Source of the DNA: an uncultured Erysipelotrichaceae bacterium
GTDB lineage: Bacteria > Bacillota_I > Bacilli_A > Erysipelotrichales > Erysipelotrichaceae
Length of the DNA: 64,000 nt
Direction of reading: 5' to 3'
Assembly (NCBI GenBank): GCA_947649125.1
Contig: CANSQL010000001.1
Location: forward strand, 62,001 to 126,000
The position numbers and the translations under genes were made by a program. The notes beneath the pieces are model-generated. The model was not told the DNA's origin and ran no database searches. It worked only from the letters and a program-made list of their open reading frames with translations. This document shows positions 1 through 64,000 of this stretch, piece after piece; position 1 is the stretch's first letter; the number at the start of each line of letters is the position of its first letter.

Positions 1-709
1 GGCGCATATCTGCCTTATTGAAACGCATATGCTTGCCCTTTTTCCAAAAGTAATACAATAGTACAAGGGCGGATAGTATCTGTGAGGAGATGGTTGCGAT
101 TGCGGCACCGCCTACGCCCCAGTGGAAGATGAAGATATAGAGCGGATCGAGAATGCAGTTTAATACAGCGCCGATCACAATGCTGTACATGGAAAGTGCG
201 GGACTGCCGTCGGTTCTTGCCATATTTGAAAGTGAAATGCCGAGCACATTGAACGGAAGTCCGATAAAAATAATTGCCGCATACTGCATCGAATACTCCA
301 TATTTGCATCGGTAGCACCGAACAGAGTCAAAATCGGTTTGAGAAAAACAAGTCCGATCACCGCAATGACGATACCGCTCAAAACTGACAATGTAAGCAC
401 GTTGCCTAAGGTCTGTTGAGCCTCACGCTCTCTTTTTTCACCAAGCTTGATTGAGGCATATGCACTGCCTCCGGCTCCGATCAAGGTCGCAATCGCAAGC
501 ACGATGGATACGATAGGAAACGCAACCGTCGTTGCGGCATTTCCCAAATATCCTACCCCTTGCCCGATAAAGATCTGATCTACGATATTGTAAACTGCAT
601 TTACCAGCATCGAAATGACTGCCGGCAGCGCAAATACCCGCAGGAGCTTGCCGATCGGCTCATACCCTAACGGATTTCTGTCTGTTGTTATTGTTGCTTC
701 ACTGTTCAT
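1..709 (-). CDS. MATE family efflux transporter, 3'-truncated by window edge
   Basis: Reading inward from an ATG at 707-709, the frame is open to the window edge and gives about 236 N-terminal residues of a multidrug and toxin extrusion (MATE) antiporter. It begins MNSEATITTDRNPLGYEPIG, followed by the hydrophobic stretch LPAVISMLVNAVYNIVDQIF that is typical of MATE helix 1, and later by VAFPIVSIVLAIATLIGAGG. Such proteins export cationic drugs or metabolites in exchange for Na+ or H+. An in-frame ATG at 719-721 adds four residues; the GGAAGGG upstream abuts that ATG and lies 12 nt from the one chosen, so the start is not certain. The C-terminal half is outside the window and the substrate cannot be told. 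Confidence 0.9.
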   Translation of the reverse strand, partial: MNSEATITTDRNPLGYEPIGKLLRVFALPAVISMLVNAVYNIVDQIFIGQGVGYLGNAATTVAFPIVSIVLAIATLIGAGGSAYASIKLGEKREREAQQTLGNVLTLSVLSGIVIAVIGLVFLKPILTLFGATDANMEYSMQYAAIIFIGLPFNVLGISLSNMARTDGSPALSMYSIVIGAVLNCILDPLYIFIFHWGVGGAAIATISSQILSALVLLYYFWKKGKHMRFNKADMR

Positions 710-818
710 TAAATTTCGCATCCCTTCCGTATTTCATAAAGCTGTGTCATTCATCTTGTATTTTTTTATTTGAAATGAAGTAAGTATACACCGTTTTTTA
801 AAGCTTCGCAAGTATAAA

Positions 819-850
819 ATTTCGAAATAAAACCGATCGCTAAGATCGGT
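819..850 (-). terminator. Intrinsic terminator after purA
   Basis: ACCGATC and GATCGGT form a 7-bp stem with a 5-nt loop at 832-850. On the minus strand a T-rich stretch (TTTTATTTCG) follows. It lies just past the purA stop codon and is the likely end of that transcript, separating it from the MATE gene. Confidence 0.6.
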
Positions 851-885
851 CAAGTAAATAGATTAATTAAGCGTACTGATGATTC

Positions 886-2196
<1,311 letters not shown>

Positions 2197-2201
2197 TCAT
2201 G

Positions 2202-2244
2202 AAAAAAGGTGTTTCCTTTCGCTTTTGATCGGAACACCTGTTCC
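2202..2244 (-). promoter_or_regulatory. purA leader: attenuator-like hairpin pair
   Basis: Between the purA promoter and its start codon, the RNA can form a terminator-like stem, AGGTGTTCC (2231-2239) with GGAAACACCT (2207-2216), followed by six U. The same AGGTGTTCC segment can instead pair with the first bases of the transcript: GGAACA-GG-TGTTCC at 2231-2244 is a perfect 6-bp hairpin. The two folds exclude each other. This is the layout expected of transcription attenuation with a very short leader. The effector is unknown; no known purine riboswitch fits in the available length. Confidence 0.55.
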
Positions 2245-2250
2245 TGTACT

Positions 2251-2279
2251 ATTATACAGAAATCGCATTCATTCGTCAA
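2251..2279 (-). promoter_or_regulatory. Sigma-A promoter of purA
   Basis: The minus strand shows TTGACG (2274-2279), a 17-nt spacer and TATAAT (2251-2256): a near-consensus vegetative promoter. Transcription should start near 2245, about 75 nt before the purA ATG. Confidence 0.8.
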
Positions 2280-2367
2280 TCCTAAACATAGCGAATGCGT
2301 AAGAAATTAACATTTTTAATTGAATATCATTTTATGATTAAAAATCATACATCAGAAAACCTGTATC

Positions 2368-2387
2368 AGGTACCTTAATCAGTACCT
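2368..2387. other. Inverted repeat downstream of the aminotransferase gene
   Basis: AGGTAC and GTACCT flank an 8-nt loop about 30 bp past the aminotransferase stop and about 90 bp upstream of the purA -35. There is no U-run on either side, so it is a weak terminator candidate or an operator. Its function is not assigned. Confidence 0.35.
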
Positions 2388-2416
2388 ATCGTTCTCAATC
2401 ACTGTATTTCAAGCTG

Positions 2417-3595
2417 TTAAGAGGATAAAAGGCCTCGATTCTTTAAAAACTGTTCAATTCTGGCTAAGGCTGTTTTGATTTCCTCAATACTGTAAGCATA
2501 CGAAACACGGATAAAGCCCTCACCTGCTTCACCGAAGGCAGTTCCCGGTACACATGCGACCTTTTGATCGGCCAATAATGCTTCACAGAAGCCTTCACTA
2601 GTCAGTCCTGTGCTTTTGATACACGGGAATATATAAAATGCACCCTGCGGCATATGTGTTTTTAAGCTGAGCTTATTAAAACCGTTGACGATAAAGTTAC
2701 GACGGGTAAGGTAGGAATCACGCATTTCTCTGACATGGTCCATACCGTTTCTTAAGCCCTCGATTGCCCCGTATTGGGCAGCGGTCGGAGCTGACATAAT
2801 GACATACTGATGAATCTTATTCATCGCTTTGATGAAATATTCATCGCCGCAAACATATCCTAAACGCCATCCGGTCATCGCAAAAGCTTTTGAAAAGCCG
2901 GAAATCAGCAGTACCTGATCCTTGATTTCAGGGAAATTAGCGAGGGAACAATGCTTCACATCATAAGATAATTCCGCATAGATTTCATCGCTGATCACAA
3001 GGATACCGCTTTCCTTGATAATCGGGACAATAGCTGTATAATCCTCATAGGTCATAACACCGCCGGTCGGATTGCTCGGAAAGTTTAAAAGAATCGCTTT
3101 TGTTTTCGGTGTAATTGCTGCCTGAAGTGCCTCTTTGGTGAGCTTGAATTGATTTTCCTCTTTCAGCTCGATCAGCACCGGTTTTGCCCCTGCCATAACG
3201 ACGCTTGGCTCATAAGCGACATATCCGGGACTTAAGACGATAACTTCATCCCCTTCATTGATGATGGCACGCATCGTAATATCGATTGCTTCACTGCCTC
3301 CGACAGTAACGATCACATTTTCCTTCGGCTGATAGGACAAATCAAAGCGTTGCTTTAAATAGCGGCAGATTTCCTTGCGCAGCTCAAACAGACCTTGATT
3401 GGCAGTATAGAATGTCTTGCCCTGTGAAATAGAATAGATCGCTGCCTCACGGATATGCCAAGGAGTCGCAAAATCGGGCTCACCGACACCGAGTGAAATA
3501 ACACCCTCGGTTTCGGATGCCAAATCAAAAAACTTACGAATGCCGCTCGGCTTTACCTGCTTAACGCGCTCACTCAGCATCATTTCTTTTTTCAT
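2417..3595 (-). CDS. PLP-dependent aminotransferase, class I/II (PatA/AspB-like)
   Basis: A 392-residue fold-type I aminotransferase. The pyridoxal-phosphate lysine is in SGFSKAFAMTGWRLGY. NFPSNPTGG, the aspartate in ISDEIYAEL and the terminal arginine in GFIRVSYAYS (binding the substrate carboxylate) are also present. It probably transfers amino groups between an amino acid and 2-oxoglutarate; aspartate, alanine or aromatic substrates cannot be separated by sequence alone. Its ATG overlaps the stop of the upstream Lrp/AsnC-type regulator (ATGA), so the two are translationally coupled, and the regulator probably senses the amino acid handled by this enzyme. Confidence 0.9.
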   Translation of the reverse strand: MKKEMMLSERVKQVKPSGIRKFFDLASETEGVISLGVGEPDFATPWHIREAAIYSISQGKTFYTANQGLFELRKEICRYLKQRFDLSYQPKENVIVTVGGSEAIDITMRAIINEGDEVIVLSPGYVAYEPSVVMAGAKPVLIELKEENQFKLTKEALQAAITPKTKAILLNFPSNPTGGVMTYEDYTAIVPIIKESGILVISDEIYAELSYDVKHCSLANFPEIKDQVLLISGFSKAFAMTGWRLGYVCGDEYFIKAMNKIHQYVIMSAPTAAQYGAIEGLRNGMDHVREMRDSYLTRRNFIVNGFNKLSLKTHMPQGAFYIFPCIKSTGLTSEGFCEALLADQKVACVPGTAFGEAGEGFIRVSYAYSIEEIKTALARIEQFLKNRGLLSS

Positions 3596-4080
3596 GGTGT
3601 CACAAGAAGCCGCTCTTTGACTTCTTCCTCCTCCTCGTAAATGATGCCTTCTCCCTTATATTTTTTCAGCACAAATAAGGTACAGGTACCGGTAACCTTA
3701 TCGATACAAGCCAATTTACTGCCGACAAAGTGCGCAATCTCCTGCATCGTTTTTCCGTAGATCGTTACGATAAACTCGCTTTTTCCGCTCATTAAATACA
3801 TGGTATCTACCTCTGGATAGCGATAAATCAGCTTAGCGATGCGATCGTAGCCGAATTCCCGCTCCGGCATGACGCTGACCTCAATCAGTGCCATTACACG
3901 ATCGACGTTTGTTTTATCCCAGTTGATCAAGGTGTGATGACCTAAAATCACCTTTTCCTTTGTCAGCTCATCGATTGCTTGATTTACCGATTCCGCAGAT
4001 TCATTCAACGCATCGGCCAAATCACAGGTGCTCATACGTGCGTCCTTTTCCAACAGCTTCAGTAATGCTGTTTCATTCAT
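3592..4080 (-). CDS. Lrp/AsnC family transcriptional regulator
   Basis: A protein of 162 residues with an N-terminal winged helix-turn-helix (LLKLLEKDARMSTCDLADAL) and a C-terminal RAM/ligand-binding domain (VMALIEVSVMPEREFGYDRI onward). The start at 4078-4080 is preferred over an upstream in-frame start because AGGGAG sits 8 nt before it and the protein then begins MNETALLKLLEKD, typical of the family. It heads a two-gene operon with the aminotransferase. Family members are feast/famine regulators that bind amino acids and usually control adjacent amino-acid genes and themselves. Confidence 0.88.
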   Translation of the reverse strand: MNETALLKLLEKDARMSTCDLADALNESAESVNQAIDELTKEKVILGHHTLINWDKTNVDRVMALIEVSVMPEREFGYDRIAKLIYRYPEVDTMYLMSGKSEFIVTIYGKTMQEIAHFVGSKLACIDKVTGTCTLFVLKKYKGEGIIYEEEEEVKERLLVTP

Positions 4081-4230
4081 ATGCGACACTCCCTTTCTTT
4101 TTTGTTTATATTGTATCCCCCATCGTTTAAGATGTAAACGAAAAACGATCATTTATCAATCTTTTTCAGAAATCATACTTCTTACAATACTGATACGCAG
4201 TGATAGAGAATTCTTATTTCAAAAAAATGC

Positions 4231-5820
4231 TCAATCATTACCTACTTCAGTCAGCACAAGACCTTTATTTTGATCCAATGCCCATTTGATTCCCCAATTA
4301 TTTAAGAAAATCAAGAGATTTCTGCCCTTTAAATCCTTGACTCGCTTGGTATCGCTGTTCAGATTTAAGGTATTTGGATCCAGTGATTGATCCTCAATCC
4401 ATCGTACACATTGATACGGCAATATATCCAGCTTGATATCCACATTATACTCGCTGATCAATCGCTGTTTCAATACATCAAACTGTAATACACCGACACC
4501 GCCGACAATGATTTCTTCCATACCGAGATTCAATTCCTGAAATACTTGAATTGCGCCTTCTTGGGCAATTTGTGTAATGCCCTTTGTGAATTGCTTGCGC
4601 TTCATCGTATCCTTTTGTGTGACTCGTGCAAAATGCTCGGGGGCAAAGGTCGGAATCTTATCAAACAGGAATTGATTTGCGGCGGAGCATAAGGTATCGC
4701 CGATCGCAAAAATTCCGGGATCGAATACACCGATCACATCTCCTGCATAAGCTTCCTCAATGATTTCACGATCCTGTGCCATAAACTGCTGAGGCTGTGC
4801 AAGCTTGATTTTCTTGCCGCCCTGCATATGATAGACTTCCATCCCCTTTTCAAAACGCCCGCTGCAGATACGCATAAAGGCAATTCGATCGCGATGCGCC
4901 TTATTCATATTCGCTTGAATCTTAAAGACAAAGGCGGTAAAGTCATTTTGAAACGGATCGATTTCACCGTTATTTGAGGATCGCGGAAGCGGAGATGTCG
5001 TCATGGAAAGGAAATGCTCTAAAAACGGTTCTACACCGAAATTAGTCAAGGCACTGCCGAAAAACACCGGTGTCAGTTTCCCCTGCGCAATCAAATCCTC
5101 ATCAAAGGCCGTGCTTGCCATATCCAAAAGCTCGCTGTCCTCTTTCAGCTGTTGAAAGAAATGATCGCCCAATACCGCACGAAAGCTGTCATCCGTTAAG
5201 CTTCCCTCCAGCTTTTCAGCCTCCTTTTGACCGTGATCGCCGCCGTGAAAGGCAATAATGCGCTCATGATCTCGTTCATAGACGCCTTTAAATTCCTTGC
5301 CTGAACCGATCGGCCAATTCATCGCATAGGTAGAGATTCCTAATTCATTTTCAATATGCTCCAACAGCTCAAAGGGGTCCATCGCTGCACGATCCATTTT
5401 ATTGATAAAGGTAAAAATCGGTATATGACGAAGCAAACAAACCTTAAACAGCTTCTTTGTCTGTGCCTCAACACCCTTAGAGCCGTCAATAACCATTACG
5501 GCCGAATCTGCCGCCATCAGTGTTCGATAGGTATCCTCACTGAAATCCTGATGTCCCGGTGTATCCAATATATTAATACAATAATCATTATATTCAAACT
5601 GCAATACGGATGAGGTAACCGAAATTCCACGCTGCTTCTCTATTTCCATCCAATCGGAAACTGCGTGCTTGTTTGCCTTTTTACCTTTTACGCTGCCGGC
5701 TTGATTGATTGCGCCGCCGTAAAGCAGCAGCTTTTCCGTCAAGGTCGTTTTACCGGCATCGGGATGGGATATAATAGCGAAGGTCCTTCTTCGCTCAATT
5801 TCATGTTGTAATGTTGTCAT
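4231..5820 (-). CDS. prfC: Peptide chain release factor 3 (RF3)
   Basis: A 529-residue translational GTPase that recycles RF1/RF2 from the ribosome after termination. The G1 loop SHPDAGKTTLTEKLL, G3 DTPGHQDFSEDT and G4 FINKMDR are intact and in order, followed by the domain II beta-barrel and the RF3-specific C-terminal domain. The start is ATG 5818-5820, preceded by GCGAGGATATT. It is monocistronic, with a promoter at 5896-5924. Length and motif order match RF3 rather than EF-G or LepA. Confidence 0.96.
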   Translation of the reverse strand: MTTLQHEIERRRTFAIISHPDAGKTTLTEKLLLYGGAINQAGSVKGKKANKHAVSDWMEIEKQRGISVTSSVLQFEYNDYCINILDTPGHQDFSEDTYRTLMAADSAVMVIDGSKGVEAQTKKLFKVCLLRHIPIFTFINKMDRAAMDPFELLEHIENELGISTYAMNWPIGSGKEFKGVYERDHERIIAFHGGDHGQKEAEKLEGSLTDDSFRAVLGDHFFQQLKEDSELLDMASTAFDEDLIAQGKLTPVFFGSALTNFGVEPFLEHFLSMTTSPLPRSSNNGEIDPFQNDFTAFVFKIQANMNKAHRDRIAFMRICSGRFEKGMEVYHMQGGKKIKLAQPQQFMAQDREIIEEAYAGDVIGVFDPGIFAIGDTLCSAANQFLFDKIPTFAPEHFARVTQKDTMKRKQFTKGITQIAQEGAIQVFQELNLGMEEIIVGGVGVLQFDVLKQRLISEYNVDIKLDILPYQCVRWIEDQSLDPNTLNLNSDTKRVKDLKGRNLLIFLNNWGIKWALDQNKGLVLTEVGND

Positions 5821-5895
5821 AATATCCTCGCTTTCTGTTATCGTTATAAAAAAGGCTTCCTACATCGTATCACTCGCTTTCTTAATATCCTTTTA

Positions 5896-5924
5896 ATTAT
5901 AGCATGAAGTGCCTTTCTTATCTA
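5896..5924 (-). promoter_or_regulatory. Sigma-A promoter of prfC
   Basis: On the minus strand TAGATA (5919-5924), a 17-nt spacer and TATAAT (5896-5901), with TGC directly before the -10 (extended -10). The leader to the prfC ATG is about 70 nt. Confidence 0.6.
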
Positions 5925-5960
5925 CTGTATTTTAGTTAAAATAACTGTCTCATAAAGCAT

Positions 5961-6007
5961 AAAAAAGAAGCATAATCTGTGTTATCGATATATTTCAGAT
6001 TTGCTTC
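5961..6007 (-). terminator. Intrinsic terminator of the cmk-der-gpsA operon
   Basis: GAAGCATAATCTG pairs with CAGATTTGCTTC with one bulge, and six U follow on the minus strand. It lies just after the gpsA stop codon. Confidence 0.75.
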
Positions 6008-6024
6008 TGATATGATTCGTTATA

Positions 6025-7026
6025 TTATTCGTTGATTTCGTTTTTTAAATCTCTCAGCATCAAATCATTGGCGGATTGATGCGGATTTTTGCCCTCGTAA
6101 ATGACACGATAGATTTCCGTTACGATCGGCATCGCAATTCCCAGCTGTTCCGCAACCTCATGAACGATTTTTACCGTGCGAATACCCTCGACCGTTTTGG
6201 TGTTCGTTTCCAGAAAATGCTTGGCATTTCCTTCCTTACCAATCGTATATCCTGCTTGAAAGTTACGTGAATGAACGCTTGTGCAGGTTACGATCAAATC
6301 ACCGATGCCCGTTAAGCCCATCATTGTGCTCTTTTGACCGCCCATCGCACTGCAATAGCGAATCATTTCGGCCAAGCCTCTTGTGATCAAGGCGGCTCTT
6401 GTATTATCACCGTATCCGAGTCCTGCAAGCATACCGCTCGCAAGCGCAATGGCATTTTTCAGCGCAACACCGATTTCACTGCCGATTTCATCATTTCCGC
6501 GATAAACGCGCAGATACTGATTGGAAAATAAATGCTGAATACGTTCTGCATCCGCTTCCTTTTGCGAAACGGCACAAATTGTCGTCAGCATGCGAATAAT
6601 AACTTCCTCTGCATGTGAGGGGCCGATCAAGGATACCACACTGCTCAGTTTGTCTGCGGGCATGACCTGACGAATCACCTCTGACATTCTTCCGTTGGTT
6701 TTGGGATGAAAGCCTTTTGCCGTATTCACGATGATGATGGGATGATCGACAAGCTCCTGTACCTGTGTACATACCGCTTCGATCGCAATGCTCGGAACAC
6801 TTAACACAATGACATCGGCATCTTTCACAACGTTGATATCTGTCGTAGCGCGCAACTTTTCATTTAAGTACACATCGGGAAAATATTTGCGATTTTGATG
6901 ATGCTCATTGATATCATTGATTTCAGCTTCATCCAAGCCGTAAATAATCACGTCCTCATTTTTATCCTGTAAAACCTGTGCTAAGGCAGTACCCCAGCTT
7001 CCGCTTCCGATAACAACTGTTTTCAT
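6025..7026 (-). CDS. gpsA: Glycerol-3-phosphate dehydrogenase [NAD(P)+] GpsA
   Basis: The enzyme reduces dihydroxyacetone phosphate to sn-glycerol 3-phosphate, the backbone for phospholipids. The 333-residue protein starts with the dinucleotide-binding motif GSGSWGTALAQVL. It also has NTAKGFHP, the catalytic lysine region GVALKNAIALASGM and the substrate-binding segment GLGYGDNTRAALITRGL. It is the last gene of the operon 9037 gene-cmk-der-gpsA, 7 nt after der. The der-gpsA pairing is conserved in B. subtilis. Confidence 0.96.
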   Translation of the reverse strand: MKTVVIGSGSWGTALAQVLQDKNEDVIIYGLDEAEINDINEHHQNRKYFPDVYLNEKLRATTDINVVKDADVIVLSVPSIAIEAVCTQVQELVDHPIIIVNTAKGFHPKTNGRMSEVIRQVMPADKLSSVVSLIGPSHAEEVIIRMLTTICAVSQKEADAERIQHLFSNQYLRVYRGNDEIGSEIGVALKNAIALASGMLAGLGYGDNTRAALITRGLAEMIRYCSAMGGQKSTMMGLTGIGDLIVTCTSVHSRNFQAGYTIGKEGNAKHFLETNTKTVEGIRTVKIVHEVAEQLGIAMPIVTEIYRVIYEGKNPHQSANDLMLRDLKNEINE

Positions 7027-7033
7027 AGGCTAC

Positions 7034-8347
7034 CTACTTTCTTTCACGCGCAATGATACGAAGTGTCGTTCCTGTAAAACCAAAGGCCTCGCGCAGACGA
7101 TTTTCCAAATAGCGCTGATAGGAAAAATGCAGCAGGCTCGGATCGTTCACAAACAGAACGATTGTCGGCGGTGCAACTGCGACTTGAGAAGCATAATAAA
7201 TCTTTAAGCGCTGCCCCTTGTGCGTCGGCGGCGGTGTCATCAGCTGAGCATCCATAATGACCTCATTGAGAATATTGGTTTGAATTCGCAGTAACGAAAA
7301 GTCATGGACCTCGTCGATCAAGGGCAACAGCGCATTGACACGCTGTCCGCTTTTCGCCGATACAAAGAGAATCGGCGCATAATCCAAATAAATAAACTCT
7401 TGACGAAGCTTTTTCGTTATCTGATTCATAGTTTGTTCATCTTTTTCAACCGTATCCCATTTGTTATAGACAAGAATTACGCCCTTGCCTGCTTCATGGG
7501 CATATCCCGCAACATGCTTGTCCTGTTCTCTGATCCCGAGCTCACCGTCAAGCACGACTAAGACGACATCACTGCGCTCGATTGCGCTCATCGCTCTTAA
7601 TACACTGTATTTTTCGATTGCCTCATAGACCTTGCCGCGCTTTCTGATACCTGCCGTATCAATAACGACATAGTCCTTGTCCTCATGATGAAAGGGCGTA
7701 TCGATCGCATCTCTTGTAGTACCCTCGATTTGACTGACGATTGAGCGTTCCTCTTTTAATAAGGCATTTACCAATGAAGATTTTCCGACATTCGGACGTC
7801 CGATCAGACAGAATTTCGTCATGCCCTCATAATCGTCCACTTTTTTATCGGGAAAGCTTTTCAATACCTCATCCAATATGTCACCGATACCGATGCCGTG
7901 AACACCGGAAATCGCAATCGGATCACCGATACCCAAATTATAGAATTCATAAATATTTGCCTGCATTTCGGCATTATCTACCTTATTGACCGCTAAAATA
8001 ACAGGCTTTTCACTGCGCTGAAGCATTCGTGCGATATATTCATCATCATTGGTGATGCCTTCCTTACCGTTGACGACAAAAATAATCACATCGGCTTCAT
8101 CAACGGCGATTTCCACCTGCATGCGGATTTCCTCTTGAAACGGCTGATCCGCAAGCTGAATGCCTCCGGTATCAATTAAGCGAAATTCCTGTGTCAGCCA
8201 TTCCACCTTACCGTAAATACGATCACGTGTTACTCCGGGAGTATCCTCGACAATGCTTTTGCGCTCCCCTATCATACGGTTAAAAATCGTTGATTTCCCA
8301 ACATTGGGACGACCAACGATCGCTGCGATTCCTTTAATCATAAGCAT
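7034..8347 (-). CDS. der: Ribosome biogenesis GTPase Der (EngA)
   Basis: A tandem double-GTPase needed for 50S ribosome assembly. Two complete G domains are visible: [12 protein letters not shown] with DTGGI and NKVD in the first, and [12 protein letters not shown] with DTAGI and NKWD in the second, followed by the C-terminal KH-like domain ([13 protein letters not shown]). It has 437 residues, the normal length. Translation may begin at the second ATG ([13 protein letters not shown]), two codons in. It sits between cmk and gpsA. Confidence 0.97.
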
Positions 8348-8375
8348 GCTGTATTGTTAAGATACAGCCCACCTC

Positions 8376-9035
8376 CTATCCACATGTATCTGTGATGATC
8401 GTACTGATTTTCTCAACGACCTCATCTATCGTTAAATTGCTTGTATCAACAACGATTGCATCCTCCGCCTGCTTCAGCGGGGATTCTTTGCGATGCGTAT
8501 CCTGATAATCGCGCTGAACGATATCCTGATAGATCGTATCATAATCGGCACTGATTCCTTTTTGTGCGTATTCGTCGAAACGGCGCTTGGCTCTTGCTTC
8601 TACACTGGCCACCATATAGATTTTTACATCGGCATCAGGCAAAACAACGGTTCCGATATCGCGTCCGTCTAAGATATAGCCCTTTTCCTCTGCGATTTCC
8701 TGCTGCATCGCTACTAAGGCCCTGCGAACCCCTGCGAAGGCAGATACCTTTGAAGCAGCCATAGAAATATCATTGCTGCGTATTTCAACACTGACATTTT
8801 TATCGCCGATATAAACCTGCTTATTATCGTCAAAGCGAATATCCAAGTGCTTTACCATATCGCTTAAGGCAGCTTCATCGCTCAATGATATTCCCTGCTT
8901 CACTGCCGCAAATGCACAACAGCGATACATTGCTCCGGTATCTAAATGCATCAGTTGAAATTTTTTAGCCAATAGGTCCGCTATCGTACTCTTTCCGGCA
9001 GCACTCGGACCGTCAATCGCAATATTTATTTTCAT
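8376..9035 (-). CDS. cmk: Cytidylate kinase
   Basis: Phosphorylates CMP and dCMP using ATP, in pyrimidine salvage. The P-loop GPSAAGKSTIADLLA starts at residue 9, followed by HLDTGAMYRC and the GRDIGTVVLPDADVKIY segment that marks bacterial CMP kinases. It has 219 residues, as expected. The gene begins 1 nt after the upstream membrane-protein gene and is followed by der, so it is part of one transcript. Confidence 0.97.
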   Translation of the reverse strand: MKINIAIDGPSAAGKSTIADLLAKKFQLMHLDTGAMYRCCAFAAVKQGISLSDEAALSDMVKHLDIRFDDNKQVYIGDKNVSVEIRSNDISMAASKVSAFAGVRRALVAMQQEIAEEKGYILDGRDIGTVVLPDADVKIYMVASVEARAKRRFDEYAQKGISADYDTIYQDIVQRDYQDTHRKESPLKQAEDAIVVDTSNLTIDEVVEKISTIITDTCG

Positions 9036-9036
9036 A

Positions 9037-10044
9037 TTAAACCAATCCTCCGGCCTGAATGACCCAATAAATAATAATACCGATAATTACAAGCAGCGCT
9101 AAAATCAAGCATCCCAATATGACATTCAGCATTTTATTGGTTTTTTCAACGCCCTCGCTTAAATCATTAAGATCGTCCTCATATTCATTCAGCTGAACCC
9201 GAAGCTGTTGTGTTTCCTCTACAAGCTTCTGATGCAGTCTTTGTTCACGTTCTACCTCAGCCTGCAGCTCCTTTGTGGCAACCGGTTTCGGCTTTGGCTT
9301 ATGTGAAGCACTGCGTTTTTCCTGTTTTTCACTCGGTTCAGCTATGACTTTTGCATTGCTGTTTACTTCCTTGATTTCTGCGACAGGCTTTTCCTTTTGC
9401 TTTTTCAAGCTCAGCTTTTTGGCCTGCTTCGGTGTGCTCTTTGCTTCACTTTGCTCCTGCAGAAGCTCTGCCTTTGATGCTTCGATCGTAACATCCTGTT
9501 GAGGTTGAGCTTCGACCTTTGGCTCCTCAACACTCACCTCTTGTGCTTCAATCGGTGCGATTTCCTCTTCTAACAGGCTTTTGACCTGTGCCGCAATATC
9601 CTCACGATTCATTACGGCCGCATCCTCGTGCTTCACCTCTTTGATATCCTCTTCGATATTTTGAATGTAATCACTGCGCTTCGCTCGAGAAACGGAATTT
9701 AAGCGATTCAAAATATCGATTTGGGTATTTTCACTTTCACGATTACCCTTTTTTATATTATATTCACGAACCTCATTGATAAAATCATCTAAATATTCAT
9801 TGCGAAATTCCTGCATCGTAGAATCATTATCATCATAAATCGATGTTTCGATTCGTTCACGCTGCGGTGCATTAGGTTCTTCCTCAGTAATTGTTACTTT
9901 TTTAAAGATTGAAGGATCGATTTCATTTAAACGCTTTGCATAAGACTGCAGCTTTTCTTCCGGCGGTGTATCCGTACCGATGCTGTCATCTTCAATCTGC
10001 TTACGCAAATCTTCATAGCGCTTGACCCTTGATAAAGTTTCCAT
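9037..10044 (-). CDS. Uncharacterised tail-anchored coiled-coil protein
   Basis: Not recognised as a known family. The 335-residue product is highly charged: an acidic N-terminal half with dibasic repeats, a Lys/Pro/Ala/Glu-rich low-complexity middle, a coiled-coil heptad region around residues 255-300, and one hydrophobic segment at about residues 305-330 followed by only a few residues (ending IYWVIQAGGLV). This predicts a cytoplasmic protein tethered to the membrane by its C-terminus. It leads the operon with cmk, der and gpsA, after AGGAGG and a -10 (TATAAT, 10070-10075). A scaffolding or cell-division role would fit the shape but is not shown. Confidence 0.75.
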   Translation of the reverse strand: METLSRVKRYEDLRKQIEDDSIGTDTPPEEKLQSYAKRLNEIDPSIFKKVTITEEEPNAPQRERIETSIYDDNDSTMQEFRNEYLDDFINEVREYNIKKGNRESENTQIDILNRLNSVSRAKRSDYIQNIEEDIKEVKHEDAAVMNREDIAAQVKSLLEEEIAPIEAQEVSVEEPKVEAQPQQDVTIEASKAELLQEQSEAKSTPKQAKKLSLKKQKEKPVAEIKEVNSNAKVIAEPSEKQEKRSASHKPKPKPVATKELQAEVEREQRLHQKLVEETQQLRVQLNEYEDDLNDLSEGVEKTNKMLNVILGCLILALLVIIGIIIYWVIQAGGLV

Positions 10045-10069
10045 AAGAAAAACCTCCTAATCAAATATT

Positions 10070-10075
10070 ATTATA
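10070..10075 (-). promoter_or_regulatory. Putative -10 of the cmk operon
   Basis: TATAAT on the minus strand, 25 nt upstream of the first start codon of the 9037-10044 gene. No good -35 is seen at 16-18 nt, so this is a weak call. Confidence 0.4.
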
Positions 10076-10175
10076 CCAAACTTCTGCATGAAATGGTATG
10101 GATAATTCATAGAAATCAGGTAAAGTTGAAAAAAGGGTGATTCATTGTCACGGTAACAAGTGCTTCTGCAGGCGG

Positions 10176-10203
10176 AAAAGACATGAAATCATGATTTCAT
10201 GTC
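10176..10203 (-). terminator. 24-bp perfect palindrome ending the comG operon
   Basis: GACATGAAATCATGATTTCATGTC is a perfect palindrome at 10180-10203, followed on the minus strand by four U. It is the only hairpin downstream of the last comG-cluster gene. It is probably that operon's terminator, though the U-run is short. Confidence 0.5.
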
Positions 10204-10234
10204 TCAGTAAGTATTATCGTAAGTTATTCATTGA

Positions 10235-10564
10235 TTACATCAGACTTTTATAGCGAATTGCCGCTGCGAAGCTTGAAAACGGTACAAATACCGCCAATGC
10301 CATAAAGGCCAATACATCGATGTTTGCCGTAAAGCCCTGAAGTTCGTAAAGATATGCCAAAACTGCCAAATAGACAGCACATAAAATGAAATCCTTGCCT
10401 TCCAGTGTCTTGCAGTTTTCTTGATAAAAGGATTTGGATATGATTAAGAAAATCAAAAACAGCGGAATGCTTTCATAGATCACCGGATCGATAAAGCACA
10501 TCATATGACCGAAGCAAAGCAGCAGGCAATATAATACAGTTGCGGTAAACAGATTCAGCAGCAT
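10235..10564 (-). CDS. Small membrane protein, last gene of comG cluster
   Basis: A 109-residue hydrophobic protein with about four membrane segments: an N-terminal LLNLFTATVLYCLLLCFGHM, a second at ESIPLFLIFLIIS, a third at FILCAVYLAVLAYLY and a fourth at VLAFMALAVFVPFSSFAAAI. No family is recognised. GAGGTG precedes its ATG, and it begins 25 nt after the comGG-like gene, so it should be cotranscribed with the competence genes. Whether it takes part in DNA uptake is not known. Confidence 0.65.
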   Translation of the reverse strand: MLLNLFTATVLYCLLLCFGHMMCFIDPVIYESIPLFLIFLIISKSFYQENCKTLEGKDFILCAVYLAVLAYLYELQGFTANIDVLAFMALAVFVPFSSFAAAIRYKSLM

Positions 10565-10589
10565 AACGACACCTCTGTGATTATCATGG

Positions 10590-11126
10590 TTATTTCACTG
10601 AGATATATACCAAATCATTGATGCTTTCATCAGAAATTGAATAGCTCAACTGTAGCTGTTTGTTATTTAAGTGAATCATACAGCTTTCCTCATCGTATTC
10701 AATGGAAATGCGAATATCGTGATATATAAATGTCTCCGGCTTGGAAATACAGGCTGCTTCCTGTGCTTGCCTATCAAATTCAAGTTCGATCTTTGTTTCA
10801 TTTTCCTTATCCGCATCCTTAAACACTTCTTTCCCGTCTGTATCGATTTCAAATTCGGTATCTGTATCCTCTTGGGTATAATTTTGTTCGATATCAATCA
10901 TACACTGCTTCATCTGTGACAAGCGCTCCTTTGTTCGATAGATGGAAGCGATTTGTGCATCATAAAGCAGCATATTCTGCTTGGCATTTTTCAGTGATAC
11001 TGCCGAAGCAATTATCAATACAGCGGCAATCGTAACGATATTCAGCCACATAAGTGCATAGATGCTGAAAAAGCCGTTATTTTTCACAGCCGAGCACCGC
11101 ACCTTTCTTTTGATGATTTCGTTCAT
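10590..11126 (-). CDS. ComGG-like pseudopilus protein
   Basis: A 178-residue protein with a single N-terminal membrane helix (FFSIYALMWLNIVTIAAVLI) and a long acidic extracellular tail. It occupies the comGG slot at the end of the pseudopilin series and lacks a clear prepilin cleavage motif, as is usual for ComGG. The listed ATG overlaps the comGF-like gene by 50 nt. A GTG at 11085-11087 (protein VKNNGFFSIYAL) is an alternative start with only a short overlap. Identification rests on position and topology more than on sequence. Confidence 0.6.
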   Translation of the reverse strand: MNEIIKRKVRCSAVKNNGFFSIYALMWLNIVTIAAVLIIASAVSLKNAKQNMLLYDAQIASIYRTKERLSQMKQCMIDIEQNYTQEDTDTEFEIDTDGKEVFKDADKENETKIELEFDRQAQEAACISKPETFIYHDIRISIEYDEESCMIHLNNKQLQLSYSISDESINDLVYISVK

Positions 11127-11481
11127 AGCTCATATGATAACAGCTGCCTGACCTTGTAAAGCGAACACTGTCGATATCCTGCAGGATTACCTCAAAGCCC
11201 TTCCGCTTTACCAAAGCATTTTTATATTGGGTGAAATAAAAATCCTCTTGATGATAGATAAAATGAAGCTCATTTTGAACGATCCGAATGCTTTTACTTT
11301 GTGCCAGTATCAGCTGAAGCTGCTTGATCGCCAAAATGTCCTCAGCTTCATGATTTATCCTTGTACTCTTAACGATGATCAGTGCTGTTTGCGATAACAC
11401 AATACAAAATACAGCGGCACATAATAAGGACAACAATGCTTCAATCATCGTAAAGCCCTGTTCCTGCTTCATAGATTTCAT
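11077..11481 (-). CDS. ComGF-like pseudopilin
   Basis: The N-terminus carries a type IV prepilin signal (QEQG|FTMIEALLSLLCAAVFC): Gly before the cleavage site, Phe as first mature residue, Glu at position +5, then a hydrophobic helix. The 134-residue size and its place between the comGE- and comGG-like genes match ComGF, a minor pseudopilin of the DNA-uptake pseudopilus. Processing requires a prepilin peptidase (ComC), which is not in this window. A second in-frame Met three codons in (MKQEQGF) is an equally possible start. Confidence 0.75.
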   Translation of the reverse strand: MKSMKQEQGFTMIEALLSLLCAAVFCIVLSQTALIIVKSTRINHEAEDILAIKQLQLILAQSKSIRIVQNELHFIYHQEDFYFTQYKNALVKRKGFEVILQDIDSVRFTRSGSCYHMSYERNHQKKGAVLGCEK

Positions 11482-11620
11482 AAATATCTAAATTCTCCTT
11501 TGTTTTTAATGAGCTGTGAAAGCCCTTCAGTGCACTTGTAAGCATCAGCAGCAGAATCATCACAAGCATTAAGGCAATCAAAGCATCCAACATCATAAAG
11601 CCCTGTTCATTTTTTAACAT
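11441..11620 (-). CDS. ComGE-like pseudopilin (59 aa)
   Basis: A short gene in the gap between comGD and comGF. From ATG 11618-11620 it reads MLKNEQG|FMMLDALIALML and ends at a TGA at 11441-11443. It has a prepilin-type leader with Gly at -1 and a hydrophobic helix, but Asp instead of Glu at +5. It overlaps comGD by 14 nt and comGF by 41 nt, like the overlapping comG genes of other Bacillota. Without it the operon would lack comGE. The short tail after the helix makes it smaller than typical ComGE proteins. Confidence 0.7.
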   Translation of the reverse strand: MLKNEQGFMMLDALIALMLVMILLLMLTSALKGFHSSLKTKENLDIYEIYEAGTGLYDD

Positions 11621-12005
11621 ACATGCGCCCGCTTCCCAGTTGAATCACAAGCTCACTGCTTTGGTCGAAACAGCGACAGTGAATCGTTTTTGCCTTATCT
11701 ACGTTACCGTTCGCATGGAAAATGACAAAGCCATCACAGCGCATGCCGATATCTACAGTAAGCACATCACTGATAAGCCTCGTTCCTTCAAAATCCACTC
11801 TGATATCGTTCATCTCTCGCATTGCCCTTCCCTGTATATACAACAAACGCTCCTTCAGTGCCGCTGTTTTCATATTCATCGTGTGATGATTGCCCTTGAA
11901 CAGCGGAAGCATGCCCGTTAAACAGATAAAGAGAGCCAGTACGATCAGCATTTCAACCATCGTAAAGCCGTTATCTTGCCTGTGCCTGACCGTTTGCGAT
12001 TTCAA
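11607..12005 (-). CDS. ComGD-like pseudopilin
   Basis: A 132-residue protein with a prepilin signal, RQDNG|FTMVEMLIVLALF (Glu at +5), and a beta-rich C-terminal part. It follows comGC with a 35-nt overlap, as ComGD does in Bacillota. It is expected to be a minor pseudopilin that helps initiate the short pilus used to bring DNA through the cell wall. Confidence 0.78.
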   Translation of the reverse strand: MKSQTVRHRQDNGFTMVEMLIVLALFICLTGMLPLFKGNHHTMNMKTAALKERLLYIQGRAMREMNDIRVDFEGTRLISDVLTVDIGMRCDGFVIFHANGNVDKAKTIHCRCFDQSSELVIQLGSGRMYVKK

Positions 12006-12273
12006 TCATTTCACCCGAAGGACAGCGGCGCTGTGATTCCTTGATATACCCTTCTGAAATCAGCTGTTGTACAGAGCTCGGTGATACGAGATGATCGATT
12101 TCATACAACAGAATCTGTGCATTGACAACTTCAATCAATGCCTCACAGCCCTTGTTTTGAATAATCTTTTGTTTTTGTTGAATATTGGGCAATGTCAATA
12201 AAAAAATCAATGCGATAATCGATAATACGATAATCATTTCTAATATAGTAAAACCATCTTGTTTTTTACTCAT
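11971..12273 (-). CDS. comGC: ComGC, major competence pseudopilin
   Basis: A 100-residue protein with the most canonical prepilin signal of the cluster: KKQDG|FTILEMIIVLSIIALIF. Two cysteines in the mature part (CEALIEVV and RRCPSGE) could form the intramolecular disulfide known for ComGC. It is the third gene after comGA and comGB, the conserved position for the major subunit of the transformation pseudopilus. Confidence 0.88.
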   Translation of the reverse strand: MSKKQDGFTILEMIIVLSIIALIFLLTLPNIQQKQKIIQNKGCEALIEVVNAQILLYEIDHLVSPSSVQQLISEGYIKESQRRCPSGEMIEIANGQAQAR

Positions 12274-12341
12274 AGTATTCTCCTCCTTTATGAGATAACA
12301 TATTGTTTAAAACAGTATTTGAGCCCTTCGCTCATTGTTGC

Positions 12342-13355
12342 TTACATTGTTTCCAAAAGCTGAAGCGGTATCAGCATGATTTGATACACCAAGATCACCA
12401 TACTGCCGACAAAGCCATACGAGCCGATTTGAATCCCTTTGCCGATACGCTTCAACAAACGCTTCCATGCTTCCTCTTGAAATTCCTGATACTGTACAAA
12501 TGCCGCTTCCATATTCTGCGTATGTGTTCCGATATGAAAATGCTTGATAAAATTCGCATCGAGCCAGATCTGTGAGTCAAGACATTCATTTAATGTAGTG
12601 CCGTTATTCAGCTGCTTCTCGATTTGTGTTGCACAAATTGATAACAGTGATGCTTGATCTAACTGTGATAAAAAGCTGAAAGCATTTCTTGTTGATATGC
12701 CGTGCCGTAAAAATTCAGTATAATAAGCAGCCAACAAATACGAACAGAACTGTTGCGGCAGTCTTGTAAAGCGCAGTCTATGCAGTACGAACAGCTTTAC
12801 AGACAATGATTTTTTCATTATCAGCATCAATAGAATACAAGTGATGATTCCCCATAAAACAATATGAGAAAACAGCTTTAACACAGCGACTGCATGTAAG
12901 AGAAAGCCATTCGAGGACATATCGAAGCCTTGCATAAGCTGCGGCAGTATAAACGATGTGAACATTGTCAGTGTTAAAAATGACATCAGAAATAAAAACA
13001 TGGGATAGCTCATTTCCTTCAACAGCTTGCTTTTCAACTGTTTTGTAATATCATCAATTGATAAGGCGGATAAAATCGCATTCGGCAATGAGGTTATGTT
13101 GAGAAAAAAGCGCAGATGCTCATAAAACGGCTCTCGATGTCCCTCGATAAGACATTCACTCAAGGGCTTGCCCTGTTCCATCGCATGAAATAAGCGTTGA
13201 TTGCCTTGAAGCATTTCATATGCCTCACGAAACGGATAGCCTTGATGTAAAAGCTGTGCCAATGCCTCCCACTCATAGCGCTTCAAGGTACAGATCGCCG
13301 CTTGCCGCTTCTGTTGAAATAAGTCCCGCGCGGATTGCCTGTTTGATTTTGGCAT
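12342..13355 (-). CDS. comGB: ComGB, competence pseudopilus membrane platform
   Basis: A polytopic inner-membrane protein of the GspF/PilC/ComGB family, which couples the ComGA ATPase to pseudopilus assembly. GspF-like segments are visible: EALAQLLHQGYPFREAYEML, the Met/Phe-rich helix YPMFLFLMSFLTLTMFTSFI, and a second GspF repeat with SFLSQLD and QLNNGTTLNECL. The start at 13353-13355 is chosen because AGGA lies 5-6 nt upstream; this overlaps comGA by 83 nt. It then has 337 residues, near the family length. Confidence 0.88.
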   Translation of the reverse strand: MPKSNRQSARDLFQQKRQAAICTLKRYEWEALAQLLHQGYPFREAYEMLQGNQRLFHAMEQGKPLSECLIEGHREPFYEHLRFFLNITSLPNAILSALSIDDITKQLKSKLLKEMSYPMFLFLMSFLTLTMFTSFILPQLMQGFDMSSNGFLLHAVAVLKLFSHIVLWGIITCILLMLIMKKSLSVKLFVLHRLRFTRLPQQFCSYLLAAYYTEFLRHGISTRNAFSFLSQLDQASLLSICATQIEKQLNNGTTLNECLDSQIWLDANFIKHFHIGTHTQNMEAAFVQYQEFQEEAWKRLLKRIGKGIQIGSYGFVGSMVILVYQIMLIPLQLLETM

Positions 13356-14271
13356 AGATATCCTCATGCCGATCGATTGCTTGGTTTGCCAAGGCCTTTC
13401 GGAGCTGTGCTCCTTGCAGAATTTCATAAATACAGATTCGCTCCTTTTCTTTTTGTTGATGAGGATACAGTCGCTGTGAACATACAGCTGTCAATGTATC
13501 CGATAAATCATGATTACTGATACCAAGCTCATTTAAGCGCTTGATTGCCTCTGCGGCATTTTTGGCATGGACGCAGGAGAAAACCATATGACCGCTCAAG
13601 GCACAGCGATAAGCCATTCGGGCACTGTAGGCATCACGGATTTCACCGATCATTATCACATCGGGATCATGACGCATAAATTGGCGGATTCCTTCCTCAT
13701 ACGTAAAGCCTGCCGCTTCATTCACCTGCAGCTGCACAAAACGCTCATCATGAATTTCAATCGGATCCTCCAGGGTCATGATTTTATGGCGACCGATGGC
13801 GGCAATTTCCGATAATAAGGCATAAAGTGTCGTTGTCTTCCCGCTGCCGGTAGGCCCCGAAAGAATCACCATACCGCTTGTCTGTTTGATCCAACCCTCA
13901 AAAATCGCTGTTTGTTTCTCATCATGACTCAATTCCTTTAACGCAATTCGATGATGATTGTTTAAAATTCGCAGTACTCCGGTTTGCGTATCATACGATG
14001 AAATCAGTGAAAAACGAAAGGATAAGGTCATTTGATTCCAGACAAAGGAAAAGCTGCCTGATTGCGGCTTGTCACTGTTTCCTAAATCCAAATCCGCAAT
14101 ATATTTCAGATAGTGAAACAGCTTGACGTTAAAGGCTGCACTGTGGATAGTCTCCATTCCCTGTTTGCCTCGCATCATAATTTTTAAGCAGTTATGATGA
14201 TAATGAAAATGAATATCGGTAGCTTGTTTTCTCATCGCCAGGCTTATTAATTGATACAGCATGTTTTGCAT
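13273..14271 (-). CDS. comGA: ComGA, competence pseudopilus assembly ATPase
   Basis: A secretion ATPase of the GspE/PilB/ComGA family that powers pseudopilus growth for DNA uptake. Visible motifs are Walker A GPTGSGKTTTLYALL, the Asp box in MTLEDPIEIHDERF, Walker B DPDVIMIGEIRD and the His box AYRCALSGHMVFSCVHAKN. It has 332 residues, lacking the long N1 domain of PilB, as is normal for ComGA. It is the first gene of comGA-GB-GC-GD-GE-GF-GG plus one membrane gene. GGAGGTGATTAA precedes the ATG. No ComK-box-like pair was identified upstream. Confidence 0.94.
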   Translation of the reverse strand: MQNMLYQLISLAMRKQATDIHFHYHHNCLKIMMRGKQGMETIHSAAFNVKLFHYLKYIADLDLGNSDKPQSGSFSFVWNQMTLSFRFSLISSYDTQTGVLRILNNHHRIALKELSHDEKQTAIFEGWIKQTSGMVILSGPTGSGKTTTLYALLSEIAAIGRHKIMTLEDPIEIHDERFVQLQVNEAAGFTYEEGIRQFMRHDPDVIMIGEIRDAYSARMAYRCALSGHMVFSCVHAKNAAEAIKRLNELGISNHDLSDTLTAVCSQRLYPHQQKEKERICIYEILQGAQLRKALANQAIDRHEDIYAKIKQAIRAGLISTEAASGDLYLEAL

Positions 14272-14413
14272 TTAATCACCTCCTATATTACATCTACACA
14301 CGGAATTGGAAAAATACAAAAAAAACTTAATTTTTTTTATTTTTGATTCTTGTGATAAGTGACAACGGAAAAGAAAGTGGATATATGAACTGATAAATCA
14401 CCAAAAAGCCGAT

Positions 14414-14438
14414 AAAAAAAGCACAGCGTGTGCCGTGC
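14414..14438 (-). terminator. Intrinsic terminator after the MBL-fold hydrolase gene
   Basis: On the minus strand a 7-bp stem (GCACGGC/GCTGTGC, one G-U pair) with an ACAC loop at 14421-14438 is followed by seven U. It separates the hydrolase transcript from comGA. Confidence 0.85.
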
Positions 14439-14458
14439 CTATCTTTATTAATTTGTTA

Positions 14459-15073
14459 TTAATTTAAAAACGGATTATGTAGCAGCTCCTCTTGAAGCGT
14501 AGTCGTAGGACCGTGTCCCGGATAAATCTTTAAATTCGCATCCATTTGTTTGATTTTCTGCAGTGTTTGAACCATCTTTGGATTAGAACCGGTAATCAGA
14601 TCGGTTCTGCCGATGCTGCCTTGAAACAGGACATCCCCGCAGATCATATTGCCTTCCCACAGTAATAAGGAGCTTCCCTCACTATGTCCCGGAGCATCGA
14701 TCAACTCAAAAGCGAACTCACCGATTTGATTGATTCCCGGCTCCAGTCCGATGACCTCAGTTTTTAATATGACTTCATTGTCCATCCCTGCCGATACATT
14801 TAAATAAGGATTCGTCAGCAACGGGATATCCAGTGGATTCATATAAACGGCGCAGTCGTAATATTTCGCTAACGGATCGACGCCGGCAATATGATCAAAA
14901 TGTCCGTGAGTCAAATAAATTCCGTCAACAAAGCCGCCCTGCAGCTCTATCAGCTTTTGAATTTTGGGGCTTTTACTGCCCGGATCAACAATCAAAACAT
15001 GTCTGTTTTTCCACAGCAAATAACAGTTTGCCGCATAGCTGCCTAATACCAGGGAATCAATCTTAGTGTTCAT
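14459..15073 (-). CDS. MBL-fold metallo-hydrolase (YqgX/GloB-like)
   Basis: A 204-residue metallo-beta-lactamase-fold protein. The zinc ligands are in LTHGHFDHIAG, DAPGHSEGS and YPGHGPTTT. Short, stand-alone members like this hydrolyse thioesters such as S-lactoylglutathione or related thiol adducts; the C-terminal glutathione-binding domain of GloB II is absent, so the true substrate is uncertain. In B. subtilis the homologue YqgX is encoded just upstream of the comG operon, the same arrangement seen here. Confidence 0.88.
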   Translation of the reverse strand: MNTKIDSLVLGSYAANCYLLWKNRHVLIVDPGSKSPKIQKLIELQGGFVDGIYLTHGHFDHIAGVDPLAKYYDCAVYMNPLDIPLLTNPYLNVSAGMDNEVILKTEVIGLEPGINQIGEFAFELIDAPGHSEGSSLLLWEGNMICGDVLFQGSIGRTDLITGSNPKMVQTLQKIKQMDANLKIYPGHGPTTTLQEELLHNPFLN

Positions 15074-15091
15074 GAGTATCTCCTCTCTAAT

Positions 15092-15117
15092 AAAAAAGAC
15101 CTTCGGGGCCCTTTTTA
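15092..15117 (-). terminator. Intrinsic terminator after rpmG
   Basis: GGCC/GGTC with a CCGAA loop, extended by A-U pairs, and a run of six U on the minus strand. The hairpin begins within the rpmG stop region, so read-through into the hydrolase gene should be limited. Confidence 0.6.
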
Positions 15118-15264
15118 TTTTTTCTCTTTATGTAAAGTTTTCTTGTTACAACGTGGGCAAAATTTATTGATCTGCATACGTTCCGGATTTTTACGTTTAT
15201 TTCGTGTTCCGATGTAGTTTTCTTCTCCACACTCCGAGCACTTGAAAGTAATACGATCTCTCAT
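15115..15264 (-). CDS. rpmG: 50S ribosomal protein L33
   Basis: A 49-residue gene reading [20 protein letters not shown] and ending with a lysine-rich tail. It has the L33 signature around [18 protein letters not shown]. Both CxxC pairs (C9/C12 and C36/C39) are present, so this is the zinc-binding form of L33; many Bacillota also carry a zinc-free paralogue used in zinc limitation. GGAGG lies 6 nt before the ATG at 15262-15264. Confidence 0.96.
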
Positions 15265-15295
15265 GTTATACCTCCTCGTCCTTACTTGCTATAGC

Positions 15296-15325
15296 ATTAT
15301 AGCATACAATGGTGTAAAATGCTAA
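15296..15325 (-). promoter_or_regulatory. Extended -10 promoter of rpmG
   Basis: On the minus strand TGC-TATAAT (15296-15304) is an ideal extended -10, with TTAGCA (15320-15325) as a weak -35 at 18 nt. It lies about 30 nt upstream of the rpmG ATG. Confidence 0.65.
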
Positions 15326-15362
15326 TATTTTTTGTTAAACTGTTATAAATACGTGCTAAACC

Positions 15363-17441
15363 TCAAGGCTTCAACTCATAATAGGCTTTAATGACCTTCG
15401 GCATGATTTCGCTCGTACAAAGATTACCGCCTAAATTGTTGACATTTGATGAAGTCGGAGCGGCACAGACGAAGGCCACCTCAGGCTTTTCGTAAGGCCA
15501 AAAACCAATCAATGAGGAATTCGTTGATTCATGACCGTTGATCGTTACCTCGGCAGTTCCTGTTTTCGCAGCGATATTATGTCCGATCGTTGCCAAGGCG
15601 GAGCCGCAGTGATAGCCGCTGCCGGCAACACATTGGCGAAAACCCTCTCTTACCGTTTTCAAATTTTTATTATTGTCGCTTAAGGTAGATAATACCTCCG
15701 GTTCATTGACATATACCAAGGAATCACTATTGACTCCGAACGCCCCGCTGACTAAGCGAGGCTTAACTTTTTTACCGCCGTTTGCGATCGTTGAAACATA
15801 CTGCAGAAGCTGAATCGGTGTATAGTTGTCATACTGTCCGAAAGAGAAATATAATAGATCGCCCGCAGTTTCCCGATTGCCGGTAAACGCAAGCTGCTCG
15901 TTCGGAACATCCAAGCCGGTCAGCACCCCCAACCCAAACATAGAATAATAATTCCGCATCAGCTTAAATACGGCCGCCGCATCATCAATTACCAACGGCC
16001 CGTTAGGAATATATGTGCTTTTCGCCAACCGGATAGCGACATTCACCATATAAATATTACTTGATACGCGAAGCGCATCGACAGCATCTACATTGCCGTA
16101 GTTGCGATAGGAAGCAATTTGCGGTGTTCCGCTGATTCGCATCGGTCCGTCAAAAATCTGTTCATCTTTTTTGACAACGCCTTCATTTAAGCCCATAAAT
16201 ACAGTAGCACCCTTTACTACCGAGCCCGGTGTGTAGCCCTCAAGATAATTACCGCTGGCATAGTTTATAATTTCATCATCGCTTTTCAGCATTCCGCTCA
16301 TTGCGTAGATTTCACCGGTATTAGGATTCATCAATGATACAAACAAACGGTCCATATCCGGTCGATTTCCCTTTCCCGCATAGGTTTTCATCGTCTTTTT
16401 AAGGATATCATCAACCTTTTTTTGAAACTCAATATCAATCGTAAGCTGGATATCATAACCCTTTTTCCCCGAATTGACCTCGGTAAAGATGGCATTTCCG
16501 TCGGTATCGTATTTTATCGTGCTTATTTTAGAGGTTCCTGACAATAATTCCTCATACTGCTGCTCCAATCCGGATTTACCGACACGCGAATTCATCTCAT
16601 AGCCCTTAGCACTGTAATACTGCATCAATTCCGACGGAAGTCCCTGTTTACTCGTAGTAACCTGCCCCAACACATCACGCAGGGTATTTTCATACGGATA
16701 TTCACGCTTCCACGAACTGAAATCCACGTCAAATCCCGGGAAATCTGATTTATGTTCGGTCAAGTACGCAACCTTGTCCTCGTCAACGCTTTCCATGATA
16801 ACACGGGAATGAGAGCTTTGAGAATTGATCTCCATCGCATGATAAACGACCCATGCGGCTTTTGTAGAAGCATCCATTGCTTCATCGATCATTTCCTCGC
16901 TGATCCGCTCCAGCTTCAATTGATAAATTTCATCATCACTCAGCTTCAGCTCCGCTTCACTCAACAGATGATTTGCCTGATCGTTATAGCCGTTCGCATC
17001 GGTATGCAGTGTAATATAAGCGTCCTGCAGATCACGAAGCGTCAAGTCCTTTGTTGAGATGTCAAACTGTTTTGCGAATTTCATCGCAAGCTCCCACTGC
17101 TCCTCTGCTGTTACATTTTCCGTCGGATAGTAAGTGATATTCATTGAGCTTACGGTTTTTACGACCTGCTTGCCGTTTCGATCGATCATCTGTCCGCGCG
17201 GTGTGGAAATCACCTGCTTTTTCATTGAATAAATATCAAGCTTGGTCGCATATTCCTCTTTTTGTCTTACTTGAATATCAATTAAGCGTCCGGCAATGCA
17301 CACAAACAACAATACCGTTACAATCGCAACGATCGTCAGTCGCTTATTGACGATTTTCTGATAATCATTTTGCTTCTTTAATAAATCGCTGCTGCGACGC
17401 ATATGTTTGGCATCAATATCACGAAACGGATTTCTGAGCAC
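15363..17441 (-). CDS. Class B penicillin-binding protein (PBP2-type transpeptidase)
   Basis: A D,D-transpeptidase that cross-links peptidoglycan. It has a short cytoplasmic tail, one membrane helix (LTIVAIVTVLLFVCIAGRLI), a PBP dimer/pedestal domain (STPRGQMIDRNGK) and a C-terminal penicillin-binding domain with the active-site serine in PGSVVKGA, the SxN motif in VSSNIYMVN and KTG in AAKTGTAEV. The start is taken as GTG 17439-17441, because AAAGGAGG sits 8 nt upstream; upstream in-frame ATGs would add an implausible extension. It then has 692 residues. No PASTA repeats are seen, which argues against FtsI/PBP2x-type, but the division or elongation role is not settled. Confidence 0.92.
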   Translation of the reverse strand: MLRNPFRDIDAKHMRRSSDLLKKQNDYQKIVNKRLTIVAIVTVLLFVCIAGRLIDIQVRQKEEYATKLDIYSMKKQVISTPRGQMIDRNGKQVVKTVSSMNITYYPTENVTAEEQWELAMKFAKQFDISTKDLTLRDLQDAYITLHTDANGYNDQANHLLSEAELKLSDDEIYQLKLERISEEMIDEAMDASTKAAWVVYHAMEINSQSSHSRVIMESVDEDKVAYLTEHKSDFPGFDVDFSSWKREYPYENTLRDVLGQVTTSKQGLPSELMQYYSAKGYEMNSRVGKSGLEQQYEELLSGTSKISTIKYDTDGNAIFTEVNSGKKGYDIQLTIDIEFQKKVDDILKKTMKTYAGKGNRPDMDRLFVSLMNPNTGEIYAMSGMLKSDDEIINYASGNYLEGYTPGSVVKGATVFMGLNEGVVKKDEQIFDGPMRISGTPQIASYRNYGNVDAVDALRVSSNIYMVNVAIRLAKSTYIPNGPLVIDDAAAVFKLMRNYYSMFGLGVLTGLDVPNEQLAFTGNRETAGDLLYFSFGQYDNYTPIQLLQYVSTIANGGKKVKPRLVSGAFGVNSDSLVYVNEPEVLSTLSDNNKNLKTVREGFRQCVAGSGYHCGSALATIGHNIAAKTGTAEVTINGHESTNSSLIGFWPYEKPEVAFVCAAPTSSNVNNLGGNLCTSEIMPKVIKAYYELKP

Positions 17442-17765
17442 ACCGAACACCTCCTTTTGTCCTATTATTATAATACAAATCATGGCCCGATTACCAGTCC
17501 CATTCCGGTTTTTATCCATATCTTTCTCATGATTTATTTCATTCCTGTCCGCGGAAGCAGAAATCAATAAAAAACAGGATGTGTATTCTGAGTATATCAT
17601 AAGCTCAGCCGAGTCAACTGCATCGGTTGTTGTACACTGTTCTCTGTTTTATGATTCATAAGTATTTCACTCCTATAATATTTTCTGAATAAAAAGCATT
17701 TCACTCCTAACATTTTCTTTGCGTTTCACACAACAGATAAGTTATAATGTAAGTGAGGTGATTTT
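17442..17765. promoter_or_regulatory. Divergent intergenic region between PBP gene and ispG
   Basis: No gene is seen here. On the minus strand a TATAAT lies about 15 nt before the PBP Shine-Dalgarno (weak TGGTAA -35). Further up are TTGACT (17612-17617) and TATACT (17591-17596) with a short 15-nt spacer. The plus-strand ispG promoter is at the right end. The minus-strand frame of the PBP extends into this region but has no ribosome binding site there. Confidence 0.5.
17719..17748 (+). promoter_or_regulatory. Promoter of ispG
   Basis: TATAAT at 17743-17748, with TTGCGT at 17719-17724 as a weak -35 (18-nt spacer). The -10 ends exactly 17 nt before the ATG, so the leader is only about 10-12 nt and contains the GAGGTGAT ribosome binding site. 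Confidence 0.6.
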
Positions 17766-18830
17766 ATGATCCATACACGTAATCAAACAATATCAATGAC
17801 GGTCGGAAATATCGCACTCGGCGGTAATTCACACGTCATTATTCAATCCATGTGCAATACGAAAACTGAAAATACACAGGCAACGATTCAACAAATTCTC
17901 GATTTAGAAAAGGCCGGCTGTGAAATCGTTCGCTTAGCTGTGATCGATGAGGCTGATGCCAAGGCAATTAAAACAATCAAGAAGCATACGCATATTCCGT
18001 TGGTTGCGGATATTCATTATGATTATCGCATTGCCCTGATGGCAGCCGAATACGGAATCGATAAGATTCGTATCAATCCCGGAAATATCGGTAAAAGAGA
18101 AAATGTGGAAACCGTCGTAAAGGTATGTAAAGAAAAAAAGATACCGATCCGCATCGGCATTAATTCCGGTTCATTGGAAAAGGATATTCATGAAAAATAC
18201 GGCAAGCCGACAGCTGCGGGTATGATAGAAAGCGCCAAACGCCATGTCGATATATTGACTGCCTTTGATTTTCATGATATCTGTCTGTCGTTTAAATCCA
18301 GCGATCCGCTTCTTTGTATCGAGGCCTATCGCTTAGCGGCTGAGGTTTTCCCTTATCCGCTTCATCTCGGTGTTACCGAAGCCGGTACCTATATCGGAAG
18401 CGCAATCAAAAGCAGTATGGCACTCGGCACCCTATTAAACGAAGGCATCGGCAATACGATCCGTATTTCGGTCAACGGTGATCCGCTCCATGAAATCACG
18501 ATTGCCAAGCAGCTGTTGAAATGCTGCCGCTTGATCGATCATGTACCGAATTTAATTGCCTGTCCTACCTGCGGCCGCACACAGTGGGACATCAATTCCG
18601 TTGTCGCTGAAATCGAAGCATTTTTAAACGGAATTCACAGCGATATCACAGTCGCAGTCATGGGCTGTGCAGTAAACGGTCCCGGTGAGGCAAAGCATGC
18701 CGATATCGCCATCGCAGGCGGTAAAAAGGAAGGACTGTTGATCAAAAAAGGTGTAATCATCGAAAAGCTTCCGCAGGATAAAATCGTTGAGCGCTTGAAA
18801 CAGGAAATCCTGCATATGTGTGCACAATAA
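17766..18830 (+). CDS. ispG: 4-hydroxy-3-methylbut-2-en-1-yl diphosphate synthase (IspG/GcpE)
   Basis: The 4Fe-4S enzyme of the MEP isoprenoid pathway that reductively opens MEcPP to HMBPP. The 354-residue short bacterial form has an N-terminal TIM barrel with IQSMCNTKTENTQAT, VADIHYDYRIA and KIRINPGNIG. The C-terminal cluster domain has CPTCGRTQWD and MGCAVNGPGEAKHAD, which supply the three iron-sulfur cysteines. The start is fixed by GAGGTGATTTT-ATG. It is one of the few plus-strand genes and appears monocistronic, with a terminator at 18881-18903. Confidence 0.97.
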   Translation: MIHTRNQTISMTVGNIALGGNSHVIIQSMCNTKTENTQATIQQILDLEKAGCEIVRLAVIDEADAKAIKTIKKHTHIPLVADIHYDYRIALMAAEYGIDKIRINPGNIGKRENVETVVKVCKEKKIPIRIGINSGSLEKDIHEKYGKPTAAGMIESAKRHVDILTAFDFHDICLSFKSSDPLLCIEAYRLAAEVFPYPLHLGVTEAGTYIGSAIKSSMALGTLLNEGIGNTIRISVNGDPLHEITIAKQLLKCCRLIDHVPNLIACPTCGRTQWDINSVVAEIEAFLNGIHSDITVAVMGCAVNGPGEAKHADIAIAGGKKEGLLIKKGVIIEKLPQDKIVERLKQEILHMCAQ

Positions 18831-18880
18831 GCGAAATGATAAAATCTTGTATCAAACAATTCGATCGGTAATTTTCAAAG

Positions 18881-18903
18881 GCTGCATACTTCTGCAGCTT
18901 TTT
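18881..18903 (+). terminator. Intrinsic terminator after ispG
   Basis: GCTGCA-TACTTC-TGCAGC is a perfect 6-bp stem, followed by five T on the plus strand. Confidence 0.8.
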
Positions 18904-18988
18904 ATATGTCCTTGTTCCCTTTTCCTTTTTAATCAATTCATTGAATTCACAAATAATCAAATAATCTGACATATAGTGTTATTTCCAC

Positions 18989-19017
18989 TGGACAATAGTG
19001 CTTAAGCATGCTAAACT
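18989..19017 (+). promoter_or_regulatory. Promoter with embedded palindrome upstream of the 19073 gene
   Basis: TGGACA (18989-18994), a 17-nt spacer and TGC-TAAACT (19009-19017), an extended -10. The spacer contains the perfect 10-bp palindrome TGCTTAAGCA (18999-19008), a likely repressor site. A second imperfect palindrome, AAGTATCGTATACTT, lies just downstream of the -10. Confidence 0.55.
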
Positions 19018-19072
19018 TTAAGTATCGTATACTTTCTAAAGAGCTTAAAAAAAACAGAAAAGGAGATGAATT

Positions 19073-19423
19073 ATGAAATTACCAAAATGGGAATACCCTA
19101 AATGGGATTCAAACGGCATCAGATGTCGTGATGAAGAAGAAATGGATCAAATTATGAATGATATTCAAGAATATGTGGATACAAACAATAAAGAATCCTT
19201 ACGCCGATATAACGATATTTGGGATCGAATCAGTGTAGAAAAAGGCTTTGATGACGATTCTGTCTATGATTTGATAGACAGACTTGACACTGACTCTAAA
19301 ATTTTTATTTTTGCGGCTGCAGCCGATATTTGGGATGTGCTTCACCCACTCACTAAAGAGGAGGAAATAGAGCGCTCACGCACCGCAAGAAAATCAATAA
19401 TCGAAAGAGGAATTCTGCCGTAG
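19073..19423 (+). CDS. Hypothetical acidic protein (116 aa)
   Basis: No family is recognised. The protein is small, soluble, strongly acidic and rich in Trp, Asp and Glu. It starts MKLPKWEYPKWDSNGIRCRD and continues with predicted amphipathic helices and a more hydrophobic stretch, KIFIFAAAADIWDVLHP. AAAGGAGATGAATT-ATG gives a clear ribosome binding site, so translation is likely. It is a single plus-strand gene between ispG and a convergent XRE regulator, with its own operator-bearing promoter. It could be a lineage-specific accessory gene; no toxin, antitoxin or immunity signature was found. Confidence 0.7.
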   Translation: MKLPKWEYPKWDSNGIRCRDEEEMDQIMNDIQEYVDTNNKESLRRYNDIWDRISVEKGFDDDSVYDLIDRLDTDSKIFIFAAAADIWDVLHPLTKEEEIERSRTARKSIIERGILP

Positions 19424-19440
19424 GGCGTAAATTCCGGTGA

Positions 19441-19653
19441 TTATTTATTATACTTATTATCGCTTAATTCCAATATATAATCAGCACTGACCTTATAAAG
19501 CGTACACAGACTTTTTAAATGTTCTGCCGATAAATTCCCCACCCCCCTTTCAAGATCGGAATAATAGCGCTGACTGATACATAAATAATGCGCAACATAG
19601 ACTTGCGTAAAATCATTGTCTTCTCTCAAATCACGAATTCGCTTAAATACCAT
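19441..19653 (-). CDS. XRE-family helix-turn-helix regulator (70 aa)
   Basis: A stand-alone Cro/C1-type DNA-binding domain. It reads MVFKRIRDLREDNDFTQVYV with the HTH at FTQVYVAHYLCISQRYYSDLE, then LSAEHLKSLCTLYKVSADYI. The start at 19651-19653 is chosen over an upstream one because AGGTGA lies 7 nt before it and the protein then begins at the domain edge. It is convergent with, and 17 bp from, the 19073-19423 gene, whose promoter carries a palindrome. Regulation of that gene by this protein is possible but untested. Confidence 0.85.
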   Translation of the reverse strand: MVFKRIRDLREDNDFTQVYVAHYLCISQRYYSDLERGVGNLSAEHLKSLCTLYKVSADYILELSDNKYNK

Positions 19654-19801
19654 GTCGATATCACCTGGAATCATTATAAATAAAAAACAATTAGAGTTTT
19701 GGTTTATAGTGTGAATAGCACTAAATATTATGGTCGGAAATTTGGGATGTATACTTATACAATGACGGAATAGATTACTGTGATACATCAGTCTGTCAGT
19801 T

Positions 19802-19829
19802 AAAAAAAGGACTGTATAAACAATCCTTT
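19802..19829 (-). terminator. Intrinsic terminator after the cyclophilin gene
   Basis: On the minus strand AAAGGATTGT pairs with ACAGTCCTTT (one G-U pair) around a 4-nt loop at 19806-19829, and a run of U follows (plus-strand A at 19802-19808). Confidence 0.7.
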
Positions 19830-19836
19830 GAAAAGT

Positions 19837-19887
19837 AAAGCTATCAATCGATTTTTAGATAAATCGCTGTTGAATAGCTTTTTTTAT
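19837..19887. terminator. Long hairpin with flanking T/A runs
   Basis: AAAGCTAT (19837-19844) pairs with ATAGCTTT (19874-19881), with further inner pairing of CGATTT and AAATCG. Seven T follow on the plus strand and a weaker U-rich run on the minus strand. It lies between the cyclophilin stop and its terminator and may act in both directions. Confidence 0.5.
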
Positions 19888-19916
19888 TACCGCTTATTGA
19901 TAATTCAAATACGGAA

Positions 19917-20654
19917 TTATTTCACTTCTTTGAACACAAAGCCTTCAATGAGTACATCAACAGCAGGACGATCGTTGACGCCTGTCTGCACATTGGCAAT
20001 TTTTTCAACGACATCCATTCCCTCGATCACCTGACCGAATACCGTATGCTGGTGATCCAAATAAGGAACACCGCCTACCTCACGATATTTTTCCTTGACA
20101 TTTTGCGGATGGACAAAGCCGGCATTGTTCCAGCCCTTTTTTTCTGCCTGTGCATAAATGCTTTGGAAATAATCTTCGCTGAACATGTCTTGATCCTTGT
20201 TTTGTACGATAAAGAATTGAGAACCGTTTGTATCCTTACCGGAATTTGCCATTGACAGCGCACCGGTGAAATTATACAGCTGATCGCTGAATTCATCCTC
20301 AAACGGTTTGCCCCAAATACTTTCTCCGCCGCGGCTGTTGCCGAGCGGATCGCCGCTTTGAATCATGAAGTTGGGAATCACACGATGAAAGGTAATATGA
20401 TTATAGTAGCCTTCCTTCGCATGCGTCACAAAGTTTTCCACTGCTTTGGGGGCGACCTTCGGAAACAGATGAATTTTAATATCACCTAAGCTTGTAGACA
20501 TCGTTGCGATGATATCGCCGCTTTGCGGCTTTTCAAATTGTAATAAGGTAACATCCTTGGGAATACCGGCATTCTCATCCTCATTTTTTTGTTTATTGTC
20601 GCAACCGGCAAATAAAAGCAGAGCTGCCGCAGCTAACAGACACCATTTTTTCAT
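19917..20654 (-). CDS. Cyclophilin-type peptidyl-prolyl isomerase, lipoprotein
   Basis: A 245-residue protein with a lipoprotein signal peptide ([18 protein letters not shown], lipobox cysteine at residue 18), so it should sit on the outer face of the membrane. The cyclophilin domain follows: [20 protein letters not shown], the catalytic region [35 protein letters not shown] and [17 protein letters not shown]. It catalyses cis-trans isomerisation of proline peptide bonds, here probably helping fold exported proteins. Its ATG overlaps the nfo stop by 4 nt. Confidence 0.94.
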
Positions 20655-21538
20655 AATCTTACTCCTTGTTTAATTTTATCTTGAAGCTGTTCATCAAAGC
20701 TTCCCGACTTCAGCATCGCAATTTCCTGTTGATACGGAGGATTATCCTCAATATAAGGGGTTTCTAAAATCTTGACCACATTTTCCAAGCTCGGATGATG
20801 CACGATATGATGCAGCGTTTGATAGCCGATTTCACCGAAGCCGATATTGGCATGGCGATCCTTTTTAGCTCCCTGTATATTTTTAGAATCATTCACATGG
20901 ATACATGCCAAACGCTCTAAGCCGATGATGCGATCGAATTCCTGCAGCACCTCATCAAAGTGGGCAATATCATAACCGGCATCGTGAATATGACACGTAT
21001 CTAAACAAACGCTCAATGCCTCACCGTGCTTGACATGATCGATGATATAGCGCAACTGTTCGAAGCGATAACCTAATTCACTGCCCTTTCCGCTCATTGT
21101 TTCAAGCGCAATCGATACATTGCCCATATTCTGCATTGCCTCATCAAGTCCGCAGACGATTTTATCCAGTCCGGCCTCCTCGCCTGCCTTTACATGGGAA
21201 CCGGGATGAAGTACCAAATAGGAAGCCTCTAATTCTTTGACGCGCTCAATTTCCTTTGTCAGAAATTCAACTGCCAGCTCATAGGTTTCCGGCTTCAGAC
21301 AATTCGCAAGATTAATGATATACGGAGCATGGACGATCATTGACTGCTTAGAGATGCCGTGGCACTTCATCAGCTCATGCGCTTCCTTTACCTTCATTTC
21401 ACTGATCGGCTTACGTCTTGTATTCTGCGGCGGTCCCGTATAAATCATCAATGCATTCGCATCATAGGAAACTGCTTCCTTTACCGCTCCCAACAAATAA
21501 TCGGGAGCACTCATGGATACATGAGAACCGATAATCAT
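20651..21538 (-). CDS. nfo: Endonuclease IV (AP endonuclease Nfo)
   Basis: A zinc-dependent apurinic/apyrimidinic endonuclease of base-excision repair. The 295-residue TIM-barrel protein shows the metal-binding signatures [42 protein letters not shown] and [20 protein letters not shown] in the family order. It overlaps the upstream helicase stop by 4 nt. The helicase-nfo pairing matches B. subtilis cshB (yqfR)-nfo (yqfS). In spore formers Nfo also repairs DNA during germination. Confidence 0.96.
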
Positions 21539-22905
21539 AATCTATCCCCTCTCTTTTCTATTTGTTTAGCCTTGGCCCGTTCCTTTTTCTGTCGCTGAAT
21601 GTCCTGTTGAATCAGCGCTCGTTTTGCCTTGCGCTTGAGCTTTTCAACCTCTTGTTTGCGCTTTGCCTTATAGCCCGGCTTTATCTTTTGTTTTTTACGC
21701 TTTATGATTTTATTGATTTCAGCACTTAACGGATCCTCCGGTTTTGCTTTTTTTGCATTCTTGGCTGATAACTGCTGCCAGCTTCCGTTTTTATAACGGC
21801 GATGCGCAAAGCTGATACCGCGCTTCTGCAGTGCTTTGATCATTGCCTCATCGCTGTCCTGATACAGTGCGTAACAAATTCCGTCCTTTCCCGAGCGACC
21901 GGTACGACCGCTGCGATGAATATAATAATCCAATTCCTTAGGAAAACCCATCGAAATGACATGCGAAACACCGTCGATATCTATTCCTCGCGCCGCAATA
22001 TCCGAAGCTACGACATAGGCTTTATCCAGCTTCATCAGCTGCTTCATGGCCTTCGTACGTTCACGCGGTGTTAAACTGCCGTGCAGCTCAATCACTCCGT
22101 AATTATGTTCCCGAAGCATTCGTGCCGTCAAAGCCGCCTGTTGTCTTGTATTCGCAAAGATCAAGCATACATACGGCTGAAAGGCCGGCAGTAATTCCAA
22201 TACCGCTTCCTCATAACTCAGATGCCTGCAGGGTATCAGCACATGCTCGATATTAGGCTGAAACAATCGATCGTTTTTAACCTGAACCGTTGCCGGATTT
22301 GTCATATATTTCTTTAAAAACGGCTTTAAACCTTCCGGTATCGTTGCCGAAAAGCTCATCATCTGTAAAGCCTTGTCCATACGGGAAGCAACGATATCGA
22401 TATCCTCTAAAAATCCGAATTCTAAGGTCATATCGGCTTCATCCACAACTAAGATCTTCACATGCTGAAGCATCAGCGTCTGTTCCTGTAAAAACAGATC
22501 TCGAATTCGTCCCGGTGTACCGATAATCACATGCGGCTGAACCTTAAGACTTTCATTCATGCGTGTTTTTTCCATACCGCCCGTAATCAAGCGTACTGCC
22601 AAATTAGGATCGGCCTCCTGCATCACCTTTGAGCGCTCATACAGCTGTATTGCCAACTCACGCGTCGGAACGGTAATCACTGCCTGTACATAATTCTTGG
22701 TCGTATCGACAAGCTCCATGATCGGAATTAAAAACGCATGCGTCTTTCCTGTTCCGGTTGCGGATATACCGATGATATCCCTTCCCTTACATGCCAACGG
22801 AATTACCTCTCTTTGAATTTCTGTCGGCACAATAAAATGATTCAACTGAATCATTTTCGCTGTTGTATCCTTTAGCTGATAGTCACTGAATCGACTTTCA
22901 CTCAT
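21535..22905 (-). CDS. cshB: DEAD-box RNA helicase (CshB-like)
   Basis: An ATP-dependent RNA helicase of 456 residues. The Q motif region precedes motif [12 protein letters not shown], then PTRELA, motif [16 protein letters not shown] in [22 protein letters not shown], and motif [12 protein letters not shown]. The C-terminal 90 residues are very basic ([17 protein letters not shown]), consistent with RNA binding. Its place directly upstream of nfo identifies it as the CshB/YqfR orthologue, linked in B. subtilis to cold growth and ribosome or RNA turnover. It diverges from ispH across a 157-bp gap. Confidence 0.93.
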
Positions 22906-23039
22906 GATTTCACCTCATTTTCAATCTGAAAGCTGTAAAAAGCATTTCTTTGTCTGCCTTCTGCTTTTAGATTCTTTCTTATTATACAGAATTTATCGCG
23001 AATGTAAACAAAATATTAGAGAAACACCGTGGAATACGT

Positions 23040-23045
23040 TATAAT
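23040..23045 (+). promoter_or_regulatory. -10 element of ispH
   Basis: TATAAT ending 17 nt before the ATG, with a short leader (AATAGCGAGGTGATTCT) nearly the same as that of ispG. The -35 is poor (TTAGAG at best). Confidence 0.55.
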
Positions 23046-23062
23046 AATAGCGAGGTGATTCT

Positions 23063-23974
23063 ATGGAAATCATTAAAGTAGCACCCCGAGGCTATTGTAA
23101 AGGTGTAATCAGAGCCATTCGTATGGCAATGGATTGCAGGAAGCAATATCCCGATCAAAAAATAACTATTTTAGGAATGCTGGTACATAATCATTTTGTT
23201 ATGGAAGCATTGGCCTTGAATCATATTCAAATGATTGATGATCCGAATAAAACAAGAGAACAGCTGTTAGAGGAAATCACTGAGGGTGTGGTGATCTTTA
23301 CCGCCCACGGCATTGCCCCGCAGGTAATCGAAAAGGCCCGACAAAAGGGCTTAATTTGTGTAGATGCTTCCTGTCCCGATGTATTAAAAACCCAGAATTT
23401 AGTGAAGGAGAAGCTTGCGGACGGCTATGAAATTTTATATATCGGCAAGGCAAAGCATCCGGAAGCGGAGGCTGTTTGTGCCTTAAGCAAGCATATACAT
23501 TTTATGGAGCCTGCCGATCCGATTCCCGATTTAGCGAATCAAAGGCTGTTTATAACCAATCAAACGACAATGTCTGTTTATGATTTAAAGGCATTGTTTG
23601 AAAAATTGAAGCAGCGCTTTCCCAAGGCAGAATTCAGTGAGGAGATTTGCAACGCAACCAGGATACGCCAAGAGGCGATTGCCGAGCTTACGGATATCGA
23701 TGTGCTTTATGTAGTCGGTGATCGCTTCAGCAATAATTCCAATCGTCTGGCGCAAATCGGTAAGGAGCGCGGAATTCCGCACGTTTATTTGATTGATACA
23801 GTACAGGATATTGAGGATGAACAATTCAAACAGGCAAAACGAGTTGCGGTTACGGCCGGGGCTTCTACCCCTACCTATTTGACCGATCAAGTCATTGCCT
23901 ATCTGCAGCATTACGATGCGAATAAACAAAAGCCTGAAATAAAGCTGTCGGCACTGTTAGGAGGAATCATATAA
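23063..23974 (+). CDS. ispH: 4-hydroxy-3-methylbut-2-enyl diphosphate reductase (IspH/LytB)
   Basis: The last enzyme of the MEP pathway, converting HMBPP to IPP and DMAPP with a 4Fe-4S cluster. The three cluster cysteines are in APRGYCKGVIRA, DASCPDVLKT and EEICNATRIRQEA. The HMBPP-binding region includes LVHNHFVM, FTAHG and GDRFSNNSNRL. It has 303 residues, as expected. GAGGTGATTCT-ATG marks the start. Its stop overlaps the start of the following oxidoreductase (TAATG). The cshB-nfo-ispH neighbourhood also occurs in B. subtilis. Confidence 0.97.
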   Translation: MEIIKVAPRGYCKGVIRAIRMAMDCRKQYPDQKITILGMLVHNHFVMEALALNHIQMIDDPNKTREQLLEEITEGVVIFTAHGIAPQVIEKARQKGLICVDASCPDVLKTQNLVKEKLADGYEILYIGKAKHPEAEAVCALSKHIHFMEPADPIPDLANQRLFITNQTTMSVYDLKALFEKLKQRFPKAEFSEEICNATRIRQEAIAELTDIDVLYVVGDRFSNNSNRLAQIGKERGIPHVYLIDTVQDIEDEQFKQAKRVAVTAGASTPTYLTDQVIAYLQHYDANKQKPEIKLSALLGGII

Positions 23975-24936
23975 TGAGTTCAACAAAGCGTCATTACGGT
24001 ATTATCAGCACCGCAACAATTGTACCTCGCTTTATCAAAGCACTGCAGGCAAACGGTGATATCGTAGAAGCGATTGCTTCAAGAAGCCTTGAAAAAGCAA
24101 AAGCACTTGCTAAGCAACTTGGTATTGAAAAAGCATACGGGTCTTATGAAGCACTGTATGAGGATGAATCGATAGAAGTTGTTTATATCGCTACGCCAAA
24201 TCATACGCATTATCAAGAGGTCATGAATGCTTTGAAGCATCATAAGCATGTGATCGTTGAAAAGCCTTTTGCGCTGAGCGGCAAGGATGCATTTGAAATG
24301 TTTCGGTTTGCGAAGGAACAGGGCTGCTTTTTAATGGAAGCACAAAAAAGTGTTTTTCTGCCGGCAACGATTCGCTTGAAGGAATTGATTGAACAGAAGG
24401 TGCTCGGAGAATGTCAACAGATTTCTATGATGTCCAGTTTTCCCGGTGCCTATGATAAGGAGCATTGGATGTACAAGGAAAGCGGCGGTGTATTATACGG
24501 CTCTGCGACTTACACGATTGAGTATCTTATGTATTTATTTCATGATCCTGCCGTTGAAATTCAGGCTGCGGTTGATACGGCTGAGAGCGGAGCTGTGATT
24601 GATGCCGGTATTCATCTTGTTTTAAACGGACATTTGTTGGCTGACAGTCATATTACGATGAAGGTCAGAACGGACAATGCAGCTGTGTTCTATTTTGATA
24701 AGGGATATATTCGGGTTGAAAATTATTGGAAGGCACGTAAGCTTGAGATTCATCCGTATGATGGAGCGAAATATGAGGAAAGCTTCCCTGTTGAGTATGA
24801 AATGGTGTATGAAGCAGCGCATGTGGATGAGTGTCTGGATAATCAGCTTTTGACAAGTCCGATTATGAGCTGTGAGCGGACGATCTTGTGCACACAGATG
24901 GTTGAGCAGTTGGTAAAGGATGCGCATACGGAGTGA
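23974..24936 (+). CDS. Gfo/Idh/MocA family oxidoreductase
   Basis: A 320-residue NAD(P)-dependent dehydrogenase. The N-terminal Rossmann part contains IVEAIASRSLEKAKALA, VVYIATPNHTHYQEV and the hallmark VIVEKPFALSG, whose lysine is part of the active site. The C-terminal alpha/beta domain follows from about residue 125. Family members oxidise or reduce sugars, inositols or sugar-nucleotides; the substrate cannot be read here. Translation is coupled to ispH by a TAATG overlap, although no metabolic link between the two is evident. Confidence 0.88.
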   Translation: MSSTKRHYGIISTATIVPRFIKALQANGDIVEAIASRSLEKAKALAKQLGIEKAYGSYEALYEDESIEVVYIATPNHTHYQEVMNALKHHKHVIVEKPFALSGKDAFEMFRFAKEQGCFLMEAQKSVFLPATIRLKELIEQKVLGECQQISMMSSFPGAYDKEHWMYKESGGVLYGSATYTIEYLMYLFHDPAVEIQAAVDTAESGAVIDAGIHLVLNGHLLADSHITMKVRTDNAAVFYFDKGYIRVENYWKARKLEIHPYDGAKYEESFPVEYEMVYEAAHVDECLDNQLLTSPIMSCERTILCTQMVEQLVKDAHTE

Positions 24937-24979
24937 AATCGGATTTGATTCCCTATTTTAGATCTACAATCTGATTCTG

Positions 24980-25021
24980 AAAAAAGCTTGTCTTTTATTG
25001 ATACGAAAAGGCAAGTTTTTT
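24980..25021. terminator. Bidirectional intrinsic terminator between convergent operons
   Basis: CTTGTCTTTT pairs with AAAAGGCAAG around a 9-nt loop (24987-25015). Six T follow on the plus strand and six on the minus strand, so it can end both the ispH-oxidoreductase transcript and the mrp-murT-gatD transcript. Confidence 0.85.
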
Positions 25022-25104
25022 ATTGTCCTATACAAACAAAAAAACGTATAGAAATCGATAAGCTGCTGATTCAAGCACAATAAAAATACTGCATAGCCCC
25101 TCAG

Positions 25105-25866
25105 CTACACAGTAATATTCATTCGCTTCAACATGACCTCTCGTGCCTGCTGCTCCAAAGAGTCATCCAGTCTTGTTAAATCGGTATACTTCAACTCAGG
25201 ATTCTGCTTTTTCAAGCACTTATAAATGACAAAATCAGCGACCTCGGGATTTTTCGGAAACAGCGGCCCGTGCATATAAGTCCCGAGCACTTGTCCGTTA
25301 TAAAAGCCTTCCATATGATCACTTTGATTGTTACCGTAACCGGACAATACCTTACCGAACGGCTTACTGACATTGCGCGTTTGCCCGCCGTGATTTTCAA
25401 AACCGATAATTGTTGTCGTAAAATCATCAAGCTGTGCCGAAATAGCGATATTGCCGATACAACGCTGATAATTGCTTCCGGCCTCTGTATAATAATCAAA
25501 GAATTTCAAGCCTTCGATTTTCGTACCGTCTGCGGCAATATAGTATTGTCCGAATAACTGATAACCACCGCAAATCAATACAACAAACGTACCCTGCTCC
25601 ATCGCTTTCGCAATCTGTTCTTTCCGCTTCAACAAATCTTCCATCAACAGCACCTGTTCTCGATCGGCACCGCCGCCCAAAAACAATAGGTCAAATTCGG
25701 TCAGATCCATTTCCTGCCCGATTTCCAAGGGAACGATTTCACACTCGATTCCTCTTTTCTCACAACGCTTGGACAGCACCATCATATTGCCCTTATCACC
25801 GTAAAGGTCCATGATATTATGATACATCCAACAAACACGTATTTTATTATGCTGCATGAGCTTCAT
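25105..25866 (-). CDS. gatD: Lipid II isoglutaminyl synthase, glutaminase subunit GatD
   Basis: A 253-residue class I glutamine amidotransferase of the CobB/CobQ-like type. The nucleophile cysteine is in VLICGGYQLFG and the catalytic histidine near the C-terminus in GTYMHGPLF. With MurT it amidates the D-glutamate alpha-carboxyl of the lipid II stem peptide to D-isoglutamine, needed for efficient cross-linking in many Gram-positives. Its start overlaps murT by 20 nt, matching the conserved murT-gatD operon. Confidence 0.94.
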   Translation of the reverse strand: MKLMQHNKIRVCWMYHNIMDLYGDKGNMMVLSKRCEKRGIECEIVPLEIGQEMDLTEFDLLFLGGGADREQVLLMEDLLKRKEQIAKAMEQGTFVVLICGGYQLFGQYYIAADGTKIEGLKFFDYYTEAGSNYQRCIGNIAISAQLDDFTTTIIGFENHGGQTRNVSKPFGKVLSGYGNNQSDHMEGFYNGQVLGTYMHGPLFPKNPEVADFVIYKCLKKQNPELKYTDLTRLDDSLEQQAREVMLKRMNITV

Positions 25867-27169
25867 CCTTCCTCATTAAAGCACGTACCGGTGCCAAGGC
25901 CGTATAGGTCGCAATGATATAGCTGCGAATATGATAATCATATAAAGTGTCCAATGCCTTCTTTGGATCCTCAATCACAATGATTTCACCCGGATAATCG
26001 GCATATTTGATCCGAAGCGCCATATCATAGGCTCTTGTGCCGGAACAGATGATACGCTGCGTAGAAAGCTGTAACACGCGCTCAAACTGTGCATCATAGA
26101 TCCAAGAAACATCGGTACCATCCTGTGCATTATCATTTAATACGATCATCAAGGCTTTTTCATCTTTATCCAATTCAATGGTTTTCAGTACCTCATTCGC
26201 ACCGGTCGGATTTTTCACAAGATTCAACGTATAATCATTTCCCTGCCACGCAAAGGTTTCATTACGTCCCGCAGGCTGCTTCGTATGCAGAAAGATGCGC
26301 TCACATAAATCATACGGGAGCTGATACAGCTTCGCAACAGCAATCACCGCCATGCAGTTGTAAATCGTATACAAGGAAGCAATCGGCGCATGAAACAAAG
26401 TGTTTTCATAACGGAAACTGCCCTGTTCGATCGTAATATCCTCACCGCAGACATCAAGCTTGGGAGTACAATACTCACAATTCGTACATTGAAACATTCC
26501 AATATGAGAATACTGATAAAAGGAATAGGTCAACATGTGATTACAGCGAGGACAGAATTTTCCCTCACTTGCCTCCTGCGGTGTACTTGAAGATGCCTCA
26601 CAGCGTTCAACACCGAAATACAAAACCGAAGCGTTAGGCGCATGATCCTTCACTCGCACCACATTGGGATCATTTCCGTTTAACACCAATGTTCCCTTGA
26701 AATCCTTGACCGCTGCTTCTATTTTTTGAATCAGCTGTTCCATTTCTTGGGAGCGATCCAGCTGATCGCGAAAGAAATTTGTCAGTACCAAGGTCGATAC
26801 CTTAACATGCTTCATAATATAAGGGATATTTAATTCATCAACCTCAAGCACCATCGCATCCGCATCGATCTTACCGCTGATACTCGCAGCGTTGATAAAT
26901 GCAGTTGCGATTCCTTCCTTTAAATTATCACCCTTGCGATTATTGATGATTTTTTGATTGGAAGCGGTAAATAAATCCGCAATCATATTGCTTGTAGAGG
27001 TTTTTCCGTTTGTTCCCGTTACTACGATAATCGGACATGTATAACGAAAACAATCAAAAATATTTTGATTCAGCTTTAAAGCGATTTGACCGGGAAAGGA
27101 ACCGCCCCTGCCCATACGTCTTAAAATAAATGATATCGCTTTGGTTAACAATAATACCGGTATTTTCAT
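25847..27169 (-). CDS. murT: Lipid II isoglutaminyl synthase, MurT subunit
   Basis: A Mur-ligase-like subunit of 440 residues that activates lipid II D-glutamate with ATP and receives ammonia from GatD. The P-loop VVTGTNGKTSTSNMIADL and the Mur central-domain segment LTNFFRDQLDRSQEM are present. MurT's own insertion carries a zinc ribbon (CPRCNHML then CTNCEYC). The C-terminal DUF1727-type domain includes KNPTGANEVLKTIE. GGAGG precedes the ATG, and a GAATAC/GTATTC hairpin lies just upstream of the ribosome binding site. It lies between mrp and gatD. Confidence 0.95.
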   Translation of the reverse strand: MKIPVLLLTKAISFILRRMGRGGSFPGQIALKLNQNIFDCFRYTCPIIVVTGTNGKTSTSNMIADLFTASNQKIINNRKGDNLKEGIATAFINAASISGKIDADAMVLEVDELNIPYIMKHVKVSTLVLTNFFRDQLDRSQEMEQLIQKIEAAVKDFKGTLVLNGNDPNVVRVKDHAPNASVLYFGVERCEASSSTPQEASEGKFCPRCNHMLTYSFYQYSHIGMFQCTNCEYCTPKLDVCGEDITIEQGSFRYENTLFHAPIASLYTIYNCMAVIAVAKLYQLPYDLCERIFLHTKQPAGRNETFAWQGNDYTLNLVKNPTGANEVLKTIELDKDEKALMIVLNDNAQDGTDVSWIYDAQFERVLQLSTQRIICSGTRAYDMALRIKYADYPGEIIVIEDPKKALDTLYDYHIRSYIIATYTALAPVRALMRKDEAHAA

Positions 27170-27194
27170 TCGTACCTCCTGAATACAAGGTATT

Positions 27195-28028
27195 CTATTT
27201 CATTGACGCAATAATTTGATCCACACAAGGCTTCATCAGTTGATCGATCAGCGACTGCTTCGCTTCATCGAAATCATCGTCCTTATGAATCATCGCAACG
27301 CTTTCCATCATCGGTAATTCACATAATAACTGCAGTTGATTTTGTTTTAAGAACTCCGTCGTATCATTATTTTGATAGATTCTGATCTGTTTACCGCAAT
27401 CAGGACATAACACATAGCTCATATTTTCAATTACACCGCAGATCGGTATATTCATCTGTTTGCACATATTGATTGCCTTAGTTACGATCATCGAGACCAT
27501 CGGCTGCGGTGTTGATACCATAATCACACTGTTGACCGGCATACTCTGCATGATCGTTAAGGCGACATCTCCGGTTCCCGGCGGCATATCGATCAATAAG
27601 TAGTCTAAATCACCCCACACGACATCGGTCCAAAACTGCTTGACCGCATTGCCGACGATCGGACCGCGCCATATCACAGGCTGATTTTCATCTTCCATCA
27701 AGAAATTCAACGACATCAGCTTGATGCCGTCCTTATCGATGACCGGTTCAATCGCGTCATTGGTTCCGTAGGCTTTTTCATGAACAACATTCATTAAGCG
27801 CGGAATACTGGGACCGGTGATATCCGCATCCATAATACCGACAGAAAAGCCGCGCTTTCTTAATTCCTTCGCTGTTAAAACGGTACAGCTTGATTTACCG
27901 ACACCGCCCTTTCCGCTCATAACGGCAATCACATGCTGAATATGATTTTTAGGATTATTGACGATTCCGCAAGCATCCTCTTTTTTTCCGCATTTTCCTT
28001 TACTCGGACAAGTATTACAATTACTCAT
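27195..28028 (-). CDS. Mrp/NBP35-type Fe-S carrier ATPase (ApbC)
   Basis: A 277-residue P-loop ATPase of the Mrp/Nbp35 group that carries and transfers iron-sulfur clusters. The deviant Walker A is VMSGKGGVGKSSCTVL, followed by MDADITGPSIPRLM and IDMPPGTGDVALT. The N-terminus is rich in cysteine (CNTCPSKGKCGKKEDAC), and a CPDCGK pair near residue 205 fits the bridging cluster site. It is the first gene of mrp-murT-gatD, so cluster delivery is physically linked to peptidoglycan amidation genes, perhaps only by chance. Confidence 0.92.
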   Translation of the reverse strand: MSNCNTCPSKGKCGKKEDACGIVNNPKNHIQHVIAVMSGKGGVGKSSCTVLTAKELRKRGFSVGIMDADITGPSIPRLMNVVHEKAYGTNDAIEPVIDKDGIKLMSLNFLMEDENQPVIWRGPIVGNAVKQFWTDVVWGDLDYLLIDMPPGTGDVALTIMQSMPVNSVIMVSTPQPMVSMIVTKAINMCKQMNIPICGVIENMSYVLCPDCGKQIRIYQNNDTTEFLKQNQLQLLCELPMMESVAMIHKDDDFDEAKQSLIDQLMKPCVDQIIASMK

Positions 28029-28080
28029 ATATATTCTCCTTATCTGTTTCTGCCCTACGGCATTCTCATTCTGAATTTAT

Positions 28081-28170
28081 TTATTTGTTTACCACTGATT
28101 CATCTTCATTGATTCTGTTTACCGGGAATGAAATCCCTTCATTTTCGATGAACCATTCACCGTCATTCAT
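28081..28170 (-). CDS. Possible short ORF between deoB and mrp (29 aa)
   Basis: A frame from ATG 28168-28170 to TAA 28081-28083 encodes an acidic 29-residue peptide starting MNDGEWFIENEGISFPVN. No ribosome binding site is evident and no family is recognised. It fills most of the deoB-mrp gap. It may be chance or a remnant. Confidence 0.25.
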   Translation of the reverse strand: MNDGEWFIENEGISFPVNRINEDESVVNK

Positions 28171-28180
28171 TGAAGCATTT

Positions 28181-29362
28181 CTATCGCAAAAACCTCAAAA
28201 GCGATTGTCCGCTGTGTGCTTTAGAAAGCTGAAAGTTATCGGCAACGGTGTTTCCGACACAGGCAAAGCTGTCTTGAACAGGCAATAAGCCATGCCCCTT
28301 CATATCCTTGCCATAGATCAACAGCGGCACTGCCTCTCTTGTATGATCGCTGCCCGTAAAGGTCGGATCGTTTCCGTGATCGGCGGTAATCATCAATAGG
28401 TCATCAGCTCTGAGTTCATTGAATAATTCTCCCAGTAAGGAATCAAATCGTTCCAACTCTTGAGCATAGCCGATCGGATCGCGACGATGGCCCCACAACG
28501 CATCAAAATCAACCAAATTGACAAAGCACAGCCCGTTAAAATCACGCTTCAGCATATCAATCGTCTGTTTCATTCCGATAACGCTGTTTTGAGAGCGATA
28601 GCTTTCGGTAATGCCCTCATTCGCAAAGATATCAGCGATCTTACCGATACCGATCACATCAAAGCCGCTGTCCTTAAGCTCATTCAATACCGTTCGTCCG
28701 TATGGCTTTAATGCATAGTCATGACGATTGGCGGTACGCACAAAATCATCTTGATTATTACCGATAAAAGGACGAGCGATCACTCTGCCGACCCGCCATT
28801 CCTCTTTCAATGTCAGCTCACGGGCAATTTCACAACAGTGATAAAGCCGCGCTAAGCCAAAGCTTTCCTCATGTGCGGCAAGCTGCAGGACGGAATCGGC
28901 TGAGGTATAAATAATCACGCTGTTTTCTGAAAGTGCTCTTTCACCGAGTTCCTTTAAAATCGCTGTGCCGCTGCTTGCCTTATTGCCGATAAATGCACAG
29001 CCGCACCGCTCTGTCAGCTCCTTCAATAATTCATCGGGAAAGCCGTCCTTTGTAAAGGTCAAAAACGGCTCGGTAACGGGAAGTCCCATCATTTCCCAAT
29101 GACCGCTGATCGTATCCTTTCCCTTAGAAGCCTCAAGCAGCTTCGTATAATAGCCGAGCGGCTCTCGATTTGCCTTACAGTGAATCAGCGGATGCAGATT
29201 CGCCAGGCCAAGTCTTGTCAGATTGGGTATATGCAGCGAAGGTACGGCGGCATCGATATGTCCGAGCGTATCACTGCCTTCGTCATGATAAGCGATCGCA
29301 TCAGGCGCAGCTCCGACTCCCAAGGAATCGATCATTATCGTTATAATTCTTTGATATCTCAT
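28181..29362 (-). CDS. deoB: Phosphopentomutase DeoB
   Basis: Interconverts ribose or deoxyribose 1-phosphate and 5-phosphate in nucleoside salvage. A 393-residue alkaline-phosphatase-fold protein with metal-ligand motifs in order: [57 protein letters not shown]. It follows xerD by 3 nt, the same order as B. subtilis xerD(ripX)-drm-pupG. A purine nucleoside phosphorylase does not follow here; the next gene is mrp. Confidence 0.97.
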
Positions 29363-29365
29363 TGT

Positions 29366-30262
29366 CTACTCCTTCTGTTTCGAGCGCGGATGAAAGGAAG
29401 CATAAGCCTCTTTCAGGCGTTTATTTTGAACATGGGTATATATCTGGGTCGTTTTGATATCGCTGTGCCCGAGCAGCTCCTGAACGACACGTAAATCAGC
29501 ACCGCCGTCCAACAAATGCGTCGCAAAGCTGTGACGGAAGCTGTGCGCTGACAGGCTTTCATCTAAATTCATCTCCGTAAGCTTGGTTTTAATCAAACGG
29601 TGCACATATTGTCTGCTTGCCGCATTGCCTAAATGATTCAAAAAAACATTCGGCATACGCTTTTTCTGCCACTTGGGTCGCACCGTAGTAACATAATCAC
29701 GCACGATTTGAACCGCTCGCTGATGAATCGGTATCATACGCTCCTTATCCCCCTTGCCGATCACCCGCAGAAACCCCTGTTCCAAATGCAGTTGATTCAT
29801 CGTTAAGGAACAAAGCTCACTCACACGCAGACCACAGCTATATAACAGCTCCAGCATCGCATGCTCAAACAAACCCTGATCATCATCTTTGAAGCTGTCC
29901 AAAAGCTTTATGATATCATGCTCATTGAAGTATCGCGGCAGCTTTCGACCGTCCTTCTTTGAATGAATGAACAGGCTCGGATCGTTTTCCTTCGGATAAG
30001 TAAAGGTAATATAATGATGAAAATTATGCAGTGTGGAAATCATTCGATTTACGGAATTGCTTTTCTTTACTTTACGCTGTTCCTGTATAAAATCCTGAAT
30101 ATCCGCATAGCTGATATCATTGATCTGATGAAGCTCGCGCATTGTTAAAAAAGACTCATAAATATGTAAATCACGAGTGTAAGCCTGAATGCTTGTGATT
30201 GCCTTTTGATCTACAACACTGATATGATGAATATAGTCTTCAATCGCATCGTGAATCTGCAT
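29366..30262 (-). CDS. xerD: Tyrosine recombinase XerD
   Basis: A site-specific recombinase that resolves chromosome dimers at dif. It has an N-terminal SAM-like core-binding domain and a C-terminal catalytic domain with the Arg in YSCGLRVSELCSL, Lys in IGKGDKERMIP, the HxxR box SAHSFRHSFATHLL, His in LLGHSDIKTTQIYTHV, and the nucleophilic Tyr in that last motif. From ATG 30260-30262 (MQIHDAIEDYIHH) it has 298 residues; an ATG four codons upstream lies on the likely transcription start and is less probable. Its position before deoB supports XerD rather than XerC. Confidence 0.9.
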   Translation of the reverse strand: MQIHDAIEDYIHHISVVDQKAITSIQAYTRDLHIYESFLTMRELHQINDISYADIQDFIQEQRKVKKSNSVNRMISTLHNFHHYITFTYPKENDPSLFIHSKKDGRKLPRYFNEHDIIKLLDSFKDDDQGLFEHAMLELLYSCGLRVSELCSLTMNQLHLEQGFLRVIGKGDKERMIPIHQRAVQIVRDYVTTVRPKWQKKRMPNVFLNHLGNAASRQYVHRLIKTKLTEMNLDESLSAHSFRHSFATHLLDGGADLRVVQELLGHSDIKTTQIYTHVQNKRLKEAYASFHPRSKQKE

Positions 30263-30279
30263 TTTTATCACCATGTAAT

Positions 30280-30285
30280 ATTATA
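30280..30285 (-). promoter_or_regulatory. -10 element of xerD-deoB
   Basis: TATAAT on the minus strand ends 17 nt before the chosen xerD ATG, leaving only a very short leader with GGTGAT. The spacing equals that of ispG and ispH. Confidence 0.5.
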
Positions 30286-30324
30286 CCACAATTCAGCACC
30301 GATTACGCAAGCAGTAAGTATTTA

Positions 30325-30993
30325 TCAGCGTTTTGTCGTATGAATCGGTAAAATACGGCAGCCTGCCCTTCCGCTTTTCATCGCTTCGATCAATACACTT
30401 TGTGCATCGCTTTTTGCTTCATCATAGACAAGCTGTATCTTTTTCACCTCCATATGATTTTCACGACAGCCAAGCGCAATATCTATCAGACGATCACTGC
30501 GCTGAATCATATAAAGTCTGCCCTTATCGACCAACAGCTCACTTGCCTTTTTTAATAAGGCCGCAAGCGTCAGCTTTGCTTCATGACGAGCATTCGATAA
30601 ATATTCATTTCGATTCAGCTGTTTTTCATCACTCACCTTAAAATACGGCGGATTACAAATAATACAGGAAACGGGGCGATGGGAAAATGCTAAAATATCA
30701 CAGGCAATAATCTCTGCCTGTGCATGATGATAATGATTCAAATTATAATCGGCAAGCTCGCATGCTTCTTCATTGATATCCACACCGATCAGGTGCTGCG
30801 GGTTTTTACGCATCGCATACAGCAACAAAGCACCGTTATTCGTCCCGATATCCAAAACGATATCCTTTTTTCTGATATCCGCAAACTGTCCCAATAATGC
30901 AGTATCGGTATTCGTATGAAACATATCGGGATGCTGATAATAGTAAATATCGGTATTCGGTAAATAATCCAAATGACATTGTGACAGATCCAT
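30325..30993 (-). CDS. tRNA1(Val) (adenine-N6)-methyltransferase (TrmN6-like)
   Basis: A 222-residue SAM-dependent methyltransferase. The SAM-binding motif I is LDIGTNNGALLLYAM, followed by IGVDINEEACELADYN and the catalytic IICNPPYFK motif of N6-adenine methylases. It begins with a domain typical of TrmN6/YfiC (YYYQHPDMFHTNTDTALL), which methylates A37 of tRNA. The Bacillota counterpart is YabB. Exact substrate is inferred from family. A TATAAT lies about 30 nt upstream of the start. Confidence 0.85.
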   Translation of the reverse strand: MDLSQCHLDYLPNTDIYYYQHPDMFHTNTDTALLGQFADIRKKDIVLDIGTNNGALLLYAMRKNPQHLIGVDINEEACELADYNLNHYHHAQAEIIACDILAFSHRPVSCIICNPPYFKVSDEKQLNRNEYLSNARHEAKLTLAALLKKASELLVDKGRLYMIQRSDRLIDIALGCRENHMEVKKIQLVYDEAKSDAQSVLIEAMKSGRAGCRILPIHTTKR

Positions 30994-31107
30994 AAACTTC
31001 CTCTTTTCAATTCATAGTTATTATACAAGGAAAGCGGACCCAAATGCAAATACTTCCGACATAAGACATCGATTCACCGATTCCTGTCTAACCTATGGCA
31101 TGAAAAA

Positions 31108-31713
31108 TCAGCCGATCAGTCGAAACAGCTTGATCAGCTCTACCACAAGTGTTGATTTCACATAAGCCGCAATCAGAACGATAACGAAGCAGATACATAA
31201 ATCATTCAACACACTGTTGATCAGCAGCTTAAAATTCAAGCGTTCGCGATTTGAGGAACTGTAGATCAAATACATCGATAACTGAATCGCACTGGCGGCA
31301 ATCAGACACGTAGCTAACAGATCCAAAATCACCTGCGGAGCCAATGTCAAAGCGATTCCCGCAATTCCCTTTAGCTGATAGCTTGCGACAAACAAGGCAC
31401 AGGAAAACCCGATTTGAAGTCCTTTGGTGAAAATAATAAACGCAATCAACGGAATACCGATAATACTTGTACCGAGAAAAAACACCAACAGGATAAATAA
31501 AATGCCGATAAAAAACTGATTCACAAAGGCAGGATACGTGTCATTTACCTCATTGATCGTTGTAAGATAAGATGAAAGTGAATGAATATCGGTATTATCG
31601 ATATACCTTGATAAGAAAAGTCCCGTAAAAAAGCCTGCGCTGATTAAAATCGCAATAAAGATATAAACATTTTTATATTTATGCAGCAAGCCGTGATAAA
31701 ATCGTTTGTTCAA
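31108..31713 (-). CDS. spoIIM: Stage II sporulation protein M
   Basis: A polytopic membrane protein with about five helices. It is part of the SpoIID-SpoIIM-SpoIIP complex that drives septal peptidoglycan remodelling during engulfment. Visible helices include IFIAILISAGFFTGLFLSRY, FFIGILFILLVFFLGTSIIG and GIAGIALTLAPQVILDLLAT. The start is placed at TTG 31711-31713 because GAGGTG ends 6 nt upstream; the ATG two codons earlier is only 2 nt from that motif. In B. subtilis spoIIM lies close to xerD and deoB, as here. Confidence 0.9.
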   Translation of the reverse strand: MNKRFYHGLLHKYKNVYIFIAILISAGFFTGLFLSRYIDNTDIHSLSSYLTTINEVNDTYPAFVNQFFIGILFILLVFFLGTSIIGIPLIAFIIFTKGLQIGFSCALFVASYQLKGIAGIALTLAPQVILDLLATCLIAASAIQLSMYLIYSSSNRERLNFKLLINSVLNDLCICFVIVLIAAYVKSTLVVELIKLFRLIG

Positions 31714-31731
31714 GCTCATCACCTCTAACAA

Positions 31732-31739
31732 AGTGTATG
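31732..31739 (-). promoter_or_regulatory. Candidate sigma-E -10 for spoIIM
   Basis: CATACACT on the minus strand differs by one base from the sigma-E -10 CATACAAT. It sits 18 nt before the TTG start. A possible -35 (ACATGT) lies 13-14 nt upstream, inside the dinB terminator. spoIIM is sigma-E dependent in B. subtilis. Confidence 0.4.
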
Positions 31740-31761
31740 AAAAAAGACACTGACATGTGTC
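31740..31761 (-). terminator. Intrinsic terminator after dinB
   Basis: GACAC-ATGTCA-GTGTC stem-loop (31746-31761) followed by six U on the minus strand. Confidence 0.7.
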
Positions 31762-31779
31762 CTTATTTCGTTCGACAAA

Positions 31780-32952
31780 TTATGAGTGCTGCAGCTTTTT
31801 ATCCGCTGTCGTTAAATGAATTCCCGGTATTTGTGCATTCAGCCGATCAAGTACATCAGAAATAGAATCCTTTGCAGTCTGTTCCTTCAATTCCAGCTGC
31901 AGCTGATCAATCGATGTATTGCGGGAGAATAATGAGCCTAAGCCGATACCTAAATGACGAATTGCTTTTCCGTTATGATTGCGGTCAAACAACAACAGTG
32001 CCTGTTCAAATAAAATCGTTTCATCATTTGTATAGTCCTGATAGCTCATGGAGCGAACCGCATTGGTAAAATCGAAATAGCGAATACTTAAGGAAATATG
32101 TCGGCCCTTTAAATCATCACTCTGTGCACGTCTTGATAAAGCCTTCGCAAGTCTTCTCAATACCGTTTTGATTTCATCATAATCCTCAATATCACGATCT
32201 AAGGTCGTTGATTGAGAGATTGATTGAACGGTCGTATTAAAGGACAATACATTCGTATCATTGCCGCGGGCATTTTGAATATAGGAATACGCATGCTTCC
32301 CTAACAGTGTCATGATTTTTGTTTCATTGTCAGGATTGGCTAAATCACCGATCGTCGTAATGCCGTTTGCGATCAGTGTCGGATGACTTTTTTTACCGAT
32401 TCCCCACATTTCGGTTATCGATAAGGGCCAAAGCTTTGCCGCTATCTCCTGCTTTCTTAATACAGTGATGCCCATCGGCTTACGCATATCGCTTGCCATT
32501 TTCGCTAAGAATTTATTCGGTCCGACACCGATGCTGCACGGTAAATGAAGCTCCTGATAAATACGCTGCTGCATCGTCCATGCCAAATCAAGCGGCCGCT
32601 TATACTGCTTGATGACCTCGGTCACATCAACATAGCACTCATCAATGCTGGCAGGCTCTACATAGGGAGAAAACTGCCTTACAAAGCGAAAAAAGCGCTC
32701 ACTCAGCTCCTCATACCAAGCGTAATCGCCCTGTACTACGACGAGCTGCGGACACTTTTCCTGCGCCATCATCAACGGCATCGCACTGTGAACACCGAAT
32801 TCTCGTGCCTCATAGCTGGCCGTAGAAACAACACTGCGCCGATTTAAACCCGCAACAACAACCGGTAAGCCTTCTAAAGCTGAATTTTTCAATACCTCAG
32901 CACTCGCATAAAATGAATTCAAATCAATATGAAATAACACACGTCCTGCCAT
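31780..32952 (-). CDS. dinB: DNA polymerase IV (Y-family)
   Basis: An error-prone translesion polymerase of 390 residues. Catalytic motifs are FHIDLNSFYASAEVL (Mg-binding Asp) and EPASIDECYVDVTEV (the SxDE pair). The thumb HhH region and the little-finger domain follow (ARGNDTNVL, then GRHISLSIRYFD). The extreme C-terminus lacks an obvious QLxLF-type clamp-binding motif, although QLQLELKE is near it. It is monocistronic, with a TATAAT about 22 nt upstream of its ATG. No LexA box was recognised. Confidence 0.95.
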   Translation of the reverse strand: MAGRVLFHIDLNSFYASAEVLKNSALEGLPVVVAGLNRRSVVSTASYEAREFGVHSAMPLMMAQEKCPQLVVVQGDYAWYEELSERFFRFVRQFSPYVEPASIDECYVDVTEVIKQYKRPLDLAWTMQQRIYQELHLPCSIGVGPNKFLAKMASDMRKPMGITVLRKQEIAAKLWPLSITEMWGIGKKSHPTLIANGITTIGDLANPDNETKIMTLLGKHAYSYIQNARGNDTNVLSFNTTVQSISQSTTLDRDIEDYDEIKTVLRRLAKALSRRAQSDDLKGRHISLSIRYFDFTNAVRSMSYQDYTNDETILFEQALLLFDRNHNGKAIRHLGIGLGSLFSRNTSIDQLQLELKEQTAKDSISDVLDRLNAQIPGIHLTTADKKLQHS

Positions 32953-33124
32953 AATCTAACTCCTCATATCTATTATTATAACGGAAAACAGATACTGTTT
33001 CCAGTATAAGATAAAAAAGTGAAGGAAGCGGCTATAATTCCTGCATCTCTCACCTTTTCTCTTTTGTATGATCATCTGCTTATATTCGATATCAAGAAAT
33101 TAATCATCACCGATATCCTTAAAT

Positions 33125-33149
33125 AAAAAAATCCTCACCCTATGTGAGG
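33125..33149 (-). terminator. Intrinsic terminator after spo0A
   Basis: CCTCAC-ATAGG-GTGAGG is a perfect 6-bp stem on the minus strand, followed by ATTTTTTT. Confidence 0.85.
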
Positions 33150-33171
33150 TAAGCTGTTTATCATTCTATCT

Positions 33172-34002
33172 TTAACGATACGCATTGATGAAACTTTTAT
33201 TTTTTAAACGATGTTCCAAACGAAGCTTATCGGCAATCATCGCTATAAATTCCGAATTGGTCGGTTTTGCCTTTGTTGCCGAAATTGTATAACCGAAAAT
33301 ATCATCAATCGCATCAATATTCCCACGATTCCAAGCTACCTCGATTGCATGTCGTATCGCTCTTTCCACTCTGGATGATGTGGTCGCATACTTTCGTGCA
33401 ATCTCAGGATATAAAACCTTTGTGATCTGTCCTAAAAAATCCACATTTAAATAGGTTTCCAATATCGCTGTTCTTAAATACATATACCCTTTGATATGAG
33501 CAGGGATACCGATTTCATGAAGCAGTGAGGTGATTTCACTCTCCAGCTCCAGCTTCAATAAACGCTCCTTTTCATCGTTGCTCACATTCGTTAAGGACAT
33601 TTCTGAGGACGCACTGTGCACATCTTTCAGGCCGTTGATGATATTCAGCTTTTCTACAAGCTGTTTTAAGTCAAAGGGCTTCATCATCAGATAATCAACC
33701 TTAAACTGCTGCACCTGCTTCACAATTAAGTCATTGATGAAAGGGGTTGTGCATATAATATGGTCGACTGATATTTGATGCTCCTTCAGCTCATTCAGGA
33801 CACTGATTCCGTCTTTTTTAGACATGATAAGATCAAGGACCAAGATATCAATATGCTTGCCATGCAATTCCCTTAAAAGCTGCTCCCCGTTACATGCATT
33901 GCCCATGACATGATACACACTGTGCTTGCGTAGTTCTTCTTTCATAGCGTGAATCATATCAAGGCTTTCGTCTGCTATGTAAATCTTCAAATTCTCTTTC
34001 AT
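33172..34002 (-). CDS. spo0A: Sporulation master regulator Spo0A
   Basis: A 276-residue response regulator that, when phosphorylated, starts the sporulation programme. The receiver domain has acidic residues D11/E12, the phospho-acceptor D57 in [13 protein letters not shown], and the conserved Lys in MMKPFDL. The C-terminal DNA-binding domain is diagnostic: [20 protein letters not shown], then [20 protein letters not shown] and [33 protein letters not shown] precedes the ATG. Unlike B. subtilis it is not next to spoIVB, which is 22 kb away here. Confidence 0.98.
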
Positions 34003-34050
34003 TGCTTCTTCCTCCTACGCATTAATTATAATTCTTTCTCTGGCAATTCG

Positions 34051-34159
34051 TGTCGTATGATGTCATTTTCATGGAAAAGTTTGTATATTTTTGGTTAAGG
34101 ATTTTTGTTATTTCACTATCATATGTATAAAATTTAACCTCAATCACAGGAACGTCGAA
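34051..34159. promoter_or_regulatory. Candidate 0A boxes upstream of spo0A
   Basis: TGTCGTA (34051-34057) and CGTCGAA (34153-34159) each match the Spo0A box TGTCGAA at 6 of 7 positions. They lie in the 215-bp gap upstream of spo0A, which is otherwise AT-rich and without genes. Autoregulation is plausible but short boxes occur by chance. Confidence 0.3.
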
Positions 34160-34217
34160 AAAAGTCGCGGGGATGAAAAAAATGCGTTATAATAAGGTCA
34201 AAAGCTATAAGAACAGC

Positions 34218-35177
34218 TTAACGTTCCTCTTGTTCATAGCGTTCAATAATCCTTTGAACAAGCGGATTTCTGACAACATCAAGACTTGTGAGTTCGGCAA
34301 AGGCAATCCCCTCTATGCCCTCTAACAGCTGCTTGGCATTCACAAGACCGCTGGCACTTTTTTGAATCAAATCGATCTGTGTGATATCTCCCGTTATCAC
34401 AATTTTCGAATGAAAGCCCATGCGCGTAAGAAACATCTTCATCTGAGCCTTTGTCGTATTCTGTGCTTCATCAAGAATAATAAATGCATTGTTTAATGTT
34501 CTTCCTCTCATATAGGCAAGCGGAGCAATTTCAATCACTTCCTTTTCCAACAGCTTTTGTACCTGTTCAGCTCCGAGCATATCATAGAGTGCGTCATATA
34601 ACGGGCGCAGGTAGGGATCGACCTTTTCCTTCAGATCACCGGGCAAAAAGCCGAGCGATTCTCCTGCCTCTACTGCGGGACGCGTCAAAATCAGCTTGGT
34701 GATTTCTCCCTTTTTTAACAGATTGGCGGCATATGCGACCGCTAAATACGTTTTACCGGTACCGGCCACACCGCTCGCAAATACAATGTCGTTGGTAGCC
34801 ATACATTGATACAGATAACGCTGTCCGATCGTTTTCGGATAAATCAGCTTACCGTGTATCGTTTTGGCAATCGGCTTTTGATAGGTCAAAGACAGCTGCT
34901 TCAGCTTATCCTGTTTCGCCAGCTTACTTGCGTATATGACATCCTGTTCATTAATTTCAATCGGATGGGCAATCATTTCCAGCAAGGCAAATACGCATTC
35001 ACTCACCTGCTCCTTGATTGCTTCCTCACCGATTAAAATCAGCTGCATATCACGAACGATCAATTCACACGCAAATGCTTTACGCAATATATCTAAATGA
35101 CAGTCCTTTGTGCCGCATAATGCCGCAACCTGTTCCATCGTATAATCTGCTAAGGAAATACTGTACTTTTCACTCAT
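34218..35177 (-). CDS. PhoH-like P-loop ATPase
   Basis: A 319-residue protein of the PhoH/YbeZ family, linked to RNA metabolism and ribosome maturation. Walker A is in FASGVAGTGKTYLAVAYAA, and Walker B in LNNAFIILDEAQNTTKAQM. The motifs LTRPAVEAGESLGFLPGDL and MFLTRMGFHSKIVITGDITQ are typical. It starts 10 nt after yqfD, reproducing the B. subtilis rpsU...yqfC-yqfD-phoH order. The ybeY and 7TM-HD genes that usually follow are absent, and spo0A comes next instead. Confidence 0.94.
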   Translation of the reverse strand: MSEKYSISLADYTMEQVAALCGTKDCHLDILRKAFACELIVRDMQLILIGEEAIKEQVSECVFALLEMIAHPIEINEQDVIYASKLAKQDKLKQLSLTYQKPIAKTIHGKLIYPKTIGQRYLYQCMATNDIVFASGVAGTGKTYLAVAYAANLLKKGEITKLILTRPAVEAGESLGFLPGDLKEKVDPYLRPLYDALYDMLGAEQVQKLLEKEVIEIAPLAYMRGRTLNNAFIILDEAQNTTKAQMKMFLTRMGFHSKIVITGDITQIDLIQKSASGLVNAKQLLEGIEGIAFAELTSLDVVRNPLVQRIIERYEQEER

Positions 35178-35187
35178 AAACTCTCCT

Positions 35188-36120
35188 TTATTTTGGAGTC
35201 GTAATATCCTCCAATAGTGTATAATGAATATCCATACTTATTGTACCCGTATTATCCTTAAATTGCAAAATATTTTCTTTATAAATTCGCTCTCCCTCAC
35301 GTAAATTTTCACTTGCTGCTCTGCGTGCCGTAAAAAGCAGCTGAAAAAACTGAAACGGCTTCGCGATCGGATTCTTTTCCATTTCTACATGAACCTCTTT
35401 CCATGTATAAGCGTATACCTTTCCTTTGACATACAGCTTCTGTTCCTTATTGCTGCTGTCTAACAACAGATTGTCCACTAAGACATCACCGGCATGCACA
35501 TAATCATTGATCGCGACAAGCTTATTGCCGTGCTGAAGTTCAAAGTGTTCAATCACACCGTCCTTTTGCGCAATCAGCTGATTTCGCTTCAGCGGTGTTA
35601 TGGTCGCAAATTCCTTTGTGGTAAATTGAATATGATAGCGACTGCCGTTTTTACTGACTTCCATCCAAGCGATATCATTTTCTAAGCGCTTTTTCAAATC
35701 AAGCTTCATCTGCTCCATATCGGAATCATAAAACGGCGGCTGATAACCCATTTCCCGTAATGTTTTTTGAATCAGCTGCTTGCTTTCCTCTTTATCACCG
35801 CTCATTGTGATTTCAAAAACGGTGTTAGATAACAAAAACCATAACAGAGTGGAAAGCACAACGCATATAATACGTGCAGGCCGCTTCATCTGACGAAATA
35901 AAAAGCCAAGCATACCGGTCGTTTTGATTAAGCTTACGTCCTCAATACTATGGGCAATTTGTTTTCGCTCATAGACAGGCGCAAAAAAACGAATCTCGTT
36001 TCTTGTTGAATGAAGCTCATAAATACACCAGTCATATCTTTTCACAAGCTGATACAAGCGCTTTAAATCAATTCCGCTCTTCCACTCATCCATTCCCAAT
36101 ATCATTTTATTATGCTTCAT
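35188..36120 (-). CDS. yqfD: Sporulation protein YqfD
   Basis: A membrane-associated protein of the YqfD family, needed in the mother cell for efficient sporulation. It has a cytoplasmic N-terminal domain, a membrane helix (RIICVVLSTLLWFLLSNTVF), and an extracytoplasmic region with EITMSGDKEESKQLIQKTLR and IAWMEVSKNGSRYHIQFT, which resembles POTRA-like segments of the family. ATG 36118-36120 is chosen; an upstream TTG lacks a ribosome binding site. The start lies inside the end of yqfC, so the two are coupled. Confidence 0.88.
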   Translation of the reverse strand: MKHNKMILGMDEWKSGIDLKRLYQLVKRYDWCIYELHSTRNEIRFFAPVYERKQIAHSIEDVSLIKTTGMLGFLFRQMKRPARIICVVLSTLLWFLLSNTVFEITMSGDKEESKQLIQKTLREMGYQPPFYDSDMEQMKLDLKKRLENDIAWMEVSKNGSRYHIQFTTKEFATITPLKRNQLIAQKDGVIEHFELQHGNKLVAINDYVHAGDVLVDNLLLDSSNKEQKLYVKGKVYAYTWKEVHVEMEKNPIAKPFQFFQLLFTARRAASENLREGERIYKENILQFKDNTGTISMDIHYTLLEDITTPK

Positions 36121-36310
36121 GATCAAAAGTGAATCCTTCCATAGTTCCTTCAATTAAAATTTCATCACGAGTGAGAGCGCATACCTTTAAATCCTTACCG
36201 CTGATGATCAGCCGCATATCCTTCAAGCGAAGACGGATATCGTTGGGAGATGCCTGCAGCAGCTCCTCATATTGTTCAATCATGAGTTGATTTTTCATCA
36301 TGGTAAGCAT
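36110..36310 (-). CDS. yqfC: Sporulation protein YqfC (YabP family)
   Basis: A 66-residue soluble protein of the YabP/YqfC family. The sequence around LRLKDMRLIISGKDLKVCAL followed by TRDEILIEGTMEGFTF is characteristic. GAGGTG lies 7 nt before the ATG at 36308-36310. It is followed by yqfD with overlapping ends and preceded by rpsU and its terminator. In B. subtilis yqfC and yqfD are sigma-E dependent and mutants sporulate poorly. Confidence 0.85.
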   Translation of the reverse strand: MLTMMKNQLMIEQYEELLQASPNDIRLRLKDMRLIISGKDLKVCALTRDEILIEGTMEGFTFDHEA

Positions 36311-36383
36311 GCATCATCACCTCTACACATCATCATACGCTGACCTGAGAGGAAGTATACCTGCATGCGTAAGAGAAACGCAT

Positions 36384-36409
36384 AAAAAAAGAAACCGATG
36401 ATCGGTTTC
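36384..36409 (-). terminator. Intrinsic terminator after rpsU
   Basis: GAAACCGA-TCA-TCGGTTTC is a perfect 8-bp stem on the minus strand, followed by seven U. It should separate rpsU from yqfC, which then needs its own promoter. Confidence 0.9.
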
Positions 36410-36414
36410 CTTTG

Positions 36415-36594
36415 TTATTTGCCACGACGAGCTTTACGGGCAGCTTCTGATTTCAGTTTACGGCGTACGCCCGGTTTTACATAAAACTCTCTTTTGCGAG
36501 CTTCAGCAAGGGTTCCGTTTCTTGATACCTGACGTTTGAATCTTCTCAGTGCATCATCAAGAACTTCGTTCTCTTTCAAAACTACTTTTGGCAT
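36415..36594 (-). CDS. rpsU: 30S ribosomal protein S21
   Basis: A 59-residue gene reading [20 protein letters not shown], with the S21 core [20 protein letters not shown] and a very basic C-terminus. AGGGAGG lies about 6 nt upstream of the ATG at 36592-36594. S21 helps mRNA engagement on the 30S subunit. Its place upstream of yqfC-yqfD-phoH is conserved with B. subtilis, where yqeY, yqfA and yqfB lie between. Confidence 0.97.
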
Positions 36595-36626
36595 TACTTA
36601 ACCTCCCTTCTGAAGATTGCACTATA

Positions 36627-36655
36627 ATTATATATAAAACAACCTGAAAATGCAA
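36627..36655 (-). promoter_or_regulatory. Promoter of rpsU
   Basis: TTGCAT (36650-36655), a 17-nt spacer and TATAAT (36627-36632) on the minus strand, about 33 nt before the rpsU ATG. Confidence 0.6.
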
Positions 36656-36718
36656 CAACTAACGATAATGTTTTATGTAAATTTTGCCTTTTTTAAAGTG
36701 AAACAGCACAATTCGACA

Positions 36719-38185
36719 TTAATTACCGCTGTTTTCATCCTCGATACCGAGGTAATACTTGCGAATACAGTGGCGTGCTGCGATATGATCGCCCAGCCAA
36801 TCCTCTCTGCCGTCCTCGCGATACATAAACAATTCATCGCCCTTTCCGAGGATCAAAACGGTATCCTTGACATTGGCCGATTCGATTGCCTGTCGTATCG
36901 CATCATAGCGATTTTCGATATAGATGCTTTTGGTGTTTTGAATTCCGCCCTTGATTTCATTGGCGATATCACGGGCATTTTCGTTTCGCGGATCGTCCTC
37001 GGTCAAAACGATCAAATCACAATAGCGATCGGCAATTTCGCCGAATACCTTACGCTTTTTGGTATCACGCTTTCCTGCCGAACCGAATACGGCGATGATA
37101 CTGCGGCTTGGATCGGTGATTTCCTTCGCATATTCAAATACCTTCGTTAAGCCGTCCGGTGTATGTGCGAAATCAACGATAACGGTAAACGGCTGTCCTT
37201 CATCGATGCGCTCCATTCTGCCCTCGATCTGCGGTAATCGCGTAATATACGGCAATAAGTCATCTAACGCAATGCCGCTTTCACACATTGCCGCAATTGC
37301 AGCCAGAAGATTATAGATATTGTACAGAGCGACAAGATTGGTCTCTACGCGATAAACCTCCTCATGATGATACAGTGTAAAGGAAGAACCGTCGGTACCG
37401 ATATGAATATCATCACCGCGATAATCCGCTTCATTTCCGATACCGTAGGTAACGATACGGGCACTTGTGATCTCCTTCAGTTGTTCACAATAAGGATCAT
37501 CACTGTTTAATACCGCAACACCACTTTCCTTTAATTGGCGAAACAGCTTTTGTTTGGCGGCAAAATAATTATCGATTGTTCCGTGGAAATCCAAGTGATC
37601 GTAGGTCAAATTGGTAAAGATCGCTACATCAAAATCAACGCTCTGTACCCTGCCGAGCTCTAAGCCGTGAGAAGATACTTCTAAAGCACAGGCCTTCATG
37701 CCTGCAGTCTCCATATCCTTCAGTGTGCTGTGGATCGATATCGGATCGGGTGTCGTCAAGGAAGGTAGCTTTTTCACATTTCCGTATTGAACCGCAATCG
37801 TACCGATATATCCGCACGGCGCAAAATGAGAATACGTATCCGCAATGATACTGGCAACCGACGATTTCCCGTTAGTACCTGTCACACCGAATATTTTCAG
37901 CTTTTTACTCGGATAACCGAAAAACTTTGACGCGATAATATTGAGCGTCGCATTTACATCAGTTACCTTGATATAAGCGACACCATCCTCCATCTGTTCG
38001 ATATCCTTATGATGAACGATGCACAAGGCACCGTTTGTAATTGCCTGCGAAATATAATTGTGTCCGTCATTTTCCATCCCTTCAATACAAAAATACATAT
38101 CACCCGGCTTAACTAAACGTGAATCACTCTGAATGCCGGTAATTTCCAATGCGGGCGCTTGTTCAAACATCTCTGACAGCTTCAT
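36719..38185 (-). CDS. murE: UDP-MurNAc-tripeptide synthetase MurE
   Basis: Adds the third amino acid to UDP-MurNAc-L-Ala-D-Glu. The ATP loop is GVTGTNGKSSVASIIAD. TTPDPISIHS, SSHGLELGRV, the carbamylated-lysine region YFAAKQKLFR and GSAGKRDTKKR are in Mur-ligase order. The residues that select the third amino acid read EDDPRNENA: close to the DNPR motif of meso-diaminopimelate enzymes, but with Asp in place of Asn, so specificity is open. It has 489 residues from ATG 38183-38185, which overlaps the mtaB stop (ATGA) and has GGAGG 7 nt upstream. Confidence 0.95.
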   Translation of the reverse strand: MKLSEMFEQAPALEITGIQSDSRLVKPGDMYFCIEGMENDGHNYISQAITNGALCIVHHKDIEQMEDGVAYIKVTDVNATLNIIASKFFGYPSKKLKIFGVTGTNGKSSVASIIADTYSHFAPCGYIGTIAVQYGNVKKLPSLTTPDPISIHSTLKDMETAGMKACALEVSSHGLELGRVQSVDFDVAIFTNLTYDHLDFHGTIDNYFAAKQKLFRQLKESGVAVLNSDDPYCEQLKEITSARIVTYGIGNEADYRGDDIHIGTDGSSFTLYHHEEVYRVETNLVALYNIYNLLAAIAAMCESGIALDDLLPYITRLPQIEGRMERIDEGQPFTVIVDFAHTPDGLTKVFEYAKEITDPSRSIIAVFGSAGKRDTKKRKVFGEIADRYCDLIVLTEDDPRNENARDIANEIKGGIQNTKSIYIENRYDAIRQAIESANVKDTVLILGKGDELFMYREDGREDWLGDHIAARHCIRKYYLGIEDENSGN

Positions 38186-39483
38186 CCGATTACCTCCTGT
38201 TCGCATAGCAGCATATCATTTTCATAAGCGCTGATGCGACGTACTTCTAATTGATGCAGACTTGATGCTTCATAAGGGGCATATACCTTGAGATATTCGC
38301 TTGTATGACCGCTCATCATACCGTTTGCTTCCTCCTCCCAAAGCACCGCCACCTGCCGATTCACAAAGTCTTTTTGATACCTTTGATACAATTCCTCACT
38401 CAGCGCATTCAAACGTGTACTGCGCTGCTTCTTGATTTGATTATTCAGCTGATTTTTCATCAATGCTGCCTTTGTACCGTCACGCTTGGAAAACGGAAAC
38501 ACATGCAGAAAGCTGAGCTGCAGTCTTTTTAAGCAGTCAAAGCCATCCTCAAACTGTGCTTCGCTTTCACCGGGGAAACCGGTAATGACATCGGTAGAAA
38601 TACTGATGCCTGCGATTTCATTACGAATTTCATTAATGCGTTTTTCATAATCCGCAATCGTATACGGACGATTCATCAGTTTCAATATGTCATTATTTCC
38701 GCTTTGAATCGGGATATGCAGATGTCGTGCAATTTTAGTTTCCCGCTTCATCAGCTGAATAAATTCATCACTGATTTCATTGATTTCAATCGAGGAAATA
38801 CGAATTCGCTGTAAGCCGTCAACATCCTCACACATGCGCTTTAACAGCTCCGTCAGCGTAACAGCATATTCACGTCCGTAGCGACCTGTATGAATTCCGG
38901 TCAAAACGATCTCCAAATGCCCGTTTGCGACCAAAGCCCTTGCCTGCGCAATCACTTGATCGGGATGCAGCGAGCGCTCCTTGCCGCGCGCAAACGGTAT
39001 GATACAGTAGGAACAAAACTGATTACAGCCGTCCTGTATTTTCAAATACGCTCTTGTCTGATGGGTAAAACTTCGTACCGGTATTGCTTCAAATACGCTT
39101 GCCGCACGCATATCGCACAGCTGATGGACATGTCTTTTGTTCTCCCATGCCGATAAAATCAGCTTCGGCAGCTCCTCCTTTTGATTGCTTCCGATCAAAA
39201 CATGAATTCGCGGCTCTTTGCTTAACGCCTGAAATTCACTTTGTGCATAACAGCCTACAACCGCAATCAATGCCTTATCATTCAGCTTTTGTGCCTGATG
39301 AAGCTTTTGTCTTGATTTCGCCGCAGCCGTATTCGTAACTGCACATGTATTTATAATATAGATATCTGCAGCTTCCTTAAAAGAGACCTCTTGAAAGCCG
39401 AGATCACGCAGCCCCTGTGCATAGCCCTGTGATTCATAGGCATTGACCTTGCACCCCAGCGTGGATATCGCAAATGTTGTCAT
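38182..39483 (-). CDS. mtaB: tRNA t6A37 methylthiotransferase MtaB
   Basis: A radical-SAM enzyme that converts t6A37 to ms2t6A in tRNAs decoding ANN codons. The N-terminal UPF0004 domain has TLGCKVNAYESQGY with its cluster cysteine, then NTCAVTN and VVGCYAQ. The radical-SAM cluster motif is DGCNQFCSYCIIPFARG. A TRAM domain closes the 433-residue protein. The B. subtilis counterpart is YqeV, which lies near rpsU in that genome as well. Confidence 0.95.
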   Translation of the reverse strand: MTTFAISTLGCKVNAYESQGYAQGLRDLGFQEVSFKEAADIYIINTCAVTNTAAAKSRQKLHQAQKLNDKALIAVVGCYAQSEFQALSKEPRIHVLIGSNQKEELPKLILSAWENKRHVHQLCDMRAASVFEAIPVRSFTHQTRAYLKIQDGCNQFCSYCIIPFARGKERSLHPDQVIAQARALVANGHLEIVLTGIHTGRYGREYAVTLTELLKRMCEDVDGLQRIRISSIEINEISDEFIQLMKRETKIARHLHIPIQSGNNDILKLMNRPYTIADYEKRINEIRNEIAGISISTDVITGFPGESEAQFEDGFDCLKRLQLSFLHVFPFSKRDGTKAALMKNQLNNQIKKQRSTRLNALSEELYQRYQKDFVNRQVAVLWEEEANGMMSGHTSEYLKVYAPYEASSLHQLEVRRISAYENDMLLCEQEVIG

Positions 39484-39533
39484 CGCTTCACTCCTTACTC
39501 TTTATTATACAACAAATAGAAGTTCAGGTAAAC

Positions 39534-39577
39534 GAAAAATAACCGCTGTTTTCTCATCAGAGAAAAGCTAACGGTTA
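39534..39577 (-). terminator. Intrinsic terminator after the 39575 gene
   Basis: AACCGttagcTTTTCTC pairs with GAGAAAacagCGGTT (two-part stem) on the minus strand, followed by five U. It overlaps the last codon of the hypothetical gene. Confidence 0.7.
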
Positions 39578-40351
39578 TGCTTCTGTCTTTTTAGTGATTT
39601 TCTTTAAGTATTTTTCCAGCTTCTTTTTCATTGAATCTACGATCAATTCACTTTCCATGATTGCCCTTGTACAGCCTGCTTCATCATTTTTCATAAAGCA
39701 TTCGGCTATTTTCTTGATTTCTTCAAAGCTTGATCGTGCACTGCGCATCGAATCAAAATTCAAGGTGTGTGTACAATGAAAATTTTCAATAAAATACAAG
39801 CGATTCACATCGGGATTATATAATGCAAAATAATGATCATCACCGCAGATATATAAGCAGCTGCTGAAATTGTACATATACGGTAAAACACCGTATGCAT
39901 TTTCAATAATCACATCCTGAAAGCTGTTGATAAAGCGCTTATACTGCTTCAGCTCCAATAAGACGATTTCCTTGGTATACAGGCGATTCATTCTTACATC
40001 AAACATCGGAATATACATATCCTCACCTGCATACGGAAACGACTTTAATTCCTTGCGCATTTGATCGATATCGACATTCATTTGATGTTTGCGCTCCTGA
40101 TAATCTAAATCGGCCCAAAAGTCGTGCATATCGACATAGGTTGTCAAATAAGTATCCTCAAAGGCTTTTTTATTCAAAATGCCCTCGTAGATCGTTTCTA
40201 ATTGATAAAAGGACCATTCATCCTTTACGACGCAGGCGATTCCGTATTCCTTAAAGGTAATCTGCATCTGCTTCAGCTTATCACGATAAATACTCAGCTT
40301 TTCAATTTTTTTATGATATTTTTTATTGAGGATTGCCTCGATATTTTTCAT
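39575..40351 (-). CDS. Hypothetical protein (258 aa) coupled to rsmE
   Basis: No family is recognised. The protein is soluble and lacks a signal peptide. It has a lysine-rich, coiled-coil-like N-terminus (KKYHKKIEKLSIYRDKLKQM), a central region rich in Tyr, Phe and Asp, and a basic C-terminus (KKKLEKYLKKITKKTEA). It starts 29 nt before the rsmE stop with AGGGG about 8 nt upstream, so it is translationally coupled. Many aromatic residues and a repeated D/Y pattern suggest a structured domain, but no catalytic motif is evident. Confidence 0.7.
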   Translation of the reverse strand: MKNIEAILNKKYHKKIEKLSIYRDKLKQMQITFKEYGIACVVKDEWSFYQLETIYEGILNKKAFEDTYLTTYVDMHDFWADLDYQERKHQMNVDIDQMRKELKSFPYAGEDMYIPMFDVRMNRLYTKEIVLLELKQYKRFINSFQDVIIENAYGVLPYMYNFSSCLYICGDDHYFALYNPDVNRLYFIENFHCTHTLNFDSMRSARSSFEEIKKIAECFMKNDEAGCTRAIMESELIVDSMKKKLEKYLKKITKKTEA

Positions 40352-41093
40352 TTGTAACGCCCCTTATTTCATATTCATAATACATCGACAATACATTGAC
40401 AATCGATATTGCCGCTGTTTCTGCCCTTAAAATGCGTTTTCCCAGTGATACGCAATGAAAGCCCGCCTGCATCAGTTGAGCGGCTTCCCATGGCTCAAAG
40501 CCGCCTTCGGGTCCGATCACCGCCAACACACTTTTGATATGAGGATGCTCATAAAGCAGTGATAAAATATGCTCACTTTCACTGTCTGAGCGCTCATAAG
40601 CGACCAGCTTTAAATCGGCTTCTGTCTCACACAGTTGCTCCAGCGTCATCGGCTCATGCACATGAACCAAATCACTGCGGCGGCATTGCTCGCAAGCTTC
40701 CTGTGTAATCTTATTCCAGCGCTTCAGCTTCTTTTCCTTTTCCGCTTGCTTCCATTTAACAACACAGCGGTTTGCCAAAAAGCCGGATATTTCATTCACA
40801 CCCAATTCGCTGCATTTCTGTAACAAATAGTCCCAACGCTCACCTTTGATCAAGGCAGGCGCTAAGTGAATGGAAATCGCACTGTTGACACTCGGCATTT
40901 GTTCGATAATTGAAGCATACCACTTTTCATCATTCATCAATTCAGCCAACCAGACATTTTCTGCCTCATCAACCAAGCATATCTGATCGTGCGGCTTCAT
41001 TTTCAATACCCGTAACATATGATGAAGCTGTTCTTCATCCAACATCACCGGCTGTTTTTGATCAATGATTCCCTGTATAAAATACTGCTGCAT
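40323..41093 (-). CDS. rsmE: 16S rRNA (uracil1498-N3)-methyltransferase RsmE
   Basis: A 256-residue SPOUT-fold methyltransferase that modifies U1498 of 16S rRNA near the decoding site. An N-terminal PUA-like domain (HHMLRVLKMKPHDQICLVDE) precedes the knotted domain with LAPALIKGERWDYLLQKCSE, the conserved ACEQCRRSDLVHV region, VIGPEGGFEPWEA and SLGKRILRAETAAI. Length and motif order match the family. It appears to start the two-gene unit with the hypothetical 258-residue protein. Confidence 0.94.
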   Translation of the reverse strand: MQQYFIQGIIDQKQPVMLDEEQLHHMLRVLKMKPHDQICLVDEAENVWLAELMNDEKWYASIIEQMPSVNSAISIHLAPALIKGERWDYLLQKCSELGVNEISGFLANRCVVKWKQAEKEKKLKRWNKITQEACEQCRRSDLVHVHEPMTLEQLCETEADLKLVAYERSDSESEHILSLLYEHPHIKSVLAVIGPEGGFEPWEAAQLMQAGFHCVSLGKRILRAETAAISIVNVLSMYYEYEIRGVTNEKYRGNPQ

Positions 41094-41177
41094 TGTATCA
41101 CCTTAACTATTTTACCTTATTTTTCACATAAAGAAAAGGAAAATGTGCAAAAGATCATTGTACATCTCCCTTTTTTC

Positions 41178-41861
41178 TTACTCAAACGGATGCGGAATCA
41201 AGGAAATTACCACAATATCCTGAATTGTCTCGACTTTAAGTTCAGCGCGTAATTGCTTTGATAACAAATAGCTTTCATGATATTCCCAATCATATTCAGC
41301 TAAGTCAAGATAAGCAATATAATCCCTTAATACCGTTTGATTGATCACAGTATACTGCTTCGGCAGCTTTAAGCTGATCACTTTTCCGCTCGCATGTTCG
41401 ATCTCATAGGACAAAAATGCTGTTTCAAATTGATCGTTCGGCAAATAAATGCTGTTTCTTATATAACTCATTTGTTCACCGTGAAATTTCTTGGTTCTGG
41501 TAATCATCTCCCGATTGTCTTGTAAAAAAGTGAATAAAGAAGCTTTGATTAAACCGATTTCCTTTAACTCTTGTAACTTCATCAGAGTTTGATTGGAAAT
41601 TGTTTGATTATCGATTTGATAATACAAAACGGCAGGCTCTCGACTGTCTGAAGTATCAATTTGATAGCTTTGATCACTGTATTTGGCATAAACAGAATCG
41701 ATAAATTGATGATTGGAGCTGCTTTTTTTATCATCTAATATAGCGGCGAGTGTATCATGAAGTGCATCGGTATTCATATCCTCTAAAAGATACAGAATCC
41801 CTGCCGGCAGAATAAGTGAGATTATCGTGATGAAAATACCGATGAAAATTATGTTACGCTT
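41178..41861 (-). CDS. Membrane-anchored protein of the two-component/ABC operon
   Basis: Not recognised as a known family. From ATG 41859-41861 (GGAGATTG upstream) it starts MKRNIIFIGIFITIISLILP, one membrane helix, followed by an extracellular domain of about 190 residues. The domain is acidic and helical at first, then beta-rich. Its start overlaps the histidine kinase stop by 8 nt, so it is the last gene of the accessory operon. Topology fits a sensory or accessory subunit acting with the kinase, but this is inference from position only. Confidence 0.7.
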   Translation of the reverse strand, partial: KRNIIFIGIFITIISLILPAGILYLLEDMNTDALHDTLAAILDDKKSSSNHQFIDSVYAKYSDQSYQIDTSDSREPAVLYYQIDNQTISNQTLMKLQELKEIGLIKASLFTFLQDNREMITRTKKFHGEQMSYIRNSIYLPNDQFETAFLSYEIEHASGKVISLKLPKQYTVINQTVLRDYIAYLDLAEYDWEYHESYLLSKQLRAELKVETIQDIVVISLIPHPFE

Positions 41862-43230
41862 CATATACAATCTCCAACAGAAAGCTTGCAGCGGTTCCCT
41901 TTCCGACTTCACTTTCTATATGCAGTTCACTGTGATGCAGCTTTAAAATACGCGTACAAAGTGATAAACCAAGACCATAGCCGCCGCTTTTTTTACTGCG
42001 TGCTTTATCGACCGTATAAAAACTTTCATCGATTCGTGCCAATTCGCTTTGTGCCATTCCGATGCCGTGATCACTGATCGTGATCAGATAGCCGTCATCC
42101 GTTTTCTTACCGCTGAGGGTAATATTTATTTCGTTATCACTCGCTTTTTTGGCGTTTTCCAACAGATTCATAATACATGATATTAACAGCTCACGCTCAC
42201 CTAAAACATATGCATGTTCCACATTAGCGTGTACTTCGATCATCAAACGCTCCTCGGCCAGCTGCAGCACCGCTTGAAGCAATTCATACGCATCGATTTT
42301 TTGTAATTCAATCCGGTTTGCGGAAAGCTCCATCAACTCTAACAGCCGATGGGATAATAATTCTAATCGTTTTGTTTCGCTGTATATATAATTTAATGCC
42401 TTTTCTTTGTCTTCCGCCGAATATTTTGCCTGTCGTAAAATCTTGGTATAACCGATGATTGACGTCATCGGTGTTTTCAATTCATGCGTGAAATTGGCGA
42501 TAAAATCCTCTCGCTGCTTTAACGCCTGTTCCAGCTCCTGTTGTCTTTTTTTGATCGCTTCGATCATTACGACAAAGGAAGCGGCAAGCTCTCCCACCTC
42601 ATCATGAGAAGTGATCGGGATCACCGTGTCTAAATCACCGCCGGCGACAGCTTTAGTCGCTTCATTTAAGCTTTGAATCGGCTTTGTTAAAAAGTGCGCT
42701 AATACGCTGATTAATCCCGCACATATGAATAATAACAGTATTTCAATAAAATAAAAGTAAGTAAGATTTTGATTTCTTACCTCATAGAGTGTCGAAATAT
42801 CATAAGCACCGATTACTGTGATTGTCTCCTGATTCATTTTCACCCTTGAACAAAGCAAGACATAGTGCATATTTTCATAAGTGATCATATCTCCGTTTTG
42901 TATTGTCTTTGAATCAATCGTAAACGGAAGATTGCCCCAAATAAGCTGTTCATTAACAGCGACATACAGCTTTCGTGAATTCCCCATATAAGCACTGAGC
43001 GTATACAGCTGATCCTTTAAGCGTTCTTGATCTATCGTTGAATCGGCACCGAGTTCCGTAATCATTGTTTCAATACTGTATTTTTCCAAATCAAACTCTG
43101 CCGTATTGGTTTTCATTTGCAGCTCAAAGGCATGTTGAAAATGATTATGAATCAAAAGAATACCGGATAAGGAAAACATCACAAGAATGATCATCATTGT
43201 ACCGCTGACAATTTTAAATGCGAATTTCAT
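41854..43230 (-). CDS. Sensor histidine kinase (HAMP/HisKA/HATPase_c)
   Basis: A 458-residue membrane kinase from ATG 43228-43230 (GAGGTG 5 nt upstream). Helix 1 is at residues 8-27, an extracellular sensor domain spans about 28-155, and helix 2 is at 158-180. HAMP follows (PIQSLNEATKAVAGGDLDTV), then HisKA with phospho-acceptor H249 in NFTHELKTPMTSIIGY, then HATPase_c with N (CIMNLLENAKKAS), G1 (ISDHGIGMAQ) and G2 (GGYGLGLSLC) boxes. It partners the adjacent OmpR-type regulator. The sizeable sensor loop argues against a BceS-type intramembrane sensor. Confidence 0.93.
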   Translation of the reverse strand: MKFAFKIVSGTMMIILVMFSLSGILLIHNHFQHAFELQMKTNTAEFDLEKYSIETMITELGADSTIDQERLKDQLYTLSAYMGNSRKLYVAVNEQLIWGNLPFTIDSKTIQNGDMITYENMHYVLLCSRVKMNQETITVIGAYDISTLYEVRNQNLTYFYFIEILLLFICAGLISVLAHFLTKPIQSLNEATKAVAGGDLDTVIPITSHDEVGELAASFVVMIEAIKKRQQELEQALKQREDFIANFTHELKTPMTSIIGYTKILRQAKYSAEDKEKALNYIYSETKRLELLSHRLLELMELSANRIELQKIDAYELLQAVLQLAEERLMIEVHANVEHAYVLGERELLISCIMNLLENAKKASDNEINITLSGKKTDDGYLITISDHGIGMAQSELARIDESFYTVDKARSKKSGGYGLGLSLCTRILKLHHSELHIESEVGKGTAASFLLEIVYEA

Positions 43231-43231
43231 C

Positions 43232-43873
43232 TTACACCTCAAAGCGATAGCCGATTTTAGGCAATGTCTGAATCGTTTTTTCCAAATTCAGCTTTTTGCG
43301 CAGTCTTTGAATATGCAGATCGACCGTTCTTGTATCTTCATCATCACTTTCCCATACGTTTGCCAGTATTTGTCCTCGTGATAATGCAGTGCCGCCGTTT
43401 TCCGCCAAATAAAGCAACAGCTCGTATTCCTTTAAGGTCAAATGAACCGGCTGATCATGTAATGTGACACTTCTTTGTCGTGTATCGATTTTAATATCGG
43501 GCAATCGAATGACACTTTTGTATCTGCGCAGCACACAGTGAATGCGGGCAAGCAGCTCTTCCGGTTCAAACGGCTTCACGATATAATCATCGGCTCCCAT
43601 ATTCAAACCCTTCACACGATCCTGTAGTTCTCCTTTTGCGGTTAAAAAGATGACTGGAATATTTTCACGACGTGCATAAGCAAGCAATTCATAGCCGTCC
43701 AGCTTCGGTAACATGATATCCAACAACAGTAAATCATAGTCTCGCTCACAGATCAAATCTGCCCCGGCTTCCCCGTCAAGCGCATAATCTGTATCATAGC
43801 CGTTTGCCTTTAAGCACATGATGATTAAATCCACAATCGGCTGTTCATCCTCTACGATCAATATTTTGCTCAT
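43232..43873 (-). CDS. OmpR/PhoB-family response regulator
   Basis: A 213-residue two-domain regulator. The receiver has acidic residues in LIVEDEQPIV, phospho-acceptor D52 in LLLLDIMLPKLDG, and Lys in DYIVKPFEPEELLA. The C-terminal winged helix contains VHLTLKEYELLLYLAENGG and VDLHIQRLRKKLNLE. It lies 4 nt after the permease stop and directly before the kinase. Direct repeats upstream of the operon's first gene (48321-48351) are candidate binding sites, suggesting autoregulation of the whole operon. Confidence 0.94.
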   Translation of the reverse strand: MSKILIVEDEQPIVDLIIMCLKANGYDTDYALDGEAGADLICERDYDLLLLDIMLPKLDGYELLAYARRENIPVIFLTAKGELQDRVKGLNMGADDYIVKPFEPEELLARIHCVLRRYKSVIRLPDIKIDTRQRSVTLHDQPVHLTLKEYELLLYLAENGGTALSRGQILANVWESDDEDTRTVDLHIQRLRKKLNLEKTIQTLPKIGYRFEV

Positions 43874-43877
43874 TCGC

Positions 43878-45671
43878 TCACTTCCGTTCTCTCAGTAAAT
43901 TATTATACAAGAAAACGCTTAAAAATACTATGACAGTGATTGTGATAACAGCTATTCCGTGATGCAGCGCCCATGACAAATTGAATAACGGAAACAGTGC
44001 GTTCAGCTTTGTTTCGAAAATCGTTAATAAATACGGTAAGATACATACGATCAGGGAGACGATAAAGGCAGCGCTCATCTGCTTAATTCTCTGTGCGATC
44101 CACGCAATCAACAGTACCGTAAACAGATAGGATACATACTTGATGAAACAAAAGCCGATTATATAGGCAGCGATGGATATTTGATGCGGTAAGAATTCCA
44201 AATACTCAATGCTTGTGACAGACGCTCCTAACTCGGGAAAGCCGTACATGCGACCTATATGTGCCAGCTGTGAAGTCAGATAGATCGCATACAGCACGGT
44301 GCCGACAAGAAATAAAGCCATGATTTTATGATGAACGAGTGTTTTTCGTCCTTTCGGCGTAGAATGCAAGAGCAGAATAAAGCCGCTTTTGTATTCATTG
44401 ATAAATACCGGCAGTACTATAATCATCGTTATTATTAATAATAACATTTCATTTTCATTGATTCCCGACTGAACACCGAGCAGTTTGTGATATCCGCTGT
44501 CATAAACAAACTCAGCGTACTCATGGTTTTTCACATATTCGACCTTTGCTTCAATACGGGCAAACTGTGCTTTGGAGGCTAAAGTATCTTCATACGGTCT
44601 TTTGGCAATGTTTGCTTGTGTATTGGTCAGCTTGTTTGCCTGTACGAGTGCATCTATCTGAAGCAAGCCTTCCTCTGCTTCTTCATATTCCTTTTGAATT
44701 GATTGGATAAATTGTTCCTTTTCCTTTGTCAGCGGACCGCTCAAAGCTTCCATATATTCCTTGTAATAATTTTCCTGAAACGACAGATGCGTAGGTTGCT
44801 GCTGAAAATGATATACGGTAAATAACGCAAAAGCTATCATCGCAAGCAAGGCTTTATTGGTAATCAATACTTTATATAATTCAAAGCTGAATAAGCGATG
44901 AATTTTAATCGGAGGCTGATAGCTATTAAGTCTTACAAGTATACGATTTTCTTTCTTTGCGGTCTGCATGCCGTTTAAATAACGAAATACGGATAAGAAA
45001 CCAAATACAAAGATCCAAAGCAACTGAAGCAGCGGCAATATGATATGCTTATCAAGCATGATATTGAAAAATCGCAGCTGAGAATAGGTGCTGTACATCG
45101 CATTCGTATCAAATAATGCGATAAAATTAAAGCTTTTTAATATTCCGATCATGGAATCATAAGCAATCATACGGCTCATAAACAAACTGATAATAAACAA
45201 TATCGCTGTTACAAGCATGCACTCCATAATGCTTGAGAAGCGTATCGCCGCATAAAAGATCGTAACGGCAAGCATCCATAACATGAATAGTTTGGTAAGC
45301 AAAAACAGTAACAGATAAGTACCGACATTCAGCTTCAGTGTAGATAACATAAGCAGCGGCAGACTTTGAAGCGAAGCAGAAAGATTTCCGTAACCGATTA
45401 CAGAACCGTAATAAATGAAATTCATGCCGTAAAGCAACATTTCGATCAAAAAGGCTGTAATCGCTAAAGCCGCAAGCTTGGAAGCAACAGTAGTAATTTG
45501 TCCGTTTACCGTACTTTTGATTAACATCAACAGCTGTTTTTCCTTTTCCTCATAAATCACTGAAGTTGCCGCAACCAAAATCAATAAAAAAGCAAGAAAA
45601 TCAGTGATGGATACGCTTGTCAATGCTTTCACGCCTTGATCGATCTGAAAATCTGTTACAGTATCTAACAT
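43878..45671 (-). CDS. C-terminal permease fragment (597 aa) possibly still translated
   Basis: This frame keeps the first repeat's membrane part (helices from ITDFLAFLLILVAATSVIYE onward) and the whole second repeat, which restarts at HRLFSFELYKVLITNKALLA and has its own large outer loop and helices. The ATG at 45669-45671 has no clear Shine-Dalgarno sequence, so expression without the N-terminal part would be poor. It belongs to the ABC-2 type permease group that works with the adjacent ATPase, often in peptide-antibiotic resistance or export; the substrate is unknown. Confidence 0.55.
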   Translation of the reverse strand: MLDTVTDFQIDQGVKALTSVSITDFLAFLLILVAATSVIYEEKEKQLLMLIKSTVNGQITTVASKLAALAITAFLIEMLLYGMNFIYYGSVIGYGNLSASLQSLPLLMLSTLKLNVGTYLLLFLLTKLFMLWMLAVTIFYAAIRFSSIMECMLVTAILFIISLFMSRMIAYDSMIGILKSFNFIALFDTNAMYSTYSQLRFFNIMLDKHIILPLLQLLWIFVFGFLSVFRYLNGMQTAKKENRILVRLNSYQPPIKIHRLFSFELYKVLITNKALLAMIAFALFTVYHFQQQPTHLSFQENYYKEYMEALSGPLTKEKEQFIQSIQKEYEEAEEGLLQIDALVQANKLTNTQANIAKRPYEDTLASKAQFARIEAKVEYVKNHEYAEFVYDSGYHKLLGVQSGINENEMLLLIITMIIVLPVFINEYKSGFILLLHSTPKGRKTLVHHKIMALFLVGTVLYAIYLTSQLAHIGRMYGFPELGASVTSIEYLEFLPHQISIAAYIIGFCFIKYVSYLFTVLLIAWIAQRIKQMSAAFIVSLIVCILPYLLTIFETKLNALFPLFNLSWALHHGIAVITITVIVFLSVFLYNNLLRERK

Positions 45672-45793
45672 AGATTGATACGCACGTTGAATTGCCGTAA
45701 TACTTTGACTCGATACGCTGTTTTTTTGATTGAAAATCGATATTCCCTGTAGATCATCACTCTCAGATAAAATATCCTGAATCGCTTTTTGAT

Positions 45794-46066
45794 ATTGATC
45801 GATTTTCTCATGAGGAAAAGGGAAAGCTGATTCATGATGCCTATGAAAGAATCTATGCGATACAGCTCATTTATCATGTTCAAACAAATCTGAGCAGTGA
45901 AAATGAAGGTATGCGTACCTACGGTAAAACATTGCGTGAACAGAACAAAGACCTGTACAATCGATATTATGAGGAAGCGATGTCACAGCCTGTATTTCCT
46001 TACACCGGTGATTTTGAACACGAATATGCCTTATTGGAACAAGTGAAAAATTTGCGTTTTATCAAT
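45794..46066 (+). other. Inverted segment within the permease gene
   Basis: On the plus strand, 45804-46060 is open throughout and encodes a piece such as SHEEKGKLIHDAYERIYAI and, further on, QPVFPYTGDFEHEYALLEQV, typical of the outer loop of this permease family. It lies in the opposite orientation to the gene. The left end carries ATTGATCGAT (45794-45803). The right end carries ATCAAT (46061-46066), the complement of the site shortened by 4 bp. This marks an inversion between short inverted repeats. Confidence 0.8.
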
Positions 46067-46230
46067 CAGTTCTTGTTGAAGCAGTCGATAACCTTCATCA
46101 CTTAACTGCGCTTCCTTTCGTAAATAACTTTGATAATTTAAAAACGTGAAGTTTAATAAGGCGGCAGCCGCAAACAAGATCACAAACAGTCGATGACTGA
46201 ATATTTTCCACAATTCAAATTGAAGCAATT

Positions 46231-46956
46231 TCATAATTCCTCACCGTCGGAAAAGATATGCATACAGGCATCCTCTAAAGTTCCGCCCGGTGCATAGTGT
46301 GCAAGCAGCTGTTCTGCCGTCTGTTGCGGAAGCAAACTGCCGTCCTTTAATACTAAGATTGCCTCGGCAATATTTTCAATATCAGGAACGATATGCGTCG
46401 CTATCAGTATAATGCGATCTTTCGCCAACTGTTGAAGCAGCTTTTTTACCCGAATGCGCTCTTTCGGATCAAGTCCTGCCGTCGGTTCATCAAAGATCAT
46501 TAGCTTCGGCTCACCGATGATAGCACTCGCTATCAACAGTCTTTGTTTCATACCGCCGGAATACGTATGAATCTTACGATGAATATCATCCCCTAAATTG
46601 ACTGCTTTGATTGCCTCATCAATCATTTGCTTCGCTCTTTGCCTGTCAATGTTTTTTAAGGCAGCGATATAGCTGAGAAACATTCTGCCGCTAAAGCCGT
46701 GATACAACCCCTGTTGCTGCGGCATATAGGATAGAATATTGCGATAAGCACTGCTGTTTTCATATATATTTTGATTGTTCCATAGAATCGTTCCGGTATC
46801 TGCCTTTAAGTTGGTGGTAATTATTTTCATCAAGGTTGATTTTCCGGCACCGTTGGGTCCTAACAGTGCATAAATTCCCTTTTCACAAGTGAAGCTAATA
46901 TCTTTTAACACTTGTTGCTTGCCGTAGCATTTCGATATATTTTTAATTTCCAACAT
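46231..46956 (-). CDS. ABC transporter ATP-binding protein
   Basis: A 241-residue ABC ATPase. Walker A is LLGPNGAGKSTLMKI, the Q-loop is in SYMPQQQGLY, the signature is TYSGGMKQRLLIASA, Walker B is LMIFDEPTAGLDP and the switch histidine is in ILIATHIVPD. It resembles the BcrA/CcmA-type group paired with ABC-2 permeases. The permease ATG overlaps its stop (ATGA), a sign that the two form one transporter. It follows the propeller-like gene by 8 nt in the operon. Confidence 0.95.
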   Translation of the reverse strand: MLEIKNISKCYGKQQVLKDISFTCEKGIYALLGPNGAGKSTLMKIITTNLKADTGTILWNNQNIYENSSAYRNILSYMPQQQGLYHGFSGRMFLSYIAALKNIDRQRAKQMIDEAIKAVNLGDDIHRKIHTYSGGMKQRLLIASAIIGEPKLMIFDEPTAGLDPKERIRVKKLLQQLAKDRIILIATHIVPDIENIAEAILVLKDGSLLPQQTAEQLLAHYAPGGTLEDACMHIFSDGEEL

Positions 46957-46964
46957 AACAGCAC

Positions 46965-48290
46965 CTACTTTGCATTTTCAATCTTTAAATAATTCGCTTT
47001 TGAATTCCAATAATCCTCTTTTAAAATTAAGCCGTAATCGGTTGCGACTATATCCTGCTGAGTCGTGCCTGCCCAAGTCGTATATTCCTCACCGAGAGTA
47101 TAACCCATTTGCACAAAGTAGTATTTATCATTAGCTGCTAATATTTTAACAATATAATCGTTGGTATCCTTCAGTTGAAATTCACTTTGTTCCTTTGATT
47201 TTAAATCAATGATTTCGGCACGATCGATATGTGCCTCTTCATCCTTATAGTGATAGACCAACAGCTTATTATCGATAATCGGTGCTAATGTCATATCAGC
47301 TTGCGAAAGCTGTATAAAATCACTTTTCTGTCGTTTATTCATATCATAATATTTCAGAGTTTTACTGTGCTGTCCGAGCATATAGATGCCGTTCTCACCC
47401 ACTTTTATTTGTTCCGCATCTATAAAGCTTTCCTTAAACAGCGCTTCGCTTTTTTTAGATTCGATATCAAACAGCTTAATTTGAATATCAGAATGATACA
47501 TATTATCAATATAGCCTGATATATCATCATCAAACAAATTTGGATCCTGTGCATAAATGATTTCCTGAAGAATGATCTTATTATCATAAATACCGATAAA
47601 GGAATCATTCATCGCATCATCGATTTCCTCATAGCTGCCGTTATTAAGATTGATGGCAATTAATTTACGACTTGTTATATTCGTAGTAAAAGAATTTTGT
47701 TTATCTTGAATGTGCTCATAATATTCTAAAAATGTAAACATTTGATTTCCCTTTATCACATACGGCATCGTAATCTGGGTACCGCTCGGAACCGTAAACA
47801 GCTTTTTTCGATTGGTTCCGTCTAAATCCATGCGATAAACGGTCGAGGGATTCCCATTTTCCGATGTTTCACTTGTTGTGCCGTCAAAATTCATATGCAC
47901 CACATTGCCCGCTTCCTGTGCATTGACTAGGTATAAATGTTGATCGTAATAAAATATTTCATTTACTTCCCCGATTTTCAGATAAGCGCTGCAAGACTCA
48001 TCCTCATGTTTACAGTTCGGTTTGTTGCACAGATAGACTTCCTTTTGCGTCGCATAATCAAAATACATAATGTGTTCAAGGTCTTTGATCATGTAATAAC
48101 CGTTTTCATACGTTTGTACATCCCCTCTGTCAATCAGCTTCATTACCGCATCGTTTTTCGCTGCGATATCAGGTTTTGTATCGGTATTGTTACTTGCTTG
48201 TTCCATATGTTGAAAAACAACAATGAAAATCGACAGCGTTGTAATAATACCGAAAAGCGCACTTCCGATCATCAATATTTTTTTATTCAT
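46965..48290 (-). CDS. Membrane-anchored beta-propeller-like protein with Cys/His motif
   Basis: A 441-residue protein with one N-terminal membrane helix (ILMIGSALFGIITTLSIFIV) and a large extracellular beta-rich domain of repeated units such as TVYRMDLDGTNRKKLF and LFDIESKKSEALFK, resembling a DUF5050-type propeller. Near residue 85 is CNKPNCKHEDESCSAY, three Cys and one His in close spacing, which could bind a metal or form disulfides. GGAGG lies before the ATG. It is the first gene of the ABC/two-component operon, so it may capture or sense the operon's ligand; the function is not known. Confidence 0.75.
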   Translation of the reverse strand: MNKKILMIGSALFGIITTLSIFIVVFQHMEQASNNTDTKPDIAAKNDAVMKLIDRGDVQTYENGYYMIKDLEHIMYFDYATQKEVYLCNKPNCKHEDESCSAYLKIGEVNEIFYYDQHLYLVNAQEAGNVVHMNFDGTTSETSENGNPSTVYRMDLDGTNRKKLFTVPSGTQITMPYVIKGNQMFTFLEYYEHIQDKQNSFTTNITSRKLIAINLNNGSYEEIDDAMNDSFIGIYDNKIILQEIIYAQDPNLFDDDISGYIDNMYHSDIQIKLFDIESKKSEALFKESFIDAEQIKVGENGIYMLGQHSKTLKYYDMNKRQKSDFIQLSQADMTLAPIIDNKLLVYHYKDEEAHIDRAEIIDLKSKEQSEFQLKDTNDYIVKILAANDKYYFVQMGYTLGEEYTTWAGTTQQDIVATDYGLILKEDYWNSKANYLKIENAK

Positions 48291-48320
48291 TTGTATTCCT
48301 CCTTATTTGTTTACATGTAT

Positions 48321-48351
48321 TCTATCAAGGTGTTGTATCAAAAATGTATCA
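48321..48351. promoter_or_regulatory. Direct repeats upstream of the accessory operon
   Basis: TGTATCA occurs at 48334-48340 and 48345-48351, 11 bp apart (one helical turn), with a related TCTATCA at 48321-48327. OmpR-type regulators bind such phased direct repeats. They lie 31-61 bp upstream of the first start codon, in the promoter region. Confidence 0.5.
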
Positions 48352-48411
48352 TAATCTAAAGGATATGAAAAAAATTCATTTCTTAACGAAACAATATCTT
48401 TCTTATTTGAT

Positions 48412-48456
48412 AAAAAAACAAGACTGATCTACCTATGTTAGATAGAATCAGTCTTG
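48412..48456 (-). terminator. Intrinsic terminator after rluB
   Basis: CAAGACTGAT pairs with ATCAGTCTTG (10 bp) at 48419-48456, and seven U follow on the minus strand. Confidence 0.9.
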
Positions 48457-48480
48457 TATAATAATCAAATATCAGCTTTC

Positions 48481-49227
48481 CTATTCAAGGATTAAATGCT
48501 CGTAGGTTCCCTCTGACGCAAGCGCCTTCAGCTTTTTGATTTCAAACGGCTTTAAAATTCGGTAATCGCCTTTACTCAGATCTGATACGCTTAAAAAAGC
48601 TAATTGCTTGCGATGCAGTCTGCGCACTTGATAGCCGAGTGCTTCCATCATACGCTTTACCTGACGATTGCGCCCTTCCACAATCGTTAAATCAAAGGTC
48701 GTCTGCCGCTTTTCCTTTTCATAGGTGATATGCTTGATTTTTGCCGGTAAGGTTTTCATACCGTCGTCAAGCACAATACCGCTTTTTATTTTACGAATAT
48801 CTTCACTGCTTAACACACCGTTGATCGTTAAATTATAGATTTTAGGGATATGATGGCGAGGATGTGTTACTAAATTCGCAAACTCACCGTCATTTGTCAA
48901 TAACAATACTCCGCTTGTATCATAATCAAGTCTTCCGACCGTAAAAATACGTTCTTCACAGGCGATTAAATCAATCGCACGAAGCCGATCCTCGTTTTCT
49001 TCGTTGGTACAAACGCATTTTTTCGGCTTGTTCATAATAAAATACACCTTATTTTCACGAACGATCGCTTTTCCCTCGACGCTGATTTGATCGCCTCTTT
49101 TTACTTTCGTTCCAAGCTCGGTGACAATCACACCGTTGACCGTGACCTTGCCTTCGCTGATCAAAACCTCTGCCTTGCGGCGTGACGCGGCACCTGCCTG
49201 TGCTATTACCTTTTGTAAACGCTCCAT
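48481..49227 (-). CDS. rluB: 23S rRNA pseudouridine synthase RluB
   Basis: A 248-residue RsuA/RluB-family pseudouridine synthase. An N-terminal S4 RNA-binding domain (RLQKVIAQAGAASRRKAEVL) is followed by the catalytic core with the Asp in VGRLDYDTSGVLLLTNDGEF, then VEGRNRQVKRMMEALGYQV. It modifies helix 89-90 uridines of 23S rRNA in family members. Its place next to spmA-spmB-dacB matches B. subtilis (dacB-spmA-spmB-...-rluB). Confidence 0.93.
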   Translation of the reverse strand: MERLQKVIAQAGAASRRKAEVLISEGKVTVNGVIVTELGTKVKRGDQISVEGKAIVRENKVYFIMNKPKKCVCTNEENEDRLRAIDLIACEERIFTVGRLDYDTSGVLLLTNDGEFANLVTHPRHHIPKIYNLTINGVLSSEDIRKIKSGIVLDDGMKTLPAKIKHITYEKEKRQTTFDLTIVEGRNRQVKRMMEALGYQVRRLHRKQLAFLSVSDLSKGDYRILKPFEIKKLKALASEGTYEHLILE

Positions 49228-49354
49228 AGCTTCACTTCCTCGCTTTATTTGCTTTCTATATTTTACACAATATAAAGCGAAAAGTAAAAGAAATCTTTTA
49301 TAAAATATCTTGATGAGAAAGCTTTGTTAAGGAAAATAAAGAAAATCAGGTCTG

Positions 49355-49867
49355 TTATGCAAAGATCAACAAGGTTAAAAAGATGGCCATACCGATTCCC
49401 GCAATATCGGCAATCAGACCGATAGAAAGTGAATTGCCGATTTTTTTAATTCCGACACTGGAAAAATACAGCGTGATGACATACACCGTCGTATCGGTGC
49501 TGCCCTGAATAATACTTGCCATCATACCTGCCAAGGAATCGACACCGCAGGTTTTGAAAATATCAATCAATACCGCCAGTGAGGCACTTCCTGAGATCGG
49601 ACGAAACAGTACCATCGGCCATATTTGTGAAGGTATAGCGGTGCTGATATATTGAAATAAACCGGAGATAATATCCATTAAGCCGCTTTCTCGAAGCAGG
49701 GATATTGCACACATCATCGCTAACAGTGCCGGATATATATCTAAAAATAAGCCCATACCGTCCTTGACACCGGTTAAAAATACACTGTAGGCAGGAACTC
49801 GCTTACAAAGTGCGATAATAAAAATCAGTAGAACGAGCGCCGGCAAAATCAACGTACTGTCAATCAC
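49355..49867 (-). CDS. spmB: Spore maturation protein SpmB
   Basis: A 170-residue polytopic membrane protein of the nucleoside-recognition (Gate) domain family. The region KDGMGLFLDIYPALLAMMCA and the gate motif FRPISGSASLAVLIDIFKTC are characteristic, as is QGSTDTTVYVITLYFSSVGI. With SpmA it is needed for spore core dehydration in Bacillus and Clostridium. It overlaps spmA by 8 nt. Confidence 0.93.
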   Translation of the reverse strand: MIDSTLILPALVLLIFIIALCKRVPAYSVFLTGVKDGMGLFLDIYPALLAMMCAISLLRESGLMDIISGLFQYISTAIPSQIWPMVLFRPISGSASLAVLIDIFKTCGVDSLAGMMASIIQGSTDTTVYVITLYFSSVGIKKIGNSLSIGLIADIAGIGMAIFLTLLIFA

Positions 49868-50441
49868 GATGATTCCACCACCGATCTACAGCAATTCCGA
49901 CAAGTGACGCAAACATCGTACAAAGCACTGCCCACGGCATAAAATCGGTGACTTGTAATGAATGAAACTCACTGCGCAGCGCAATCAGTGTAGTAGGTAA
50001 TAAGGTAACTCCGGCAGTGTTTAATACAAGAAAAGTCACCATCGAGCGCGATGCCGTATCCTTTTTGGGATTATGGCGCTGCATTCCTTCCATCGCTTTT
50101 AAGCCGACCGGTGTAGCGGCAGAGCCTAAACCAAACATATTTACGGTAATATTGGTAGCGACATAGCCGAGTGTTTCCTCATCTTCCTTAAGATCGGGAA
50201 GCAGCCATTTCAAAAACGGATGGAATACCTTTTCCAATGCCGCAATCATTCCCGCTTCTCTTGCGACATACAGCACGCCGTTCCAGAAACATACCGTACA
50301 TACTAACGGTAAGACAAAGTCAAACGTATCTTTGCCGATATTTAAGCATACTTGATTGATGACATCGACTCGTCCGCTGACAAACGCAAAAATCAGCGAG
50401 GCACATATCATGATCAGCCATAGTATATTCATGAGAACCAA
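49860..50441 (-). CDS. spmA: Spore maturation protein SpmA
   Basis: A 193-residue membrane protein, partner of SpmB. Motifs include VCFWNGVLYVAREAGMIAAL, the gate helix ITVNMFGLGSAATPVGLKAM and TFLVLNTAGVTLLPTTLIAL. It overlaps dacB by 13 nt, giving the conserved dacB-spmA-spmB operon, expressed in the mother cell by sigma-E in B. subtilis. Confidence 0.93.
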   Translation of the reverse strand: MVLMNILWLIMICASLIFAFVSGRVDVINQVCLNIGKDTFDFVLPLVCTVCFWNGVLYVAREAGMIAALEKVFHPFLKWLLPDLKEDEETLGYVATNITVNMFGLGSAATPVGLKAMEGMQRHNPKKDTASRSMVTFLVLNTAGVTLLPTTLIALRSEFHSLQVTDFMPWAVLCTMFASLVGIAVDRWWNHRD

Positions 50442-51421
50442 CCGCCCTTCTCCTTGATCCTTTTCCCGCTGTATTCATATTCAAGCGTTATATCATCCTT
50501 TTTCACCGTTATTTTTAATACGCCGTCCTTTACCTCACTGTCTGTGGTTAAATCCACCGTGCCCTCTTTGGGAACAGAAATAAACACCGTTTTCTCAATA
50601 TCAAATTCATATTGATTCAATCGATACGTACCGGCCTTGATGATCGGATAAGCCTCATATTCTGAGAGCTGTTGTTCATGCTTGGTTTGGTGAAAGGCAA
50701 AATCACCGCCCATATTCAAGGTTACGACAATAGATTCCAAATCATTGTCGGCAGCGCTTGAAACAAGCGTTCGTCCGGCTTTCTTGGTATAACCTGTTTT
50801 ACCTGCCGTTGTCGCATCATAGGTAAACAGCAGCTTGTTTTTATTCATCCAGCGATTTCCTTTAAAATCATAATATTTACTTCCGGCAATTTCCTTAAAC
50901 GTATCATTCTGCATCGCATAGCGCATCAGCAATGCCATATCATACGCACTTGAGATATTACCGCCGTCTGTTTCATCTAAGCCGCTCGGATTACGAAAGA
51001 TACTGTCTTTCATCCCGATTTGTTCGGCTTTTTCGTTCATTTTGTCGACAAATCCATCGATACTGCCACCGACATGATCGGCAATCTCTACCGCTGCATC
51101 ATTACCGCTTCGTAACATCAAGCCGTATAACAGATCACGCAAAGTTACCTCATCACCGACCTTTAAGTAGATACTGGAGCCGTCGACCTTAAGTATCGCA
51201 TCGGATGCCTTCCAAGACTCCTCGAGCTTTCCCTCCTCGATCGCTACGATTGCGGTCATTATTTTAGATATACTGGCAACGCTTTGCGTTTCGTGCATCT
51301 TATCGGAATCTGTCACTGTACCGTCATTGCCGTTCATCACACAATAGCTCGCTTTAACATCACAAATACAGGCAAAAAACAACAGCATACAAATGAATCG
51401 CTTTCGCATAACATCCCTCAT
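50429..51421 (-). CDS. dacB: Sporulation-type D-alanyl-D-alanine carboxypeptidase (DacB-like)
   Basis: A 330-residue serine DD-carboxypeptidase (peptidase S11) that trims stem peptides; DacB in B. subtilis sets the cross-linking of spore cortex. A signal peptide spans residues 1-24. The active-site motifs are S50-x-x-K53 in VASISKIMTA, SGN in LRSGNDAAVEIADH and KTG in TAGKTGYTKKAGRTLVS. It leads the operon with spmA and spmB, and a sigma-E-like promoter lies just upstream, both pointing to the sporulation enzyme rather than vegetative DacA. Confidence 0.9.
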   Translation of the reverse strand: MRDVMRKRFICMLLFFACICDVKASYCVMNGNDGTVTDSDKMHETQSVASISKIMTAIVAIEEGKLEESWKASDAILKVDGSSIYLKVGDEVTLRDLLYGLMLRSGNDAAVEIADHVGGSIDGFVDKMNEKAEQIGMKDSIFRNPSGLDETDGGNISSAYDMALLMRYAMQNDTFKEIAGSKYYDFKGNRWMNKNKLLFTYDATTAGKTGYTKKAGRTLVSSAADNDLESIVVTLNMGGDFAFHQTKHEQQLSEYEAYPIIKAGTYRLNQYEFDIEKTVFISVPKEGTVDLTTDSEVKDGVLKITVKKDDITLEYEYSGKRIKEKGGWFS

Positions 51422-51429
51422 TTCAATTC

Positions 51430-51461
51430 AGTATATGTGATACTTCACTCTATTTTGTCAA
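51430..51461 (-). promoter_or_regulatory. Candidate sigma-E promoter of dacB-spmA-spmB
   Basis: CATATACT (51430-51437) resembles the sigma-E -10 CATACAAT (6 of 8), with ACAAAATA (51451-51458) as a possible -35 at 13 nt. A TTGACA overlaps the -35 (51456-51461) but lies 20 nt from the nearest sigma-A-like -10 (TATACT), too far for a good vegetative promoter. Confidence 0.4.
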
Positions 51462-51512
51462 CACTCACTAAAAACAACTGAATTCATGCGAATAATAAGC
51501 GATAGGAAGATA

Positions 51513-51540
51513 AAAAAAGCACCGTTTTTCACGATGCTTT
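51513..51540 (-). terminator. Intrinsic terminator after the GH25 gene
   Basis: AAGCATCG-TGAAAAA-CGGTGCTT, an 8-bp stem with one G-U pair on the minus strand, followed by a U run. Confidence 0.75.
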
Positions 51541-51546
51541 TGCGTT

Positions 51547-52776
51547 TCAGACCTTGATCAGATTCTTTGCGGCAACAGCGGCAGTCACCTGATTGTTTTT
51601 TCCGATAACGACGCGATCGCCCTTAATCTCCATCACCTCATACACAGTATCATATACAAACGGCGCTAACGGATTGCCTTGATAATCCGGTGCATTTTTC
51701 TTGACCTTTACCAAATCCTTAACCTTAAGTGCTGAAGAGTCTTCCGCATAGCCGTCAATCACGCTGTTGTTTACCCAACCGGTGCCGTTATTGATCAAAT
51801 ACGGATTTCGTGCATCGGAAACGATTTTAGTAATCGTTCCCTGATGAACTGCGATATCGGTTATTGCCTCAGTCGCATCAGAGCTGACATATAACGCATG
51901 GAAGCGTACCTTGTCCCCTACCTGATAGGTTTTCGGCGTATGCTTGGCCGTAATGACCGCATCATTCACCCAACCGGTGCCGTCATTGATCAAATACGGA
52001 TTTCGTGCCTTTTCAATGACTCTTGTGATTTTACCGCGATGAATCGCAATATCGGTTATCGGAACGACAGAATCAGAGGAGCGGTACAGGGCTCGAAAGC
52101 TTACGTCATCACCGACCTTATATTTCAGCTTTGTCGGCGGTTCAGGCTTAGGATCGGGCGTATCATCGCCGAAATAGTTTCGTTTGCCTGCCATCGTTAA
52201 GAAATCATCGTAATAGCGGCTCAAATCATTTCGCTCACTGCTTCCCTCTACCTTCGCATCGCTTGTAAATTGCCACAGCTTAAATTCCTTATCATAGGTC
52301 GGTGCACTGCTCCACTGTGCCAGCCACCGCGTATAATCATTCACATTCATCAGCTTGTTTTTCCAATAATCCAAATTCGCATAAATACCGACAAATCCGC
52401 CTGCCGCTTCAATTCGCTTACAGAAAGCATTCGCAATCTGTGTATATAATGTGGCAGACATATCACCTACATAATTACTGCGCTCTAAATCATAATAAAT
52501 CGGCAGTGCTAAATTCCATCCCTTGACCAAACGCAGGACATGATCTGCCTCATCTCTTGCCTCTGCCGCGCTTCGTGCATAGGAAAACAGATAAACACCG
52601 AAAGGAATTTTTAATCGTGTACATTCCTTCACATTGCGTAAATACTGCGTATCATCCTGTTTCGCAACATTACCGCCGTAGCCACAGCGAATAATTGCCC
52701 CGTCGACTTGTTTTTTCACAAGCTCCCAGTTTATCGTACCGTTAAACTGGCTTACATCTATAATCGGCTTTGCCAT
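51547..52776 (-). CDS. GH25 lysozyme-type endolysin with C-terminal repeats
   Basis: A 409-residue muramidase. The GH25 domain (about residues 1-200) has KPIIDVSQFNGTINWELVKK, with catalytic acids at the DVSQ Asp and in LPIYYDLERSNYVGD. Two SH3-like repeats of about 60 residues follow; each has VGD, ITDIA and RNPYLI...GTGWVN motifs. A third, shorter SH3-like unit ends the protein. There is no signal peptide, so export would need a holin or lysis, as in phage endolysins. No other phage gene lies nearby. It is monocistronic, between a small membrane gene and dacB. Confidence 0.9.
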   Translation of the reverse strand: MAKPIIDVSQFNGTINWELVKKQVDGAIIRCGYGGNVAKQDDTQYLRNVKECTRLKIPFGVYLFSYARSAAEARDEADHVLRLVKGWNLALPIYYDLERSNYVGDMSATLYTQIANAFCKRIEAAGGFVGIYANLDYWKNKLMNVNDYTRWLAQWSSAPTYDKEFKLWQFTSDAKVEGSSERNDLSRYYDDFLTMAGKRNYFGDDTPDPKPEPPTKLKYKVGDDVSFRALYRSSDSVVPITDIAIHRGKITRVIEKARNPYLINDGTGWVNDAVITAKHTPKTYQVGDKVRFHALYVSSDATEAITDIAVHQGTITKIVSDARNPYLINNGTGWVNNSVIDGYAEDSSALKVKDLVKVKKNAPDYQGNPLAPFVYDTVYEVMEIKGDRVVIGKNNQVTAAVAAKNLIKV

Positions 52777-52854
52777 TTTATCACCTCATTCTATCGTATG
52801 CTGATAAATACGGCATTGTTTCATCAAATCCCTAAAAGGTAAAAATTGAAGCAT

Positions 52855-52886
52855 AAAAAAATCACATGCACAAAAGCTCATGTGAT
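52855..52886 (-). terminator. Intrinsic terminator after the MerR/ECF operon
   Basis: ATCACATG and CATGTGAT form a perfect 8-bp stem around a 10-nt loop (52861-52886), followed by six U on the minus strand. Confidence 0.85.
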
Positions 52887-52896
52887 CGTTAATTGA

Positions 52897-53121
52897 TTAT
52901 TTATTCCGATGAAATCGATGGTTAAGAAAAACTAAGGTACAGGGCATGATAATTACGATATAAATAAAAATAATAATGAAAAAGGCAATGCCTTCTGCAT
53001 GAAAAGAAAGCGAAAATAAATGAGTTAAGAGAAAATCGCAAAAGCGATAATACATTAAAAATTCCACCATAAGTACAAGCGCAACAGCAATATAAAAGCT
53101 TGATTTTTTATCTTTATTCAT
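52897..53121 (-). CDS. Small membrane protein (74 aa)
   Basis: Two hydrophobic helices: FYIAVALVLMVEFLMYYRF and AFFIIIFIYIVIIMPCTLVF, then a short basic tail. From ATG 53119-53121 (GGAAGG upstream) it overlaps the DUF1893 gene's stop. It is the last gene of the MerR-ECF-DUF1893 operon. No family is recognised; a role with the transporter component is only positional inference. Confidence 0.65.
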   Translation of the reverse strand: MNKDKKSSFYIAVALVLMVEFLMYYRFCDFLLTHLFSLSFHAEGIAFFIIIFIYIVIIMPCTLVFLNHRFHRNK

Positions 53122-53563
53122 AAGTTTTTCCTTCCGTTTCAAGCGCTTTTGAGCGTAGATTTAACAGCTTTTCCTTTAATGCGATATAAGCTGATTCATA
53201 ATCCTCTGTATCCTTTACACATTCCTCCATCGGACACATTCCCGTTTCGGTGCGATTGATAATATAGGGACATAATGTTTCATAGGAAAATGCGATATGA
53301 TGTGCACTCAGATAGTTATATGCGGCTTTACTCATTAAACGCGCGTGGATATAAGCGACATCGGAGCGATGGTACAGCATTGCGGCAGCCTTACCGATCA
53401 CACGATCGACGATGATACAGTCGCTGAAATAACGGGAATTCTTTTCCAGCTGCTTCATGATCGGCGCGATTCCGCGCTCATGCGATACAAACAGAAAACC
53501 GTTTTTTCCGGCACAAAGCGTATAACCGCCGTTATTTTGAATGGATTTCAACTGCGAAAGCAT
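53114..53563 (-). CDS. DUF1893-family protein
   Basis: A 149-residue protein of the DUF1893 family, which has a cytidine-deaminase-like fold. Family features are YTLCAGKNGFLFVSHERGIA, IIVDRVIGKAAAMLYHRSDV, and the conserved Cys/Asn/Asp segment CPYIINRTETGMCPMEECVK, which could bind zinc. Function is not established. It overlaps the ECF S-component gene by about 30 nt, so the two are cotranslated in the MerR operon. The ATG at 53561-53563 is chosen; a GTG one codon earlier is also possible. Confidence 0.82.
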   Translation of the reverse strand: MLSQLKSIQNNGGYTLCAGKNGFLFVSHERGIAPIMKQLEKNSRYFSDCIIVDRVIGKAAAMLYHRSDVAYIHARLMSKAAYNYLSAHHIAFSYETLCPYIINRTETGMCPMEECVKDTEDYESAYIALKEKLLNLRSKALETEGKTYE

Positions 53564-54089
53564 CACGCATATAACCGCCCTTCTCTATAACTCTGACTAA
53601 AGCAGGCAAAAACAACAGCTGCGTAATAATGCCGGGAATTCCTGTGATAACGGCAGTCCATACAAGCGGAAAGCCGCCGAACGGAATATCCAACAACAGT
53701 GCCGCGATATGTAACGTAAGACCGTAACAGATGCGTCCCGCTGTCATTGCGCTTACTAATGACAGATAAGCATGAGTCAGCGTATGCTTATGCGAAAGCC
53801 GTTGATAACAAAGTCCGGCAGTAAAGCCATATGCACCAAGCTCCGCCATCATAAATACAACACGATCTGCGCTCGGCATTCCCGTGAATATAAAGCTCAA
53901 TAACGGTGCTGCGAAGCCAAGCAATGCGCCGTATTGCCACCCTAACAAGAAGCCGGAAAGCAACACCGGTATATGCATCGGCAAAAAAATCTGTCCTGCC
54001 TGTTGAAATCCCAATAAATGAAACAGCTGCGGAAGCAGTAAAGCAGTGGAAAGACACAATGCCGCAAAAGTCAATTTTCTTGTTTTCAT
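53532..54089 (-). CDS. ECF transporter S component
   Basis: A 185-residue, six-helix substrate-capture subunit of an energy-coupling-factor importer. The motif LPMHIPVLLSGFLLGWQYGA followed by LLGFAAPLLSFIFTGMP is typical of a common Bacillota S-component group with unassigned vitamin-like substrates. No EcfA or EcfT genes are nearby, so it would share the general module (group II ECF). The start at 54087-54089 is chosen for AGGTGA 5 nt upstream; it begins 1 nt after the MerR stop. Confidence 0.87.
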   Translation of the reverse strand: MKTRKLTFAALCLSTALLLPQLFHLLGFQQAGQIFLPMHIPVLLSGFLLGWQYGALLGFAAPLLSFIFTGMPSADRVVFMMAELGAYGFTAGLCYQRLSHKHTLTHAYLSLVSAMTAGRICYGLTLHIAALLLDIPFGGFPLVWTAVITGIPGIITQLLFLPALVRVIEKGGYMRDAFAVEIHSK

Positions 54090-54090
54090 C

Positions 54091-54489
54091 CTATTCACCT
54101 GCATTATCATTTTCAAAACCCGGAAGCTTACAATTCAAATTTCCGGTTTCATAGCGCTCGATTTTTCCGTTTAAGCGCTCTAAAGTAGCCTGAAGCTCAT
54201 TGATACGCTGAAGCAGATGATCTCTTTCCTCAATCAAAAGCTGCTTGCGGGCAACAATTGTTTCATCGCCCTGTTGATATAGCTCCACATAGGTAATCAG
54301 CTTTTCAATCGGCAGTCCTGCACCTCGCATACATTTGATAAATTCGATCCATTGTAGAGAAACCTCATCATAATCACGTATTCCGCCCGCATTTCTTGGC
54401 ACGGCCGGTATCAACTTGATTCGCTCATAATAGCGCAGGGTATCGGCACTTAATCCGTAAAGCTTACTGACCTCTTGTATTCGCATCAC
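54091..54489 (-). CDS. MerR-family transcriptional regulator
   Basis: A 132-residue protein with the MerR winged helix: MRIQEVSKLYGLSADTLRYYERIKLI and RDYDEVSLQWIEFIKCMRGA, followed by a long dimerisation helix. The C-terminal effector region is short, with one Cys (GNLNCKLPG) near the end. It heads the operon with the ECF S component, DUF1893 and a small membrane protein, so it probably controls uptake of that transporter's substrate or responds to a stress tied to it. Confidence 0.88.
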   Translation of the reverse strand: MMRIQEVSKLYGLSADTLRYYERIKLIPAVPRNAGGIRDYDEVSLQWIEFIKCMRGAGLPIEKLITYVELYQQGDETIVARKQLLIEERDHLLQRINELQATLERLNGKIERYETGNLNCKLPGFENDNAGE

Positions 54490-54548
54490 AGCACTTCCTT
54501 TCGTCCGCTACAGTATAGCACTTGAAGCTAACTCCAAGTCAAGTGTTT

Positions 54549-56060
54549 TCAGCCGTTGCTGAATAACAGCTTGTTTTGATGGTTGACGGCTTCACTTCCC
54601 GCTTCCGCATGAATCAGCTCACAGATCTTGTGAAATATCAAATACTCGGAATAGGTATCCATACCGCAGTATTCAAACAGCTCCTTGCGGATTCGCTCCT
54701 TATCAGCGTTTTCCTCCTGCATCAGCCGCCAGCTTTCGGCCGCCTGCAGTCCCTGTGAAACCGCCAAGCTGTGATAATCAAACTGATAGAACACCTCAAC
54801 AAGCTTTTTCAAAGAATAGTAGCCGTGCATCCTACTGTCATAAATACTTCCGGAGCTGAACGGTACGGAAAGATCGACCATACGCTCACAAATTTGCGCT
54901 AATTCCGCTTGATACTGCGGAAATTGTTCGCCTAATTGAGTCAAGCGAAGCTTTTCTGCTCCTTCCATATTATAAACAAGCACTGTTCCTGTTTTCGGGA
55001 TATGCTTTAACAGATGCTCAATAAAGGCGATACGACAGTCCCCTTCTCCGATAAATTCCTCATGAGTAAGCGCTGCATTTTCACTCTCCTCAACATGCAG
55101 GGAGTATTGGAATACAAGTACATCAAAGGGCTTCATTCCCTCATAGGGCGGATATACGAAGGTCTCCCATTCAAAATCCAAATAAGAGATCGGATAAGTG
55201 ATGTTTTGATTGACCCAGTTACTTAAGGCAAAACGATCCATATAAAAGCCGTTTCCTTGTGCCGCCATGATCTGTGCATATTGCAGGCGTGTTCCTTCCA
55301 GTATGTCAAAGTCTATATCCTTCATATCCTGAACACCGTGATGAAGCAATGTGAATTTTTTGGTGCACTGCATAAGATAAAGCACCGATGTATCATGAGC
55401 ACGCTTGGCAACACATTCATCGTAATACGGGCATTTATAGCCCTTGGAGCAGTTCGGTGATAGGTGCTCCTTCGCACATTTTCGCTTTAATACCTGTGCG
55501 GTCTCCTTTGCGATTTGAAATACATCTCGCTGATGCTTTTCAATCAAATCCATAGCGGTATGAATTCCGTTATTGCGCTTATTATATAAATACGCTGTAA
55601 CGATAAGCAGTTCTTGAACATTTAACTCCTGTTTGCGTACATAATCTGCGTTTAAGTGAATGATCCAAACCTCATTTACAATGACACCGCACGCTTTCGC
55701 TACCGCAATTTTATCTGCCAGCTTTTGTGCCTGTTGTTCCCTCGGATAACAGGAGGCATAGGTAAAGTATAGATTCCATCCGTTTTCCGCTCTAAGCATA
55801 AAAGGTATATGAATTCTTAAATCACAATGAGAAAATCGCGCATTGATCAATGTATCATACTGCTTCATTGCCGATAATGCCTTTTGAGCTTCATCTCCTA
55901 CACTTCCCTCATAATAATTGTTCAAATGAAAATATTCTTTTACTAAGGACATCATATTTTCATTATAAAACACCATAGGAAATGTTTTCTTCGGCTGATG
56001 ATATTCCAACCATGCCAATCGCAGACAGCGTTCATAATTTCTTATATCCGATAAATGCAT
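54549..56060 (-). CDS. DUF2779-type protein: Cas4-like domain fused to DEDD exonuclease
   Basis: A protein of about 503 residues. The N-terminal part carries a PD-(D/E)XK/Cas4-like cysteine set: Cys in NYERCLRLAWLEYH, and three more in CSKGYKCPYYDEC, spacing typical of a 4Fe-4S-stabilised nuclease domain. The C-terminal part matches DUF2779, with exonuclease motifs YLDFEWETFVYPPY (D-x-E), VLVYNMEGAEKLRLT and EYCGMDTYSEYLIFHKI. The start ATG 56058-56060 has AAGGAG 6 nt upstream. Role in DNA repair or defence is not known; it is a single-gene unit. Confidence 0.78.
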   Translation of the reverse strand: MHLSDIRNYERCLRLAWLEYHQPKKTFPMVFYNENMMSLVKEYFHLNNYYEGSVGDEAQKALSAMKQYDTLINARFSHCDLRIHIPFMLRAENGWNLYFTYASCYPREQQAQKLADKIAVAKACGVIVNEVWIIHLNADYVRKQELNVQELLIVTAYLYNKRNNGIHTAMDLIEKHQRDVFQIAKETAQVLKRKCAKEHLSPNCSKGYKCPYYDECVAKRAHDTSVLYLMQCTKKFTLLHHGVQDMKDIDFDILEGTRLQYAQIMAAQGNGFYMDRFALSNWVNQNITYPISYLDFEWETFVYPPYEGMKPFDVLVFQYSLHVEESENAALTHEEFIGEGDCRIAFIEHLLKHIPKTGTVLVYNMEGAEKLRLTQLGEQFPQYQAELAQICERMVDLSVPFSSGSIYDSRMHGYYSLKKLVEVFYQFDYHSLAVSQGLQAAESWRLMQEENADKERIRKELFEYCGMDTYSEYLIFHKICELIHAEAGSEAVNHQNKLLFSNG

Positions 56061-56381
56061 AGTAAACTCCTTCATAAGTTAAATTATATCATAATTAAAG
56101 GATATTTTATATCCTAAGCGCTGTAAACAAGTGAATTTTGGGATGAAAGAGGTTTGATTGTTACGTAGAAACAGACTGATGCTTCATCAAACTTGAGTTC
56201 AATACATTTATCTTTTGAAAGATATTAAGGTGCTTCAGTTAAAATCAATCCGTTATCATCAGATTTCTTATATATCGGATATAAAAAAACAGGCATAAGA
56301 GGAAACCTCATCATACCTGTTTGATTGAAATACCGCAAGTGTACCGCCTAAGAATAACGATAAACAAGCTTTCACCGGCGA
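56061..56381. other. Intergenic region with promoter, operator-like repeat and terminator
   Basis: No gene is seen. It holds a minus-strand TATAAT (56083-56088) for the DUF2779 gene, with GGATAT-TTT-ATATCC (56100-56114), a perfect inverted repeat, at about the -35 position: an operator candidate. The rest is AT-rich, ending with the spoIVB terminator. Confidence 0.5.
56283..56320 (-). terminator. Intrinsic terminator after spoIVB
   Basis: ACAGGTATGATGAGG pairs imperfectly with CCTCTTATGCCTGT on the minus strand, followed by seven U. Confidence 0.75.
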
Positions 56382-57383
56382 TTAGCGATTCGCCTGCTTC
56401 AGCATCCATTCGATATAGACACCGTACCCTTTATGCGGATTTGAGGTAATCACATGCGTAATCGCACCGATGATTTTCCCGTCCTGAACGATCGGAGAAC
56501 CGCTCATACCCTGAATGACACCGTTTGTCTGTTTCAACAGTGCTTCATCGGTTATAGTGAATTCAATACCCTTACGATCGATATCCTTTTGTTTATGAAG
56601 CTTGGTGATCTTGATTTTATACGGCTTAACTTCATCACCGTTCAATACCGTATAGATTTCAGCTTCACCGGTATGAATTTCATCCTGCGTTGCCCATTCC
56701 AGCTTTTTCGCATTTTCATTGATTAATTCATCATACGTTCCGTAAATACCGATCGGTGTATTTTGTGAAACCTCAGCGATTTCCTTATCATAAAAAATTG
56801 TCGCATGCTTTTCACCGGCAAGATTTTCTTGTGCCTTTGTAATTGATGTTACCGTTGCGGGATAAATCGAACCTTGACTCACATCGGCGATTTCCTTTAG
56901 ATCGCTGTCCATGATTTCATGTCCCAATGCACCGAAGGTCTTATGTGCGGGATCATAGAAGGTCAAGGTACCGACTCCGGTAATTTTATCCTTGATATAC
57001 AAGCCACTTTGAAAATTCTTTTGCGCTTGATTGTATTTCGTAATCATATCGACCTGTATCGTTTCATGATTACGAACAACGCTCAGCTTTATTTGATTCT
57101 GCGGCTGTTGATAAGCGGATAATGCGACATATAGGTCATTCATCGTACTGATTTTCTGATTGTTGACTGCGACAATGCGATCACCGACTTCAATTCCGTT
57201 ATCCTTCGGGTCATAAAGACCGTCGCTTGTTTGAATCGCATACGTACCGCTGATCACAACGCCGTCATAGCGTACCTCAATGCCGATCGAATCACCGCCC
57301 AAATACAGCTCATCCTCGGCCTTTACCGCGATCGGTGAGGCCAACGCAAAGACCAGAGCTAACGGCAGCAGCTTTTTGAACAT
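56382..57383 (-). CDS. spoIVB: SpoIVB peptidase
   Basis: A serine protease (S55) secreted from the forespore that triggers sigma-K activation by cleaving SpoIVFA. The 333-residue protein has a signal peptide (residues 1-22), a PDZ domain with GIEVGDRIVAVNNQKI, the catalytic His155 in TFGALGHEIMD, and the catalytic Ser296 in QGMSGSPIVQDGKIIGA. It is shorter than B. subtilis SpoIVB, mostly at the N-terminus. It lies directly downstream of recN, as in B. subtilis, but spo0A does not follow. GGAGGTG precedes the ATG. Confidence 0.95.
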   Translation of the reverse strand: MFKKLLPLALVFALASPIAVKAEDELYLGGDSIGIEVRYDGVVISGTYAIQTSDGLYDPKDNGIEVGDRIVAVNNQKISTMNDLYVALSAYQQPQNQIKLSVVRNHETIQVDMITKYNQAQKNFQSGLYIKDKITGVGTLTFYDPAHKTFGALGHEIMDSDLKEIADVSQGSIYPATVTSITKAQENLAGEKHATIFYDKEIAEVSQNTPIGIYGTYDELINENAKKLEWATQDEIHTGEAEIYTVLNGDEVKPYKIKITKLHKQKDIDRKGIEFTITDEALLKQTNGVIQGMSGSPIVQDGKIIGAITHVITSNPHKGYGVYIEWMLKQANR

Positions 57384-57402
57384 TCTAACACCTCCTGCAT
57401 GT

Positions 57403-57409
57403 TAGTATG
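57403..57409 (-). promoter_or_regulatory. Candidate sigma-G/F -10 of spoIVB
   Basis: CATACTA on the minus strand is an exact match to the forespore sigma-G -10. It sits 19 nt upstream of the spoIVB ATG. The -35 (CGAAAT, about 18 nt away) is a partial match. spoIVB is forespore-specific in B. subtilis. Confidence 0.5.
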
Positions 57410-57445
57410 TCCGATTATTACTGAAATAATTTCGTTAAATTTTAC

Positions 57446-59101
57446 CTATTTTGACTGAGCCTTTGTCAACAGCTCCCGTGCCGCCGATAATGCGTGCTCG
57501 GATGTAGAATCACTCGCAATCAGCGCAAGCTGTTCGACTCGCTCCTCATTTGACAATTCGCGAATTGCGGTCGTTGTTCCTTGTTCATTTTGGCTTTTCT
57601 CAACCAAGAAATGATGATCGGCACACGCTGCGACCTGAGAAAGATGTGTAACACAGAAAACCTGTGTATCCTTACTTAACTGCTGCATCTTTTTACCGAT
57701 CGCAAAGGCAACACTGCCGCTGACTCCGGTATCGATTTCATCAAAGATGATCGTTTCGATTCCCTGTAAACGACTGAAAATAGTCTTTAAGCCTAACATC
57801 AAACGCGACAGCTCTCCGCCCGAAGCCGTTGTCTGAAGCGCTCGCAGCGCTTCTCCCTTATTCATGGAAATCAAAAATTGTACATGATCGATTCCCTGTC
57901 GATTGCCTTCATGCGTATGAATTTCCACATGAAATCGAGCGTTCTCCAAATGCAGATCGCGAAGCTGGGAAACGATTTGCTGCTCCAAGGTCTTTGCCTT
58001 TTCTACACGTAGCTCATGCAGCGTTTGGGCTGCCTGATAAAATTTATCATAGGCTGCTTTTTTCAGCGCCTCTTGTTTTTTGATATAATCACTGCGATGC
58101 AGAATCTGATCGATTTTCTGTTCCAGATCCGCTCTTTTCTCAATGACCGCATCGATATCTCCGCCGTATTTTCGCAATATTTTTCGAATTTGGAAAATAC
58201 GCTCATTCACTGCATTTACACGCTGTTCATCATATTCCATTGTATCCATATACTGATAAAGCACTTGATATTGATCCTCCAGCGCATAATAGATCTCCAA
58301 GAGCTTATCATGAGCCGCGACAATGACTTCATCTTCATCAATCAGCTCTAATAAACGGGCCGCCTCATAAACAGCCGGATTCGCACCGCTGTCATTATTC
58401 AAAAGCGCTGTGCATTGATGCAGCGCACTTGATATTTTTTCAAATGCACTGAAGCGGCGCTGTTCCTCTTCTAATTCGTTTAATTCATTTTCTTTGATAT
58501 CAGCCTCATCGATTTCATTGAGCTGATAAGTCAAAAACTCTAAATCATCTTCATTATAATCACTTTCCAGTGCCTCTTGTAGCTTTACCGCAATTTGATT
58601 ATAATCCTCAAACGCTTCTCCTACCTGCTTCAAAAGTTCAGTTTCACCGCAATAATTATCTAACAGCTGTAAATGAAACCTCGGATTCAATAAATACTGA
58701 GAGTCATGTTGAGAATGAATATCAATCAATGAGGAAAGCACCTTACGAATAAAGGAAACCGTTGTCGTGCGATGATTCAGCTTAGCACTGCTTTTTCCGT
58801 CGATCCCGAAGCTGCGCTGAACGATCAAGGTATTGTCCTCAAGTTCATAGCCTTCTAAGCTTAAAAGCGCCGTAAGCGGATGTGTCGGTGATATTTCAAA
58901 CACACCTTCGATCACGGCACGCTCCTTGCCCTGCTTGATCATTGCCGTATTGATACGATCGCCGCATAAGATACCGATTGCATCAATCAAAAGCGACTTG
59001 CCGGCACCCGTTTCTCCCGTAAAGGCAGACATGCCCTCGCAAAACGGCAGATTTACATTGTCGATCAATACGAAATCCTTTACATATATTTCTGATAACA
59101 T
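57446..59101 (-). CDS. recN: DNA repair protein RecN
   Basis: An SMC-like ATPase acting early at double-strand breaks. It has 551 residues. Walker A is FTGETGAGKSLLIDAIG and the signature motif is ASGGELSRLMLGLKTI. Walker B is IIFDEIDTGVSGSVAFAIG. Two long coiled-coil arms lie between about residues 150 and 370. It starts 4 nt after the tlyA stop, and spoIVB follows, matching the B. subtilis order, except that argR/ahrC, usually between yqxC and recN, is missing. Confidence 0.97.
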   Translation of the reverse strand: MLSEIYVKDFVLIDNVNLPFCEGMSAFTGETGAGKSLLIDAIGILCGDRINTAMIKQGKERAVIEGVFEISPTHPLTALLSLEGYELEDNTLIVQRSFGIDGKSSAKLNHRTTTVSFIRKVLSSLIDIHSQHDSQYLLNPRFHLQLLDNYCGETELLKQVGEAFEDYNQIAVKLQEALESDYNEDDLEFLTYQLNEIDEADIKENELNELEEEQRRFSAFEKISSALHQCTALLNNDSGANPAVYEAARLLELIDEDEVIVAAHDKLLEIYYALEDQYQVLYQYMDTMEYDEQRVNAVNERIFQIRKILRKYGGDIDAVIEKRADLEQKIDQILHRSDYIKKQEALKKAAYDKFYQAAQTLHELRVEKAKTLEQQIVSQLRDLHLENARFHVEIHTHEGNRQGIDHVQFLISMNKGEALRALQTTASGGELSRLMLGLKTIFSRLQGIETIIFDEIDTGVSGSVAFAIGKKMQQLSKDTQVFCVTHLSQVAACADHHFLVEKSQNEQGTTTAIRELSNEERVEQLALIASDSTSEHALSAARELLTKAQSK

Positions 59102-59105
59102 AGAC

Positions 59106-59885
59106 TCACCTCACTGTTATATTCGCTTGCATGATTTCAGTGAAATCAAATACTTTATCACATACAGAATCCTTGATATGGAACACATATTCCTGATTAC
59201 CGTCCCGTCCGACAACACTGCTTTTTTTGATATGATGCACATAGAGATCAAGAGATGAAATAAATTCGCACATATCTTTTAAGACTCGCTCATGTACCTT
59301 AGGCTCCTTTACGATGCCGTGCTTATTGATAAACGCCTTTCCTGCTTCAAACTGCGGCTTTACTAAAACGACAAGTTCAACGGTTTTCATACAGGCGATA
59401 ACTGCCGGAATAATCAGCTTACATGATATAAACGATACATCCATACAGGCAAAATCGATGTCTCGCTCAAACATATCGGGTGTTAAATAACGACAGTTCA
59501 CATGCTCACGATTTTCTAAGCGCGGATTTTTCAACAGCTGTGAAGCCATCTGATCGCTGCCGACATCCAAGGCGTAAACATAAGTAGCACCGCCGCTCAG
59601 GCATACGTCACTGAAGCCCCCGGTTGAGGCACCGACATCCATCACAATGCGATCCTTTATAGAGATATCAAACGGCTCTAATACATCATACAGCTTAAAG
59701 CCGGCACGTGATACGAAGGAAAGCGTCTCCTCTTGAAGACTCAGAATATCATCGTCATTTACGATAACATTCTTTTTGGTGACAACAACATCGTTTACCT
59801 TTACTCTGCCTGCGATGATCGCATCCTGTGCCTTTGCGCGGGTAGGAGTGATTTCTCGCTCAACCAATGCCTTATCTAATCGCAT
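59106..59885 (-). CDS. TlyA-family rRNA 2'-O-methyltransferase (YqxC)
   Basis: A 259-residue protein with an N-terminal S4 domain (RLDKALVEREITPTRAKAQD) and an FtsJ-like methyltransferase domain: SAM-binding VMDVGASTGGFSDVCLSGGA, then ALDVGSDQM, ACMDVSFISCKLIIPA and VVLVKPQFEAGK. The K-D-K-E-type catalytic set fits 2'-O-methylation of rRNA cytidines, as known for TlyA. The start overlaps dxs by 10 nt, in the conserved xseA-xseB-ispA-dxs-tlyA-recN block. Confidence 0.93.
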   Translation of the reverse strand: MRLDKALVEREITPTRAKAQDAIIAGRVKVNDVVVTKKNVIVNDDDILSLQEETLSFVSRAGFKLYDVLEPFDISIKDRIVMDVGASTGGFSDVCLSGGATYVYALDVGSDQMASQLLKNPRLENREHVNCRYLTPDMFERDIDFACMDVSFISCKLIIPAVIACMKTVELVVLVKPQFEAGKAFINKHGIVKEPKVHERVLKDMCEFISSLDLYVHHIKKSSVVGRDGNQEYVFHIKDSVCDKVFDFTEIMQANITVR

Positions 59886-61753
59886 AACAGCTCCGCTATC
59901 ACTTGAAAAACACTGTTGCTGTCAATATGCTCACTCTTGCGAAGCTGCGGAACAGAGCCGTGTGATACAAAATGATCCTGAATCCCGATGCGTTTGATAA
60001 AGACTTGAATTTGATGATCGTTATAATATTCTAAAACGGCAGAGGATAAGCCGCCGCTTAACATGTCGCTTTCATAAATGATAATCGGACAATTTTTTGC
60101 GGCGATTTCCTGCAGCATTTGTTCATCGATCGGTTTGAAAAAACGTGCGTTAACAACGGTCAGCGGAATATGATTCACCTCAGCTCTGGAAAGCATTTTA
60201 TCGACCTGAGGACCGTATGTAATCACAATGATGCGATCGTCATCCGTCGTTTGATGAAGCGTCCATGAGCCGATCGGTACCGCCTGAATCGATGAATCAA
60301 GCTCAAAGCGGACATTGCCGCGCGGATAGCGGATCGCGAAGGGATGCGTCTGTGATGAGGCAAAGGCTGTTTTCATCAAAGCCTGTGCTTCTTTACCGTC
60401 CTTTGGCTGTGATAAAATCAGATTAGGGATCGATCTTAACATCGCAATATCGAATACACCGTGATGGGTTTCTCCGTCCTCACCGACAAGCGAACAGCGA
60501 TCGATTCCGAGAACGACCGGCAGGTCCATTCTGGCTGCATCCTGTTGGATTTGATCGTAGGCTCGCTGCAGAAACGAGGAATATATCGATACAAACGGTC
60601 GCTTTCCGCTTTGTGCCAATGCCGCCGCAAACGTTACACAATGCTCCTCGGCGATTCCGCAGTCAAACGAGCGTTCGGGAAACTGTTTAAAAAATTTGCT
60701 TAATTTAGAGCCTGAAATCATTGCCGGAGTCAAAGCCAAGATGCGTTCATCCTGTTTCGCCATATTCAACAGCGTTTCACTGAAAACCTCACTCCATGAG
60801 GCGTAATTGGCCGGAAGCTGCGACAATGGTTTTCCGCTGATCGCATCAAACTGAGATACTCCGTGCCACACTCCCTCTTTATCAGCCTCCGCAAACGGAT
60901 AGCCCTTTCCCTTTTTCGTCATCACATGAATCACGACCGGCCCTTTATGCTTACGGGCAACCTCTAATACCTTAATCAGCATATTTAAATCATGACCGTC
61001 GACCGGACCGTAATAATCCAAATTGAATTCGCCGAAAATTGAAGTATCTACGACGTTTTCCTTTAATGTATTTTTTAAATCACGCATGCGTTTCAACAGA
61101 TTATGCCCTGCTTTACTGTGCGAAAGCATACCGCTCACATCATGCTTAAAATTGAGATACGGCTGCGATGCACGAAGCTTTGTGAATGCCTGATCCATAG
61201 CTCCGACATTTTGTGAAATCGACATATGGTTATCATTAAACAGAATTACCATATTTCTTCCTTCACTGCCGATTTGATTCAAGGCTTCCATTGCCATTCC
61301 GCTGCTTAAGGCACCGTCGCCGATAATCGGTACGACCTGGTAGCTTTCTTGATTCAAATCACGTGCGACAGCCATACCTAAGGCTGCCGATAAAGAGGTC
61401 GAGGAATGCCCTGCCTCCCAAACATCATGAATACTTTCCTTGCGCTTTTGAAATCCGCTCATTCCCTTATACTGCCGTAATGTTTTAAAATCATTGATAC
61501 GTCCGGTCAGTATTTTATGGATATAGGATTGATGCCCGACATCAAAAATCAGCTTGTCCTTCGGTGAATCAAACACATAATGCAGAGCCAAGGTAACCTC
61601 AACGATGCCAAGATTACTGGACAGATGTCCGCCGCTTTGTGCTATGCTTTCAATTAAAAAAGCACGTATTTCCCCGGCCAAATCATTCAGCTCTGCCAAA
61701 TTCAGCTTTTTGATATCCTCGGGTCCTTTGATATCATAAAGATTCATGATCAA
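59876..61753 (-). CDS. dxs: 1-deoxy-D-xylulose-5-phosphate synthase
   Basis: The first, thiamine-diphosphate-dependent step of the MEP pathway, joining pyruvate and glyceraldehyde 3-phosphate. It has 625 residues. Motifs are FDVGHQSYIHKILTGR, the ThDP/Mg site GDGALSSGMAMEALN with NDNHMSIS, the catalytic Glu region GIAEEHCVTFAAALA and the C-terminal transketolase domain with IRYPRGNVRF. Translation likely begins at MNLYDIKGPEDIKKL, two codons after the first possible ATG. With ispG, ispH and ispA it shows that this organism makes isoprenoids by the MEP route. Confidence 0.97.
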   Translation of the reverse strand: MIMNLYDIKGPEDIKKLNLAELNDLAGEIRAFLIESIAQSGGHLSSNLGIVEVTLALHYVFDSPKDKLIFDVGHQSYIHKILTGRINDFKTLRQYKGMSGFQKRKESIHDVWEAGHSSTSLSAALGMAVARDLNQESYQVVPIIGDGALSSGMAMEALNQIGSEGRNMVILFNDNHMSISQNVGAMDQAFTKLRASQPYLNFKHDVSGMLSHSKAGHNLLKRMRDLKNTLKENVVDTSIFGEFNLDYYGPVDGHDLNMLIKVLEVARKHKGPVVIHVMTKKGKGYPFAEADKEGVWHGVSQFDAISGKPLSQLPANYASWSEVFSETLLNMAKQDERILALTPAMISGSKLSKFFKQFPERSFDCGIAEEHCVTFAAALAQSGKRPFVSIYSSFLQRAYDQIQQDAARMDLPVVLGIDRCSLVGEDGETHHGVFDIAMLRSIPNLILSQPKDGKEAQALMKTAFASSQTHPFAIRYPRGNVRFELDSSIQAVPIGSWTLHQTTDDDRIIVITYGPQVDKMLSRAEVNHIPLTVVNARFFKPIDEQMLQEIAAKNCPIIIYESDMLSGGLSSAVLEYYNDHQIQVFIKRIGIQDHFVSHGSVPQLRKSEHIDSNSVFQVIAELLCD

Positions 61754-61762
61754 TCACCTCGC

Positions 61763-62623
61763 TTAGTTATTGCGATGAATCAACTCATTCAGAATATCCG
61801 TTACGGGTTCCTTATGAATATTCATTTGATTCAGGCTGTCAAATGCCTGTTGAAATACATCCTGTGCCTTACATTTCGCTTTTTCAATGCCCAACAATGT
61901 GACATAGGTAGACTTATGCTGCTCCTTATCACTGCCGGCATTTTTACCGAGCTGTGCTGTCGTTGCGGTAACATCAAGCACATCGTCCTGTATTTGAAAT
62001 GACAGACCGATCAGTTGACCGATCGTGCGCCAATGATCGATATCACCGTGATGATTGCTTAAGATTGCGCCGCAGACCAAAGGCAAAGTCAACAGCTTTC
62101 CGGTTTTGTACAGATGGATATCCTCAAGCTGTGATTCGCTTGTTGCCGGTGCAGACTCAGCCGCTAAATCCTTGGCCTGTCCCAAGATCATGCCTTCAAA
62201 GCCGGCGCTTTTCGCACATTCCGAAACGATCGCAAGACTTGTTTTCGCATCCTCTCCTGCACCTGCCGCGATTTCAAATGCCATCGTCAACAGGCCGTCT
62301 CCTGCCAGTATTGCGCTTGCTTCATCAAACGCAACATGACATGTCGGTCGACCGCGTCTCAGCGTATCATCATCCATTGCCGGCAAATCGTCGTGAATCA
62401 ATGAATATGTATGAAGCATTTCAATCGCAGCCGCAGCCGCAAAGCCTTTTTTTCGATCCTGCCCGTAGGCGGCAAGTACCGCAAACAACAACCGCGGACG
62501 AATTCGCTTTCCCTTGTTTAACAGTGAATACATCATCGCATCCTTGATTTTGGAATCCTTGCGATTTTCAAATAAGGATTCTAAATAAGCTTCAAAATCA
62601 TTCATCTGCATCACCTGCTTCAT
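61763..62623 (-). CDS. ispA: Polyprenyl (farnesyl/geranylgeranyl) diphosphate synthase IspA
   Basis: Condenses IPP with allylic diphosphates to C15-C20 products for undecaprenyl phosphate and quinones. A 286-residue trans-prenyltransferase: the first aspartate-rich motif is SLIHDDLPAMDDD, with RRGRPTCHV after it, and the second is FQIQDDVLDVT. The residues before the first motif (MLHTYS) favour a short-chain product such as FPP. It overlaps xseB by about 26 nt and precedes dxs by 9 nt. Confidence 0.95.
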   Translation of the reverse strand: MKQVMQMNDFEAYLESLFENRKDSKIKDAMMYSLLNKGKRIRPRLLFAVLAAYGQDRKKGFAAAAAIEMLHTYSLIHDDLPAMDDDTLRRGRPTCHVAFDEASAILAGDGLLTMAFEIAAGAGEDAKTSLAIVSECAKSAGFEGMILGQAKDLAAESAPATSESQLEDIHLYKTGKLLTLPLVCGAILSNHHGDIDHWRTIGQLIGLSFQIQDDVLDVTATTAQLGKNAGSDKEQHKSTYVTLLGIEKAKCKAQDVFQQAFDSLNQMNIHKEPVTDILNELIHRNN

Positions 62624-62810
62624 AGCTGTCCATTAAGGAAGAAACCTTCGCTTCAAATTGCTTCAGCTGCGTATCACAGCTGTTCACAAGTGCCAAGCCC
62701 TCCTCAAATAATGAAATTGCATCCTCTAAAACGATTTCATTTTTTTCCAGCTTTGTGACTATTTCCTCTAAGCGATCCATGGATTGCTGAAATGTTTGTT
62801 TTTCCGCCAT
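62598..62810 (-). CDS. xseB: Exodeoxyribonuclease VII small subunit
   Basis: A 70-residue helical protein with the XseB signature: FQQSMDRLEEIVTKLEKNEI then EDAISLFEEGLALVNSC. It forms a complex with XseA that degrades single-stranded DNA. It starts exactly where xseA ends (TGA/ATG overlap at 62810) and overlaps ispA. Confidence 0.95.
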   Translation of the reverse strand: MAEKQTFQQSMDRLEEIVTKLEKNEIVLEDAISLFEEGLALVNSCDTQLKQFEAKVSSLMDSYEAGDADE

Positions 62811-64000
62811 CAGAATTCCTCCTTTGTTATGACGTTGACATCGACACTGCCGTCCTTCATGCGAATCGTAAGCGTATCCTGCTGCTTGATATCGCGGACG
62901 GATGTAATCATTTGCTGCTTTTCATAAACGAGCGCATAACCTCTGCCCAAGACCTTCAGCGGACTGTAGGCATCTAACAGCACTGCCTTGCGTTGAAGCT
63001 GTTCTAACGATTCAGAAAGCGTTCCCTGTATGCCTTGATACAGCCGTTTTTGATATTGCTTCAGTGCTTCGTTTGTAACAGCCTTCTGCTGCATCAAACA
63101 CAGCTGTAATCGCTTCTGCAGATGAGTCAGGGAAAGACTCATGCTTTGTACCCGATATACGCTGTGCTCAAGTCCTTTCGCAAGCATTGCCAGCCGCAGC
63201 ATGGCATCCTGTGTATAAGAAAGCGGATTACTGAGATAGCGATGCTGCTTTAAGCGCTCCAGCTGCTTTCGATGATTTTTCATATGCTTATCGATATGCT
63301 GCATCATACTGCGCCGCATCACATACAGCTGCGCTGTGACTTCCTGCATATCGGGAGTAGCCAGTTCCGCGGCACCTGTGGGAGTCGGTGCTCTTGCATC
63401 GCTCACATAATCGACAAGCGTTGTATCGCTTTCATGACCGACGCCGCTGATGATTACACTTTCACAGGCAAAAATACAGCGTGCCAATGCTTCCTCATTA
63501 AAGCACCACAAATCCTCGATGGCACCTCCGCCGCGCGCAAGTAAAATTACGTCGGGCTTCAACGCATCGGCCTTTTGTATCGCCTCGCAAAGCATTGCAC
63601 CGGCTTCCTTGCCCTGTACCAAGGAAGGAATAAAGCTGATTTTCGCAATCGGCCATCTGCGCTTCAAGGTTTGAAGCATATCCTGCAGTGCCGCTCCCTC
63701 TTTGGCGCTGATGATCGCAATATGCTGCGGATAGCGCGGCAAGGGCTTTTTATGTGCGGCATCAAACAAGCCCTCCATGCTTAATTTCTGCTTCAACTGC
63801 TCATATTCCAGATATAAATCACCCAGTCCGTCAAGCTGTACACTCGTTACATAAAGCTGCACCGCTCCCTGTGCCTCATAAACAGACAGCGAGGCCTTGA
63901 CGATGACCTGCATTCCTTCCTTCAGCATCAGCTTAGAGCGTGATGCATAAGAGGAAAACATCACACAGCTTAATCGCGCATGAGCATCCTTTAACGTGAA
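62810..64000 (-). CDS. xseA: Exodeoxyribonuclease VII large subunit, 5'-truncated
   Basis: The catalytic subunit of exonuclease VII. The frame continues to the window edge with no start codon in view; the first visible residues, FTLKDAHARLSCVMF, belong to the N-terminal OB-fold. The catalytic domain has IAIISAKEGAALQDML, VILLARGGGAIEDLWCFN and SGVGHESDTTLVDYVSDARAPTPTGAAE. A long coiled-coil region (KHMKNHRKQLERLKQHRYL) and the C-terminal LGRGYALVYE follow. At least 395 residues are present; some 50 N-terminal residues lie beyond the edge. Confidence 0.96.
   Translation of the reverse strand, partial: FTLKDAHARLSCVMFSSYASRSKLMLKEGMQVIVKASLSVYEAQGAVQLYVTSVQLDGLGDLYLEYEQLKQKLSMEGLFDAAHKKPLPRYPQHIAIISAKEGAALQDMLQTLKRRWPIAKISFIPSLVQGKEAGAMLCEAIQKADALKPDVILLARGGGAIEDLWCFNEEALARCIFACESVIISGVGHESDTTLVDYVSDARAPTPTGAAELATPDMQEVTAQLYVMRRSMMQHIDKHMKNHRKQLERLKQHRYLSNPLSYTQDAMLRLAMLAKGLEHSVYRVQSMSLSLTHLQKRLQLCLMQQKAVTNEALKQYQKRLYQGIQGTLSESLEQLQRKAVLLDAYSPLKVLGRGYALVYEKQQMITSVRDIKQQDTLTIRMKDGSVDVNVITKEEF

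Follow-up and report, generated by a model that had tools for sequence, protein, structure and literature searches.

A gene in a 64,000-nucleotide stretch of Erysipelotrichaceae DNA (the window) encodes a predicted surface beta-propeller, and comparison of gene neighborhoods shows that in Bacillota this gene is tightly linked to those for an ABC ATPase and a fused permease. The propeller protein is very probably an extracytoplasmic partner of the transporter. In the lineage of the window, the same kind of comparison shows that a two-component system and a second membrane-anchored outer protein have been added to the propeller–transporter unit. These results provide a widespread family, which Pfam and NCBIfam leave unnamed, with a partner and a conserved site, and with a setting in which it can be tested.

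The propeller protein and its family

The propeller protein is the product of the first gene of the operon:

46965..48290, minus strand: propeller protein, 441 aa (open reading frame list, helix and Cys count, structure model, fold matches, motif conservation)

Its single hydrophobic segment, residues 8–26, is an N-terminal signal-anchor helix, and the predicted beta-propeller domain covers residues ~55–440. The AlphaFold2 model, based on a 17-sequence alignment, is mostly beta with a mean pLDDT of 80.9 and a pTM of 0.77. The model was matched against solved structures with Foldseek and VIA-align 2. The best VIA-align 2 match is the propeller of an S9 carboxypeptidase (Z 18.2, rmsd 3.7, 298 residues aligned, covering residues 57–441), and oligogalacturonate lyase (Z 16.4, rmsd 3.8, 286 residues aligned) and the propeller-like EUBREC_1955 of Eubacterium rectale (PDB 3s25; Z 15.1, rmsd 4.2, 280 aligned, 10% identity) share the predicted fold. 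Since 884 of the 981 aligned chains reach Z 8, the likeness to EUBREC_1955 is one of fold only. When the propeller alignment was used for a profile search of the PDB, 19 matches had E ≤ 1, with designed Tako8 propellers at the top (2.7e-7), oligogalacturonate lyase at 4e-5, and the remaining matches weak. Collectively, the predicted model and these matches support the assignment of the protein as a beta-propeller. The first-pass annotation had described a propeller-like, membrane-anchored product, and both descriptions hold.

No Pfam or NCBIfam model scores above its curated cut-off with the window protein. When 17 family members were scanned, Pfam gave one weak propeller match and NCBIfam gave four lipoprotein models, each in only one or two of the members and listed without cut-offs. 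A Lachnospira eligens member is annotated as "hypothetical protein", and PADLOC returned nothing for either the propeller protein or the second outer protein. Moreover, the combination of this family with an ABC-2 exporter was not found in the titles and opening lines of abstracts that searches of one open-access library listed. No relatives were found among the viral contigs or phages searched, and the plasmid search gave only two L. eligens megaplasmid records, in which 29% of the query is covered. A propeller match at E ≤ 0.001 was obtained in 47 of 315 genomes of the order, in 17 of 392 of the phylum, and, for two Clostridia groups, in 125 of 250 and 124 of 247. These tallies, for which only the best few candidates of each genome received a score, are too high because of hits to nothing but the lipoprotein signal (query residues 1–42 or so). 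At E ≤ 1e-7, 29 of the 315 genomes of the order are left (counted by eye). Judged by these sequence comparisons, the family is real, widespread, and unnamed in Pfam and NCBIfam. Most of its motif-bearing members (88 of 101; see below for the motif) carry a lipobox-like signal, as scored with a loose pattern, while the window protein and three close relatives of the same genus have the helix anchor instead.

Linkage to an ABC exporter

The genes that follow the propeller gene in the window are an ATPase gene and a permease gene in pieces:

46231..46956, minus strand: ABC ATPase (ABC_tran; Pfam and NCBIfam scans)
46031..46234, minus strand: permease N-terminal fragment, 67 aa, with the first helix and a stop inside the inverted segment
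45811..46051, plus strand: ~241 bp of the permease gene in inverted orientation, covering part of the first outer loop (ends certain to ~3 bp)
43878..45671, minus strand: permease C-terminal fragment, 597 aa from the first ATG, with 11 predicted helices

The neighborhoods of 77 loci chosen by propeller similarity were mapped; there is kinship among some of these loci, and not all are independent. Seventeen came from the pattern and profile search, 20 were hand-picked from the list for the order (three of them from one genome, G012), and 40 came from the two Clostridia groups, one place from each of the best-scoring genomes, with genomes already in the set and G731 omitted. The control comprised 165 ORFs, each 250 aa or longer and taken either from two relatives or from the remainder of the window; this set still includes the relatives' operon neighbors. 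Both an ATPase and a large ABC-2 permease lie on the same strand within 3 kb of the propeller at 59 of the 77 loci, compared with one of the 165 control ORFs. Taken singly, at the same distance and on the same strand, the ATPase is found at 62 loci (five controls) and the permease at 63 (four controls), and one or the other is within 300 bp at 61 loci (two controls). The first-pass annotation had stated beforehand that its reading would fail if the genes did not co-occur in other genomes; propeller, ATPase, and permease do co-occur, as these counts indicate.

Seven loci have only one of the two transporter genes within 3 kb. Neither was found within that distance on the same strand at 11 (L079, L080, L083, L084, L085, L102, L103, L214, L217, L219, and L249). 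Some of the loci without a complete pair are cut by contig ends, and at L217 the pair is next to the propeller gene on the opposite strand. The tie to regulatory genes is much weaker. A response regulator or histidine kinase was found within 6 kb at 26 of the 77 loci, compared with 16 of the 165 controls, which leaves 51 loci without either on the same strand; regulation is thus not a fixed part of the propeller unit. Because most loci keep the ATPase and permease and most lack nearby regulatory genes, the main tie of the propeller is to the transporter.

Multiple propeller genes are present at 16 of the 77 loci. At L235 (2427–11669), seven consecutive Cys3-His propeller genes are followed by one ATPase and permease, with response regulator and kinase genes upstream. 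Arrays of propeller genes also occur at L076, L083, and L219.

The Cys3-His cluster

The window protein contains exactly three Cys residues, all of which lie in CNKPNCKHEDESC (residues 88–100) together with His95, in the arrangement C88-x4-C93-x-H95-x4-C100. In the model, this cluster is located on a long loop between strands 83–86 and 111–115. The four residues are invariant in the first alignment of the window protein with 11 relatives. In the 138-row profile alignment, the motif C-x4-C-x-H-x(4-13)-C is complete in 101 of the 105 rows that span the site, a count that favors the motif, given that it is part of the profile and also of one search pattern out of two. There is also some redundancy among the loci: L118 repeats L071, and the L123 fragment repeats part of the L072 gene. 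The C-x4-C-x-H spacing is constant in all 101 complete rows, the final loop varies between 4 and 13 residues, and 71 of these rows have the exact spacing of the window protein. With so many homologue rows intact, the Cys/His set is not due to chance, and its presence in a short stretch, as put forward in the first-pass annotation, is borne out. So is its conservation, the lack of which that annotation had named as grounds for refuting its reading.

The exceptions are L077, which lacks all four residues, L102 and L103, which lack the His and the third Cys, and L109, in which two Cys are aligned. L077 still adjoins a permease. On this comparison, the cluster is dispensable in some relatives.

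The loop is rather likely to be a putative metal site, probably for zinc, that would shape or gate the propeller. In another reading, which we consider doubtful, the three Cys and the His would not bind metal: two of the Cys would be joined by a disulfide that leaves the third free, or the stretch would be a structural turn in an anaerobic, reducing habitat. Against this alternative stand the odd number of Cys in the window protein, the retention of the His together with a fixed C-x4-C-x-H spacing and a variable last loop, and the exceptions, which lose the His jointly with at least one Cys.

The permease and its inversion

The nearest NCBIfam models for the ATPase include GldA, DrrA, and a lantibiotic-protection model, all of them below cut-off. 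PADLOC gives many matches for the ATPase (best mad3, E 3.6e-30), which are taken as generic ATP-binding similarity, and a marginal one for the permease (PDLC01861, E 0.00038). In three congeners the permease gene is intact, with an open frame of 788 codons that encodes 786 aa and 12 predicted helices, and with outer loops of ~175 aa after helix 1 and ~120 aa after helix 7. Twelve helices are predicted in 15 of 21 full-length copies and 11 in the other six. Among eight permeases scanned with Pfam, seven reach no cut-off; the L073 permease is above that of PF12698 ABC2_membrane_3 (47.3 versus 31.6) and a congener copy, L070, is just below it at 28.0.

The window differs from the congeners by the inverted segment, which is 97.1–100% identical to the three copies that carry it in the opposite orientation. 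Four bp of the relatives' permease sequence are missing at the inversion. Among the 11 inverted pairs of at least 10 nt listed in 45600–46300, none has its arms at the two ends of the inversion. A programmed DNA inversion switch was rejected as an explanation, since none of the listed inverted repeats flanks the segment and 4 bp have been lost. The inversion is a mutation or an assembly error. In the latter case, the operon would be intact in the living organism, and we give this an even chance. The genome is in 93 contigs, local mosaicism between related strains could mislead an assembler, and the ends, with their lost bases and lack of inverted repeats, are unlike those of a site-specific switch; against this, the assembly shows one copy of the region only, with clean junctions between its three pieces. 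If the segment is truly inverted in the organism, the broken reading frame probably leaves the pump inactive in this genome. The first-pass annotation had described a sensor–transporter operon and overlooked the split permease; its gene list stands.

The two-component system and the second outer protein

Three further genes of the operon, and a repeat upstream of it, may be concerned with its regulation:

43232..43873, minus strand: OmpR/PhoB-type response regulator (Response_reg and Trans_reg_C; domain scan)
41854..43230, minus strand: sensor histidine kinase (ATG at 43230; a TTG at 43242 is also possible)
41178..41864, minus strand: second outer protein, with a helix at aa 5–23 and an outer domain of ~200 aa (helix prediction, profile comparison)
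48334..48350, minus strand: perfect direct repeat GATACA-N5-GATACA, a candidate response-regulator site (alignment)

The kinase has two helices (residues 7–25 and 159–177) on either side of an outer segment of ~130 aa, followed by HAMP, HisKA, and HATPase domains. This agrees with the earlier claim of a kinase with a real extracellular domain. The second outer protein, likewise described there as membrane-anchored, indeed has one helix and a conserved domain; its ATG is at 41864 and not at 41861 as had been given. Of the structure predictions that were proposed for the two outer proteins, that of the propeller yielded a usable model and that of the second outer protein reached a pLDDT of only 38.

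The gene for the second outer protein is present in the window and at 10 of the 77 propeller loci, always directly 3′ of the kinase gene. Its homologues in six other genomes (L073–L075 and L095–L097) hold this position too, and a profile comparison relates them to the window protein (81% probability, E 1.2e-5). The gene order in these six is response regulator, kinase, second outer protein, propeller, ATPase, permease, which is rearranged relative to that of the window. A profile built from the second outer proteins identified one more member, in Lachnospiraceae L210 (E 8.5e-11), with the gene order of the window. Searches of Pfam and PDB profiles with this protein gave nothing convincing, and a YycH/YycI Pfam match was seen in none of nine members. 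Collectively, the six-gene set is not universal, with regulatory genes at about a third of the loci and the second outer protein at fewer still. The idea of a sensing and transport unit with two uncharacterized surface partners is supported by the conserved neighborhoods (propeller with ATPase and permease at 59 of the 77 loci, second outer protein at 10); the unit as assembled may not transport.

The position of the second outer protein raises the possibility that it and the propeller are signaling parts, which restrain the kinase until a ligand binds or the Cys3-His cluster undergoes a metal or redox change, with the transporter as regulated output. The genes of YycH and YycI, membrane proteins that modulate the kinase WalK, adjoin the kinase gene, and the arrangement in the window and at all 10 loci with the second outer protein recalls such modulators. 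In most loci, however, the propeller keeps with the ATPase and permease, while 51 of the 77 lack nearby regulatory genes, and we regard this alternative as improbable.

The GATACA repeat ends 43 bp before the propeller start, on the upstream side of the operon, and its 11-bp spacing suits OmpR-type regulators. Both half-sites are unchanged in all four genomes aligned, the most divergent one included. The pattern, which was chosen after viewing the sequence, has no other exact match within the window. Between rluB and the operon (48412–48457), a hairpin followed by a T run was picked out by eye on the minus strand; it is probably the rluB terminator. Promoter-like sites are not above chance (29 versus 26.7 expected); terminator-like sites are (11 versus 4.6 expected), all of them within genes. 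Rfam gave no match at the gathering threshold in 40000–50500.

Comparison with known systems and proposed function

As described in a review of these systems (PMC5786555), Cpr-type operons encode an ABC-2 exporter and a kinase with an outer loop of 113–117 aa, and in lantibiotic immunity LanI is a surface lipoprotein that binds the lantibiotic peptide. The window system resembles CprABC-CprRK and LanFEG in having an exporter of the ABC-2 class, its own response regulator, a kinase with an outer domain (~130 aa compared with the 113–117 aa of Cpr kinases), and a surface protein in the place of the lipoprotein; the ABC-2 assignment of the membrane part comes through the homologue L073 only, one of the eight permeases scanned. 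However, the Cpr and LanFEG permeases are two separate six-helix proteins of ~240–250 aa each (PMC5786555), whereas the permease of the three congeners is a single fused protein of ~786 aa with two large outer loops. The Cys3-His propeller as surface protein and the second outer protein after the kinase are further differences. With the two small permeases absent, the window system is Cpr/LanFEG-like and not a member. A lipoprotein is also encoded beside cprABC (C. difficile CD1348), for which the Cpr review describes no role in resistance (PMC5786555).

BceAB-BceRS likewise combines an ABC transporter that has a large outer domain with a two-component system. In this case, the permease has 10 helices with one domain of ~200–250 aa between VII and VIII, and the kinase loop is ~25 aa, according to the same source (PMC5786555). 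The window system differs in that its type of permease has 11–12 predicted helices, with outer loops that follow helices 1 and 7, and in the longer outer segment of the kinase. A precedent for a ligand-catching propeller lipoprotein is BtuG of Bacteroides, which captures vitamin B12 at the surface and is encoded beside a transporter gene (PMC6143338). Its partner, unlike that in the window, is a homologue of btuB, for B12 uptake, in a different phylum.

These comparisons lead to a tentative reading, to which we give slightly less than an even chance: the operon would encode a regulated Cpr/LanFEG-like exporter that removes a harmful, envelope-active compound, for which the propeller would be the receptor at the surface. 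In this scenario, the kinase, possibly together with the second outer protein, would sense the compound, e.g., an antimicrobial peptide, and the response regulator would switch the operon on, perhaps through the GATACA direct repeat. Like LanI in lantibiotic immunity, the propeller would capture the compound at the surface of the membrane, and it would then pass it on to the permease for removal. That the unit protects against a harmful compound is, by analogy, plausible but somewhat doubtful. Several propeller genes before one transporter fit interchangeable receptors, and if the propellers are exporter receptors, the arrays would explain how one pump serves several compounds.

A serious rival, which we consider rather unlikely, is that the cargo of the exporter is a peptide, lipid, or glycan made by the cell itself, for which the propeller would be a chaperone or release factor, not a receptor. 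ABC-2 transporters often export native cargo. Moreover, on the L. eligens megaplasmid (L152:6986-13045), a propeller–permease pair is followed by genes for a LytTR regulator, a kinase, and the AgrB/AgrD autoinducer system. On the other hand, the operon is accessory, being absent at its site in three congeners, and the window kinase carries a large outer segment. No recurrent cargo gene was noticed either, a weak point in that the gene labels comprised ATPase, permease, response regulator, histidine kinase, propeller, and second outer protein.

History of the locus

The receptor reading concerns an operon that lies within a region of exchanged DNA:

39800..50400 (approximate borders): interclade recombination tract of ~10.6 kb, with the operon, spmA/B-like genes, rluB, rsmE, and the ORF at 39575

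The flanking genes we take to be rluB, rsmE, and spmA/B-like from their sequences. Identity was scanned in 500-bp tiles of the window, of which those aligned over at least 250 bp were used, with 40.0–50.0 kb counted as inside. Relative to G005, the median identity is 81.0% outside the tract (77 tiles, 72–91) and 97.3% inside (20 tiles, 87–100), and relative to G006 it is 80.0% outside (57 tiles, 73–91) and 95.1% inside (20 tiles, 88–99). For G002 the values are 94.5% (56 tiles, 84–98) and 95.6% (20 tiles, 87–99), respectively, with a dip to 87–92% over the kinase and the second outer protein. Within the tract, the window is closest to G005 for the kinase, the regulator, and the second outer protein, and over most of the propeller gene and a portion of the permease gene it resembles G002 and G006. 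In three congeners (G001, G003, and G004), rluB adjoins rsmE and the operon is absent at the site; G004 has a divergent propeller–permease pair elsewhere in its genome. On the simplest reading of these alignments, the operon was acquired at the rluB–rsmE junction and was exchanged between clades, together with its flanks, by homologous recombination. That the tract is common to several species suggests that the unit is under selection in the gut.

In the broadest form of the proposal, which we consider unlikely, the Cys3-His propellers would make up a large class, unnamed as yet, of surface receptors that depend on metal and serve ABC-2 exporters in gut Bacillota. The arrays would then act as sets of exchangeable receptors, altering which compounds one pump removes, and the unit would spread between species by homologous recombination.

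On a smaller scale, the first ~55 bp of the permease gene (46178–46234) form a cluster of substitutions relative to relatives that are near-identical on both sides of it, and this cluster possibly stems from gene conversion by another permease.
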